Positions 1 through 39,342 of a stretch of 39,342 bases of DNA are shown here, piece by piece. Below the pieces are notes generated by a model that was not told the DNA's origin, searched no databases, and saw only the letters and a program-made list of their open reading frames with translations. Numbering within the stretch: the stretch's first letter is position 1; the number at the start of each line of letters is the position of its first letter. The DNA comes from a virus: IMG/VR virus record IMGVR_UViG_3300048918_000187, positions 1 to 39,342 of that record. The stretch is one strand, 5' to 3'. The translations under genes and the position numbers were made by a program.

Positions 1-80
1 GTCGCTCGGCAAATTAGCGGACAACATTTTTGCACCCCCGCCGCTAATTACCATACTCCCCGCCTTGAATCGTTTAGTAA
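1..80. other. Left genome end, candidate cos-proximal region
   Basis: Non-coding stretch between the window end and the stop of the HNH gene. It contains a perfect 9-bp inverted repeat, AATTAGCGG at 12-20 and CCGCTAATT at 41-49, around a 20-nt loop. In lambdoid and HK97-type phages the cohesive end lies between the HNH/lysis side and the small terminase gene, which would be this junction if the molecule circularises. The role as a terminase-binding or cos element is inferred from position only. No T-run follows the stem, so an intrinsic terminator is unlikely. Confidence 0.4.
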
Positions 81-446
81 TTACTGATCGGTCGGCTCGA
101 TCGCGAGCGACATCTGATCGGGGTTTCGGTAATTGCCGAAGCCGCCGTCCTCGGTCGCTGTCTTGAACGAGTGGCATGCGTGGCACAGCGACTGCCAGTT
201 GCTTGGGTCCCAAAACCGCACCATGTCGCCCTTGTGCGGCACGATATGGTCCAGATCCGTCGCAGCCTTGACGATGCCCAACACCTGGCAGCGCACGCAC
301 AACGGATGCGACTTCAGCCAACCGTCACGCACCTTTCGCCATCGCGCACCGTAGCCACGCTGGTGCGAGTTGCCGCGCATGCGGTCGTACTGCTTGGTCT
401 CACGCGGCCGTATGGGTGGCCGGTGCGTCCGTGTCTTGATCGGCAT
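81..446 (-). CDS. HNH endonuclease (HK97 gp74-like)
   Basis: A 121-aa HNH nuclease. Two CxxC-type zinc knuckles (CVRC near residue 50 and CHAC near residue 89) flank the DLDHIVPH core with its catalytic His, followed by a WDPSNWQSLC segment, as in phage HNH proteins encoded beside terminase genes. In HK97-like phages such proteins stimulate terminase cleavage at cos, and here the gene would lie next to TerS once the window ends are joined. The N-terminal 40 residues are basic. The start overlaps the 3' end of the upstream 70-aa ORF by 47 nt. This is the last gene before the left end. Confidence 0.88.
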   Translation of the reverse strand: MPIKTRTHRPPIRPRETKQYDRMRGNSHQRGYGARWRKVRDGWLKSHPLCVRCQVLGIVKAATDLDHIVPHKGDMVRFWDPSNWQSLCHACHSFKTATEDGGFGNYRNPDQMSLAIEPTDQ

Positions 447-612
447 TGCGTAACGCCTTCAGTCGATTGACCATCATCGAGGCATAGCGATGCTGGCCTA
501 AGTAAACCTGCCGCTGCTTGTCCTGACACGACGTGCGGTACTGCATCGCCGTGCGCAGGTAATTGGCGGCGTCCGTCTCGCATTGCTGTATCAGCTCATC
601 AAGCGTGCTCAT
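400..612 (-). CDS. Small hypothetical protein, 70 aa
   Basis: A 70-aa soluble, mainly helical-looking protein beginning MSTLDELIQQCETDA. I do not recognise a family. It overlaps the zinc-binding ORF upstream by 14 nt and the HNH gene downstream by 47 nt, so it is translated within the lysis/HNH run. A charged-polar helix spans roughly residues 1-55 and a Thr/Ala-rich tail follows. The position between the spanins and HNH suggests a packaging or lysis accessory, but nothing in the sequence shows that. Confidence 0.6.
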   Translation of the reverse strand: MSTLDELIQQCETDAANYLRTAMQYRTSCQDKQRQVYLGQHRYASMMVNRLKALRNADQDTDAPATHTAA

Positions 613-952
613 GAGCCTTTACCCAGTCGGGATTGGCAGCGCGCCAGTCCGCCCAACTTTCATCCGTGAGTTTCCAGTCAATCCATTCCTGCAAATCGGG
701 CGTCGGTTCGTACGGCTGTTTGCCGTAGCAGCATCGTATGCATAGTTGCACGTTGTCGCGCTTGTCGCCTGCGTAATGCATGTGCTCGGCGCAAAAGAAC
801 AGACCACATCCATGCTCGCCGCCGTACACGTCACCACCGCAAACGTAACTCAGGCCGCGATCAATCTTGGCGGTGCAGCCTGGGTGATCGCAAAGCGACG
901 GAACGCCATAGCCAACATCGCGGCCTTCGTGATCGCCTACTGCCCAGCTCAT
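599..952 (-). CDS. Zinc-binding (Cys/His-rich) protein, 117 aa
   Basis: A 117-aa protein with clustered Cys/His ligands: CDHPGC near residue 21, CGGDVYGGEHGCG near 38, FFCAEHMHY near 53 and CIRCC near 71, followed by an acidic, Trp-rich tail. The spacing looks like a RING/treble-clef type double zinc site, a pattern I know from small phage proteins of unknown role. Its start codon overlaps the stop of the outer spanin (ATGA), so translation is probably coupled. The partner or substrate is unknown. Confidence 0.65.
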   Translation of the reverse strand: MSWAVGDHEGRDVGYGVPSLCDHPGCTAKIDRGLSYVCGGDVYGGEHGCGLFFCAEHMHYAGDKRDNVQLCIRCCYGKQPYEPTPDLQEWIDWKLTDESWADWRAANPDWVKAHEHA

Positions 953-1224
953 GGCGTGCCGCGTTGCGACTTGATCGCCGCTTTGTCGATGTTGCAGTTC
1001 ACCAACGATTCGCGCCGTTCTTCCGCCACGCGCACGCGCTCGGCCACGCTGCGATCGGCCGGCTCACTGATCGGGCACGGTTGCACGAGTGAATCATCGA
1101 TCGGCACATACTTAGTCACGGTCACGGTGACGGTTTGCGGAAGCGGGCATTGCGTTTGCTGCGTCGCGCATGCGCTCAATGCGATGCAGGCGGCGACAAT
1201 GAGGGTTCGTCCAATGCGGGACAT
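949..1224 (-). CDS. Outer-membrane spanin lipoprotein (Rz1-like)
   Basis: A 91-aa lipoprotein. The start at 1224 (MSRIGRTL) was chosen over the upstream in-frame codon because a basic n-region, a hydrophobic helix and an LSAC lipobox (Cys18) follow directly, and because GAGG lies about 9 nt upstream. Lipidation at that Cys would anchor it in the inner leaflet of the outer membrane. The mature part is polar and charged. The gene starts inside the 3' end of the inner-spanin gene (49-nt overlap, different frame), the usual partly embedded Rz/Rz1 layout. Together the pair would disrupt the outer membrane at the last step of lysis. Confidence 0.8.
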   Translation of the reverse strand: MSRIGRTLIVAACIALSACATQQTQCPLPQTVTVTVTKYVPIDDSLVQPCPISEPADRSVAERVRVAEERRESLVNCNIDKAAIKSQRGTP

Positions 1225-1586
1225 AGCATGAGCCTCGTGACGGATGAACAAGCGGGCGTTTTGTTGGCGGCGGCAAACTGCTTGGCGTAACTGGCCGCCG
1301 TGGTTGCGGTGATCTGCTTTTGTTTCTCAGCTTCATCAAGCGCCGCTTGCGCCATATCGTGTTGCACTTTGGCGTCGGCGATGGCTTTTGCACTGGCCGC
1401 ATTGGCGGCATTGAGCGCCGTGGCAGCAGCGCCGATCTGCTGATTGAGCGCGGCCACTTCCGCATCACGCGAATGCACGCCGTCGTTGTACCAGCGATTG
1501 TGCAGCCAGAAACCGGCGCCAACGATTGCGGCCAAAACCAAGCCATACCCAACAACGCGCACCCAAAGCGATGAGATATTAAACAT
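1176..1586 (-). CDS. Inner-membrane spanin (Rz-like)
   Basis: A 136-aa protein with one N-terminal transmembrane helix (about residues 8-28, VRVVGYGLVLAAIVGAGFW), followed by a long Ala/Gln-rich coiled coil (about 40-110) and a short C-terminal segment with two Cys (ACSSVTRLMLC). This is the architecture of inner spanins, which span the periplasm and bind the Rz1-type lipoprotein encoded in the overlapping frame. The start overlaps the stop of the preceding gene (ATGA). The last 49 nt are shared with the outer-spanin gene. Confidence 0.8.
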   Translation of the reverse strand: MFNISSLWVRVVGYGLVLAAIVGAGFWLHNRWYNDGVHSRDAEVAALNQQIGAAATALNAANAASAKAIADAKVQHDMAQAALDEAEKQKQITATTAASYAKQFAAANKTPACSSVTRLMLCPALDEPSLSPPASH

Positions 1587-1795
1587 CAGCGTTTCTCCAA
1601 CGCGCGTAAGCGCGACTCAGTGCAACGCTCGAGCAAATCCTCGTAGCGGTTGCGTTGCTGTTGAAACGATTGCGCCTCGCTGCGCGTGACGGCGTTGGCC
1701 TCGCTGACTTGATGCGAGGCGTAAACGCCGCCGCCGCCGCACGCGGCAAGTAGCGCAAGCACCCAACCCGGCGCCGCTTTACCCAGGTGCATCAT
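1586..1795 (-). CDS. Small single-TM protein of the lysis cassette
   Basis: A 69-aa ORF. The start at 1795 (MMHLGKAAPGW) was preferred over upstream in-frame codons because it sits 17 nt inside the end of the preceding gene and leads directly into a hydrophobic segment (GWVLALLAACGGGGVYASH, residues 10-28). A charged coiled-coil-like helix rich in Gln, Arg and Glu follows. With one membrane span and a place between a two-span holin candidate and the inner spanin, it could be an antiholin, a second holin or a duplicated spanin-like stalk. The sequence cannot decide. Confidence 0.6.
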   Translation of the reverse strand: MMHLGKAAPGWVLALLAACGGGGVYASHQVSEANAVTRSEAQSFQQQRNRYEDLLERCTESRLRALEKR

Positions 1796-2087
1796 GTCCG
1801 TCGCCGGAGTTGGGTTGAGGGCTGGGCGTGGCATTGGCGATGATTTCCGTTTTACGGTCGCTGTCAGAGGATCGGCCATAGAAAAACCCCACGATGATGC
1901 CAAGCGATGCGCTGTGCCATGCGGTGAGAATCGTGCCCAGCAAAACGTTGTCAACCTTTTCAGGCACGCCGCGTCCCAGCATGGTAATCAGTACGAAACC
2001 GTCAATGGCAAAGGTCATGGCCACGATGGCAACCGCCAGATAGCCGATGAATTCCGCTTTACGGACGGGATCGATTTGCAACGTCAT
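1779..2087 (-). CDS. Candidate holin, two transmembrane segments
   Basis: A 102-aa membrane protein with two hydrophobic helices (about residues 12-37 and 48-69), a short polar N-terminus and a hydrophilic, Ser/Asp/Pro-rich C-terminal tail. The topology and length fit two-span holins, which open the inner membrane and release the endolysin. The call rests on topology and on a place between endolysin and spanins, not on a family match I can name. The ATG overlaps the upstream stop (ATGA), indicating translational coupling. Confidence 0.55.
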   Translation of the reverse strand: MTLQIDPVRKAEFIGYLAVAIVAMTFAIDGFVLITMLGRGVPEKVDNVLLGTILTAWHSASLGIIVGFFYGRSSDSDRKTEIIANATPSPQPNSGDGHDAPG

Positions 2088-2416
2088 GACACGATGTCAT
2101 GCACTTGCTCGATCGCCCAGGAATACAGCTCGTGGTCAATGATAGCCACGCGGTTCAGTCGTTTGCCGTTGACGATTTTGACGGTCGATTGCGTGGATTG
2201 TTTGAGCGCCAGAATGACAAAACCCGCGCGCTGCACGATCGGGTTGCCTTCCTCGATCAAGTCGAAAACCCGCAACGTCTGCTGACGCAGCGTTGTGAGC
2301 ATGTCGGCCGTGGGTTTGCCTTTATGGTTGTCGATGACGTGCAGAATGCCGCGCAGCGTCGCGTACGCTGGATGCTCCTTCACGCGACGCTTAGCGCCTG
2401 TTTTGCTCTCTGCCAT
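2084..2416 (-). CDS. Hypothetical protein of the lysis cassette, 110 aa
   Basis: A 110-aa soluble protein with a basic N-terminus (MAESKTGAKRRVKEHP) and a helical body. I recognise no family. It starts 37 nt before the end of the endolysin gene in another frame and ends in an ATGA overlap with the candidate holin, so it belongs to the same transcript. The Shine-Dalgarno sequence is poor, suggesting translational coupling to the endolysin. No membrane span or signal peptide is seen. A regulator of lysis timing is possible but unsupported. Confidence 0.6.
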   Translation of the reverse strand: MAESKTGAKRRVKEHPAYATLRGILHVIDNHKGKPTADMLTTLRQQTLRVFDLIEEGNPIVQRAGFVILALKQSTQSTVKIVNGKRLNRVAIIDHELYSWAIEQVHDIVS

Positions 2417-2916
2417 CGCGACACCCGGTCCGCCTGCCCGTTGAGTCCGCCATTGATGCGGCGCGTAAGCGCTTCAAATTGGCCCGAGTCGGCCAGCGCG
2501 TTGAGGTGATTCTTGTCCCAAAACCAGCCAGCCGTCAATGCGGCCCAGTCATCGCGTTCCAGCAACTCCGGCTGATTGAGGAAATCAGCGCAAAAATAAC
2601 TGGCCGCCGCCGCGTAGTTGGATCGGCCGGTCACCTGCAGCCAGCCGCGGCCCATGAACCGCTTGCCGTCGCCAGACTGCGTATTGCCCAGGTCTTTGCG
2701 GCCCTCGTAGCCGGCCTGCGCGGGCGTCGGTCCCCAAATCTCCCGGTTGTAGCGGAACGAGCCGCACTCATGCCCCACCTGCGCCAGGAACGCCGCTTGA
2801 CGCACCGTGCTCGACACGTCGAACCGTGACCACGCTTGCGTCAGGTGGTCGAGCACCTGCGCCGCTCGTGCTGGCGACAGATTGGGAACCGCGGCGATGA
2901 GTAGGGAGGCGTGCAT
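2380..2916 (-). CDS. Endolysin, GH19 chitinase-like muramidase
   Basis: A 178-aa glycoside hydrolase family 19 lysozyme-like endolysin that would cleave peptidoglycan glycan strands. Visible features are AQVGHECGSF (proposed catalytic Glu50), YEGRKDLGN (Glu71) and the GDGKRFMGRGWLQVTGRSNY block (about 82-101) typical of phage GH19 endolysins, then a C-terminal Trp-rich helix region. There is no signal peptide, so release would depend on the holin. ATG 2916 is chosen over an in-frame GTG at 2925. Neither has a convincing Shine-Dalgarno. It is the first gene of the leftward late run, next to the 2917-3195 regulatory region. Confidence 0.88.
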   Translation of the reverse strand: MHASLLIAAVPNLSPARAAQVLDHLTQAWSRFDVSSTVRQAAFLAQVGHECGSFRYNREIWGPTPAQAGYEGRKDLGNTQSGDGKRFMGRGWLQVTGRSNYAAAASYFCADFLNQPELLERDDWAALTAGWFWDKNHLNALADSGQFEALTRRINGGLNGQADRVSRWQRAKQALSVA

Positions 2917-3041
2917 GGTGATCACGGTACAAGACGCGGCGGCTACCCCGCAACCCCGAGACTACCCTTTGACTCAGGGGTCCGTGAGATTGGCTTAACC
3001 GTGCGGCTTTAGACCCTATCTACCCTTTACTCCCCTTACTT

Positions 3042-3070
3042 TTTAGAGATTCAGAGTCAGGGTATATAAT
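3042..3070 (+). promoter_or_regulatory. Candidate sigma70 promoter (rightward) P1
   Basis: TTTAGA at 3042-3047 (4 of 6 to the -35 consensus), a 17-nt spacer and a perfect TATAAT at 3065-3070. It would transcribe the 3196-3872 gene pair with a leader of about 120 nt. Sequence-based prediction only. Confidence 0.5.
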
Positions 3071-3078
3071 ACGATAGG

Positions 3079-3108
3079 TTGTATATGTACTGTTTCGTAT
3101 AGTAGAAT
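3079..3108 (+). promoter_or_regulatory. Candidate sigma70 promoter (rightward) P2
   Basis: TTGTAT at 3079-3084, an 18-nt spacer and TAGAAT at 3103-3108 (5 of 6 to the -10 consensus). It lies just downstream of P1 and points the same way. The two may act in tandem. Confidence 0.35.
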
Positions 3109-3195
3109 TCAGAGCCGGACGGCAGTTGATCCGGGGGTATCAGAATCGCTCTGTAACCGATTGATTTATATAAACCTAACGAAAGGGCCGTAAAT

Positions 3196-3582
3196 ATGAA
3201 ACGTAAAGAAGCGCACGCACTAAAATTGCAAAAATATGAAGCGGACCGTTCGTGTAAATATGGGCATCCACCGACGCGTTACACATCCACCGGCGGCTGC
3301 GTCGAATGCCAGCGATTGGCCGGCGGACAGTTCGCCAAGGGCTCGCAGCTCAAATCGAGCGAACGCGAAAAGACGTTCCGGGCCCACTGGCGCGATATGG
3401 AAGCGTTGGAGCATATCCTCGAAGCCCTGATGGCCGCGCGGGAGGCGATGCCGCCCGTTATGGTGCCTGCGCCTGGCGAGCCTTCGCTGCGCCTCGTGGC
3501 GCTTGATCCTGACCCGCTGCGCTGGACCGGCGCCAAAGAGGTACTGGAACAAGCTGAACGCCTCTTTGGACGAGCACCGTGA
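3196..3582 (+). CDS. Small protein with N-terminal zinc-finger-like motif, 128 aa
   Basis: A 128-aa protein. The N-terminal third carries C-K-Y-G-H (Cys20, His24) and GGCVEC (Cys35/Cys38), a CxxxH...CxxC pattern able to hold one zinc ion and common in small phage proteins. The remainder is a charged helix followed by a Pro-rich stretch. GAAAGGG sits about 8 nt before the ATG. It is the first gene of a two-gene rightward unit behind two promoter-like sites, opposite the presumed late promoter, so a regulatory role such as late activation is conceivable but not shown by any named domain. Confidence 0.7.
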   Translation: MKRKEAHALKLQKYEADRSCKYGHPPTRYTSTGGCVECQRLAGGQFAKGSQLKSSEREKTFRAHWRDMEALEHILEALMAAREAMPPVMVPAPGEPSLRLVALDPDPLRWTGAKEVLEQAERLFGRAP

Positions 3583-3872
3583 GCACGCTGCATATGCTGG
3601 GCCGAAAAGGCCGTCGTAAACGCGTGGTGCCAATCGTGGAGTTTGAGCTCGTCGTGCGCGGCCGCGTCATGTGCCTGTTCACCTGCTTGCGCAACGGCAA
3701 CGCCGTGAACGTGGTGGAGCGCTCAACTGGCATCGTCCTTGGACACTACGAAACCAAACCGACCCGCCATCCGTACCATGAGGCGCGCGAGGAAGCGTTC
3801 TGGATCTTACGCCACGTCAACAAAGCCGCCCTTTGGCGCTTCATCGATGCCCACAACAAAAACCCCGCCTAG
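3579..3872 (+). CDS. Hypothetical protein, 97 aa
   Basis: A 97-aa basic protein starting with GTG in a GTGA overlap with the preceding stop. An in-frame ATG five codons later is an alternative start. It has a basic N-terminus (MSTLHMLGRKGRRKR), a beta-rich middle and a C-terminal helix. No family is recognised. The last codons overlap the 5' arm of the hairpin at 3863-3878. Confidence 0.6.
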   Translation: MSTLHMLGRKGRRKRVVPIVEFELVVRGRVMCLFTCLRNGNAVNVVERSTGIVLGHYETKPTRHPYHEAREEAFWILRHVNKAALWRFIDAHNKNPA

Positions 3873-3878
3873 GCGGGG
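3863..3878 (-). terminator. Intrinsic terminator of the leftward early operon
   Basis: The perfect palindrome CCCCGCCTAGGCGGGG is followed, on the minus strand, directly by TTTTTGTTG, a textbook rho-independent terminator for transcription from the 4182-3925 gene. On the plus strand no T-run follows, so rightward termination would be weaker. Confidence 0.8.
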
Positions 3879-3924
3879 TGGATCGATCGAGAGGCACGCT
3901 CAGGGGTGAGGCGTGATGGTTAGG

Positions 3925-4182
3925 CTAATCGGTGGCGGTCGCTTTGGCAATAGCGCGGCGCGCGGCGAGGTATTCCCCATACTCACGCTCGGGCCGATCA
4001 ACTAAAGGCCGCAAGGCTTGCACTAGCCCCTGCGTAGTGAACGAATCGCGAACCACTTGCTTAATCCATTTTCTGGTTTCGCTCCCGCATTTCTCCGGCG
4101 GGTTCATGCCGTCCGCACTCATCGCATTATGAAGCTCTGTCCAAGCTACGGTGCATGCCAACCCAAATGCTTTATCAGTCAT
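3925..4182 (-). CDS. Hypothetical protein, 85 aa
   Basis: An 85-aa soluble, helix-rich protein and the last gene of the leftward early run. It has a strong Shine-Dalgarno (AAGGAG, about 8 nt before ATG). I recognise no family. Two Cys (positions 10 and 32) are too few for a zinc site. It overlaps the preceding gene by 8 nt and is followed 47 nt on by the terminator hairpin. Confidence 0.65.
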   Translation of the reverse strand: MTDKAFGLACTVAWTELHNAMSADGMNPPEKCGSETRKWIKQVVRDSFTTQGLVQALRPLVDRPEREYGEYLAARRAIAKATATD

Positions 4183-4360
4183 CTTTCGCTCTCCTTTGTC
4201 TCGGCTTACTCGCCTCTTTACAAGCCTTCCGCTGCGCCCGCTCCACCTCCGCCACAGCGCCTATGAGCCGCGTGCGGCCGGTGTCCTGCGCACACACGTG
4301 CGCGGCGCGGAGCGCGATGCTCACGCGGGATAAGGCTAGAGTGAGTGCGTCGTTACTCAT
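4175..4360 (-). CDS. Hypothetical small protein, 61 aa
   Basis: A 61-aa protein. The start at 4360 (MSNDALTLAL) is preferred because GGGAGAGG lies just upstream and the ATG overlaps the end of the previous gene (ATGAGTAA). It has an amphipathic helix at the N-terminus and a strongly basic C-terminus (RKACKEASKPRQRRAKDD) that could bind nucleic acid. No known family. Confidence 0.55.
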   Translation of the reverse strand: MSNDALTLALSRVSIALRAAHVCAQDTGRTRLIGAVAEVERAQRKACKEASKPRQRRAKDD

Positions 4361-4532
4361 CCACCTCTCCCGCCTTGGCGTTGCTGCGGGTGTAGAGGGG
4401 AATAGGTTGCTCATCGTCAGAGCAATATTCAGCAGCCTCAGATTCAGACACGAACAACATTGGTGTTTCGTGGTGCGTCATCCACGCCACAGCCTCACTC
4501 TCCGGCGCTGACTCTTGGGCGCGGGTGTTCAT
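4353..4532 (-). CDS. Small acidic phage protein with EAVAWM...PLYT motif, 59 aa
   Basis: A 59-aa ORF beginning ATG-AAC-ACC immediately after the stop of the upstream 35-codon ORF. It contains SEAVAWM near residue 12 and PIPLYTRS near residue 43, the two hallmark blocks of a large group of short phage proteins of unknown function (pattern: P-V-A-W-M ... P-L-Y-T). It is acidic and predicted soluble. Its stop overlaps the start of the next gene. The motif pair makes a real gene likely despite the small size. Confidence 0.65.
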   Translation of the reverse strand: MNTRAQESAPESEAVAWMTHHETPMLFVSESEAAEYCSDDEQPIPLYTRSNAKAGEVDE

Positions 4533-4640
4533 TCATTTGCATGCAGCTTCCCAACCCTGCCGGGCTTGCGCCTGAGACAGGTCACGAGTCTCAAACCAAT
4601 ACCACTCAAGGAAAGCCTCCCGCATCGTCTCGTCATTCAC
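4533..4640 (-). CDS. Very small phage protein, 35 aa
   Basis: A 35-codon ORF starting at a GTG (4640) with AGAAGGG about 5 nt upstream. It overlaps the stop of the preceding gene by 8 nt and abuts the next start. The peptide (FLEWYWFETRD...QGWEAACK) resembles the short W-rich segment (F-x-x-W ... A-x-x-G-W-x-A-A) often seen in small early phage proteins. Too short for a functional call. Confidence 0.45.
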   Translation of the reverse strand: MNDETMREAFLEWYWFETRDLSQAQARQGWEAACK

Positions 4641-4983
4641 ATCCCTTCTCCGTGGTTGGGTGGTGAGGGGCGGCGGATAGCATGGCGTACCATCTAGCGT
4701 GACCGCGCTTAATCTTTGTCCGTTCGTACGCCATGAATCCCGCATCTAGCATTTCGACGGTCGGTTCACACGGCACAAGCTTCCACCCATCAGGCACAGC
4801 CACCGTCTCGCCAAGCGTATGGGCGAAAGATTCGAGGGCGGCTCGCATCAAACGTCGAAGCTCATCGGCGTTGTCCCATGACAACCAGTCCCATTCTTCG
4901 TAATCAAGATCGCCATCGTTTTGAAGTTGAACCCAAACGTTTACCGCTTCGTCAACGGACTCATCCGTCACTGCGTACTTCAT
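4633..4983 (-). CDS. Hypothetical early protein with VPDGWKLVP motif, 116 aa
   Basis: A 116-aa acidic protein. Residues about 62-105 contain VPDGWKLVPCEPT, then MLDAG and YAMLSAAP, an arrangement widespread in small phage ORFs (VPxGWxLVPxEPTxEML...W..ML.AAP) with no assigned function. The N-terminal half is Trp/Asp-rich (DYEEWDWLSWDN). The start overlaps the upstream stop (ATGA). Confidence 0.7.
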   Translation of the reverse strand: MKYAVTDESVDEAVNVWVQLQNDGDLDYEEWDWLSWDNADELRRLMRAALESFAHTLGETVAVPDGWKLVPCEPTVEMLDAGFMAYERTKIKRGHARWYAMLSAAPHHPTTEKGCE

Positions 4984-5177
4984 TCACTTTCTCCGATGGT
5001 TAGGCGGTGGGGTGGGTTAGCTTCCGCGTAAGGCAAATCACTCTCGCAAGCGATGGATGCCAATACCTCATCGATAGAACCGGTGGAATGCGGCCAGCAT
5101 CGGACAGAATTAAGGCGCAAGCAGCACTTATTAGGACAACCAGGGACAATGCAATCCGGCCAGTTTTCAAGTTCCAC
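4980..5177 (-). CDS. Cys-rich hypothetical protein, 65 aa
   Basis: A 65-aa ORF with a GTG start at 5177, chosen because AGGAGG lies just upstream, a near-perfect Shine-Dalgarno. The N-terminal half has CIVPGCPNKCC and RCWPH, five Cys and one His in 24 residues, suggesting one zinc ion. It ends in an ATGA overlap with the next gene. Function unknown. Confidence 0.6.
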   Translation of the reverse strand: MELENWPDCIVPGCPNKCCLRLNSVRCWPHSTGSIDEVLASIACESDLPYAEANPPHRLTIGESE

Positions 5178-5197
5178 ACATCCTCCTAGAACTCGGG

Positions 5198-5365
5198 TTA
5201 GGGTTGACCTTCCAGCAGGCGTACATAGCGCTCAAACTCTTTCCGTTCGATTCGCTGCCCGTAATAGAACATCACGCCGCTAGTAAGCTCTTTCGGCCAA
5301 AGCCCTTCGTATACTTCGATGGCCTTTATTACGGCCTCTTCGTGCTCATCCCACGTCAGCTGCAT
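5198..5365 (-). CDS. Small hypothetical protein, 55 aa
   Basis: A 55-codon ORF that fills what would otherwise be a gap. ATG at 5365 has GGGAGG about 9 nt upstream and overlaps nothing but the -4 spacing from the upstream stop. The sequence (MQLTWDEHEEAVIKAIEVYE...) is acidic and then basic, with likely two helices. No family is recognised. The good ribosome-binding site and gap-free packing support translation. Confidence 0.55.
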   Translation of the reverse strand: MQLTWDEHEEAVIKAIEVYEGLWPKELTSGVMFYYGQRIERKEFERYVRLLEGQP

Positions 5366-5368
5366 GTC

Positions 5369-5725
5369 TCACTCCCTCCCACCGATGGCGGCCTGGATAG
5401 CGGCTTTGGCATCGTAAAAGCTGATGTGAACCCCTCGCTTACCTAGGGCAAGAACAAGGGCTTCCGACGCGTCCAACAATTCATCCACACGCATCGCGGA
5501 TTGTGCGGCTAGGTGGGCGTGCAGTTCGCTTGCGAATCGGTGGATACGGTCACGGTCGAATTCCGTAACAGGCTGCGTCTTGTCGCAAGTGACGTCTTTA
5601 ATCCACGTAACGCGATGGAGCATTGTTTCAAGCGTCATCCCATCACCCTTCGTCACGTCGGTCATGTCAGCTTCGCATTCGATGCAACGTGCCCGCAGTT
5701 CCTTTCCATGCGTACAGGTGCTCAT
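5369..5725 (-). CDS. Hypothetical early protein with N-terminal Cys motif, 118 aa
   Basis: A 118-aa protein with CTHGKELRARCIEC at residues 4-17, a likely single zinc knuckle (CxxG...CxxC) seen in many small phage proteins. The rest is helical and charged, with no recognised domain. GGGAG lies about 8 nt before ATG. It is the first gene downstream of the operator/promoter module at 5752-5782 and so probably heads the transcript that runs to the 3863-3878 terminator. Confidence 0.65.
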   Translation of the reverse strand: MSTCTHGKELRARCIECEADMTDVTKGDGMTLETMLHRVTWIKDVTCDKTQPVTEFDRDRIHRFASELHAHLAAQSAMRVDELLDASEALVLALGKRGVHISFYDAKAAIQAAIGGRE

Positions 5726-5751
5726 ATCAGTCTCCCTGAGTGGTGCGGCTA

Positions 5752-5782
5752 ACCCTACCCCTTATTGACCGTTCCGTCAATA
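5752..5782 (-). promoter_or_regulatory. Operator-promoter module, copy 3 (TATTGAC-N6-GTCAATA)
   Basis: The palindrome with arms TATTGAC at 5763-5769 and GTCAATA at 5776-5782 has perfect 7-bp arms and a 6-nt centre. Read leftward, TTGACG at 5780-5775 could be a -35, followed by a 17-nt spacer and TAGGGT at 5757-5752 as -10. The element lies at the very end of the primase gene, 37 nt upstream of the gene starting at 5725. Of 34 aligned positions 27 match the module at 11940-11972. Confidence 0.7.
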
Positions 5783-8178
5783 GCCTGCGCCTCTTGATAC
5801 GCTCGCGCTATTTCTGCCGCGCCTTCCAGCTGCGCCACGGGTCCACCGATACGGACATACAGGCGCGGTTTGCCTCCATCTGGCAGCACCACGTTGTTCA
5901 CGCGGCCATCTGTGAGGCCCGGATGGTAGTCGAAGCCTATTTCACGCATCATTTCGCGAATCTTATTGCTTGCCATCGGCACGCGCAGCGCATCGAGCCG
6001 CTTGGCGAGCGCCATGGAACTGACCCACCCGCCGCAAAAGCCCGGCATCTCCTGCGCCATGCATTCGAGGATGTCTTGCTCCACACGGCCCATGCCGGCG
6101 GCGATAGCCTCGTGGGTGGTGCTGGTGCGTGGCGCGCGGGTCTGAAATCGCGGGTCGAGATCGGAAGGGATAGGCCAGGTATGGAGAAACTCGGCCACCT
6201 TGGCATAACCTTTATCGTGCTTGAACCAATCGATCAACCGCTCAAAATAGCTATGCGTCAGCCCATCGCGCGCTAAATCATCGACATCTTGTTGCGCTGT
6301 GAAATAGATGGCTAAACGCCTGTCCCCACGTTTGATGTGGACGCTGTTGCGGTAGTTGGAGTTGAACCAAAAGTTACCGCAGATATCCTCACTCGTTTGG
6401 TCGAGCCCTTTCCGCGTGATCTGAATGCCTCCCTCCGCCGTGGATATCATCGGCTTGAGCGTTTCTAACGCATCCTTTCGTTTATCATCGATGCATATTT
6501 CTTCCACCACGTAAAAAATATTGCCCCACAACCACGCGTTAAAATTGTTGTCGATGTCTTTAGCGAGTGGGAAATGCACATAGCGCGCGCCGATAGCCTT
6601 GGCCACGCAAAGCGCTAGTAGTGACTTACCGTTTCCTTGCGCGCCTTGCACCAGTGGCGCCCATTGGAATTTATGGCCTTGGTACTGCACGCACGCCGCC
6701 ATGTAGGCCAACAGCTGCATCCGGTCGCCTTCGTCGGGCAGGATTTTTCCAAGGTGATTGAGGAAAGGTTGCACGTCGCCTTCCACGCGTTCGACATAGA
6801 TCGGCGTATAGACGTTCACCCGGCGGCGACCGCTCTCTAGAACGATACAACCGGCCGGTCGATCCGGCTTGAAGGCAATACCTTCGACGCGCGGGAAACG
6901 CACGAGCTGGCTCTCTGTGAACGCCTCATAGGCGTTGCGCACCACGCGGCCGTTCGCGCTGTCCATGATGAAGTTGTAGCCACCTTTAACGGCGCGAAAC
7001 TGGTCAGGCTTCAACAATCGCCCGCCAGGAATCATGACGCGGTGATGCTCCGCGACATACACGCAGCCTTTGAATAGATCAAGTTGCCCCTCAAGCCCTA
7101 AGAATGTCTCCCCAGTGACTAAGGCGGGCTCTGGCATCTCGTGCTCTGCGTCCTTTGGCGCCTCGCGCAACGTGGCCACGGCTTGCGCTTCGAAGGCATT
7201 TATATCAGCCTGTATCGGCTTATCCTGCAACCAGCTTGTCTGCTTGCCGCACGCTTGGCGGATGGTGCGCGGTAGATAGTAGTCCTCTCGCTCGGTCCAC
7301 TTGTCACGCACCAGTGCGCTTTGCCACATGAGCGACTGAATGCGCTCCGCATGGTTGCCCGTCCAGAAGGCCAGGTGTTGCGCAAGCGCCGCATCTGCGC
7401 TTGAGGCGTTGTAGCCGGTATCGCTGTCCGCATCCGGGTAGGCAAGCTGCAGCGCCTCGACGTTGGCCGTCCACAGATCCGCAAAGGCCGCCCGTGAGGC
7501 GTCGCCAAACGCACTAGCAAGCGATCGGCTGGCCATGGCGCGGCGTAGCAGCTCACTGTCCAGCGCCGGCCCGCGCCAGGCATCCACAGGCGTCTCGCTC
7601 CACCATTCCGCATCGTGGCCATTGACGCTCGGCTTATCGGGCGCGAAATAGGTGTTGACGATGGCCTCAAGCGTTGTGGCCGGCGCTTCCCACGCCGCGC
7701 TGCCGCGCGCTGCGGTACCGGTCAAGGCAACGAACCGATCGGCCGTATAGAACTCAATATTGCGCGCTATGTCCCGGCAAGCGTGGATAGGAGCGCGGCC
7801 AGTACCAATAAGATGAAGGCCAGTTCCACTGCTTGAGACTTCCATCGCCGCGCCTGGTAGCTGCGCACGAAGATCCTTTGCGAGCTGCGACCAGCCGCCT
7901 GCAGTCGCGCATCCGTCGATGTCGAGGAACCAGAAGGGGTCGTTAGCCGTGAAGCTGAATCCGACGCCATACGCATCGCCCAGGCCGCCAGCCAAAGCCA
8001 AAGCCGCATCCGCATCAAGCCAATGGTTCGGATCATTGTGAGCCCCCAAGCGCAGTGTGGTGGGATTGAGCGGCAGCTTGTCCATCTTGCCGGGCTTTTT
8101 GCGACTCGGCGCCAGACGATAGAGAACGAATTGCCGATACGCCACGAGGGGCTGCAGTGCCGCCGGTAGAACTTGCAT
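5755..8178 (-). CDS. Primase-helicase: AEP-type primase domain plus SF3-like helicase
   Basis: An 807-aa replication protein. Residues about 1-160 look like an archaeo-eukaryotic primase (prim-pol) domain: WFLDIDG with DxD at 86-88, SSSGTGLHLIG at 115-125 and TADRFVALTG near 145-154. A helical linker follows (about 200-310). The C-terminal half is a superfamily 3 type helicase (DUF5906/NrS-1-like) with Walker A GAQGNGKS at 512-519 and Walker B NIFYVVEEI at 553-561. It would prime and unwind DNA for the family A polymerase. GGGG precedes ATG by about 9 nt. The last codons (IDGTVNKG) are the translation of the regulatory module at 5763-5782. Confidence 0.82.
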   Translation of the reverse strand: MQVLPAALQPLVAYRQFVLYRLAPSRKKPGKMDKLPLNPTTLRLGAHNDPNHWLDADAALALAGGLGDAYGVGFSFTANDPFWFLDIDGCATAGGWSQLAKDLRAQLPGAAMEVSSSGTGLHLIGTGRAPIHACRDIARNIEFYTADRFVALTGTAARGSAAWEAPATTLEAIVNTYFAPDKPSVNGHDAEWWSETPVDAWRGPALDSELLRRAMASRSLASAFGDASRAAFADLWTANVEALQLAYPDADSDTGYNASSADAALAQHLAFWTGNHAERIQSLMWQSALVRDKWTEREDYYLPRTIRQACGKQTSWLQDKPIQADINAFEAQAVATLREAPKDAEHEMPEPALVTGETFLGLEGQLDLFKGCVYVAEHHRVMIPGGRLLKPDQFRAVKGGYNFIMDSANGRVVRNAYEAFTESQLVRFPRVEGIAFKPDRPAGCIVLESGRRRVNVYTPIYVERVEGDVQPFLNHLGKILPDEGDRMQLLAYMAACVQYQGHKFQWAPLVQGAQGNGKSLLALCVAKAIGARYVHFPLAKDIDNNFNAWLWGNIFYVVEEICIDDKRKDALETLKPMISTAEGGIQITRKGLDQTSEDICGNFWFNSNYRNSVHIKRGDRRLAIYFTAQQDVDDLARDGLTHSYFERLIDWFKHDKGYAKVAEFLHTWPIPSDLDPRFQTRAPRTSTTHEAIAAGMGRVEQDILECMAQEMPGFCGGWVSSMALAKRLDALRVPMASNKIREMMREIGFDYHPGLTDGRVNNVVLPDGGKPRLYVRIGGPVAQLEGAAEIARAYQEAQAIDGTVNKG

Positions 8179-8181
8179 TGC

Positions 8182-8370
8182 TTACCCCTGCGGATCAATA
8201 GCTTTCGGCGGCTCGATATAGGTCAGCACGCTTGATTTGTAAACGCGCAAATCGTCCCACTCATCGGAGCCGATTTCCTGCACGTAATACTCGTCGCACT
8301 CGCTACCGACATATACGACTCTCGGTCCACGGCGGTCTTGGTCGTCGCACCAGTAATAGCCGGTTTGCAT
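8182..8370 (-). CDS. Hypothetical acidic protein, 62 aa
   Basis: A 62-aa protein rich in Asp, Tyr and Trp (MQTGYYWCDDQDRRGPRVVYVG). ATG 8370 is preferred over an in-frame TTG four codons upstream because GGGGG is optimally placed before it. It is probably a small beta-rich fold. The gene lies between the TetR-like regulator and the primase, with a 3-nt gap to the latter, so it is cotranscribed. I recognise no family. Confidence 0.6.
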   Translation of the reverse strand: MQTGYYWCDDQDRRGPRVVYVGSECDEYYVQEIGSDEWDDLRVYKSSVLTYIEPPKAIDPQG

Positions 8371-8371
8371 G

Positions 8372-8674
8372 TCAACCCCCAATCAACCGCGCAGCCTTAC
8401 GCCGCAATTCCGCCGGCAACCGCTTGCACGCCGGATGTCGATGCATGATGCCCTGCGCCACCAACGGCACGTGCGCCGAATCCACGGCGAACCACACCAC
8501 CGCATCGCGCAGCGCGGCCATCGTGCCGAAGTAATGCGTAATGAGGCTAGGCGCGACGTGCGCCTGCGTGGCCACGTCCTCACGCGTCATCGTGGCATAG
8601 CTGCCACGTGCGGCCACCAGTGCCGCCGCGCTTAGGATATGGTTGGAACGATCGTCCGGTTGCATGCGTTTCAT
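8372..8674 (-). CDS. Short TetR/AcrR-family-like DNA-binding regulator, 100 aa
   Basis: Residues 10-60 match the TetR N-terminal helix-turn-helix domain: ILSAAALVAARG, then TMTREDVATQAHVAPSLITHYF (HTH about 29-50) and the following L-x-x-A-V helix. TetR regulators are normally about 190-220 aa. Here only about 40 residues follow the HTH, so there is no room for the usual ligand-binding and dimerisation domain, and dimerisation must be reduced or different. The start lies 4 nt after the methyltransferase stop and 41 nt downstream of a TTGAC-N6-GTCAA palindrome, suggesting autoregulation. It is the best candidate for the protein that reads all four such sites. Confidence 0.75.
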   Translation of the reverse strand: MKRMQPDDRSNHILSAAALVAARGSYATMTREDVATQAHVAPSLITHYFGTMAALRDAVVWFAVDSAHVPLVAQGIMHRHPACKRLPAELRRKAARLIGG

Positions 8675-8677
8675 GGG

Positions 8678-9466
8678 TTACTCGTGAGTCTTGGGATCGG
8701 CGCTAGAGTCGGCGCTATTGACGGTGTTGTCAAGAGCTGCGCTTATGAACTCGGCGGCTTGGTGCGGGTTGATCGCGTTGCCGTAGGCGCGCAATCGTCC
8801 CATGCGGTTGGGTACCCCATCAGCAAGCGCGCCAACTCCGGATTTAGATACCCAGGTCGGCCAAGCGCCCTCTGCATGAATTCGCTCAATGGAACGCCAC
8901 GCGAGTGCAATTTCCGAATTTCCAACAGTCTGCGACTGTACCGCCCACGGTAGTCTCGATTGGTTGGCGTCGGAAGCGCACCAATAGTTTCGGTCTCGGA
9001 TATGCGGCGCACCGACGCTCGCAGACGGGAACGGGACACTCCCGAAGGCGTAACCCACGCTTTCCAGGTCAGCGTGTACAAGGTCGATCCAAGCATCGAC
9101 AGCCTTTGCCGCAACTTGTTCTCCAAAGAGGATTGCAGGCTTGCACTGGCTGATGAGGTGGAAGAAAGCGGGCCACAGGTGCCGCTCATCAGCAAACCCA
9201 GCGCCTTTGCCTGCCGCGCTGAAAGGTTGGCAAGGGCAACTCCCGGTCCAGAGTTGTGCGTCGTCGGGCACGCTAGCGAGTCGCAAGGCGAGACTCCATC
9301 CGCCGATGCCTGCGAAGAAATGACATTGTGTAAATCCATCGAGGTCATGGGGCGTCACGTCTTCAATTGATCGAGTGTCCACGAAACCGAACGGGATATG
9401 CCCGGCGTCGATAAGGTTGCGCAACCACTGCGCGCAATAGGGGTCAATCTCGTTGTAATAGTTCAC
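8678..9466 (-). CDS. DNA (cytosine-5) methyltransferase
   Basis: A 262-aa C5 methyltransferase that would methylate phage DNA at carbon 5 of cytosine, plausibly to evade host restriction. The motifs appear in order: FFAGIGG at 50-56 (SAM binding, motif I), GSCPCQPF at 75-82 with catalytic Cys79 (motif IV), LFGEQV near 113-118 (motif VI), APHIRDRNYW at 153-162 (motif VIII) and a C-terminal AYGNAINP block (motif IX/X). It is shorter than bacterial Dcm-type enzymes (commonly 300-450 aa), with a compact target-recognition region. The start overlaps the upstream stop (ATGA). A second long open frame overlaps most of it, and an operator palindrome lies in its last codons. No cognate restriction enzyme is seen. 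Confidence 0.88.
   Translation of the reverse strand: MNYYNEIDPYCAQWLRNLIDAGHIPFGFVDTRSIEDVTPHDLDGFTQCHFFAGIGGWSLALRLASVPDDAQLWTGSCPCQPFSAAGKGAGFADERHLWPAFFHLISQCKPAILFGEQVAAKAVDAWIDLVHADLESVGYAFGSVPFPSASVGAPHIRDRNYWCASDANQSRLPWAVQSQTVGNSEIALAWRSIERIHAEGAWPTWVSKSGVGALADGVPNRMGRLRAYGNAINPHQAAEFISAALDNTVNSADSSADPKTHE
8716..8733 (-). promoter_or_regulatory. Operator, copy 4, upstream of the TetR-like gene
   Basis: TTGACGGTGTTGTCAA on the plus strand (8718-8733), a perfect 5-bp-arm palindrome preceded by TA. It differs at one base from the minus-strand reading of copy 1 (TTGACGGCGTTGTCAA). It lies within the 3' end of the methyltransferase gene, 41 nt before the TetR-like start. A leftward -35 TTGACA (8733-8728) is present, but the expected -10 position is poor. 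Confidence 0.6.
8743..9348 (-). CDS. Overprinted ORF inside the methyltransferase gene, 201 aa
   Basis: An open frame of 201 codons on the same strand as the C5 methyltransferase but in another frame. Its protein is not random-looking: LSARQAKALGLLMSGT, LGSTLYTLTWKAWVTPSG, SRLRASVRRISE and LNPELARLLMGYPTAWDDCA match, as I recall, a hypothetical protein annotated repeatedly in phage and prophage genomes. That recall fits an overprint, because the WKAWVTPSG and LRASVRR segments are the shifted reading of the methyltransferase GYAFGSVPF...GAPHIRDR segment. No good Shine-Dalgarno precedes ATG 9348. It may be a true dual-coding gene or an open frame carried along by methyltransferase conservation. 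Confidence 0.35.
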   Translation of the reverse strand: MTSMDLHNVISSQASADGVSPCDSLACPTTHNSGPGVALANLSARQAKALGLLMSGTCGPLSSTSSASASLQSSLENKLRQRLSMLGSTLYTLTWKAWVTPSGVSRSRLRASVRRISETETIGALPTPTNRDYRGRYSRRLLEIRKLHSRGVPLSEFMQRALGRPGYLNPELARLLMGYPTAWDDCAPTATRSTRTKPPSS

Positions 9467-9810
9467 TTGCTGAGTTTGACCAATTTGTAACCGTGTTGTG
9501 CGGCTACGTAACGAACATGCTCCAATTGCCCGTTCAATCGCTCCGCCTGCTGTTCCTTTTTGTAGGCGGCGATAGCTTTCTTCAGTTCGCTAAACTTGAC
9601 GCCCGCAAGCTTGCACCACGCGCGGCGGATGTCATCATTCATAGCCCAGCCATCGTAGAGGTTTGAGCGTTTTTGCGATCGAACTTCCCCGTTTGGAAGC
9701 TTGATCAATGTCAAGCCTTTGAACACGACGATATCCACGCTGGATAGTTTGGTGCCGTCCGCCAGCCATTCCGCCAGCGGTTTAATGTGCATATCGATCT
9801 TGCTACTCAT
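9463..9810 (-). CDS. Hypothetical protein, 115 aa
   Basis: A 115-aa protein. The start at 9810 (MSSKIDMHIKPL) is chosen for its ATGA overlap with the preceding stop. The middle has a basic, Trp-containing helical region (DDIRRAWCKLAG) and the C-terminus is rich in Lys, Gln and Glu. It has no recognised family. It is tightly coupled to the methyltransferase downstream by a 4-nt overlap. Confidence 0.6.
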   Translation of the reverse strand: MSSKIDMHIKPLAEWLADGTKLSSVDIVVFKGLTLIKLPNGEVRSQKRSNLYDGWAMNDDIRRAWCKLAGVKFSELKKAIAAYKKEQQAERLNGQLEHVRYVAAQHGYKLVKLSK

Positions 9811-10001
9811 TGCCCCATCCTCTGCTGCATTTGCTCGGCGGTCCATGTCCCGTCCATGCACCAGCCGCCGCCGCGGCGATGCGGGAAATGATAGCCGGAA
9901 CACCGGCACGTATTGATGCAAGCCAGCCGCCCCGGCCGCGCGTCGCGCTTAATGCGCTGCGTGCAATTGCGGCGATGGCAGGGGCATTTACCGCGAGCCA
10001 T
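9807..10001 (-). CDS. Cys/His-rich zinc-binding protein, 64 aa
   Basis: A 64-aa protein with CPCHRRNC near residues 6-13, CINTCRC near 28-34 and GYHFPHRRGGGWC near 36-48, about seven Cys and three His. The GYHFPHRxGxGxC pattern is familiar from short phage zinc-binding proteins of unknown role. It overlaps both neighbours (14 nt upstream, 4 nt downstream). Confidence 0.6.
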   Translation of the reverse strand: MARGKCPCHRRNCTQRIKRDARPGRLACINTCRCSGYHFPHRRGGGWCMDGTWTAEQMQQRMGQ

Positions 10002-10173
10002 TGAGAAACGCGCAAAGGTTAAAGGCGTCCTGAAGCGCCGATTTTATTTCCGCGTTCTTATGGGGAGCGGCCCTGTAAGGGGCCACAGCCAACCACCTAC
10101 GATGCATGCGGTCGAAAAACACGCGCGGCTTCTCATGCCTAAATAACGTCCCGCGCTTTGGTTTCCTATTCAT
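9988..10173 (-). CDS. Hypothetical basic protein, 61 aa
   Basis: A 61-aa Arg/Lys-rich protein (MNRKPKRGTLFRHEKPRVFF). The start at 10173 is chosen because the ATG overlaps the stop of the 48-codon ORF upstream (ATGA). Charge and size would allow nucleic-acid or protein binding. No family is recognised. Confidence 0.5.
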   Translation of the reverse strand: MNRKPKRGTLFRHEKPRVFFDRMHRRWLAVAPYRAAPHKNAEIKSALQDAFNLCAFLNGSR

Positions 10174-10316
10174 CGCCGTTGCCTCCCAACCCAATCAAGC
10201 GCCAGACAAATAAACGCCGCCGCGCCTTCGATGTCGCCGCTAATGTGGCGCTGCATCAGCGAGTGGTCGATGAAGCCCAGAAGGAACAAAACCAACGCGC
10301 AATAGAGCGGCCTCAC
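10170..10316 (-). CDS. Small putative membrane protein, 48 aa
   Basis: A 48-codon ORF starting with GTG at 10316 in a GTGA overlap with the stop of the VRR-NUC gene and ending in an ATGA overlap with the next gene. The N-terminal segment PLYCALVLFLLGFI is hydrophobic enough for a short membrane helix, and a second hydrophobic patch (GAAAFICLALDWVG) follows. The gap-filling position and stop/start overlaps on both sides are the main support. Confidence 0.5.
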   Translation of the reverse strand: MRPLYCALVLFLLGFIDHSLMQRHISGDIEGAAAFICLALDWVGRQRR

Positions 10317-10786
10317 AACGTTCCCTCCGCATTGGCAAAACACGCATCGCCGCCATACGCGGCCACGAGGGTGATATAGCGCTGTTGCGCCTCTTCGCGC
10401 GCGGTGCCGGTATAGCGCCAGGCGCTTTCCTTCACTTCACGCGCCACGAATTGGCCGATGATCGTGCCCACGTCGTGCGGCTCAATGGTGCGCTTACGGA
10501 TGCCGATCCAATCGCTCGACTTGAATTGGCGATTCATGGCCGGCGACTCGTTGCACAAGCCGTAGCGCACCGGCACGCCGCGCGCATCGAGCAAGGCGCC
10601 CACATTGTTGCGCCAGAGCAGCACGTCTTTCTCGCCCGCTTCCTTGCGGATACGACTGGTCACGGCCGCCTCACTCAACCCGTGAAAGGCTTCCTGCGGC
10701 GTCGGTTCCCAGCCCATGCGCTGCTTGAGGTCTTGCAGCGCGGCGAACGAGACGTTCCAGTGTTTAGCCCACTGGTAGAGGTTCAT
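10313..10786 (-). CDS. VRR-NUC domain nuclease
   Basis: A 157-aa protein whose residues about 50-145 fit the VRR-NUC branch of PD-(D/E)xK nucleases: VLLWRNNVGAL near 55, SDWIGI with the Asp near 91, FVAREVKES supplying the E-x-K pair near 113-117, and EEAQQRYITLVAAYGGDACFA near 130-150. Stand-alone phage VRR-NUC proteins act as structure-specific or Holliday-junction-type nucleases. A helical N-terminal 50 residues may bind DNA. The start overlaps the upstream stop (ATGA). It probably serves replication or recombination together with the helicase. Confidence 0.78.
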   Translation of the reverse strand: MNLYQWAKHWNVSFAALQDLKQRMGWEPTPQEAFHGLSEAAVTSRIRKEAGEKDVLLWRNNVGALLDARGVPVRYGLCNESPAMNRQFKSSDWIGIRKRTIEPHDVGTIIGQFVAREVKESAWRYTGTAREEAQQRYITLVAAYGGDACFANAEGTL

Positions 10787-11010
10787 TTGGCCATTTCCCC
10801 GAGCGCTTGTATCAGTCGAGCGTGGTCGGTTTTATCGCTCGGTTCGGCCGATCCGTCTAACGCGTCGATGCAATACCAAAGCGCATCAGCAGCGCTACCC
10901 GCCGCCTCGCGCAACTCAATCACTTCCGTCACCGCGCGTTGCAAATCGTGTTTGACCGGTCCGTCTGGCAGCGCGCTCACGGCGGCCTGCATGCGTGCGA
11001 TCGTGCCCAT
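10783..11010 (-). CDS. Hypothetical protein, 75 aa
   Basis: A 75-aa soluble, all-helical-looking protein (MGTIARMQAAVSALPDG). The ATG at 11010 shares its A with the upstream stop (TGATG), which is why this start is preferred over upstream in-frame codons. No family is recognised. The stop overlaps the VRR-NUC start. Confidence 0.55.
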   Translation of the reverse strand: MGTIARMQAAVSALPDGPVKHDLQRAVTEVIELREAAGSAADALWYCIDALDGSAEPSDKTDHARLIQALGEMAK

Positions 11011-11108
11011 CAGTGCACCACCAGCCACGTCACATGCGCGGAGAAGGCCGTCAACGCCAACGCGCACCACATGCCGCGCAGGAACCACTTGAGGTCATAG
11101 AGCGACAT
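11010..11108 (-). CDS. Very small membrane protein, 32 aa
   Basis: A 32-codon ORF (MSLYDLKWFLRGMWCALALT...) starting inside the end of the preceding gene and ending in a TGATG overlap with the next. The central ALALTAFSAHVTWLVV segment could span the inner membrane. Support comes from position and overlap only. Phages often carry such mini-membrane proteins, but no role can be assigned. Confidence 0.45.
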   Translation of the reverse strand: MSLYDLKWFLRGMWCALALTAFSAHVTWLVVH

Positions 11109-11385
11109 GGAACACCTTCAAGCCGGCCAGCACAACAAACACCGCGCAGGTGATAAGAAACGCCTTGATCACGAGGCCAACCATCGTGGCCTTGAAACCA
11201 CTCTCGTGAGGCTTGCCGTGCTGTGCCCATTCGCGGCGCATCGCCTTCTCTTGGGCCGGCGTCTGCTGCGAATGAAACCGCTCGTAGCTCACATCGTTGT
11301 TATGCATCGGCTCAAGCGAGTATTTCTTGTCAATGGTGCGCGGGTCGAATTCGGCGGTCACTTCAATTCCAGTGTTGCGGGTCAT
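11095..11385 (-). CDS. Hypothetical protein with C-terminal transmembrane anchor, 96 aa
   Basis: A 96-aa protein. The start at 11385 (MTRNTGIEV) has GAGGATAT upstream and overlaps the preceding stop (ATGA). Residues 1-65 are hydrophilic, with Gln/Glu/Arg-rich helices, and about 68-92 form one strong transmembrane helix (MVGLVIKAFLITCAVFVVLAG). A tail-anchored topology with a cytoplasmic N-domain is likely. Function unknown. Confidence 0.6.
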   Translation of the reverse strand: MTRNTGIEVTAEFDPRTIDKKYSLEPMHNNDVSYERFHSQQTPAQEKAMRREWAQHGKPHESGFKATMVGLVIKAFLITCAVFVVLAGLKVFHVAL

Positions 11386-11585
11386 GGTTGGATATCCTCG
11401 TATTGGGTTCCGTTCCAAACTTGAAGGCGGGAAAGAAACACTTTGTCTTTCTCGCTACGTTTTGCTTCGTTAAGCGCGTCCAGATGATCGTTTGCACCAA
11501 TCATGACCCAACCATAGCGGCCCTTATACCGGTACGAAATAAACCCTTCGGCTGCTAGCGGCAGATCGCATGTGTGTCGGTGCAT
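11382..11585 (-). CDS. Hypothetical protein, 67 aa
   Basis: A 67-aa soluble protein (MHRHTCDLPLAAEGFISYRYKGRYGWVMIGA). A beta-strand-rich N-terminal half with YRYKGRYGWVMIG is followed by a helix with a DALNEAKR motif and LQVWNGTQYEDI, a pattern known from small phage proteins of unknown function. It begins 6 nt after the Cys-rich gene and overlaps the next by 4 nt. Confidence 0.6.
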   Translation of the reverse strand: MHRHTCDLPLAAEGFISYRYKGRYGWVMIGANDHLDALNEAKRSEKDKVFLSRLQVWNGTQYEDIQP

Positions 11586-11591
11586 ACCATT

Positions 11592-11909
11592 TCAATACGC
11601 ATGCAAAAGAAAGTTTCCACGGCCGTGGTTCCTGCCGCCGCAACGGCATTCGCAGGCGCCATTGCACTTTCCATTAAGGCACTTGGCGTTACAAACATGT
11701 AGCGATGGACGCGCTTTCATTTCAATGGCGCGGGTCATAGGGAGCCATTCGCCATCGGCGGAGCGTCCCACGCGCTTACTGAAGCCGTCATCTTTGATGC
11801 CTTTGATGCCTGGAAACTTGGCCTCGAATTCTTTGTTCACCATGGTAGAAATGGTCAGCAGCTCTGTAGTTTCGCCGTTAAAGTCGCTGAAGTATTTGAA
11901 AGAAGCCAT
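11592..11909 (-). CDS. Hypothetical protein with Cys-rich C-terminus, 105 aa
   Basis: A 105-aa protein. ATG 11909 (MASFKYFSDF) is chosen because the upstream extension runs back through the promoter module and the end of the helicase gene. Residues 1-70 form a polar domain (NGETTELLTISTMV...), and the tail has CNAKCLNGKCNGACECRCGG, seven Cys in 20 residues, able to hold one or two zinc ions. It is the first gene after the operator-promoter module at 11944-11972. Function unknown. Confidence 0.6.
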   Translation of the reverse strand: MASFKYFSDFNGETTELLTISTMVNKEFEAKFPGIKGIKDDGFSKRVGRSADGEWLPMTRAIEMKARPSLHVCNAKCLNGKCNGACECRCGGRNHGRGNFLLHAY

Positions 11910-11943
11910 GGTGTCGTTTTCCGTGGTTCGTTGCGATGGGTTA

Positions 11944-11972
11944 ACTCTATTCCTTATTGACTGCGCCGTCAA
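11944..11972 (-). promoter_or_regulatory. Operator-promoter module, copy 2
   Basis: The palindrome TTGACTGCGCCGTCAA (11957-11972) has TA before the first arm. Read leftward, TTGACG at 11972-11967, a 17-nt spacer and TAGAGT at 11949-11944 (4 of 6 to TATAAT) form a plausible sigma70 promoter whose -35 is inside the operator. The gene at 11909 follows. The module is 27/34 identical to copy 3, including bases outside the palindrome. Confidence 0.7.
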
Positions 11973-13674
11973 CAACAATATTGCAACGATAGAGTTCATT
12001 ATTTATTTTGCCCATCAGCTCGGCCGCATCCTTCGCGCCCAACGTCTGCGCTGTGAGCACGTCCAGGCCGAAAACGTACCAAAAGGCTTTTTGCGCGTCA
12101 CGGCCCAGTGCGGCCTGCCAGCCCAGCCAGCCGGCCATCGCCTGGCGCAGCGGCAATTGCGCTTGCTGGCGCTCGGTATGCCGCGCGTAGATGGCGCCAC
12201 GCGCGGCATCCGGCGCACCGCTAGGGAAGCGTGGCGCACCGTCCACACGGCGCACCTCGCCACGCATAGCGCGCAATACGGCCGGATCCAGCTTAGCGAG
12301 TGCTCCCTCAACTTCCTCTGGCTTGCTGCGCGCGGTCGGCTCCGGCGGCGCCTCGCCACAATAAGGGCATTTGGCCAGTGTCTTTTCGTAAGCCTTGGTG
12401 CAGGCGGTGCAGCTGCGCAACGGAATGACGCCCAGCTGCGAGCCCTTGCTGCGTCGGTCACGCCGCTCCAATGTGTGATAACGCTGGCCATCCGGCAAGC
12501 CGTGGCGCGTGTAGTTGTTCACGTGGTCGATGATAAGCGCGCGCGGCTTGCGACTGGCGGCGATATGCGCCAAACGCTCCGCTGGAGAGAATTCCTCCCA
12601 ACGCGCCATCAATGCTGCATCGATGTCCAGGCGCAACGGACGGCCGAATTGCTGATCGTAGAGTCCTTTGGATTCCGTAGGCCGCGCCATGCTGATCACT
12701 TCCATGGCCGGCACGTCTACGCCTTCGCCCAGGATGTCCACGGAAACGAGCTGCAGGACCTGCCGCGCCTTGAACTTTTTGAACACCTGCACGCGCAGGA
12801 GATCGTCCATATCGCCATGCACCACTTCCGCCGGCACGCCTGATGCGCGGAACGCTTCGGCCTGCTTGACAGCTTCTTCCACGTCCACGCAGAAGGTTGC
12901 GCCGAGTTTTCCAGGCGCCTCGCGCAAGTAGGTTTCCACCACATTGCCCACTAGCTGCTTTGACTTGTGGACAGCCTTACGTAACTGGTCGGGGTTGTAG
13001 TCGCCGCCAGCGCTAATCGCTACTTGCGATAGGTCTAAGTCTTTCGGCGGAGGCGGAGCAACAAGATCGTAATCGCACAAATAGCCCTCCTCGATGAGCT
13101 GGCGCATCGGAACGCCTAGCACCATCGTATGCGCCAAGCCGTCGCTTGATGCGCCCAGCCCTTTGCCATCCGCGCGAAAGCCCGTGGCCGTGGGCAGCAG
13201 CACGCGCTTGACATTCTTGAACTTAGCGATCGCCTTACCAAAGACGTTTTCGCGCAGATAGTGGTGCCCCTCGTCGCCGATGGCCATCTGCACCTGTAGC
13301 AGCCATGGGTCGTCGTCGGGCATGTTAGCGATGGCGTAGACGCTGGCCACGCCGCATTTGCTGTTCGGGTCATAATAGCTGCGCCCAAACTCGGCCATAT
13401 GGCAGGCGACGACTTGACGTTGTAGCTTTTTCGTGCCCACCACGCGATGCCGCACGCCATTACGCGCGAGCGCCATGCTCATCTGCACCACCAGTTCGCG
13501 GCGGTGGGCTATCGCGGCGCAGGCGCCCGGCTCTTTCGATAGCTTGTGCGAGAAGAGAACCGTCTTACCCGCCCCCGTAGCCAGGATCACCACGACGACG
13601 ACGTGCCCGGCGTCCCATTCCACATCGCAGATATCGCTCGCCTGTGACTGATACCAACGTAATTTTGGCGCCAT
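11947..13674 (-). CDS. Superfamily 2 DEAD/DEAH-type helicase
   Basis: A 575-aa helicase. ATG 13674 (MAPKLRWYQSQ) is chosen because the upstream extension crosses the divergent promoter region. Visible motifs are the Q-like RWYQSQ at 6-11, Walker A ATGAGKT at 32-38, DEGH at 134-137 (motif II), an SVDILGEGVDVP segment (motif V-like) and QQFGRPLRL (motif VI). A C-terminal CTACTKAYEKTLAKCPYCGE zinc ribbon follows. It resembles phage helicases of the RadD/UvsW-like type that act in replication or recombination. It heads the leftward early operon behind promoter copy 1. Its last codons (VDGAVNKE) are the translation of the copy 2 regulatory module. Confidence 0.85.
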   Translation of the reverse strand: MAPKLRWYQSQASDICDVEWDAGHVVVVVILATGAGKTVLFSHKLSKEPGACAAIAHRRELVVQMSMALARNGVRHRVVGTKKLQRQVVACHMAEFGRSYYDPNSKCGVASVYAIANMPDDDPWLLQVQMAIGDEGHHYLRENVFGKAIAKFKNVKRVLLPTATGFRADGKGLGASSDGLAHTMVLGVPMRQLIEEGYLCDYDLVAPPPPKDLDLSQVAISAGGDYNPDQLRKAVHKSKQLVGNVVETYLREAPGKLGATFCVDVEEAVKQAEAFRASGVPAEVVHGDMDDLLRVQVFKKFKARQVLQLVSVDILGEGVDVPAMEVISMARPTESKGLYDQQFGRPLRLDIDAALMARWEEFSPAERLAHIAASRKPRALIIDHVNNYTRHGLPDGQRYHTLERRDRRSKGSQLGVIPLRSCTACTKAYEKTLAKCPYCGEAPPEPTARSKPEEVEGALAKLDPAVLRAMRGEVRRVDGAPRFPSGAPDAARGAIYARHTERQQAQLPLRQAMAGWLGWQAALGRDAQKAFWYVFGLDVLTAQTLGAKDAAELMGKINNELYRCNIVVDGAVNKE

Positions 13675-13685
13675 CTCAAATTCCC

Positions 13686-13730
13686 TATTGACAACGCCGT
13701 CAATATAGGCAGACACTGCGCTCCCGTCAA
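13686..13730 (-). promoter_or_regulatory. Leftward early promoter with overlapping operator, copy 1
   Basis: The minus strand carries TTGACG at 13730-13725, a 17-nt spacer and TATATT at 13707-13702, a near-consensus sigma70 promoter for the helicase. The palindrome TATTGAC (13686-13692) N6 GTCAATA (13699-13705) covers the -10 and the predicted start site, where bound protein would block RNA polymerase. The same region is the leader of the rightward 13747 gene. On the plus strand TTGACA (13688-13693) has no clear -10 partner. Confidence 0.75.
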
Positions 13731-13746
13731 CCAACCGGAGCAACAC

Positions 13747-14436
13747 ATGCACTTGCAAATTCATTTGGACGGCACGGAAAGCGACTCTCAGCTTACGCGC
13801 ATTGCCGCCGCCATCAAGTCGCTGCGAGTCTCAAACAATGAGACGATCGGAACACTCAGCGTCAAGCTCGATGCCAAAGAAGCCGTCGCAGCGGTGCGCG
13901 AGGAATTCGATGCGGTAATTAATGGCCCTTTGGCATCGAGCGAGGCCTCGCCCAACTCGGCATCTATCCTTGCGGATGTCGAAACCTCTATGAGTGCCGA
14001 AGCGCCGACCGGCACGGATGCTACTTTCGACGCGGCGGGCCTCCCTTGGGATGAACGCATCCACAGCTCCAGCAAGGCCATTGTTGCGGACGGCACCTGG
14101 CGCCAGAAGCGCGGTGTAAGCGAGCTGCTCGTGAAGAAAGTCGAGGCGGAACTGCGCGACGCCGTGACCGCCAATGGCGACTATGCCCAGGTCGACACGC
14201 TGGATCTGCAAAACGCCGGCTTCGGCGAGGACGTGCCGCCGCCGCCCAGCGATGAAGAACCGGTCGATGCCAAAAAGCAGTTCGCTGAGTTGATGCGCGA
14301 CATCACGCAGAAGTTCCCCGGCCAGTTGCCCCACGTGATCAAGACGCTCAACGAGTCGCTGGGCATCAAGAACCTGGCCGAACTCGGCACGCGGCCGGAA
14401 ATGTTTGATGCCGCGCGCCAGGTGCTCTTTGCATGA
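13747..14436 (+). CDS. Conserved phage hypothetical protein, 229 aa
   Basis: A 229-aa acidic protein and first gene of the rightward replication operon, with CCGGAG about 8 nt before ATG. A central LPWDERIHSSSKAIVADGTWRQKRGV segment (about residues 98-123) is a block I know from phage proteins encoded near recombination and polymerase genes. It is flanked by a Glu/Ser-rich linker and a Pro-rich stretch (VPPPPSDEEPVD). A possible helical domain (KKQFAELMRDITQKFPG) ends the protein. Biochemical role unknown. The context suggests DNA replication or recombination. The stop overlaps the DUF2800 start (ATGA). Confidence 0.7.
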   Translation: MHLQIHLDGTESDSQLTRIAAAIKSLRVSNNETIGTLSVKLDAKEAVAAVREEFDAVINGPLASSEASPNSASILADVETSMSAEAPTGTDATFDAAGLPWDERIHSSSKAIVADGTWRQKRGVSELLVKKVEAELRDAVTANGDYAQVDTLDLQNAGFGEDVPPPPSDEEPVDAKKQFAELMRDITQKFPGQLPHVIKTLNESLGIKNLAELGTRPEMFDAARQVLFA

Positions 14437-15554
14437 GCACGCATGCGCCGCTCGCGCCTAGTTCGGCGGCTAGGCGCGCGCAGTGCCCAGGGTCGCGCTC
14501 GCTTGAGGCGAGCGTGCCCGACGAGGATACGCCGGAATCGATGGAAGGCACGGCCGCGCATTGGGTGGCAACGGATTGGCTTGTCGGCGTCAAGCACAAA
14601 GAAGGCGAGATTGCGCCTAACGGTGTCGCTGTAACGGCGGAAATGATCGAAGGCGCGCAGCTTTATGACTCGGCCGTGTGGGGTTTCGTCAAAAAGTACG
14701 GCGGCGTTCCTGAGACAGAGAAAGAGACGCACGCGCATCGCATCCACGAGGACTGCTACGGCACGCTGGATACAACCGTGGTGGGCTACGAGGACCAAAA
14801 CGCCAAACGCCCGATCATTGGCCTATTCGATTACAAATACGGCTTTGGCTATGTGGACGTTTTCGAGAATTGGCAGCTGATCGAATACGTGGCTGGCGAA
14901 ATTGAAGCGCTCCCGTCAACGCTCGATGCACACACGTGGGTCGAAATGACCATCGTCCAGCCGCGCAGCTATCACCCGGAAGGCCAAGTGCGCACATGGC
15001 GTATCAAGCTCGGCGACTTGCGCGCGTATTTCAATATTGCGCACGGTTTCGAGCACGAGGCCATGAAGCCGGACGCGCCCACGCGCACCGGTCCGCAATG
15101 CGCCGATTGCAAGGCGCGCTTCAAATGCAAGGCGATTCAGGCGAGCGCGTACCAGGCGGCGCAAATGAGCCGTGACGGCATGCCGTTCGATTTGCCCAAC
15201 GATGCGGCGGCCCGCGAGCTGCGCGTGCTGCAGGACGCCAGCAAGCGGCTTGAGGCGCGCATTACCGGATTGGAGAGCGAGCTGTTCTCACGTCTGCGCG
15301 CGGGGCAACGTGTCGCAGGTTATGAGCTGACGAACGTGCAAAGTCGCGAGCGTTGGAGCGTGGCGATTCAAGACGTGATCGACCTGGCCGAATCGTTCGG
15401 CGTGGACGTTGCAAAACCCGGCGTAGTCACGCCAAACCAAGCACGAACGGCCGGCCTCGATCCCTCGATCGTGGCGGCCATTTCCCACCGTCCGCAAGGC
15501 GAGCTGAAACTCGCACGCGTGGACATCAAGAAACTACAGAGGATCTTTTCATGA
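14433..15554 (+). CDS. DUF2800 protein, Cas4/RecB-like PD-(D/E)xK nuclease
   Basis: A 373-aa protein fitting the DUF2800 family, phage relatives of the RecB/Cas4 nuclease fold. Visible are SSAARRAQCPGS (about residues 7-18, with the first Cys), MEGTAAHWVATDWL (His near 47), LIGLFDYKYGFGYVDV-type core with Asp and Lys near 131-133, then WVEMTIVQPR, and CADCKARFKCKA near 222-233, which could complete an iron-sulfur or zinc site with the N-terminal Cys. The C-terminus is a long helical domain. It likely acts as an exonuclease in phage recombination or replication. Operon position between the 229-aa protein and the ssDNA-binding protein fits. Confidence 0.75.
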   Translation: MSTHAPLAPSSAARRAQCPGSRSLEASVPDEDTPESMEGTAAHWVATDWLVGVKHKEGEIAPNGVAVTAEMIEGAQLYDSAVWGFVKKYGGVPETEKETHAHRIHEDCYGTLDTTVVGYEDQNAKRPIIGLFDYKYGFGYVDVFENWQLIEYVAGEIEALPSTLDAHTWVEMTIVQPRSYHPEGQVRTWRIKLGDLRAYFNIAHGFEHEAMKPDAPTRTGPQCADCKARFKCKAIQASAYQAAQMSRDGMPFDLPNDAAARELRVLQDASKRLEARITGLESELFSRLRAGQRVAGYELTNVQSRERWSVAIQDVIDLAESFGVDVAKPGVVTPNQARTAGLDPSIVAAISHRPQGELKLARVDIKKLQRIFS

Positions 15555-16411
15555 GTCAGACGTTGCAGTTGAAAATTTGCGGCCGTTTCGTGCAGGGCGA
15601 TGTGTATAAGGGCAGCGACAAGGATGCGGATGGAAACCCACGCCTGGTCAAAAAGCCCGGAGCCAACTTCGGGCAGCCTACCGTCCAGTTCTATCAGGCC
15701 GTAGCCGTGCCCAAGCGCGGCACGACGCATTGGAGCCAGACTCCCGAAGGAAAGCAAATCCAAGCGCTAGGCGCGCAAAGTTTCCCGCGCGGCGAGCATG
15801 CGGCGGCGACGTTCGCGTGGAAGGTCTCCGATGGTGACGACACTGTGCCCAACCGCAAAGGTAATAAGCCATGCGATCAGGAAGGGTTCGCAGGTTGCTG
15901 GATCTTCAAGTTCACCTCCGGCTTCGCGCCTCGTCTCGTGTATATGAGCAATGGCGTGCTGAGCGAGCTTCCCGATTCGATCCGTATGAAGCCGGGCGAT
16001 TACGTCGAGGTGCTCGCGGAATACAAGAGCAACGAAAGCGTCCAGCAGCCGGGCCTTTTCGCCGGCCCGAAGGCCATTTTCCTGGCCGGCGTTGGCGAGG
16101 CAATCTCGCAAGGGCTAGATCTGTCCGGCGTTGGCTTCGGCGCGTCGCAATTGCCGCCTGGCGTTGCTGCGCCGGATGCGGACGAGTTGCCTGCGTTCGG
16201 CAACACCAAGCAGGGCGCCACGCACGTGCAAAGCCGCCCCGATTTGCTGGACGTGCAGGATGACATCCCGCCGCCGGATGACGACGATATGCCGCCCCCG
16301 CCGAGCGGCCCGACGATGACCGACAAGGCAGGCGGCAAGACCTATGAGCAGTTCATCGCCAAAGGTTGGACGGATGCCAAGCTGATCGCCGCCGGCTACA
16401 TGGTGGCGTGA
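15551..16411 (+). CDS. DUF2815-like single-stranded-DNA-binding protein
   Basis: A 286-aa protein. ATG 15551 is chosen for the ATGA overlap with the upstream stop. The first 190 residues are beta-rich, consistent with an OB fold, and include FAWKVSDGDD, a GCWIFKFTSG strand, MKPGDYVEVLAEYKS and a C-terminal GLFAGPKAIFLAGVGEAI segment like that of DUF2815 ssDNA-binding proteins. The C-terminal part is acidic and Pro-rich (DDIPPPDDDDMPPPPSG), as in many SSBs, where the tail recruits partners. The next gene but one, the polymerase, begins with a similar MLDDIPPPPS stretch. The family call is from pattern and synteny. Confidence 0.62.
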   Translation: MSQTLQLKICGRFVQGDVYKGSDKDADGNPRLVKKPGANFGQPTVQFYQAVAVPKRGTTHWSQTPEGKQIQALGAQSFPRGEHAAATFAWKVSDGDDTVPNRKGNKPCDQEGFAGCWIFKFTSGFAPRLVYMSNGVLSELPDSIRMKPGDYVEVLAEYKSNESVQQPGLFAGPKAIFLAGVGEAISQGLDLSGVGFGASQLPPGVAAPDADELPAFGNTKQGATHVQSRPDLLDVQDDIPPPDDDDMPPPPSGPTMTDKAGGKTYEQFIAKGWTDAKLIAAGYMVA

Positions 16412-16746
16412 TGCGAGTCCTAGCGTGCGGCGGTCGTAACTACGTTGACCAAGCGACGGTTGACCGCACGCTAGATTTGCTGGGTGTCTCGGTTCTCATA
16501 GAAGGCGGAGCGCCTGGCGCCGATTCGCTCGCGAATGCATGGGCCAAGAAACGCGGCGTGCCGTTCCGGACATTTCCGGCGAAATGGCTTTTGTACGGCC
16601 GTAAGCGAGCCGGCCCGATTCGCAATCAACAGATGCTTGACGAAGGCGTGCCGGATTGCGTCGTGGCGTTCCCGGGTTGGATCGGAACGGCCGATATGAT
16701 GCGACGCGCGCGAGCGGCCGGAATTCCTGTTTTTGAGGTGAAATAA
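16411..16746 (+). CDS. SLOG-domain protein (YspA/DUF2493-like)
   Basis: A 111-aa Rossmann-like protein: MRVLACGGRNY at the N-terminus, VLIEGGAPGADSLANAWAKKRG near 28-49 and VVAFPGWIGTADMMRRARAAGIPVFEV at the C-terminus. GGAPGAD and the PGxxGTxD segment are the nucleotide-ligand signature of SLOG proteins (DUF2493, YspA), which bind NAD- or ADP-ribose-like or nucleotide ligands. In a replication operon it could sense or bind nucleotides, or interfere with NAD-linked defence. That is inference. It has stop/start overlaps with both neighbours. Confidence 0.75.
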   Translation: MRVLACGGRNYVDQATVDRTLDLLGVSVLIEGGAPGADSLANAWAKKRGVPFRTFPAKWLLYGRKRAGPIRNQQMLDEGVPDCVVAFPGWIGTADMMRRARAAGIPVFEVK

Positions 16747-19082
16747 TGCTTGACGATATTCCGCCCCCGCCGTCACTTGACGATTACCGCGCAGGCCAGC
16801 AGCTTATCGCTGGCCCAGGCGTGGCCACGGTATTGCCCGATCTGGACCTTGAGACGTACAGCGAGGCCGGCTTCTTTTGGGACGAGGAAAAGCAAACGTG
16901 GCGCGGGCCTCGCGGCGCCAGCGGCAAACGCGGCAAAGGATTGCCCGCGGTGGGCGCACGCGTCTATGCGGAGCATCCCAGCACGGAAGTGTTGAGCCTT
17001 TACTACGATTTGAAAGATGGCGAAGGTCGCAAGCATTGGGCGCCGGGCATGCCGCTGCCCAATGCGCTTTGCTTTGCCGTGCGCAGCGGCGCCTACATCG
17101 AGGCCCACAATTCTGCGTTCGAGGCGCAGATGTGGGAATTCTGCATGGTGCCGAAATATGGCTTTCCGCCGATGGCGCCGGAACAATGGCGCTGCAGCGC
17201 ATCCAAAGCGCGCGCCTACCAGCTGCCAGGCTCGCTCGGTCCGCTTGGCGAAGTGCTCAAGATTGAGAACGCCAAGGATAAGGAAGGCGACCGGCTGATC
17301 AAGCTTTTCAGCGTGCCGCAAAAGCCCACCAAGGCGCGCCCCGGCAAACGCGTCTACATGCGTGATGAACCGATCGATGGCCCGAAGTTCATCGCCTACA
17401 ACGAACGCGACATTGTGGCCGAAGCGGAAGTGTCGAGCCTGATTCCTGACCTATCGCCGCTCGAGTTGCGATACTGGCAATGTGACCAAGCCATCAATCG
17501 CCGCGGTGTGCCGATTGATGCAGAAAGCCTCTTTGCGTGTCGCGATATCGTGGAGCAATGCCACGACGTATACAACGAAGAATTGCGCGTGCTCACGAAT
17601 GGCGCGGTCGAGAAGGCGTCACAGCTGCAGCGGCTCAAAGCGTGGCTGGAAACCTTCGGGCTGCATATCGGCGCGATGGATGAAGAAAGCATCGATGACT
17701 TCCTCGATAGCTATAGCGACTCGACCGACACTAATCAGCTGCCCGAAAGCGCTCGGCGCGCGCTTGAACTCCGCCAGCTGATCGGATCGGCCAGCGTCAA
17801 AAAGGTCTATGCCATGTGCAACCAGTTGGCCAGCGACGGCCGGCTGCATGACCTGTTCAATTTTCACGCCACACGCACCGGGCGCCCAACCGGCGACGGC
17901 CCGCAACCTACCAACATGCCCAAGGCCGGCCCGGAGTGCTACCGGTGCGAATGCGGGCGCTGGCACGCCGCGCCGCTGTGCTGCCCTTGGTGCGGGGAGC
18001 TGCGCGGGCCGGAAGAGGCGCACGAGTGGAATGTGGCGGCCACAGAAGATGCGCTTGAGGTGATCCGGCTGGGCTCGATGGAGCTGGTCGAGGCGTTCTT
18101 TGGTGACGCCATGCTCACGGTGTCCGGTTGCCTACGTAGCCTCTTCTGCGCGCCACAGGGCCGCGAGTTCGTATCGAGCGACTACACGGCAATTGAAGCC
18201 GTCGTGGCCGCCGCGCTGGCCAACGAGGAATGGCGACTCGAAGTGTTCCGTACTCATGGAAAGATCTATGAGGCGTCGGCCGCTCAATCGTTCCGGCTCC
18301 CACTCGAGGAAATTCTCGATTACAAGGTGCGCACCGGCAAACACCACCCGTTGCGCGCTAAAGGCAAAATCGGCGAGCTGGCCAACGGATTCGGCGGATG
18401 GATCAACTCGGCCAAAATGTTCGGCCACCCTGGCACGGACGATGAAATCAAGCAGGAAATCTTGGCCTGGCGCGATGCGTCGCCGGCCATTGTGGAATTG
18501 TGGGGCGGCCAGTTTCGCGGGCGCGGATGGAACAAGCAGCCCGAGTTGTACGGCATTGAAGGCGCCGCGATCCTCGCTATACAGCTACCCGGCACAGAGC
18601 AGCCCGTCATGCGTCTCGACGGCACGCCCAGCGGTATCAGCTACTTCACCACCGGCAACGGCAAGACGCTCCACTGCCGCCTGCTGAGTGGGCGCCTGAT
18701 CACCTACCACAATGTTGTGTGCCAGGCCTCGCGCGACGCCTGGCGCGGCCTTGAGCTGAGCTTCGAGGGTTGGAACACGAACCCCAAGAACGGGCCGCCG
18801 CAAAAGTGGATTCGCATGCGCACATGGGGCTCACGCCTCTTTGAAAACGTGGTGCAGGCCACGGCCAACGACATCCTGCGCCACGCGACCATTCACCTTG
18901 AAGAAAGGGGTTACCCCGTCGTTCTTCACGTCTACGATGAGATAGTGAGCGAGGTGCCGAAGGGCGAAGGCGCCAGCGTCGCGGAGCTGGAAAGCATCAT
19001 GACCGATCTGCCGCTATGGGCCATCGATTGGCCGATCAAGGCGGACGGCGGCTGGAAAGGCCGGCGGTATCGTAAAGGTTGA
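16746..19082 (+). CDS. Family A DNA polymerase with 3'-5' exonuclease domain
   Basis: A 778-aa replicative polymerase. Residues 1-235 are a DEDD-type exonuclease: DLDLETYS (Asp34/Glu36), AHNSAFE at 120-126 and YNERD at 218-222. The polymerase half has TGRPTGDGPQPTNMPK (378-393), motif A SSDYTAIEA with Asp479, a motif-B-like KGKIGELANGFGG (539-551) and motif C HVYDEI with Asp731/Glu732. An unusual insertion at 398-416 has CYRCECG...CCPWCG, likely a zinc ribbon, between the template-contact motif and motif A. Exo motif II has Glu where Asp is usual in Pol I. It has a TAATG overlap with the SLOG gene. Confidence 0.88.
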   Translation: MLDDIPPPPSLDDYRAGQQLIAGPGVATVLPDLDLETYSEAGFFWDEEKQTWRGPRGASGKRGKGLPAVGARVYAEHPSTEVLSLYYDLKDGEGRKHWAPGMPLPNALCFAVRSGAYIEAHNSAFEAQMWEFCMVPKYGFPPMAPEQWRCSASKARAYQLPGSLGPLGEVLKIENAKDKEGDRLIKLFSVPQKPTKARPGKRVYMRDEPIDGPKFIAYNERDIVAEAEVSSLIPDLSPLELRYWQCDQAINRRGVPIDAESLFACRDIVEQCHDVYNEELRVLTNGAVEKASQLQRLKAWLETFGLHIGAMDEESIDDFLDSYSDSTDTNQLPESARRALELRQLIGSASVKKVYAMCNQLASDGRLHDLFNFHATRTGRPTGDGPQPTNMPKAGPECYRCECGRWHAAPLCCPWCGELRGPEEAHEWNVAATEDALEVIRLGSMELVEAFFGDAMLTVSGCLRSLFCAPQGREFVSSDYTAIEAVVAAALANEEWRLEVFRTHGKIYEASAAQSFRLPLEEILDYKVRTGKHHPLRAKGKIGELANGFGGWINSAKMFGHPGTDDEIKQEILAWRDASPAIVELWGGQFRGRGWNKQPELYGIEGAAILAIQLPGTEQPVMRLDGTPSGISYFTTGNGKTLHCRLLSGRLITYHNVVCQASRDAWRGLELSFEGWNTNPKNGPPQKWIRMRTWGSRLFENVVQATANDILRHATIHLEERGYPVVLHVYDEIVSEVPKGEGASVAELESIMTDLPLWAIDWPIKADGGWKGRRYRKG

Positions 19083-19123
19083 ACCGCGCCCGGCGGATTC
19101 CGGGCACTCATGAGGATCTGACC

Positions 19124-19393
19124 ATGTCGATTGAAAACAAGCTGCAGGAGTTCAAAGACCACGTGATCGCCGAGTTTGAGAAACTCCGCGCCGCCTTGGA
19201 AAACAACCCGGCCAATAGCCCTGGCCATGCCGCTGCGGTGCAGGCTGCAAAGGAATCGGTCGAGGCCAAGCACGATGCGCTGCAAGGCGCACCAACGCCG
19301 GTTCCGGCCGATCCCAAGCCGATCGGCGCGCAGACCACTGGCGACGCACTCACGCCGCCGACGCCTGCGGCCAATGAGCCGGCCAAGCAGTAA
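19124..19393 (+). CDS. Hypothetical protein, 89 aa
   Basis: An 89-aa protein. ATG 19124 (MSIENKLQEFKDHV) is preferred over an upstream TTG because AGGA lies about 8 nt before it. The N-terminal 50 residues are a charged amphipathic helix, suggestive of a coiled coil, and the rest is Pro/Ala-rich and disordered-looking. It is the last gene of the rightward operon, 4 nt before the terminator hairpin. No family is recognised. Confidence 0.6.
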   Translation: MSIENKLQEFKDHVIAEFEKLRAALENNPANSPGHAAAVQAAKESVEAKHDALQGAPTPVPADPKPIGAQTTGDALTPPTPAANEPAKQ

Positions 19394-19396
19394 CCG

Positions 19397-19423
19397 GAGA
19401 GCCCGCGCAATGCGGGCTTTCTC
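19397..19423. terminator. Terminator between convergent early and late operons
   Basis: The stem GCCCGC (19401-19406) and GCGGGC (19412-19417) encloses a GCAAT loop and is followed by TTTCTCTT on the plus strand. Outer GAGA/TCTC bases extend the pairing. It lies between the last rightward gene and the LamG-like leftward gene, whose stop is 4 nt away. On the minus strand no T-run follows, so leftward termination is less certain. Confidence 0.7.
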
Positions 19424-19426
19424 TTA

Positions 19427-20437
19427 TCAATGGTTCGGGAACGGCGCCGTGGGCACAATTGACAAATCGCGCGCTACGCCCTTAGTCACGCGGAGGATGC
19501 CTATATACCCAGGTAACGGGTAAACCGACGTGGTGTCCGCTAAGTTGCCGCCGCCGACATAGCCTTTAATGCTAGCGCCGTTAGAGGGTGAAAAAGTCGC
19601 ACTATTGGTGACGCTCTTATCCATTGTTCCGTCTACCCACGTGCTCAACGTTGTACCGGAGCGTTTCACACCGACGTAATGCCAGGTATTTTGACTAAGC
19701 GTGATCGCACCTTGGATATAGTTCGCAACGAACGCTGCGGACACGCGGAGCTGGTAATTTTGCAAAGCGAATGATAGGCCTCCGGTGTTATTAGTGCTGG
19801 AGTTGCCGGCCTGGAAAATGCAGCATGCTTGATTCGAGGGCGCGCCCGTGATCGGGTAGATGAACGCCTCCACCGTGAAATCGCCCGGAAAACTCCATTT
19901 TGTTCCTGCGCTTGCGGTGATGCCCGACGAATCGATTGTGCCGGCGGGAAACAACCCGGAGGACGTGCCGAATTTGGCTTGCGCAGTGCTAATAGCTGCG
20001 GTACCCGTACGCGCCCAGGTTGTACCTGAAACTTCATCGGTGAAAGTTGTGCTGCCGTTAGCACCGGCAAAATAGAGAAGCGATTGCACGCTCGCCCAAT
20101 TGGGGTCCGTTGCCGCGATAGTCACGGACTGACTAGAGCTGGTGGCAGTCTGCCCGTCGCCCGAGTCAACGGAGACCGTAAAGGTGTAAGTCGTATTGAT
20201 CGTGCCAGTCGTCCCGCTGAGGCGTAGCTTGTTTCCAACTACGCTAAGGCTTAGCCCTGTCGGGAGACTACCCGACGCCACTTGGGGATTTGAGTAAACG
20301 CCATTGCCGCCACTGATCGTGAGGTCAGAGCTATACGCAGTGCTGGCGTTACTCGTCGCCGTATAAGTGCCCGTCAACGCCAACGTAAGGTATGAGGTTG
20401 GCCCCATTGCTCTAAACAGCGGTGCCATGGCCCACAT
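19427..20437 (-). CDS. Tail fibre-like protein with Ig-like and LamG/concanavalin-A-like domains
   Basis: A 336-aa protein. ATG 20437 (MWAMAPLF) overlaps the previous stop (TAATG), and upstream ORF extension lies in a different gene. Residues about 15-105 are an Ig/cadherin-like beta module ending in TYTFTVSVDSGDGQTA. Residues about 115-330 look like a laminin-G/ConA-like lectin domain (LLYFAGANGSTTFTDE, FTVEAFIYPI, NTWHYVGVKRSGTTLSTWVDG, IGILRVTKGVAR). Such C-terminal tail-gene proteins usually bind surface sugars, so a role in host adsorption is likely. It is the last gene of the late unit. Confidence 0.7.
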   Translation of the reverse strand: MWAMAPLFRAMGPTSYLTLALTGTYTATSNASTAYSSDLTISGGNGVYSNPQVASGSLPTGLSLSVVGNKLRLSGTTGTINTTYTFTVSVDSGDGQTATSSSQSVTIAATDPNWASVQSLLYFAGANGSTTFTDEVSGTTWARTGTAAISTAQAKFGTSSGLFPAGTIDSSGITASAGTKWSFPGDFTVEAFIYPITGAPSNQACCIFQAGNSSTNNTGGLSFALQNYQLRVSAAFVANYIQGAITLSQNTWHYVGVKRSGTTLSTWVDGTMDKSVTNSATFSPSNGASIKGYVGGGNLADTTSVYPLPGYIGILRVTKGVARDLSIVPTAPFPNH

Positions 20438-20913
20438 TACGCGTACCCCGCCGCGCCTGCGCAACGCAGAATGGTCCCGTCGTAATAGACGCTCAAAAAG
20501 TTCTTTGCGTTGGCGGTCGTTGTCCACGTTGGCGCGACACCGCCCGGGAATTTAAATAGCGTATCGAATGTGAGTACGCGGCCGCCCGTCGCGTCTTGAT
20601 CGATGGTGAAGTTGAGCACCATCCCTGCCGTTAGATTAGTGGGGTTGGACAATTTGCATGCGCCGCCCATGGTCAGCGAGAAGTTGTTCGACAGGCTTGC
20701 ATCAATAGCCACGGTGGTGCCGGAAGTCAATGCGACAGGCGTGACGCTTTGGTTTTTCGACCACACGCCGCCAACGCTTCGTAGAAACGTGCCGATAGCG
20801 CTGATGGCAATACGCACACTGGTCAGTACGCTGGAAACGGTTTGAGACGCTTCGAGCAGCTCAGTACCGTCAAGCGTGTTGCCCGCGGGGAGTTCGGAAA
20901 TGCGGCCAGCCAT
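20437..20913 (-). CDS. Putative tail fibre-base or appendage protein, 158 aa
   Basis: A 158-aa protein. ATG 20913 (MAGRISELPAGNTLDGTELLEAS) is chosen because this is the typical start of phage fibre-associated proteins and it lies just past the tail-tip stop. The C-terminal part is a Thr/Ser-rich beta region (FSLTMGGACKLSNPTNLTAG...) ending FLSVYYDGTILRCAG, like pre-neck or attachment domains of fibres. It probably links the LamG-type protein to the tail tip. That link is inferred from gene order. Confidence 0.6.
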   Translation of the reverse strand: MAGRISELPAGNTLDGTELLEASQTVSSVLTSVRIAISAIGTFLRSVGGVWSKNQSVTPVALTSGTTVAIDASLSNNFSLTMGGACKLSNPTNLTAGMVLNFTIDQDATGGRVLTFDTLFKFPGGVAPTWTTTANAKNFLSVYYDGTILRCAGAAGYA

Positions 20914-20915
20914 GA

Positions 20916-23405
20916 TTAAGACTCCGTGAAACGATTGAGAAAACCATCTTCGGTTACACGCTGCACATTGTTTTGCGTCAAACGCGGCACACCTTCCGAT
21001 CGGACGAGGGCAGTGTAGATGATTGATACCACAGGTGCGTCCTCTGCCACTTCGCCAAACCCGATCGCTCGGAAGAATATTTCTCGTCCAGCCCACTGTG
21101 GCGCGATCGGAAGAAAATAGGCGGCATCCATAAGGGTGAACGGCATGCCGCTCGTGATGTCGAATACGGCGGTACCGCCGAGACCGCGCTGCACGTTTGT
21201 CAGCTGGTAATTCTTATCCGACGTTTCGGTCGCAGTAGCAAACTGGCCAAGCTGAGCCGTTCCATCGCTATCGACGGCAGCGAAAGAATTCTGTGCAGCG
21301 GCCAACTGTGCGGGCGTTGCGCTTTCCAGACCAAACTTGAGCACTTCTACCGAAAGCGGTTCGCCGCCTGGGGGCTCATCGGCCGTGAAGGTGCCCATAT
21401 TGGATTCCATCACGATCTGAACGGCTTGCTGCCAAGTCTCTTGGCCATCGTAGGAGACTTGAACATTGCAGCCCAACCAACTATTACGACCGTCCGAACT
21501 TGCCGCTGCCAAATACACGCCAATACTGTCTTGGGGACGCTGCGCAGGCAGGTTCATAGCTATGAGTGTCGTCGGACCACTATAGCGAGACGCCGGCACG
21601 CTTGGGGCATTACCTAGGATCGGCTGCACGTTCGAGGTATACGCGCTCTGCCGATCATAGCGCAACGTGAAATCGATGGTCCCTTGACTGAGGGCCATCT
21701 CGTTGATCACGTAGCGCTTGCCTTCGAAGATGACTGGAAACCCACTCGGCAGTTGAAGATAGCACTCCGTATCGGCAAACGGCGTGCTGAGTTGAATTGT
21801 GCCTTGCAATGTGGCATAGGCGATTTTTAAAGCCTTGTCAGCGGCTTGTGTGGCGAGCGTCGCAGATATAGCCACGGGGATCTGAAACGCCTGATCGCCA
21901 ATCGCTTTGACTGTGGATGCGCGGCGGCGTGATGTGACATTTACCGACTGGTAATTCTGCGCCGGGTCGTAGTAGGAGGCAACAATGCGCTGTGGAAATT
22001 CGGTCTCTTGGCGGCGCGTGTTGTACGTTACTAGACCCGTGTCGGAGCCATCGCGCTCGACCAAATTCTCTAGGCTAAGAGTGACTGCCGCATCATCGCC
22101 GTAAGGGTGAAAATGAATCTTGTTGTCGTATTCGGACGCGAAGCAAAAGTACGCCTGCAACAATGGGGCTAAACAGTCCGAAGCGTTCGACGCCGTAGCG
22201 ATAATGTAGCCCGCCGGAGTAGCGTCCGGCAACGGAGATAGATCGATGTCCGTTGCGCCCAATCCGCCACGCTTGCATATGCGGCCGCATACCGTATCAA
22301 GGCTGATAACGCCTGATGGAATAGACGACGCGCTCAAGGACATAGCAACAAAAATCTTATTGTCGCTAACCTCGTCGGCTTCGGTTGTGCGCAATGCGAA
22401 GGTGACGCTGCCATTGCGTGTAGCCGTCCAAACGAAAACTTGCTGGTCTGTGCCTTGGTGAGTGCGTGGCGTCGAATAGTAAATCTCGCCGTCAATATAA
22501 AGGTCGGCCCAGTTGTCCGTCCAAATGTGGATAGTGACGGGAGCACCGGAATTTATATCGACAGTCTTGCGAATCCAGATCGTTTGACCTTGCCCCTGAT
22601 CAGGAATAAGCGTTCCCACTTCCATGCCTTCAAAGAAGTTGCCGAACCCGCCCGGCCCTTCGTTCCAATCGGAGTCATCATAGCTAGGCGACGAGTAGTC
22701 CTCTGTGCTGCCTGGGTAATTCGATTTGTACTTAAAAATATCGGTGTAGGCGACGTTTACCGCCGGAAAGCCTGCTGTGGCGACCACGAACTGAAAGGCC
22801 GGGATGCGGTCGCCGGCCGACGTTACGTCAAAACTCTTAAACACGGCTAGGCACATGCCGCGGTATGCCGGAGTGTTACCGACGCCTGTTATAGCTTCCA
22901 GCGTCGGGTGCGGCATCTGATCTTCGCCGCCGTAAAGAAAATCTACATTAGCCTTCCACTTCGCCGAATCACTTAAAATGGCCGATCCGGGGCGCACGTC
23001 ATAAACTAATTTGCCATCTTGATACACCATCAAGATTTGAGAAACAGTGCTGTCGCGTAACTCGCACGATTCGCACACTGCAATGGCGAAATCTTGTTGC
23101 GCTGTGAATGTCTCCGTTACCGTGCCGCTACCCTTGCCGCCGTCTTTGTGGCGAATTTGCCGGCGCGGGCTGACTTGCACAATCGTGCCGGCGCACATCG
23201 CCGTGCCTTGAATCCATGCGATGACTTGGCCATCCGTGGACGTTTGCGTTTGCCCGTCGCCGATCTTCGGCCCTTTGATGATCGTGGGATCGATCGCACC
23301 GCCAATGTACCCGCCGATAGCCGAACCGATCGCACCGCCAACCGGGCCGCCAAAGTAGGAGCCAACGATAAGGCCGATGGTACTGCCGATTTGTTGACCG
23401 GACAT
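20916..23405 (-). CDS. Tail-tip/host-specificity protein with inserted carbohydrate-binding-like domain
   Basis: An 829-aa protein matching the phage tail protein family (PF13550-like) at the place of lambda gpJ. The N-terminus (about 6-40) is a Gly-rich hydrophobic zipper-like stretch (GSYFGGPVGGAIGSAIGG), typical of these proteins. At about 221-365 a beta-sandwich module is inserted (SYDDSDWNEGPGGFG ... TIWIRKTVDI ... DLYIDGEIYY) that resembles galactose-binding-like domains of glycosidases. The remainder continues the conserved core. It would form the tail tip that recognises the host and triggers DNA release. It sits 13 nt after the NlpC/P60 gene. Confidence 0.75.
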   Translation of the reverse strand: MSGQQIGSTIGLIVGSYFGGPVGGAIGSAIGGYIGGAIDPTIIKGPKIGDGQTQTSTDGQVIAWIQGTAMCAGTIVQVSPRRQIRHKDGGKGSGTVTETFTAQQDFAIAVCESCELRDSTVSQILMVYQDGKLVYDVRPGSAILSDSAKWKANVDFLYGGEDQMPHPTLEAITGVGNTPAYRGMCLAVFKSFDVTSAGDRIPAFQFVVATAGFPAVNVAYTDIFKYKSNYPGSTEDYSSPSYDDSDWNEGPGGFGNFFEGMEVGTLIPDQGQGQTIWIRKTVDINSGAPVTIHIWTDNWADLYIDGEIYYSTPRTHQGTDQQVFVWTATRNGSVTFALRTTEADEVSDNKIFVAMSLSASSIPSGVISLDTVCGRICKRGGLGATDIDLSPLPDATPAGYIIATASNASDCLAPLLQAYFCFASEYDNKIHFHPYGDDAAVTLSLENLVERDGSDTGLVTYNTRRQETEFPQRIVASYYDPAQNYQSVNVTSRRRASTVKAIGDQAFQIPVAISATLATQAADKALKIAYATLQGTIQLSTPFADTECYLQLPSGFPVIFEGKRYVINEMALSQGTIDFTLRYDRQSAYTSNVQPILGNAPSVPASRYSGPTTLIAMNLPAQRPQDSIGVYLAAASSDGRNSWLGCNVQVSYDGQETWQQAVQIVMESNMGTFTADEPPGGEPLSVEVLKFGLESATPAQLAAAQNSFAAVDSDGTAQLGQFATATETSDKNYQLTNVQRGLGGTAVFDITSGMPFTLMDAAYFLPIAPQWAGREIFFRAIGFGEVAEDAPVVSIIYTALVRSEGVPRLTQNNVQRVTEDGFLNRFTES

Positions 23406-23418
23406 TTAGTCGCTTCCC

Positions 23419-23841
23419 CTACGGTCTGAACGCTTCGACAATATAGCTGGTCCATTCTGCGTCTAGGCGGTGCTCAATGCATTTTTTGACCATCGCATAG
23501 GCGTGAATGAGTGACAGACCGCCGTAAAGATAGTCGCCAAGAATGGCCAAGTGGCACGGCTCGCCTTGGAAACGCATGAGCACGATATCCCCTGGCTGAA
23601 TATCCGCCTTGTCGATCGACTCGAAATTCATGGCCAGGTGCGCGCTGAGGCGGCCGCCGAGCGGCTCGCGACCATAAGCTGGCATATCGATAGGAGGACG
23701 CCCGGCGGCGCTCAGCGAGACGTACACGAGGCCGGCGCAATCTACGCCATTGCGTGACCGGCCTTGATGGCGGAAACGCACCGACTGAGCCACATAGCTA
23801 CGGGCCTCCGCTAACATGACCACGATCTGTTCCGGCGTCAT
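23419..23841 (-). CDS. Tail-associated NlpC/P60 peptidase
   Basis: A 140-aa cysteine peptidase of the phage NlpC/P60 type. The catalytic set is readable as Cys35 in NGVDCAGLVY, His98 in EPCHLAILGD and His113 in SLIHAYA. QPGDIVLM precedes the first His as usual. It corresponds to the lambda gpK N-terminal region and is thought to cut peptidoglycan cross-links during DNA entry. It overlaps the DUF2163 gene (ATGA) and precedes the tail-tip gene, a fixed order in this phage type. Confidence 0.85.
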   Translation of the reverse strand: MTPEQIVVMLAEARSYVAQSVRFRHQGRSRNGVDCAGLVYVSLSAAGRPPIDMPAYGREPLGGRLSAHLAMNFESIDKADIQPGDIVLMRFQGEPCHLAILGDYLYGGLSLIHAYAMVKKCIEHRLDAEWTSYIVEAFRP

Positions 23842-24989
23842 GAGCTGGGTGCCGCATTGGTTGGGGACATGAGGTCCGCGCCGTCCGCGCGGGGCAACTC
23901 GGGTTCGGCCCGCATATTCAGAAGATTGTCATAAACGTCTCGGCATGTCGCCTTTGAAAAGTCGCAGTCGCGGCGGATCTCTAGCGTGTCGCCCGCTTGA
24001 ATTGTATCGGTCGTTGGAATCGACAACACAACCGCCCCTGTGGCCTCGTCGTAAGATTCGACTTCGTTTTCTTGCCCCGTGTTTAGGCCGCTGAGCCAGC
24101 GCACCACGCCCGGCGAAAAGTAGCCGTCTGGAAATAGGGTGATTGTCCCATCCCAGGTTAACGCCGCGCCGCTGCCCGGCGCCGTACCAAACGTCACCTG
24201 GCCTGTACCGTCGACAGTCGCGCCAGCCGCCACGATGCCGTTTACTTTGATATCCGTCACAGTGAAACCAGACGTTACTTTATCGCCCGCCGTGTCGAGC
24301 AATTGGAAATGCACAGATGTTCCGTCGCCGCTTCCGAAAGGCACGGCCGAAACAGGCCCGATCGATCCGCCGCCGCCAGCACCGCCGCCCGGTTTAACCG
24401 TCAAAGTGAACTCGCGGTCGTTTTCGGCGCCCACGGTGTCAACGCCGGTCGCATACCAAAGCAACGGCATTTTGCATCGCTCGTCACCGAACGCTGCGCG
24501 GCAGGTAATGGACGTCAGCTCGACAATCGAATCTTGCTTGAGGATCTGCGTCAGCGAGCGCATTTCCAGCTGACATGTTAGATCATCGATCATCGTCACC
24601 TGGCCCACTTGGCCGCCGCTGATAATCGCATGGCCATGATCGAGCGCCTGGTAATTGACGAGGTATTGCACGAAACGCGCGCTATCGTAGTCACCGCGGT
24701 TCACGCCTTCCAACGTCATACCGTCCGTCGGATAGGTTGCGGCGAGGCTCGTAGCTTCGCTGTTATCTACATCGAGCGCGGCTGATGTCGTCGTATCGAA
24801 TGACGTATAGCCGGTTTTCGCTTTGTAAGTCAGCGGTCCTGTACCGTCGTCATAGGTAACGTCTTGATCGAGCGTGGTGATTCCAAACGTCGCAACGCCT
24901 TCGATGGCCGGCATCACTTTCAGCAAGTAGCAAAGCGTCGTGGCACTTTTGGCGAGGTCCGTGGCCAATGCCGAAGGAACGGTGCGCAC
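23838..24989 (-). CDS. DUF2163 distal tail protein
   Basis: A 383-aa protein of the DUF2163 (BR0599) type, a tail hub or baseplate component encoded between the DUF2460 and NlpC/P60 genes. Conserved-looking parts are LEMRSLTQILKQDSIVELTSITCRAAFGDERCKM (in segments, about 141-173) and the C-terminal EIRRDCDFSKATCRDVYDN, whose Cys residues are typical. It is longer than I expect for the family, because a module at about 218-283 (GSGDGTSVHFQLL...GQVTFGTAPGSGAALTW) is inserted after a Gly-rich linker. The same module is in the upstream neighbour. Confidence 0.8.
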   Translation of the reverse strand: MRTVPSALATDLAKSATTLCYLLKVMPAIEGVATFGITTLDQDVTYDDGTGPLTYKAKTGYTSFDTTTSAALDVDNSEATSLAATYPTDGMTLEGVNRGDYDSARFVQYLVNYQALDHGHAIISGGQVGQVTMIDDLTCQLEMRSLTQILKQDSIVELTSITCRAAFGDERCKMPLLWYATGVDTVGAENDREFTLTVKPGGGAGGGGSIGPVSAVPFGSGDGTSVHFQLLDTAGDKVTSGFTVTDIKVNGIVAAGATVDGTGQVTFGTAPGSGAALTWDGTITLFPDGYFSPGVVRWLSGLNTGQENEVESYDEATGAVVLSIPTTDTIQAGDTLEIRRDCDFSKATCRDVYDNLLNMRAEPELPRADGADLMSPTNAAPSS

Positions 24990-25610
24990 TCAGTCATCCT
25001 CCGCAAGCACTTCGATCAGGTCTACGCTGCCGTCTTGACGAAATGCTCCAGACGATTTATTGCCGATTGAGAAGGGCAGCGAATCGATCGCGAACCGAAC
25101 CTGCACCCAAAATTGACCGGTCCATGTGAGCGCTGCGCCGTTAGCGGGAGGGCTACTAAAAGTCACTTGCCCGGTCGTCGCATCAACCGTCACGCCGCTC
25201 GTTTGAAGCGTCCCATTGACGCGGATCTGTACGCCAGTAAGCGTGTCGGGCTTCGTGACCACGCGGGTATAGGTGCCTCCGCCGGCCGAGGAAATCTTCG
25301 ACAGTTGAAAGATTGTCGTGGCCCCATCGCCTGTTCCGAAACTATCGTTTGTGGCTTGATAGTCGCCCCAATCGCGCTGCAGAAAAGTATGCAGCTGGCC
25401 CATGCAAATAAGGAACACTTTCTTGACCGCGAGGTACTGCGTCGGCGTCAATGCGCTGAACGGCGCGGTGAACTTGTGGCGCACCATCGCCCAATCGGCG
25501 TTACGCTTCTCGCGCCCGTTGGCCATGGCCTTGATATTCGTGCTGAACTCGGGGCCGCCTTGCCAGCCAAAGGCCGGCGTCGGGTCTATTTCAATCGCGA
25601 AAAAACTCAT
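24990..25610 (-). CDS. DUF2460 distal tail protein
   Basis: A 206-aa protein of the DUF2460 (TIGR02217-like) type: PAFGWQGGPEFSTNIKAMANGREKRNADW at the N-terminus (in parts, about 12-40) and FLICMGQLHTFLQRDWGDY near 66-84. The family forms the distal tail ring between tape measure and hub. Residues 91-167 hold a beta module (GTGDGATTIFQL...GQVTFSSPPANGAALTW) shared with the next gene. It has a 4-nt overlap with the tape measure gene and abuts the DUF2163 gene. Confidence 0.8.
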   Translation of the reverse strand: MSFFAIEIDPTPAFGWQGGPEFSTNIKAMANGREKRNADWAMVRHKFTAPFSALTPTQYLAVKKVFLICMGQLHTFLQRDWGDYQATNDSFGTGDGATTIFQLSKISSAGGGTYTRVVTKPDTLTGVQIRVNGTLQTSGVTVDATTGQVTFSSPPANGAALTWTGQFWVQVRFAIDSLPFSIGNKSSGAFRQDGSVDLIEVLAEDD

Positions 25611-28090
25611 CCGCCATTCCTCGTCGTAGCGATACGCTGCGCACGTGCTGTTGCCGTAGCGACTTGATCCGCCGTGCGGCGCGTGCTGGTCGGCTGCACA
25701 TAGACATTCGTGATCTGCGCGCCGCCCAGGCCGCCGATGCGACTGTTAGGCACGATCGTGCCGGCGCCCGGCGGCGTGAATAGCTCCGGGCCCTTCTCGC
25801 CCACAAGGTACGTCTTGCCCGTTTGAAGGTTACCGCCGGACGCAAAGCCCCCGCCGAATCCAAAAGCTTTTAGGATCGAATCGAAAAAGCCTCCGCCCAC
25901 AGAGCCGCTAGAACCGCCATTGTTGAGATAATTGCTGAGCAAATCGTCCGAGCCACTTCCGCCAGAAGGCGTAACGTTTGGCTTAGAGAAAAGGCCAAGC
26001 AATTTTCCAAACAACCCGCTACTGGAGGAACCGCCGCCCGCCTCCGCTGCAGCGTCTTGCTGCACTTGATCGGCGTTGGAAAGGCTGTTGTAGCTCCCTG
26101 CCTTACCAAAAAGCTGCCCAAGCAATCCGCCGGCCGAACCGCCCAGCTGGCCCGTCTTATCGAAATCGCCGAATAACGCTTTGCTGATCTGCGCGGCTGC
26201 AGCTTCGGAAACCATTTTCTGGAGCAACGTCACGAAGTTATCAAAGAACCCTTTGAGCCCGGTTTTCGTCGGGTCTTCAAAAAACGAAGCGATATCTTGC
26301 TGAATCCCACGCGCAGCCTGCAACGCATATTCCCCGCCGTCGTTCGCCGCTTTCTTGGCGCTATCGACTTTCAGGTCATAGAGCTGCTGCTGATACCGAC
26401 GTTGATCCTGATAATCCTCGCTAGAAATTTGACCCGCGTCCTGTTGCAAATCGAGCTTCTTAAGCGCCTCGTTGTAGTCCAGTGTTACCTGCGCAAGCTG
26501 CGCCGTATGGTTCGCAGCGGCCTGTAGATCCGTCACCTGTGCCTGCAGCTGCAGTGTCACGTCGTGATTATCGAGCTGCGCCTGCGCGGTCGCCGCGTCG
26601 TAAGTGGCTTTAGCCAAATCCTGCATTTGCTTGGTAAACGCTGCGACTTGCGAGGTCGGTATACCTTCCTCAGTATATTTCGCCGCTTCCTTGTTTATCT
26701 TGGTCAGCGAGTCTTGATAGGCGTCCCACGCGGGAATGCCGGTCTTGTATAGTTGATCGGTTTGCTCCGCGACCGCATCGGCCATCGTCCGCGTGGCTTC
26801 GGTGATGCGCTTCTGCAACGCGAGCGCGTCCTCTTGCGCTTTCTTGGCGGCGGCGTCTGCAGCGGCCTGCGCTTTCTTGGCAGCTGCGGCCTTTGCCTGC
26901 GCCGTCAAATAGTCCTGCGCCACCTGATCGGCGACATCGCCCCCGACGCCGTTATCATTCGCGCCTTTCGTGCCGCCGGGCTTGGGCGGATTGAAGATCG
27001 CGCCGTAACTGTCCGAGAGCGCGCTTCCGTTCTGCCCGATCTGATCACGGACGTTCCCGGCAACCTGCTTGGCGCCCGTGATAATGCTGTTGAAATAGGC
27101 GCCGTAAGCCGCTGCGGCTTTCTGCAATGGCGTGCCGCTAGATTCCGTGGCGGCTTTGGCCGCGGCGGTGAATCCATCACCGACCTTACCGATCAAATCG
27201 CCAGCGCCGGCTAGCACCGTCGTCACGTCTTGAATCGCGGTCTTAACCGTGGATATGGCCGCGACGACAAGCTTGATCGCATCGGCCAGCACACTCGCCT
27301 GATCGGCGAATCCTTGGGTTTCCTTGGCCGCGTCGACGGCCTGGCCGCTATAGGCGACTAGCGACGGCAGCAAGTCGATCGTCAGATTGTTGGCGAAGCC
27401 TTTGGCCGCCACGCCAAGGCGCGTAAGGTTATCGTTGAAATCCTCGGCCGCTTTGCCATTCTCGCCCGACACTACCGCGCCGAATTGCTCGGCCTCGGTG
27501 CTCAAATCCTTGAGCGCTTCGCTGCCGCCATTCAGCAGCGGAATTGCCTGCGCGCCAGACTTACCCAGCAGCTCGATCGCAATGGCCGTCTTGGTGGCGC
27601 CGTCCGGCAGTAGCTTGAACAGATCGGCCAGGTCGCCCAGGACTTCCTGTGGCGCGCGCAACGAGCCGTCCGCATTCTTGACGGCGATACCTAGGGAGCT
27701 GAAGGCGAGCGCCTGCTGCTCCGTTCCTTGCGCTGCTGCAACGATATTCTTGTTAAGCTTGGCAACCGTGGTCACGAGGTCGTCGGTCGAGACGTCCGAA
27801 AGCTTGGCCGCATAGGCCAGTTTGGAAAACTCGTCGGTCGCAATGCCGATCTTTTGCGCGTCTTTGCTGAATTGGTCGAACTGCTCAAGGCTCGACGTGA
27901 GCAACTCGGGAATTTTCTCGATGCCGGACGAAATAGCGTTGCCGATCGCCGTACCGACCGCTGCCGCCTTGGTGACGATTGATTGCAGCGATTGCTCGGT
28001 AAGGCGCGCCGCTTTGCCCAGGTCGCTCTGCAGCGTGCCGGTGTTGGCCACCACATCGATCGTCAATGTACCAAGCGATTGAGCGGCCAT
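25607..28090 (-). CDS. Tail tape measure protein
   Basis: An 827-aa protein, the longest in the tail module after the tail tip, located directly after the G/GT chaperones. It has N-terminal coiled-coil and amphipathic helices (about 20-330), hydrophobic patches near residues 40-60 and 265-300, a long Ala/Lys/Gln helix region (about 390-560) and a Gly-rich C-terminus with GKTYLVGEKGPELFTPPGAG, a hallmark of lambda/HK97-type tape measures. It sets tail length and helps DNA ejection. By the usual ~0.15 nm per residue, a tail of roughly 120 nm is inferred. Confidence 0.88.
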   Translation of the reverse strand: MAAQSLGTLTIDVVANTGTLQSDLGKAARLTEQSLQSIVTKAAAVGTAIGNAISSGIEKIPELLTSSLEQFDQFSKDAQKIGIATDEFSKLAYAAKLSDVSTDDLVTTVAKLNKNIVAAAQGTEQQALAFSSLGIAVKNADGSLRAPQEVLGDLADLFKLLPDGATKTAIAIELLGKSGAQAIPLLNGGSEALKDLSTEAEQFGAVVSGENGKAAEDFNDNLTRLGVAAKGFANNLTIDLLPSLVAYSGQAVDAAKETQGFADQASVLADAIKLVVAAISTVKTAIQDVTTVLAGAGDLIGKVGDGFTAAAKAATESSGTPLQKAAAAYGAYFNSIITGAKQVAGNVRDQIGQNGSALSDSYGAIFNPPKPGGTKGANDNGVGGDVADQVAQDYLTAQAKAAAAKKAQAAADAAAKKAQEDALALQKRITEATRTMADAVAEQTDQLYKTGIPAWDAYQDSLTKINKEAAKYTEEGIPTSQVAAFTKQMQDLAKATYDAATAQAQLDNHDVTLQLQAQVTDLQAAANHTAQLAQVTLDYNEALKKLDLQQDAGQISSEDYQDQRRYQQQLYDLKVDSAKKAANDGGEYALQAARGIQQDIASFFEDPTKTGLKGFFDNFVTLLQKMVSEAAAAQISKALFGDFDKTGQLGGSAGGLLGQLFGKAGSYNSLSNADQVQQDAAAEAGGGSSSSGLFGKLLGLFSKPNVTPSGGSGSDDLLSNYLNNGGSSGSVGGGFFDSILKAFGFGGGFASGGNLQTGKTYLVGEKGPELFTPPGAGTIVPNSRIGGLGGAQITNVYVQPTSTRRTADQVATATARAQRIATTRNGG

Positions 28091-28728
28091 TTATCCGAAT
28101 CCGAATTCGCGAAGGATGCCCTGCGTCTCTTGATCGGCTTGGCTTTGGCGAGGCCACGCCATGAAGTCGCGCAACGTTGCCGTAGTATTGCCATAGCCGC
28201 GTTGAGTGGCAAGGATTTGATTCGCCGCCGGCATGTCGTACCGGCGCTCGAATCCCAGCGTGCCGTGCCAGTAACGGTACAGCTTCCACGCATTGAACTC
28301 GCGCATGGACATTTGATTTTTGAGCTGGCCAACCGTTTTCCCGCCGATGGCAAGCGCCAGCTCGTGCCATAGATCCTCGACGGGGTCTATTTTTCCGGTT
28401 CGACTTCCTGTGCCGGCGCCACGCGCTGCATCAGGCCGTTCTGGATATACACCTCGTCGCGGATAGCGCGGAACCACGTGGGCAGCAGGTTGCCGGCTTG
28501 CTCCGCGGTAAGGCTGTCCGCCGCATCGTCGCCCAGGCGCAGCAGCTTGGCCACGACGAACGCATCACGCGACTTCACATCCTTGGGCAACTCATCATTA
28601 AGCAGCGCTTGCATTTCCGCATAGCTCACGACGCGCACGAAAATATCGGCCGTCTTGTCGTCAAGCGTGATCGTGGCCTTGATCGGCGCTTCGGGCGCAA
28701 AGGCGCCCAGGTTTTCGAGCTGGTTCAT
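28091..28728 (-). CDS. Tail assembly chaperone G-T fusion made by -1 frameshift
   Basis: The downstream frame (28390 to 28091) is open, is -1 relative to the G gene, and has no convincing start of its own. Slippage on the A5 run (28394-28390) just before the G stop would join ...EVEPEK to IDPVEDLWHELALAIGGKTV..., a C-terminal extension of about 99 aa of the kind found in lambda gpGT (DUF4035-like: GGKTVGQLKNQMSMREFNAWKLY). gpGT recruits tail tube subunits to the tape measure in lambda. The fusion would be about 212 aa. The T part ends directly before the tape measure ATG. Confidence 0.8.
28387..28396 (-). other. Programmed -1 frameshift site (stop-adjacent A5 slip)
   Basis: On the minus strand the G frame reads GAA-AAA-TAG and the -1 frame reads GGA-AAA-ATA. 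The P-site AAA re-pairs perfectly after a -1 slip because five A residues precede the T. The stop codon in the A site would add a pause. This is a variant of the XXXYYYZ heptamer known from lambda (GGGAAAG). Confidence 0.7.
28387..28728 (-). CDS. Tail assembly chaperone G
   Basis: A 113-aa acidic protein in the lambda gpG position, between tail tube and tape measure. GGAG lies about 10 nt before ATG 28728. It contains KATITLDDKTADIFVRVVSYAEMQALL (in parts, about 18-43), similar to phage TAC chaperones, and ends EVEPEK followed by TAG. The stop codon lies immediately after an A5 run that allows -1 slippage into the T frame. Most ribosomes would stop here and make the shorter form. Confidence 0.8.
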   Translation of the reverse strand: MNQLENLGAFAPEAPIKATITLDDKTADIFVRVVSYAEMQALLNDELPKDVKSRDAFVVAKLLRLGDDAADSLTAEQAGNLLPTWFRAIRDEVYIQNGLMQRVAPAQEVEPEK

Positions 28729-28738
28729 TTTCTATACT

Positions 28739-28758
28739 CCGCCGTTTAGAAAAGGCGG
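28739..28758 (-). other. Hairpin overlapping the G-gene ribosome-binding site
   Basis: CCGCC (28739-28743) and GGCGG (28754-28758) form a 5-bp GC stem. On the minus strand its 3' arm runs into GGAG, the Shine-Dalgarno of the chaperone gene, so the stem could lower translation of G relative to the tail tube. No T-run follows. Confidence 0.35.
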
Positions 28759-28778
28759 CCCGGGTTGGCTGAGACGTA

Positions 28779-28794
28779 CCGCCGCGAACGGCGG
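28779..28794 (-). other. Strong stem-loop after the tail tube gene
   Basis: CCGCCG-CGAA-CGGCGG is a perfect 6-bp GC stem. On the leftward transcript it reads with a UUCG loop, which is unusually stable. It lies 39 nt after the tail tube stop and has no T-run, so it looks like an mRNA 3'-end stabiliser or partial attenuator, not a full terminator. Confidence 0.5.
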
Positions 28795-28832
28795 CGCGCG
28801 GGGTCTGACCCAGCGCCCGGACCATAAAGCGA

Positions 28833-29309
28833 TTACGGGGCCTTGGGATGCAGGCCCACCGCGCCGGACACCTGAATCGCGATGGCGTTGGTCACCACGG
28901 CATTCAATGCGATGTCCCACGGGAAGTCCTGCACAAAGCCCAGGAAGTCGAGGAAGGTGCGTGTGGTCGGATAGGTCACCGCGCCGGCCGTATCGACCGT
29001 GGGCACCACCGTGAGCGCACCGTCACCCAAGCCCACGATGAAATGCACATCGGTCGTGCCGTCCACGTAGAGCTCGTGCAGACGATTCATGCTCGCGTCG
29101 TTGGCCGCATACTGAATCGTGAACGTCGCGGTGCCCGGCGCCTTGAGGCCCGGCACGTAGGTGCGCGCAGGCGATTCAAGGCAGGTCGTCTCGATCTGAT
29201 CGGCCGCGCCACCCAGGCCGCTGATCGCGGTCACACAGGTCACGTGGGTCAAGGTTTCCGTATCCGGGTCGATAAACCACAGAGACGTGTTTTGCGTTTT
29301 CGTTGCCAT
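28833..29309 (-). CDS. Major tail tube protein
   Basis: A 158-aa beta-rich protein (MATKTQNTSLWFIDPDTETLTHVTCVTAISGLGGAADQIE, in parts). FTIQYAANDASMNRLHELYVDG and a C-terminal AIQVSGAVGL fit tail tube proteins of the HK97/lambda gpV type. It lies between the tail completion gene and the chaperones, the fixed place for the tube gene. It would polymerise into the hollow tail. It is followed by strong hairpins in the only sizeable gap (104 nt) of the tail module, consistent with high expression. Confidence 0.8.
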   Translation of the reverse strand: MATKTQNTSLWFIDPDTETLTHVTCVTAISGLGGAADQIETTCLESPARTYVPGLKAPGTATFTIQYAANDASMNRLHELYVDGTTDVHFIVGLGDGALTVVPTVDTAGAVTYPTTRTFLDFLGFVQDFPWDIALNAVVTNAIAIQVSGAVGLHPKAP

Positions 29310-29312
29310 GGC

Positions 29313-29690
29313 TTAGGCCCTCGGGGTGATGAACTCAAAGTCGAGGCGGTAGCGATACGCGCCCGTCGCAGGGTCAATCTCGGTGTTGCCGAAATCTACC
29401 ATATAACCGTGCAATTCCAAGGCGTCGCGGATGGCTTGCGCGCCGTCCTCGACCTTGGCCGCCGCGCCCGAACCGCTGGCCGGCGTGTAAATGTCGAACT
29501 GCATCCGGGCATGATCGACCTGCACCGGGCTATCGAGGTAATTCTCCGGCGAGCCGCTGATTTGCTGCCAGACGCAGTACATGGCCTGCGGCGGCTCATC
29601 CGGCGACGTGCCCCACGGCCATAAACGCTGTGCGAAGAGCGCCGTCACGGCCGGCGTGGTGGAGAGCCAATCGTAGATCGGCGGAAGCAT
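29313..29690 (-). CDS. Tail completion/terminator protein (DUF3168-like)
   Basis: A 125-aa protein. ATG 29690 (MLPPIYDWLSTTP) overlaps the upstream stop (ATGA). The sequence begins with a short helix and PAVTALFAQRLWPWGTSPDEPPQAMYCVWQQIS (in parts, about 13-45), then a beta sheet with VDHARMQFDIYT, the pattern of DUF3168 tail terminator proteins (lambda gpU-like role), which cap the tail tube at the head-proximal end. It lies just before the tail tube gene. Confidence 0.78.
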   Translation of the reverse strand: MLPPIYDWLSTTPAVTALFAQRLWPWGTSPDEPPQAMYCVWQQISGSPENYLDSPVQVDHARMQFDIYTPASGSGAAAKVEDGAQAIRDALELHGYMVDFGNTEIDPATGAYRYRLDFEFITPRA

Positions 29691-30193
29691 CACAGCTTGA
29701 TCCCCTTGCGTTTGGCATAGGTTACCGCGTTGGCCACGCCGCGCGAACTGGTCGAGCCGATCAAGGCGATGGCCGCCTGGCCTTGCGTATCGAACGCCGC
29801 GCGCAGAAACGATTGCGCCTTCTGGTGCTGAGTGCCGAATTCGAGGAACCGCCAATAGTAGGCGTTGGGCTTTTCGAATGTCTGGCCCACACGCTTTAGC
29901 CGGCGATTCTGTTTGGTATTCTTGTAGGTCGCCGATGCACCGCCCAGCACGCCCACGGAATACTGCAGCGCCGCACCCGCCGGTAGCCGTTTGCGCTTGC
30001 GCACCGCGATGCTGCCATAGAGCTTGCCCGACTTGTAATGCGGCTTGACGATGCGTTTAGCTTCGGCGGCGATGAGATTGGCGCCCTGGCGCAAAGCGTA
30101 GGCTAGCGCCTTATCGGCCAGCGCCTTGGGGAAATTCTGCAGTGCTTGCTGCAGGTCGCTCAAGCCCTCGACTTGTACCTCAATGAGCCCCAC
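29690..30193 (-). CDS. HK97 gp10-like head-tail/tail completion protein
   Basis: A 167-aa protein. GTG 30193 is chosen because GGGAGGTGG precedes it and it overlaps the previous stop by 14 nt. The body is the HK97 gp10 family: VEGLSDLQQALQNFPKALADKAL, a long helix, then SGKLYGSIAVRK and YYWRFLEFGTQHQKAQSFLRAAFD near the C-terminus. It takes part in joining tail and head. It is separated from the other connector genes by a three-gene accessory cassette, which is unusual for the module. Confidence 0.82.
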   Translation of the reverse strand: MGLIEVQVEGLSDLQQALQNFPKALADKALAYALRQGANLIAAEAKRIVKPHYKSGKLYGSIAVRKRKRLPAGAALQYSVGVLGGASATYKNTKQNRRLKRVGQTFEKPNAYYWRFLEFGTQHQKAQSFLRAAFDTQGQAAIALIGSTSSRGVANAVTYAKRKGIKL

Positions 30194-30950
30194 AAGCCAC
30201 CTCCCACGCCAAGCCGCTTTCAATTTCAACGAGCGCAAATTGCCGCCATGCCAGGCGATGCGCCCATGGTTCGCGTTGTTCGAGCCCTACGCCATACGCC
30301 ATGCCGCCTTCGTCCTCGACAAAGGTCGGCTTGCCGGCGAGCAATGCATCCACGCCCGTGTTGGAATTGTACGTGACCACGAAAAAGGCGCCCTTGAGCG
30401 CATCCTCAAGGTTGCCGCCCAGCGTAGGAGCGCCTGGCACGGCGCGCACGGTCGCGCGGCGATGCGCCAAAGGATGCGGACGGAAACGCGCCTGCCGTCC
30501 GCACTGCGCCGCCTCCCGCGCTTGCTCGCAATACCACGGATAGAGATCCTTGCCCTGCAGGCTGGCATCGCCCGGCACTTGGCCCACAATCAACGAATAG
30601 TCGCCCTTGTGGCACTCCGGCTTAAGCGCCTTAGGCCACAGCGTGGCAAAGCGCCGGCCGCCGTCCTCCACGACGGGAAGCGAGCCGCGGTTGTTGAGGC
30701 CGTTCCAACCCAGCGAGGTATAGGCGAACCGATCGCCGATATAGCCGCGTTCCATCACGAGAACTTCGGCGCCGGCCGCGCGATAGCCCGCACCGATGCG
30801 CCAGCCCCAGCAAATGACCGTCTCGCCCTGCGCCGGCTTGTGATGCGGCTGCGCGATCTGCGTGGCCAGCCCGTGGCGCTTTAGCCCGGCCGCCATCGCC
30901 GCGGCGTGCTGCTGTTGGTGCTCAGCGCGGCCGGTGATGATCGTGATCAT
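30180..30950 (-). CDS. Putative glycosyltransferase (GT-B/KpsC-like)
   Basis: A 256-aa protein. ATG 30950 (MITIITGRAEHQQQHAAAM) overlaps the methyltransferase stop (ATGA). The C-terminal half has RFRPHPLAHRR near residue 158 and YNSNTGVDALLAGKPTFVEDEGGMAYG near 201-227. The S-N-T-G-V-D-A-L-x-x-G-K-P pattern with an Arg-rich RxHP motif resembles capsule/Kdo transferase-like GT-B enzymes. Substrate unknown. It may modify virion proteins or host surface glycans. It belongs to a three-gene cassette that interrupts the conserved connector gene order. Confidence 0.55.
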   Translation of the reverse strand: MITIITGRAEHQQQHAAAMAAGLKRHGLATQIAQPHHKPAQGETVICWGWRIGAGYRAAGAEVLVMERGYIGDRFAYTSLGWNGLNNRGSLPVVEDGGRRFATLWPKALKPECHKGDYSLIVGQVPGDASLQGKDLYPWYCEQAREAAQCGRQARFRPHPLAHRRATVRAVPGAPTLGGNLEDALKGAFFVVTYNSNTGVDALLAGKPTFVEDEGGMAYGVGLEQREPWAHRLAWRQFALVEIESGLAWEVACGAH

Positions 30951-31519
30951 TGGATAACGATACCAATGCCCATGGCCGATCCTTCGGCGACGAATTCCAG
31001 GCACTGTAAGCCGCTGGCTTTCAGTTCGGCCCAGAGTTGCGGCACCTCGACCATGCGCCCGCCGCGCTCTTTCTGGCCTTCCCCGACGATGTCATGAAAG
31101 GCAACGATTCGAGCGGCTGAACGGTAATTTTCCCAGTCGGCCCGCACTCCGTCGTACGTGTGATCGCCGTCGATGAGAACGGCATCGTAAGGGCCAGCCT
31201 GATATACCGCGGCAATCGTTTCCGGTGCACGGGAGTCTCCCAGAAGGCAACGCACGCCGCGCTTGCGGCTCTGCAGATCGAAGACGGCGCGGCGCAGCTG
31301 GTCGCCAGTGGTGCATTTGCCCCACAAGCCGCCGGGCATGTCCACGGCCACACCAGACGATGAGAGCGGAAGCGCCATCATAATCTCATGGAAGGTGTCG
31401 CCCTCGCGCGCGCCGATTTCCAGATAGTGGCGCACTTCCTCGGCCAGCAGGAAGGAGATAAACCGGCGCAGCTCGGTTTCGTTCTGCGACGCGCGGCGGC
31501 CTGAAAAAGTAGTCAGCAA
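30947..31519 (-). CDS. SAM-dependent methyltransferase-like protein (class I)
   Basis: About 190 aa if the TTG at 31519 is used; GAGGAC lies about 9 nt upstream. An in-frame ATG at 31591 inside the previous gene is the alternative. Motif I is HYLEIGAREGDTFHEI. SGVAVDMPGG supplies the acidic residue of motif II, DAVLIDGDHTYDGVRADWENY is motif IV with a metal-site-like DGDH, and IVAFHDI follows. This matches the Methyltransf_24/CmcI-like group, often paired with sugar-modifying genes. Target unknown. It is flanked by DUF115-like and glycosyltransferase-like genes with overlaps on both sides. Confidence 0.68.
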   Translation of the reverse strand: MLTTFSGRRASQNETELRRFISFLLAEEVRHYLEIGAREGDTFHEIMMALPLSSSGVAVDMPGGLWGKCTTGDQLRRAVFDLQSRKRGVRCLLGDSRAPETIAAVYQAGPYDAVLIDGDHTYDGVRADWENYRSAARIVAFHDIVGEGQKERGGRMVEVPQLWAELKASGLQCLEFVAEGSAMGIGIVIQ

Positions 31520-32025
31520 AGGACAGTCCTCGGGTCGAGGTGCGGGAAGCACTGCAGGTCGCTGCCCACCGTGCAATTGTAGACGTCGCACCCGCTGAAA
31601 CGCTCAAATTGACGTTTCATGATGCTAAACCGCACGTCACTGGTATTGCTCAGCGGCGCCGGATGATCGCCAAAGTAGTGCGCGCCGTCTCGTGAATGCA
31701 TGTCCACGCCGAAAAGGAAAATGCGGTGCGCGCCGAGAAATTTAGCCGCGTACATGGCGAGCAAGCTGGAATTGCTGCCCGATGCGATGGGTAGCGTTTC
31801 GCAGCCCGGCACGTCAACGAGCGAAAACTTGCGCCCGCCGAACGCGTGCGCGGCCGGATTTTCCTGCCACCACTTCGCATCGCCCGATGCCATCGCCTCG
31901 GCCCACGGCGCCAGCTGCCACGCGTTGCTCACAGCCACCGTGCGAAAGCCACGCTCGCGCACGCGCTCGGCAATGGAAGCGCTCATGCTCGGCCCAGTGG
32001 CCAGAATGGCAAAATCACGCACCAT
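31513..32025 (-). CDS. DUF115/sialyltransferase-like Rossmann protein, 170 aa
   Basis: A 170-aa protein with FAILATGPSMSASIAERV at the N-terminus, a nucleotide-sugar-like GPS loop, TVAVSNAWQL and, further on, RIFLFGVDMHSRDGAHYFGDHP. The GPSx...GVD...HYFG pattern resembles DUF115/MptE-like and GT42-like enzymes that act on sugars or pterins. It is the first gene of the accessory cassette, overlapping the head-closure gene by 11 nt. A role in glycan transfer is inferred from the neighbouring glycosyltransferase and methyltransferase. Confidence 0.55.
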   Translation of the reverse strand: MVRDFAILATGPSMSASIAERVRERGFRTVAVSNAWQLAPWAEAMASGDAKWWQENPAAHAFGGRKFSLVDVPGCETLPIASGSNSSLLAMYAAKFLGAHRIFLFGVDMHSRDGAHYFGDHPAPLSNTSDVRFSIMKRQFERFSGCDVYNCTVGSDLQCFPHLDPRTVLC

Positions 32026-32368
32026 CGGGGTTCGCTCCGGTCGTGCAAGGGATCGTCATGTATTCCAGACCGCTGTCATTGTCCGCCAGCGCGCCGGCCG
32101 GGTTGTAGATCGTGCCGTTGTGCAGGATACGCATGTCTGGCGTGAAGCCGGGCAGCGTGCGAATGGTGATCCGCGTGGTGATGGCTGATTGCGTGGCGCT
32201 GGCGGAAATGAACTCACGCACGCTCAACGGTTCCACCGCGGCCCACACACCGCCGTCCGGCGTGCTTGGGAAGTTCACCCATGTCCAAAGCGTCTCGCCG
32301 CGATCGCCGCGTGTTTCTTGGCGGCGCTGGATGATCACGCGGTGGCGAAGTTTGCCGGCGGCGAGCAT
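32015..32368 (-). CDS. Head-tail adaptor (SPP1 gp16/HK97 gp7-like head closure)
   Basis: A 117-aa protein. ATG 32368 (MLAAGKLRHRVIIQRRQE) overlaps the connector stop (ATGA). LRHRVIIQRRQETRGDRGETLWTWV and WAAVEPLSVREFISASATQS (in parts), then TTRITIRTLPGFTPDMRILHNGTIYNP, are the standard pattern of phage head-tail joining proteins, which close the portal channel and bind the tail. It lies directly after the gp6-like connector. Confidence 0.85.
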   Translation of the reverse strand: MLAAGKLRHRVIIQRRQETRGDRGETLWTWVNFPSTPDGGVWAAVEPLSVREFISASATQSAITTRITIRTLPGFTPDMRILHNGTIYNPAGALADNDSGLEYMTIPCTTGANPDGA

Positions 32369-32715
32369 CAGGCCACCGTGGGCGTGCGGTAGGGGTAAAG
32401 GAGCGCCATGACAGGCGGCGATAGGTAGTTGTCGGTGCGCCATGCGGTGGCGCTGGCGTTGCCGTCGCGGTCCGCGTAGAAATTGCCCAGCATCAGCAGC
32501 GTGGCGGCCTTGATCGCGAAGGGGCAATCGATCGCCACGCCTGCCGTGTCCTCGATCGGCACGCCGGCCGTATCGATGGGCCCAGGGTAGCCCTCGCCGA
32601 TGTAATTCATCACGGCGCTCGTGGCGGCCATGATTTTGAGCGTGACGTCATTGTCATCCGCGTCCGTGTCGCTGCGGAGGTGATCGCGGGCTTGCTGCAG
32701 GGAGACGAATTGCAT
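32368..32715 (-). CDS. Head-tail connector (HK97 gp6-like)
   Basis: A 115-aa helical protein: MQFVSLQQARDHLRSD, then DDNDVTLKIMAATSAVMNYIGE and a C-terminal CPFAIKAATLLMLGNFYADRDG. This is the pattern of the gp6/gp15 connector family, which forms a ring beneath the portal. It has an ATGA overlap with the collagen-like gene upstream and with the adaptor gene downstream. In the usual order it would follow the capsid gene, so the order portal, collagen-like, connector with capsid upstream is slightly rearranged. Confidence 0.82.
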   Translation of the reverse strand: MQFVSLQQARDHLRSDTDADDNDVTLKIMAATSAVMNYIGEGYPGPIDTAGVPIEDTAGVAIDCPFAIKAATLLMLGNFYADRDGNASATAWRTDNYLSPPVMALLYPYRTPTVA

Positions 32716-33425
32716 CAGCTGGCCACTCGATGATCAAGCACAGTCAGGCCGGGCAATACCTTGGCGTCGCGGCCTGCGTCGCCTTTCTCGCCGCGCAAAC
32801 CCTGCGCGCCATCGCGGCCTTTACGCACGGCTAGGCGCCATTCCTTTCCTTGACCCGGTTCTGCGGTAGTGTTGGCCGAAGTAGCCCACACCTGGCCGCC
32901 GTGGGTCACCATATCGCCCTTGGCGTAGCTATTGCCCGCCTCGTGGATCCCGACATATTGCGGAACTGCCAGCACGACCGATTTTGTGATCACGCGGCCC
33001 CCGGTGCGCAGGTGCACGGAAAGCGTGCGGCCATCGTCGGCCATCTCGAGGTCGAAATCCTCGGCGCTCAAGCCGTCGCGGCCTGGCTGGCCGTCCGTAC
33101 CCTTGGCGCCCTGTAGGCCATCGCGCCCGTCGCGCGGCGGATGCATGCCGCACCACACGCCCACGGCACGCTCGATGCGTTCGTCGGTCACTTCCGGGCC
33201 ACGTTCGCCATCTTTACCGGCGGCCGGCGGGTTGGCCTCAAGCCATTGTTTCACGTGGAACGCGACCACTTCCGCGCTCGGCGCCGGCCCGGGTTCGCCC
33301 TGCGGTCCAGCGATGGCGGCGCGTTGCTCCAATTCGTCAATGCGCGCCAGCAGCGGCGCGGTGGCCTTGGTCACGGCTTCCATGATCTTGGCGGCGACTT
33401 GCTGGGCGAACTCTTGAGGGTTCAT
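32715..33425 (-). CDS. Collagen-like protein with chitin-binding-like module
   Basis: A 236-aa protein. An N-terminal helix (1-36) is followed by three short Gly-X-Y tracts (about 40-48, 100-118 and 203-221, e.g. GRDGLQGAKGTDGQPGRDG). Between the last two is a beta module (about 155-200) with YAKGDMVTHGGQVWATSANTTAEPG...EWRL, resembling CBM5/12-type carbohydrate-binding domains. The helix could trimerise the collagen tracts. Position between portal and connector suggests a virion-bound decoration or neck-whisker protein that binds surface sugars. This is inferred, since the family is not one I can name exactly. Confidence 0.65.
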   Translation of the reverse strand: MNPQEFAQQVAAKIMEAVTKATAPLLARIDELEQRAAIAGPQGEPGPAPSAEVVAFHVKQWLEANPPAAGKDGERGPEVTDERIERAVGVWCGMHPPRDGRDGLQGAKGTDGQPGRDGLSAEDFDLEMADDGRTLSVHLRTGGRVITKSVVLAVPQYVGIHEAGNSYAKGDMVTHGGQVWATSANTTAEPGQGKEWRLAVRKGRDGAQGLRGEKGDAGRDAKVLPGLTVLDHRVAS

Positions 33426-34834
33426 GCGGTCATTTCCAGTTCAAGCGCGGCGATGGCGTCAGCGTACCAATTCTTGGCCGCTGCGTCGTCAGCCTCGGCC
33501 GGCGTTGGCGCTGGAAGCGCAGCGGGATCTTGTGGCGCAGGCGTATTGCTGGCGTTGGGTGATGTAGCCGGCTCGCCGTTCTCGGCGCGTTCGGCCAATT
33601 CTTCCAGACTGTACATCTGCTGTTGCAGGAACACCGAATCGCCGCCCTTGAGCGCTTTCAAGCCTACCTTTTTGCGGCCGTCATTGACGGTATAGAGGCC
33701 GCCGCCGATGCCCTTGGTGGCCGAATCGACTTGTGCGGCGGTGTCCATGCGCAGCAAGACGGATTCGTCCACATTGACTTGGTAGGGGTCGACGTTCAAG
33801 CCGTCCGTGAGCAGACATTCCTGCGACTGTACGTGGACCTGCAGCGCGTTCTGGTAGTAGTCCTGCGTGCCGCTTTCATAGTTGGCATAGGCCGGCGCCG
33901 CGCCCGCGCCAATCTTGTAGGGCGGCACGTGGAAGCACGCCGCGACTTGCTCGGCGGACCATTTGAGCAGGTCCATCAGCTGGGCATCTGCGTTGGTGCC
34001 GGTCACGCGGTCGAATTTGAGCCCGTCGCCCACGATAGCCACGCGGCCGGCGTTTTCTCCGGTGAAATTGCTGCGCCAGAAATCCGTGACTTCCTTGGCT
34101 TTGGCTGGCGTGATCGGGCCGGGCGCCGTGAGAATGCCGCTCGGCATTGCCGCGTTGCCAAAGAACCGTTCGGAGTTGCGCACGCCTTTGAGCGAGAGCA
34201 GCGCCGGCAACGCCGCGGCATAGAGTGGCGACAAGCCGCACAGCGGATGCCAGAAGGTATTCCACCGGTCGTGGATGATTTCCGACGCGGGCGCGATCAA
34301 ACCGGGTTGGGCAATGCCGGCCAAATTGTCGCACTGCAGCTGATAGAACACCTCGGCCGGCGTGCCGTCATCGTTCGTGCTCACGAGGGGCTTTACCAGG
34401 CACGGATCGAGTACGTAGAGCGCCACAACCACGTTGCGGGCGTCGCGCTGCTTGAGAATGTACGTGTTGCCGCGCATCAGCTTGGAAAGCATCCAAGATT
34501 CGCGGAACTGCATTTGATTCTGGTAATCGTTGGGGTTGGCCAACACCGGGCTATACGCCGAGCTATTGGTTTCTTCCCAAATGCCGTCGCTGTCTTTCTG
34601 CATCAGGCGGTAGGGCATTTTCGAAATGTCTTGGGCGATGAGCGACACGCACGAGAAAACCGCGGCGTTCATCATGATGTTTTCGGGTCGCACTTCCTTG
34701 TTTTTCTGCCAGTCGCCCGCGTCCCATTCACGGATGACCCAGGGGAAACCGCCCCAGCCCCAGCCGTGCGTATTGGCGCCTACGGGCTCGAGGATGGCGG
34801 CCTTATTGACAATTTCCCACTTGCCCAGGCGCAT
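33422..34834 (-). CDS. Portal protein (HK97 gp3-like)
   Basis: A 470-aa HK97-type portal: AVFSCVSLIAQDISKMPYRLMQKD near 54-78, DYQNQMQFRESWMLSKLMRGNTYIL (in parts), then LSPLYAAALPALLSLKG, SEQVAACFHVPPYKIG and a C-terminal acidic, Pro/Ala-rich tail. It forms the dodecameric DNA channel at one capsid vertex and docks the terminase. GAGGGAC is about 7 nt before ATG. It overlaps the collagen-like gene by 4 nt. It is placed after the protease-capsid fusion; in HK97 itself portal comes before protease and capsid. Confidence 0.9.
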   Translation of the reverse strand: MRLGKWEIVNKAAILEPVGANTHGWGWGGFPWVIREWDAGDWQKNKEVRPENIMMNAAVFSCVSLIAQDISKMPYRLMQKDSDGIWEETNSSAYSPVLANPNDYQNQMQFRESWMLSKLMRGNTYILKQRDARNVVVALYVLDPCLVKPLVSTNDDGTPAEVFYQLQCDNLAGIAQPGLIAPASEIIHDRWNTFWHPLCGLSPLYAAALPALLSLKGVRNSERFFGNAAMPSGILTAPGPITPAKAKEVTDFWRSNFTGENAGRVAIVGDGLKFDRVTGTNADAQLMDLLKWSAEQVAACFHVPPYKIGAGAAPAYANYESGTQDYYQNALQVHVQSQECLLTDGLNVDPYQVNVDESVLLRMDTAAQVDSATKGIGGGLYTVNDGRKKVGLKALKGGDSVFLQQQMYSLEELAERAENGEPATSPNASNTPAPQDPAALPAPTPAEADDAAAKNWYADAIAALELEMTA

Positions 34835-34842
34835 GGCGTCCC

Positions 34843-35031
34843 TCAGTCGTCGGATGATTCGGCCTGCATGTCGCGCCGCTTGTAGGAACGCTTGGGCTTG
34901 CCCGTGCGCTGGCTGATTTTGGCATCAAGCGCCGCTTTACGATAGCGCCCCTTGGCCGCTTTCAACAAACCTTCGCCCATGGCGTCGGGTACGTCGAAAA
35001 TTTTATCGGTTCGGGAATCGTGGAGGCGCAT
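34843..35031 (-). CDS. Small basic hypothetical protein, 62 aa
   Basis: A 62-aa, strongly basic protein (KGRYRKAALDAKISQRTGKPKRSYKRRD) with an acidic last stretch. AAGGA lies about 7 nt before ATG. It sits between the capsid-protease fusion and the portal. A role as a head-internal or DNA-binding factor would fit the charge but is not demonstrated. No family is recognised. Confidence 0.65.
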   Translation of the reverse strand: MRLHDSRTDKIFDVPDAMGEGLLKAAKGRYRKAALDAKISQRTGKPKRSYKRRDMQAESSDD

Positions 35032-35050
35032 CAGAATCCTTGAAAGGGTC

Positions 35051-35068
35051 GGGCGCCCGGAGGCGCCC
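35051..35068 (-). other. Strong stem-loop after the capsid gene
   Basis: GGGCGCC (35051-35057) and GGCGCCC (35062-35068) give a perfect 7-bp GC stem with a 4-nt loop, 15 nt downstream of the capsid stop on the leftward transcript. No T-run follows. Like the hairpin after the tail tube gene, it is placed to stabilise the upstream mRNA or attenuate downstream transcription. Confidence 0.5.
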
Positions 35069-35082
35069 TTCCCATGCCCGTC

Positions 35083-37095
35083 TTAGCCGGCCGACGAGTA
35101 GTTGACGCCAGTCAGGTAGGCGACGCCCGAGTCGCGGCGGCGTGCCCAGTTGATGTAACGCTCAGCGCGGTAGGCCGTGCTGTTGGTCTGCCACATGCTG
35201 ACGAGGGTGGCCGCGGTCGGCGTGCCGCTGGAACCGGTCGGGGCGTCGGCCATTTCGATCGAGGCCTCCTGCGAAGCGTCGACCGTGACCTGGCCGTCGT
35301 CGGCGAACCAGATATCGGACGCGTTCACCAGCACCAGCAGCGAGCCGGCGGTATCGCCCGGCACGTAGTTGGAGACGATGACCGGAATGCCCAGGAACGT
35401 GCCACCGGTCGGGGTGATGCCAGGATAGGTGGACTGACCCAGCGGGTTCTTCATCAGCGACAAGGCGCGCGCGGTGCGGCCGTCCATGATGACCACGGGG
35501 TTGTTATAGGCGTTGTTGGCCGCATCGCCCACGCTCCACAGCTTTTCCCAATCGGCCGTGATTTCTGCATCGGTCGAGCCGGACGAGGCAAACGCCGTCG
35601 CGCCGTTCAAGATCGACTTTGGCTTCACGTTGGCGGTGCCGGCGTTGGTCGGGTCGATGAAAGCCAGATCCTGCGCTTCCAGCACGGCCGCGGCCAATTC
35701 ATCGCGGATGAGCAGCTCGGCGCTCGGGTTGCTGAAGCGCAGCAGCTCGTTCGTGAGCACGGCGATGCCGGCCGCCTTGAACCAGCCAAAATTGATCGAG
35801 TTGTAATCGACCTTGGTTACCGGCTTGGCCTTACCCTCGCCGACCCAGCCAGCGCTCGCCTTGCTTGTCTGGCCAGCAATGTTCACGTTGAAGGGGATGC
35901 GGCGCATCTTGTTTTCGAGCTGGCCCAGAATCGACTGCGGACGCAGGAAATTCAGGAAGTCGCCCGAATAACGCTCGATGACCACCAACGGCGAGGCCCA
36001 CGTGGTGCCCGTGGTCGTGCCGGCGGCAACGGCGGCTTTCTGCGTCAGGGATTTGGTCTGCATGGCGGCGCGAAGGTCGAAACCATCGTCGAACGCCTTC
36101 ATCGTCTCGACCAGCTCCGGATTGCTCTGGCCGTAATGCTGCTTGGCCAGACGGAACGCCTTACCGGTGTCGCCCTTAGAAGCGATCTGCAGCATGGCGT
36201 ACTGCGCAAAGCCCTGGCCCGGTGCCAGCTCAGCGGCCTTTTCCTTGAGCGTCACGCCCTGGCGACTGGCGCTGCCATTCTCGCCGTCGCTGCCGTCGAC
36301 CGGCCTGGCGTTGGTGGCAGCGCGCTTCTGCAGCACCTCGACGCGCTTCACTTCGATGTCCAGCGCTTCGATTTCGGTGCTCAGCGTGTCGAACTCTTCC
36401 GCTTCGGCGCCGCCGAGCGTTTCGCCGTTTTCGTCGGCCTTGGTGCCCAGCTCGAGCTGGCGCGCCTCTTTGGCGGCCTTCTCTTCCTTCAATCGCTTGA
36501 TGCGTTCTGCAAAATTCATGGCATTGCCCTCATTGGCGGGTTGGGAAAGTTTCACGGATTTCCCCGCGAGAGCGGGCGTTGCCACGGTCTTGAGTCGAGT
36601 GGCGGAGACGCCAGAATCAAGGGCCTTGACGGTTTGAATCGTGGCCTCGGCGTTGGCCGGAATGGTCACGACGGAAAGTTCTAGCCACTCCCAGGATTTG
36701 AAGAGTAGGCCGTTGGTGCCTTTGATCAATTCGACGCCATCCTCAAGGCCGCGAAAGCCGATCGAGAGCCCTTTGACCAGGCCAATCTTGATCGACTGCC
36801 ACGCCTCGTCAAGGCGATCCTTGAGCGTGCCGGCTTCATCCGTCTGCGCCACCTCGATCGACACTGCAATGCCGTTCTTTGTGACCTTGGCGTCAGTGAC
36901 GTGGCCAATCGGCTGCGTCGAATCGTGCTGCCACAGCAGCGGCAGGGGAAGTGAGAACTGGCCGCCCTTGGGCTCGACCACGTCGCCCATGCGATCGGGG
37001 CTCGGCGTGGTGGCAATGCCTTTGATGACGCGCTTGCCGTCGATTTGCTCGGCGGATTTGACCTGCAGCAGCGAGTAAGCGCGTTGAATGGTCAT
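35083..37095 (-). CDS. Prohead protease-major capsid protein fusion (HK97 gp4+gp5-like)
   Basis: A 670-aa fusion. Residues 1-160 are an S78/U35 prohead protease with LLWQHD (His57), VKGLSIGF (Ser111) and WLELSVVTIPAN (139-147, third catalytic region). From about 193 (MNFAERIKRLKEEKA) a long coiled coil to about 265 is the HK97-type delta scaffold, and the rest is an HK97-fold capsid (VVIERYSGDFLNFLRPQSILG, GKAKPVTKVDYNSINFGWFKAAGIAVLTNELLRF in parts, RALSLMKNPLGQSTYPG). Protease and capsid are separate genes in HK97. GAGGG precedes Met193 (36519), so a capsid-only product may also be made. Confidence 0.88.
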   Translation of the reverse strand: MTIQRAYSLLQVKSAEQIDGKRVIKGIATTPSPDRMGDVVEPKGGQFSLPLPLLWQHDSTQPIGHVTDAKVTKNGIAVSIEVAQTDEAGTLKDRLDEAWQSIKIGLVKGLSIGFRGLEDGVELIKGTNGLLFKSWEWLELSVVTIPANAEATIQTVKALDSGVSATRLKTVATPALAGKSVKLSQPANEGNAMNFAERIKRLKEEKAAKEARQLELGTKADENGETLGGAEAEEFDTLSTEIEALDIEVKRVEVLQKRAATNARPVDGSDGENGSASRQGVTLKEKAAELAPGQGFAQYAMLQIASKGDTGKAFRLAKQHYGQSNPELVETMKAFDDGFDLRAAMQTKSLTQKAAVAAGTTTGTTWASPLVVIERYSGDFLNFLRPQSILGQLENKMRRIPFNVNIAGQTSKASAGWVGEGKAKPVTKVDYNSINFGWFKAAGIAVLTNELLRFSNPSAELLIRDELAAAVLEAQDLAFIDPTNAGTANVKPKSILNGATAFASSGSTDAEITADWEKLWSVGDAANNAYNNPVVIMDGRTARALSLMKNPLGQSTYPGITPTGGTFLGIPVIVSNYVPGDTAGSLLVLVNASDIWFADDGQVTVDASQEASIEMADAPTGSSGTPTAATLVSMWQTNSTAYRAERYINWARRRDSGVAYLTGVNYSSAG
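36517..36536 (-). promoter_or_regulatory. Internal ribosome-binding site and start for capsid-only product
   Basis: On the minus strand GAGGG lies about 9 nt before the in-frame ATG at 36519 (Met193 of the fusion), which begins the coiled-coil delta-domain-like part. It could allow extra capsid subunits without attached protease. Inferred from sequence only. Confidence 0.45.
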
Positions 37096-37097
37096 TG

Positions 37098-38843
37098 TCA
37101 GGCCACCATGTGCATTGTGTAGTCGGGTTCTTTCTCGGCCAGCTCTTGCGAGGCGCCCAGCGCCATCAGCAGAGCCGTCATATCATCAATTTTGTCGGCC
37201 GACTTTTTCTTGCTCGGCGCCATGTTGAGATTATCGTCCGTCTTGGTCACGAGATTGGCCGCACACCAGGACAGCAACGGGTCTCCCCCGTGGGCGAGCT
37301 TACCCGATAAATACAAACTTTCAAGTTCACGAATAGTCGGGTGATAGCTCTTGGTTCCTTGCACGAATTGCACGAACTCCGTGTCGTGCCCGTCCGCTTC
37401 CATGAGCCGCGTCACGATGTCCGAACTATTCCACGAGTCGTAGCACACGCGCTTCGGCCGAAACTGTACCAGCCAGTCCACTATATCGCGTTGGATGATC
37501 GCATAGTCGGCCACGTTGCCGGGCGTGACGCGCAGGACGCCAGAGCCCACCCACGAGGCGTAAGGCGTCGTGCCGCGTGTCGTACGCTGCTTGACGGCCT
37601 CTTCCGGCACCCAGCGAATGCCCCACGTGGCGACCGTGCCGTCCGCCAGCTTCCACACCAGCCGGAAGGCCGTGATATCGCCCGTGCTGGCCAGATCCAA
37701 GCCGCCATAGCACTCGCGCCCCTTGAGCGTATCGAGCGCCACAGCCTGCGCACATGCTGTCCAGCTGGCCAGATCCACCCAGGAATTGGCCGCCGCCGCG
37801 CGCCGGTTGAGGCGTTTGATTTTGAACTCGGCCAGCTTGCTCGGCATTTGCTTCGCTTCCGCCGCCTCGTTCTCCACGGCCTTGCGCAAATGCTCGTTTA
37901 CCCACCAAAGCGGATTGGCCTTGGGCCAAACGTCCGGATTGAAGTCGTCATCGTCCTTGTCGACCGCGTAGATGGCCACGAGAAAGTGATCGTGGTCCTC
38001 CTGGCCCAGCGCACCGCTCAGCAGCAGCTCGCCGTAGCGGCGCAGATCCGGCCACGGCCCCGGCGTTTCATAACCTTCGGTCGTGGTGAAGAGGAATAGC
38101 GGCGAGCGGCGAGCGCCCGCGGCGGACTGCAGCACGTTGAGAAGGTCGGCCGTCTTGTGCGCGTGGATTTCATCGAGCCCGACGTGCGAGGGATTCAAAC
38201 CGTCTTGCGTAGACGCCTTGGCGTGCAGCGCCTTGAACGAGCCGCCTATCTCCGGACGCGTGATGGCTTTGGACCAGTCCTGCAGGCCGAACGCCTCGGC
38301 CAGCTCCGGCGTTTTCGTGAGCATCGCCTTGGCCATCTTGAAAATGATCGCGGCCTGGTCGTAGGTGGTCGCCGCGGTGATGACTTGCGCGCCGGGCTCA
38401 TCCTCACAGCAGAAGCAATACAGCAGGATGGCCGCGGCCAACGTCGATTTGGCATTCTTTCGCGCCACGGCCAGCAATGCGCGGATGAAGCGGCGCGTGC
38501 CGTTATGTCGGCGCCGGAAGCCAAAGAGGTTCACCAGAAACCACACATGCGCCTCGTGCAGTGTGATCGTCGGTGTTTCCCACACGCCTTCGACGTGCGG
38601 CAACTTTTCGATGAAATCGCACGGGTTAGTGGCTTCCCACTCATCGAAGTAAAACGCGCAGCTCAGATCCTCGGCGCGTTGGCGATCGCCCAGGTAACGC
38701 TGGCACGCCTGTCGGATCAACTCGCCTGTGAAATAGCCGCGCTTATCCGCCACCGCTCGGCGCGCGTACGCATCCGCGATCGCGACGTAGTCACGCGGCG
38801 CGTCGGTTGGCGGTGAACTTGTTGGCGGGTTTTTCCGGGACAT
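37098..38843 (-). CDS. terL: Terminase large subunit (HK97 TerL-like)
   Basis: A 581-aa packaging motor. ATG 38843 is preferred over an in-frame GTG two codons upstream (AAGGTG lies before it). The ATPase domain has Walker A AVARKNAKST at about 125-134, Walker B SHVGLDEIHAH at about 219-229 and the coupling motif TTTEGYE near 253. The nuclease domain has YGGLDLASTGD with its metal-binding Asp, VCYDSWNSSDIV and the C-terminal NLNMAPSKKKSADKIDDMTALLMA block of the Terminase_1 group. It pumps DNA into the capsid and cuts it at cos. It overlaps the TerS gene by 53 nt. Confidence 0.93.
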   Translation of the reverse strand: MSRKNPPTSSPPTDAPRDYVAIADAYARRAVADKRGYFTGELIRQACQRYLGDRQRAEDLSCAFYFDEWEATNPCDFIEKLPHVEGVWETPTITLHEAHVWFLVNLFGFRRRHNGTRRFIRALLAVARKNAKSTLAAAILLYCFCCEDEPGAQVITAATTYDQAAIIFKMAKAMLTKTPELAEAFGLQDWSKAITRPEIGGSFKALHAKASTQDGLNPSHVGLDEIHAHKTADLLNVLQSAAGARRSPLFLFTTTEGYETPGPWPDLRRYGELLLSGALGQEDHDHFLVAIYAVDKDDDDFNPDVWPKANPLWWVNEHLRKAVENEAAEAKQMPSKLAEFKIKRLNRRAAAANSWVDLASWTACAQAVALDTLKGRECYGGLDLASTGDITAFRLVWKLADGTVATWGIRWVPEEAVKQRTTRGTTPYASWVGSGVLRVTPGNVADYAIIQRDIVDWLVQFRPKRVCYDSWNSSDIVTRLMEADGHDTEFVQFVQGTKSYHPTIRELESLYLSGKLAHGGDPLLSWCAANLVTKTDDNLNMAPSKKKSADKIDDMTALLMALGASQELAEKEPDYTMHMVA

Positions 38844-39198
38844 TCGCACGCACCTTACTACGGCTGGCGGGCGTCATTCCGAATTCCACGCACAGCTGCC
38901 TGAACTGAGACAAGCAGCCGGCCGATGGCATCCTCCCCGCCGAGTAAGAGGCAATCAGCTGATCGTGCAAAGCACACATTTGCTGAAACGGCAGGATGTC
39001 GCCGATATTCAGCACGCCATACGCTATCAGCATCGGCCCATATTCGTAATAGGCCACGATGCCATTCACGCCCAGCCATTCCGGCGCCTCGGGCAACTCT
39101 TCCAGCTTGGGCAGCGCCGGCCGCTCCGGGTTGGCTCGATCCGGACGAAACGTCCCTTGAACCACCTTCAACTCTTCGGGCTTGCGCGGCCTGGCCAT
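38791..39198 (-). CDS. terS: Terminase small subunit (P27-family-like)
   Basis: A 135-aa protein. ATG 39198 (MARPRKPEELKVVQGTFRPDRAN) is chosen because AGGAAA lies upstream and MARPRKP..LK..GT.RPDR is the classic start of P27-type small terminases, despite an in-frame GTG at 39219. The helical middle (IVAYYEYGPMLIAYGVLNIGDILPFQQMCALHDQL in parts) and the SQFRQLCVEFGMTPASRSKV motif near the C-terminus fit the family. It recognises the packaging site, which should lie immediately upstream at the genome end. Confidence 0.88.
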   Translation of the reverse strand: MARPRKPEELKVVQGTFRPDRANPERPALPKLEELPEAPEWLGVNGIVAYYEYGPMLIAYGVLNIGDILPFQQMCALHDQLIASYSAGRMPSAGCLSQFRQLCVEFGMTPASRSKVRANVPEKPANKFTANRRAA

Positions 39199-39342
39199 AA
39201 AATTTCCTGCGTACCCCACGAGTTTAGCGGTAGGTCGCTTAGGGGTCGGTTGACGGTAAATTACCGGTGGGGCAGGGGAGAGGCAACCGTACCGATCGGT
39301 AACATGTTAAGACACCCGGTTTTGACTGTGCGATAAAACGAC
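39199..39342. other. Right genome end, candidate cos/terminase-binding region with palindromes
   Basis: Non-coding 144 nt upstream of TerS. It holds three perfect short palindromes in 55 nt: CGGTAAATTACCG (39254-39266), TACCGATCGGTA (39290-39301) and AACATGTT (39301-39308). Joining the window ends gives CGAC|GTCG, a further palindrome. Clusters of repeats beside TerS are typical terminase or IHF binding sites of cos phages. The assignment here is inferred. No ORF of note. Confidence 0.45.

Follow-up and report, generated by a model that had tools for sequence, protein, structure and literature searches.

The viral record IMGVR_UViG_3300048918_000187, whose whole stretch of 39,342 nucleotides is called the window here, contains four copies of the palindrome TTGAC-N6-GTCAA, and this raises the question of what reads them. 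The original prediction located the copies at 5765-5780, 8718-8733, 11957-11972 and 13688-13703, and exactly these four are found. Dinucleotide shuffles of the window give 0.01 copies expected, and four copies are reached in none of 100 shuffles, so an earlier chance estimate of about 0.04 was of the right order of magnitude. All four sites are within the early region, around genes for primase, cytosine methyltransferase, helicase and a small TetR-like protein that we call mini-TetR. On the sequence evidence presented below, the palindromes are very probably operators that the phage-encoded mini-TetR would read, in a regulon that includes its own gene and whose promoters would be turned down.

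Four palindromes in the early region

Sites 1 to 3 overlap the last codons of the gene upstream, which is the primase, the methyltransferase and the helicase gene, respectively, and each has a promoter-like sequence directed leftward. Putative operator 1 (5765-5780, minus strand) is 39 nt upstream of the start at 5725 of a gene for an unknown protein of 118 amino acids (5369-5725, minus strand). Its TTGACG could serve as a -35 box, with a -10-like TAGGGT at 5757-5752 after a spacer of 17. Putative operator 2 (8718-8733, minus strand) is 43 nt upstream of the mini-TetR gene (8372-8674, minus strand), with TTGACA as the -35 box and, again at spacer 17, a weak -10-like GACTCT at 8710-8705. The primase gene (5755-8178, minus strand; DUF5906, PHROG_1829) lies downstream of the mini-TetR gene. 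Putative operator 3 (11957-11972, minus strand) is 47 nt upstream of the start at 11909 of a gene for an unknown protein of 105 amino acids (11592-11909, minus strand), and it combines TTGACG with TAGAGT at 11949-11944, also at spacer 17. The -10 boxes of operators 1 and 2 are poor. In the 10-kb early region, a sigma-70 scan that overall performs no better than chance has two matches only, at site 3 and at the helicase promoter described below.

The four sites had been described as lying 11-45 nt upstream of leftward start codons. The upstream position holds for sites 1 to 3, but the measured gaps are 39, 43, 47 and 13 nt, and the range was therefore not exact. The exceptional gap belongs to site 4, whose assignment to the leftward helicase start at 13674 alone is probably incomplete. 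Read leftward, the -10 box of this site would land on the helicase start codon. Read rightward (13688-13703, plus strand), the site provides TTGACA followed by GACACT at spacer 18, and it is 43 nt before an ATG at 13747, a distance that fits sites 1 to 3. The helicase gene (11947-13674, minus strand) has a putative leftward promoter of its own (13702-13730, minus strand), with the -35 box TTGACG at 13730-13725, a spacer of 17 and the -10 box TATATT at 13707-13702, which overlaps operator 4. The -35 box of this promoter is an extra half-site, reading GTCAA on the plus strand. Site 4 thus probably serves a divergent promoter pair, of which the rightward operon at 13747 is the better match. Because the palindrome forms the rightward -35 box and also covers the leftward -10 box, one bound dimer could close both promoters. 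The composite TATATTGAC-N6-GTCAA plus a further half-site occurs in the same layout in L022, L023, L027 and other loci of related phages.

The rightward operon begins with a gene at 13747-14436 (plus strand; PHROG_11133), and the genes that follow include those for an exonuclease, a Gp2.5-like single-stranded DNA-binding protein and DNA polymerase. Structural genes fill a leftward block between about 19 and 39 kb. Within it, the N-terminal part of the capsid gene product (35083-37095) resembles head maturation protease families and its full length resembles a major head protein family, so this gene probably encodes a protease-capsid fusion. A nucleotide search of the phage collection found no close relative of the window and matched only a methyltransferase stretch. 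This stretch, at 8997-9328, has about 77% DNA identity to Xanthomonas phages, and matches to the methyltransferase gene are the sole nucleotide-level phage matches in the first 20 kb. This likeness hints at a related host or at gene exchange. The original prediction also held that no CI, Cro or other repressor gene is visible. This agrees with the scanned part of the open reading frames, many small ones of which have no match, where no second known DNA-binding regulator was found.

A TetR-like protein reduced to its DNA-binding module

The mini-TetR protein consists of 100 amino acids, which is half the usual length of TetR proteins, and most homologues are of about this size. It matches the TetR_N profile PF00440 with 32.6 bits (cut-off 24, E = 7e-8) and PHROG_8723 with E = 5.1e-25, residues 1-96 aligning with profile positions 18-113 of 251. 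An AlphaFold2 model built from 67 aligned sequences has a mean pLDDT of 94 and seven helices, comprising residues 6-23, 31-38 and 42-49 (the helix-turn-helix), 52-66 (helix 4), and the short helices 69-77, 81-85 and 88-99. The best solved structural matches are TetR proteins, with Z scores up to 12.

Two features of the TetR family, the N-terminal helix-turn-helix (in both profile and model) and a palindrome at the protein's own promoter, are present. In contrast, the C-terminal ligand-binding and dimerisation domain of about 130-150 amino acids is absent, as the chain stops at residue 100. Mini-TetR is thus a variant of the TetR family. Like other members, it has a three-helix N-terminal domain above the profile cut-off, palindromic sites and apparent autoregulation; unlike them, it has only short helices after helix 4 and no normal ligand-binding domain, and it is predicted to act at many promoters of a replication module rather than at one divergent transporter gene.

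The family branch that includes the Vibrio quorum-sensing regulators LuxR, HapR, SmcR and OpaR offers a partial likeness. The LuxR/HapR operator is TATTGAT-N6-ATCAATA, and the arms and spacing of the phage palindrome resemble it. The helix-turn-helix half of mini-TetR also superposes on these proteins: LuxR with DNA, HapR and SmcR are among its best structural matches, at 1.1-1.7 A in the tightest alignments and about 27% identity. A Foldseek search places LuxR-DNA at ranks 2 and 3, with every E value above 0.001. However, mini-TetR is half as long, many TetR proteins tie in whole-chain Z score so that the branch is not singled out, and sequence profiles show no preference of mini-TetR for the Vibrio LuxR/HapR/SmcR branch.

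Longer versions of mini-TetR, of about 166 amino acids, are found at L008:38065-38562, L013:21427-21924 and L103:6046-6552. Their N-terminal extension appears by eye to include a second TetR-type helix-turn-helix, whereas Pfam finds one TetR_N domain only.

Association of the palindrome with the mini-TetR gene

Relatives of mini-TetR are present in 97 phages at about 28-42% identity by tblastn. Most of these phages infect Klebsiella, and the further hosts include Vibrio, Edwardsiella, Alteromonas, Shewanella, Acinetobacter and Pectobacterium. A direct scan of viral contigs with the mini-TetR protein gave no matches; relatives among these contigs were collected via primase and helicase searches, which added 89 contigs. 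In most annotated records, the genes for polymerase, single-stranded DNA-binding protein and exonuclease are on one side, and the divergent side carries the helicase gene, small genes, often a methyltransferase gene, the mini-TetR gene and often the primase gene. The comparison set consists of 104 records with the window's replication module. A mini-TetR gene for about 100 amino acids is present in 102 of them, usually beside the primase gene, and the two exceptions are contigs cut at that place.

Exact copies of TTGAC-N6-GTCAA number 145, in 58 of the 104 records, whereas the same half-sites at any other spacer from 0 to 12 give at most five copies each. TTGAC is also the most frequent of all 5-bp half-sites of N6 palindromes, and no other reaches 34 copies at spacer 6. 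Phage JD001 contains five exact copies in 39 kb of genome, PEAT2 nine, CP-T1 six and PEi21 five, and all four phages have many additional copies with one mismatch, mostly near gene starts. Co-occurrence of gene and palindrome in related phages had been named beforehand as a check, and the pairing does extend to distant phages.

It had also been stated that relatives lacking the mini-TetR gene and keeping the palindromes would speak against the proposed link. Instead, no exact copy is present in 343 kb from seven phages whose helicase or primase genes are related and in which profile search finds no mini-TetR gene, compared with about 23 expected at the rate of the mini-TetR phages. The probability of this result is 6e-11 if sites are independent, and Fisher's test by record gives P = 0.004; these control phages are few, only distantly or partly related and from other lineages, and shared ancestry weakens the comparison. 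Vibrio phage 24, initially chosen as a control, proved to have a mini-TetR gene and six sites. An exact site is missing from about half of the records with mini-TetR, among them the whole phages AeroV_348, PY6, PD0307, R9Y2 and 97.13. In such phages the operators may differ, or the link between gene and palindrome may be weaker. When the recognition helix was compared with operator base 6 for covariation, the signal was not localised to the helix. A de novo search for palindromes at each locus was overwhelmed by the periodicity of GC-rich coding sequence.

The palindrome also recurs ahead of the mini-TetR gene itself, as had been observed for the window. Among the 104 mini-TetR genes, 58 have a site that scores above 13 bits in the 150 nt before the start, whereas the site density of these records predicts 3.3. 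The distance from site to start codon is most often 40-47 nt, a range that includes the 43 nt of the window. When the proteins are clustered at 60% identity, 25.6 of 59 clusters have a site with at most one mismatch, versus 2.1 in random stretches. From this placement, mini-TetR appears to be autoregulated.

The palindrome as a probable part of a promoter

Because TTGAC is also the -35 consensus, the palindromes might be bidirectional promoters, with the arms as the -35 boxes of two overlapping promoters and the symmetry read by no regulator. Indeed, a TAnnnT hexamer is found 16-18 nt after TTGACN in 78 of 138 distinct sites, with a sharp peak at 17 and 18, compared with 10 at other distances. 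However, none of the 138 sites has a -10 box at spacer 17-18 on both sides, although 9.7 are expected if the sides are independent. Moreover, TTGAC is mostly followed by G on either arm (180 of 276), where the -35 consensus has A; an A is present on the promoter side in 23 of 73 cases and on the other side in 8 of 73. In the window, sites 1 to 3 serve a single direction. The missing two-sided -10 boxes largely refute the bidirectional explanation for the N6 sites, and we consider it very unlikely. Because no N6 site has a -10 box on both sides, one arm can be taken as the -35 box, which leaves the other arm to be explained, most simply by a symmetric protein. With the left arm as the -35 box of the promoter, a dimer on the palindrome would deny RNA polymerase access.

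The bidirectional explanation does hold for a separate class of repeats in these phages. In a count over all spacings, TTGAC and GTCAA are also in excess when they are 30-34 nt apart, with 113 examples in all versus about 4 per spacer. Hexamers resembling a -10 box are present on both strands in 30 of 103 distinct examples, compared with 1 of 97 at control spacers, and these brackets are likely overlapping, oppositely directed promoters. They also occur in mini-TetR phages without an exact N6 palindrome, such as AeroV_348, PY6, PD0307 and R9Y2. Brackets with -10 boxes on both strands include L006:12613, L010:14077, L012:31016 and L014:39698, and they are found in the divergent region between helicase and polymerase genes.

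Several other repeats were observed. Pseudoalteromonas phage PY6 (L010) has five copies of GTAGCGC-N4-GCGCTAC, at 7107, 8014, 12382, 19992 and 28188, and at least four of these are inside TTGAC-N30-GTCAA brackets. TTCGC-N3-GCGAA is present in six to nine copies per locus in L030, L031, L032, L037 and L042 and might be a hairpin or another repeat family. Agrobacterium phage 7-7-1 (L108) has seven copies of TACAA-N5-TTGTA, at 22274, 25182, 27661, 28444, 30652, 32799 and 34109, in promoter spacers shortly before genes, and it encodes a distant mini-TetR relative just before the primase. The genome paper of this phage describes five promoters, and the palindrome is absent from its text. We did not count this repeat as a changed mini-TetR specificity; the phage also has an XRE regulator, and its palindrome is in the promoter spacer.

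Other readers and other modes of action

The sites might be read by a host protein or another phage protein, with the mini-TetR gene as a mere neighbor in the replication module. The link between mini-TetR and the palindrome does rest on co-occurrence, and small open reading frames of unknown function are present in the window. However, phages that have related replication genes and lack mini-TetR also lack the site, and the site recurs ahead of the mini-TetR gene. A single host factor is also improbable, because gene and palindrome are paired in phages that are annotated from Klebsiella, Pectobacterium, Edwardsiella and Vibrio. We therefore regard another reader as unlikely. A similarly low probability is assigned to activation of the promoters by mini-TetR bound at the -35 region, a mode of action open to some TetR proteins of the LuxR/HapR type. 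For LuxR, which is among the top structural matches, there are structures with repression DNA and with activation DNA (7amn, 7amt), and the poor -10 boxes of operators 1 and 2 would suit an activator. On the other hand, the operator lies over a -35 box that is close to consensus, from which a bound protein would exclude sigma, and operator 4 covers the leftward -10 box as well.

The palindrome could also be drawn as a leader RNA hairpin for processing or translational control, with a stem of 5-6 bp and a loop of 4-6 nt, and some sites in PEi21 and JD001 end right at the start codon. However, a -10 box at spacer 17-18 puts the palindrome upstream of the transcription start and thus outside the transcript of that promoter, so a role in RNA is the least probable of these alternatives and hardly to be expected.

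For the preferred reading, repression by mini-TetR, we infer the following sequence of events. Host polymerase would fire the early promoters, and mini-TetR would accumulate and bind TTGAC-N6-GTCAA as a dimer. Positioned over a sigma-70-type -35 box, and at site 4 also over the opposing -10 box, the dimer would keep RNA polymerase off. The units turned down would be the mini-TetR gene with the primase gene, two leftward clusters of small genes, the helicase gene, and the rightward operon for exonuclease, single-stranded DNA-binding protein and polymerase. Because mini-TetR is without the usual ligand-binding domain, it would act as a timer set by its own concentration rather than as a sensor. 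This proposed role resembles that of Cro in lambdoid phages, a small phage repressor that lowers early genes including its own. The two protein families are presumably unrelated, and the window has no sign of a CI-type partner or a lysogeny switch.

Relation to known phage regulators and significance

Genes annotated as tetR in phages phiPLPE, CP-T1 and 138 have been suggested to be co-opted bacterial regulators (Comeau 2012, PMC3391216), in a text that mentions no promoter, operator, palindrome or TTGAC. TetR genes are also annotated in jedunaviruses such as JD001, and CP-T1 and JD001 have the same mini-TetR family and the palindromes. No description of a phage TetR operator of this type was found in the open-access literature. 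The mini-TetR family is thus already annotated, and the operator assignment and the switch appear so far to be undescribed. To our knowledge, regulation in phages like JD001 and CP-T1, which include many Klebsiella isolates, is essentially unstudied, and 'TetR' has simply been annotated.

For mini-TetR, an operator and a set of target promoters are now predicted, together with a mechanism of action. Somewhat more probably than the reverse, a large group of tailed phages relies on a ligand-free mini-TetR as master regulator of the replication module, with its operator fused into the -35 box (and into the opposite -10 box at the divergent promoter), such that early timing would be set by one protein without a CI/Cro pair. 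A TetR protein cut down to its DNA-binding module raises the questions of how the dimer holds together and what sets the timing. Placing an operator within the -35 box is a simple arrangement and could be of use in promoter tools. With the palindrome and mini-TetR paired in more than 100 related phages, the arrangement looks like a widespread switch by which these phages would turn down their own early genes.
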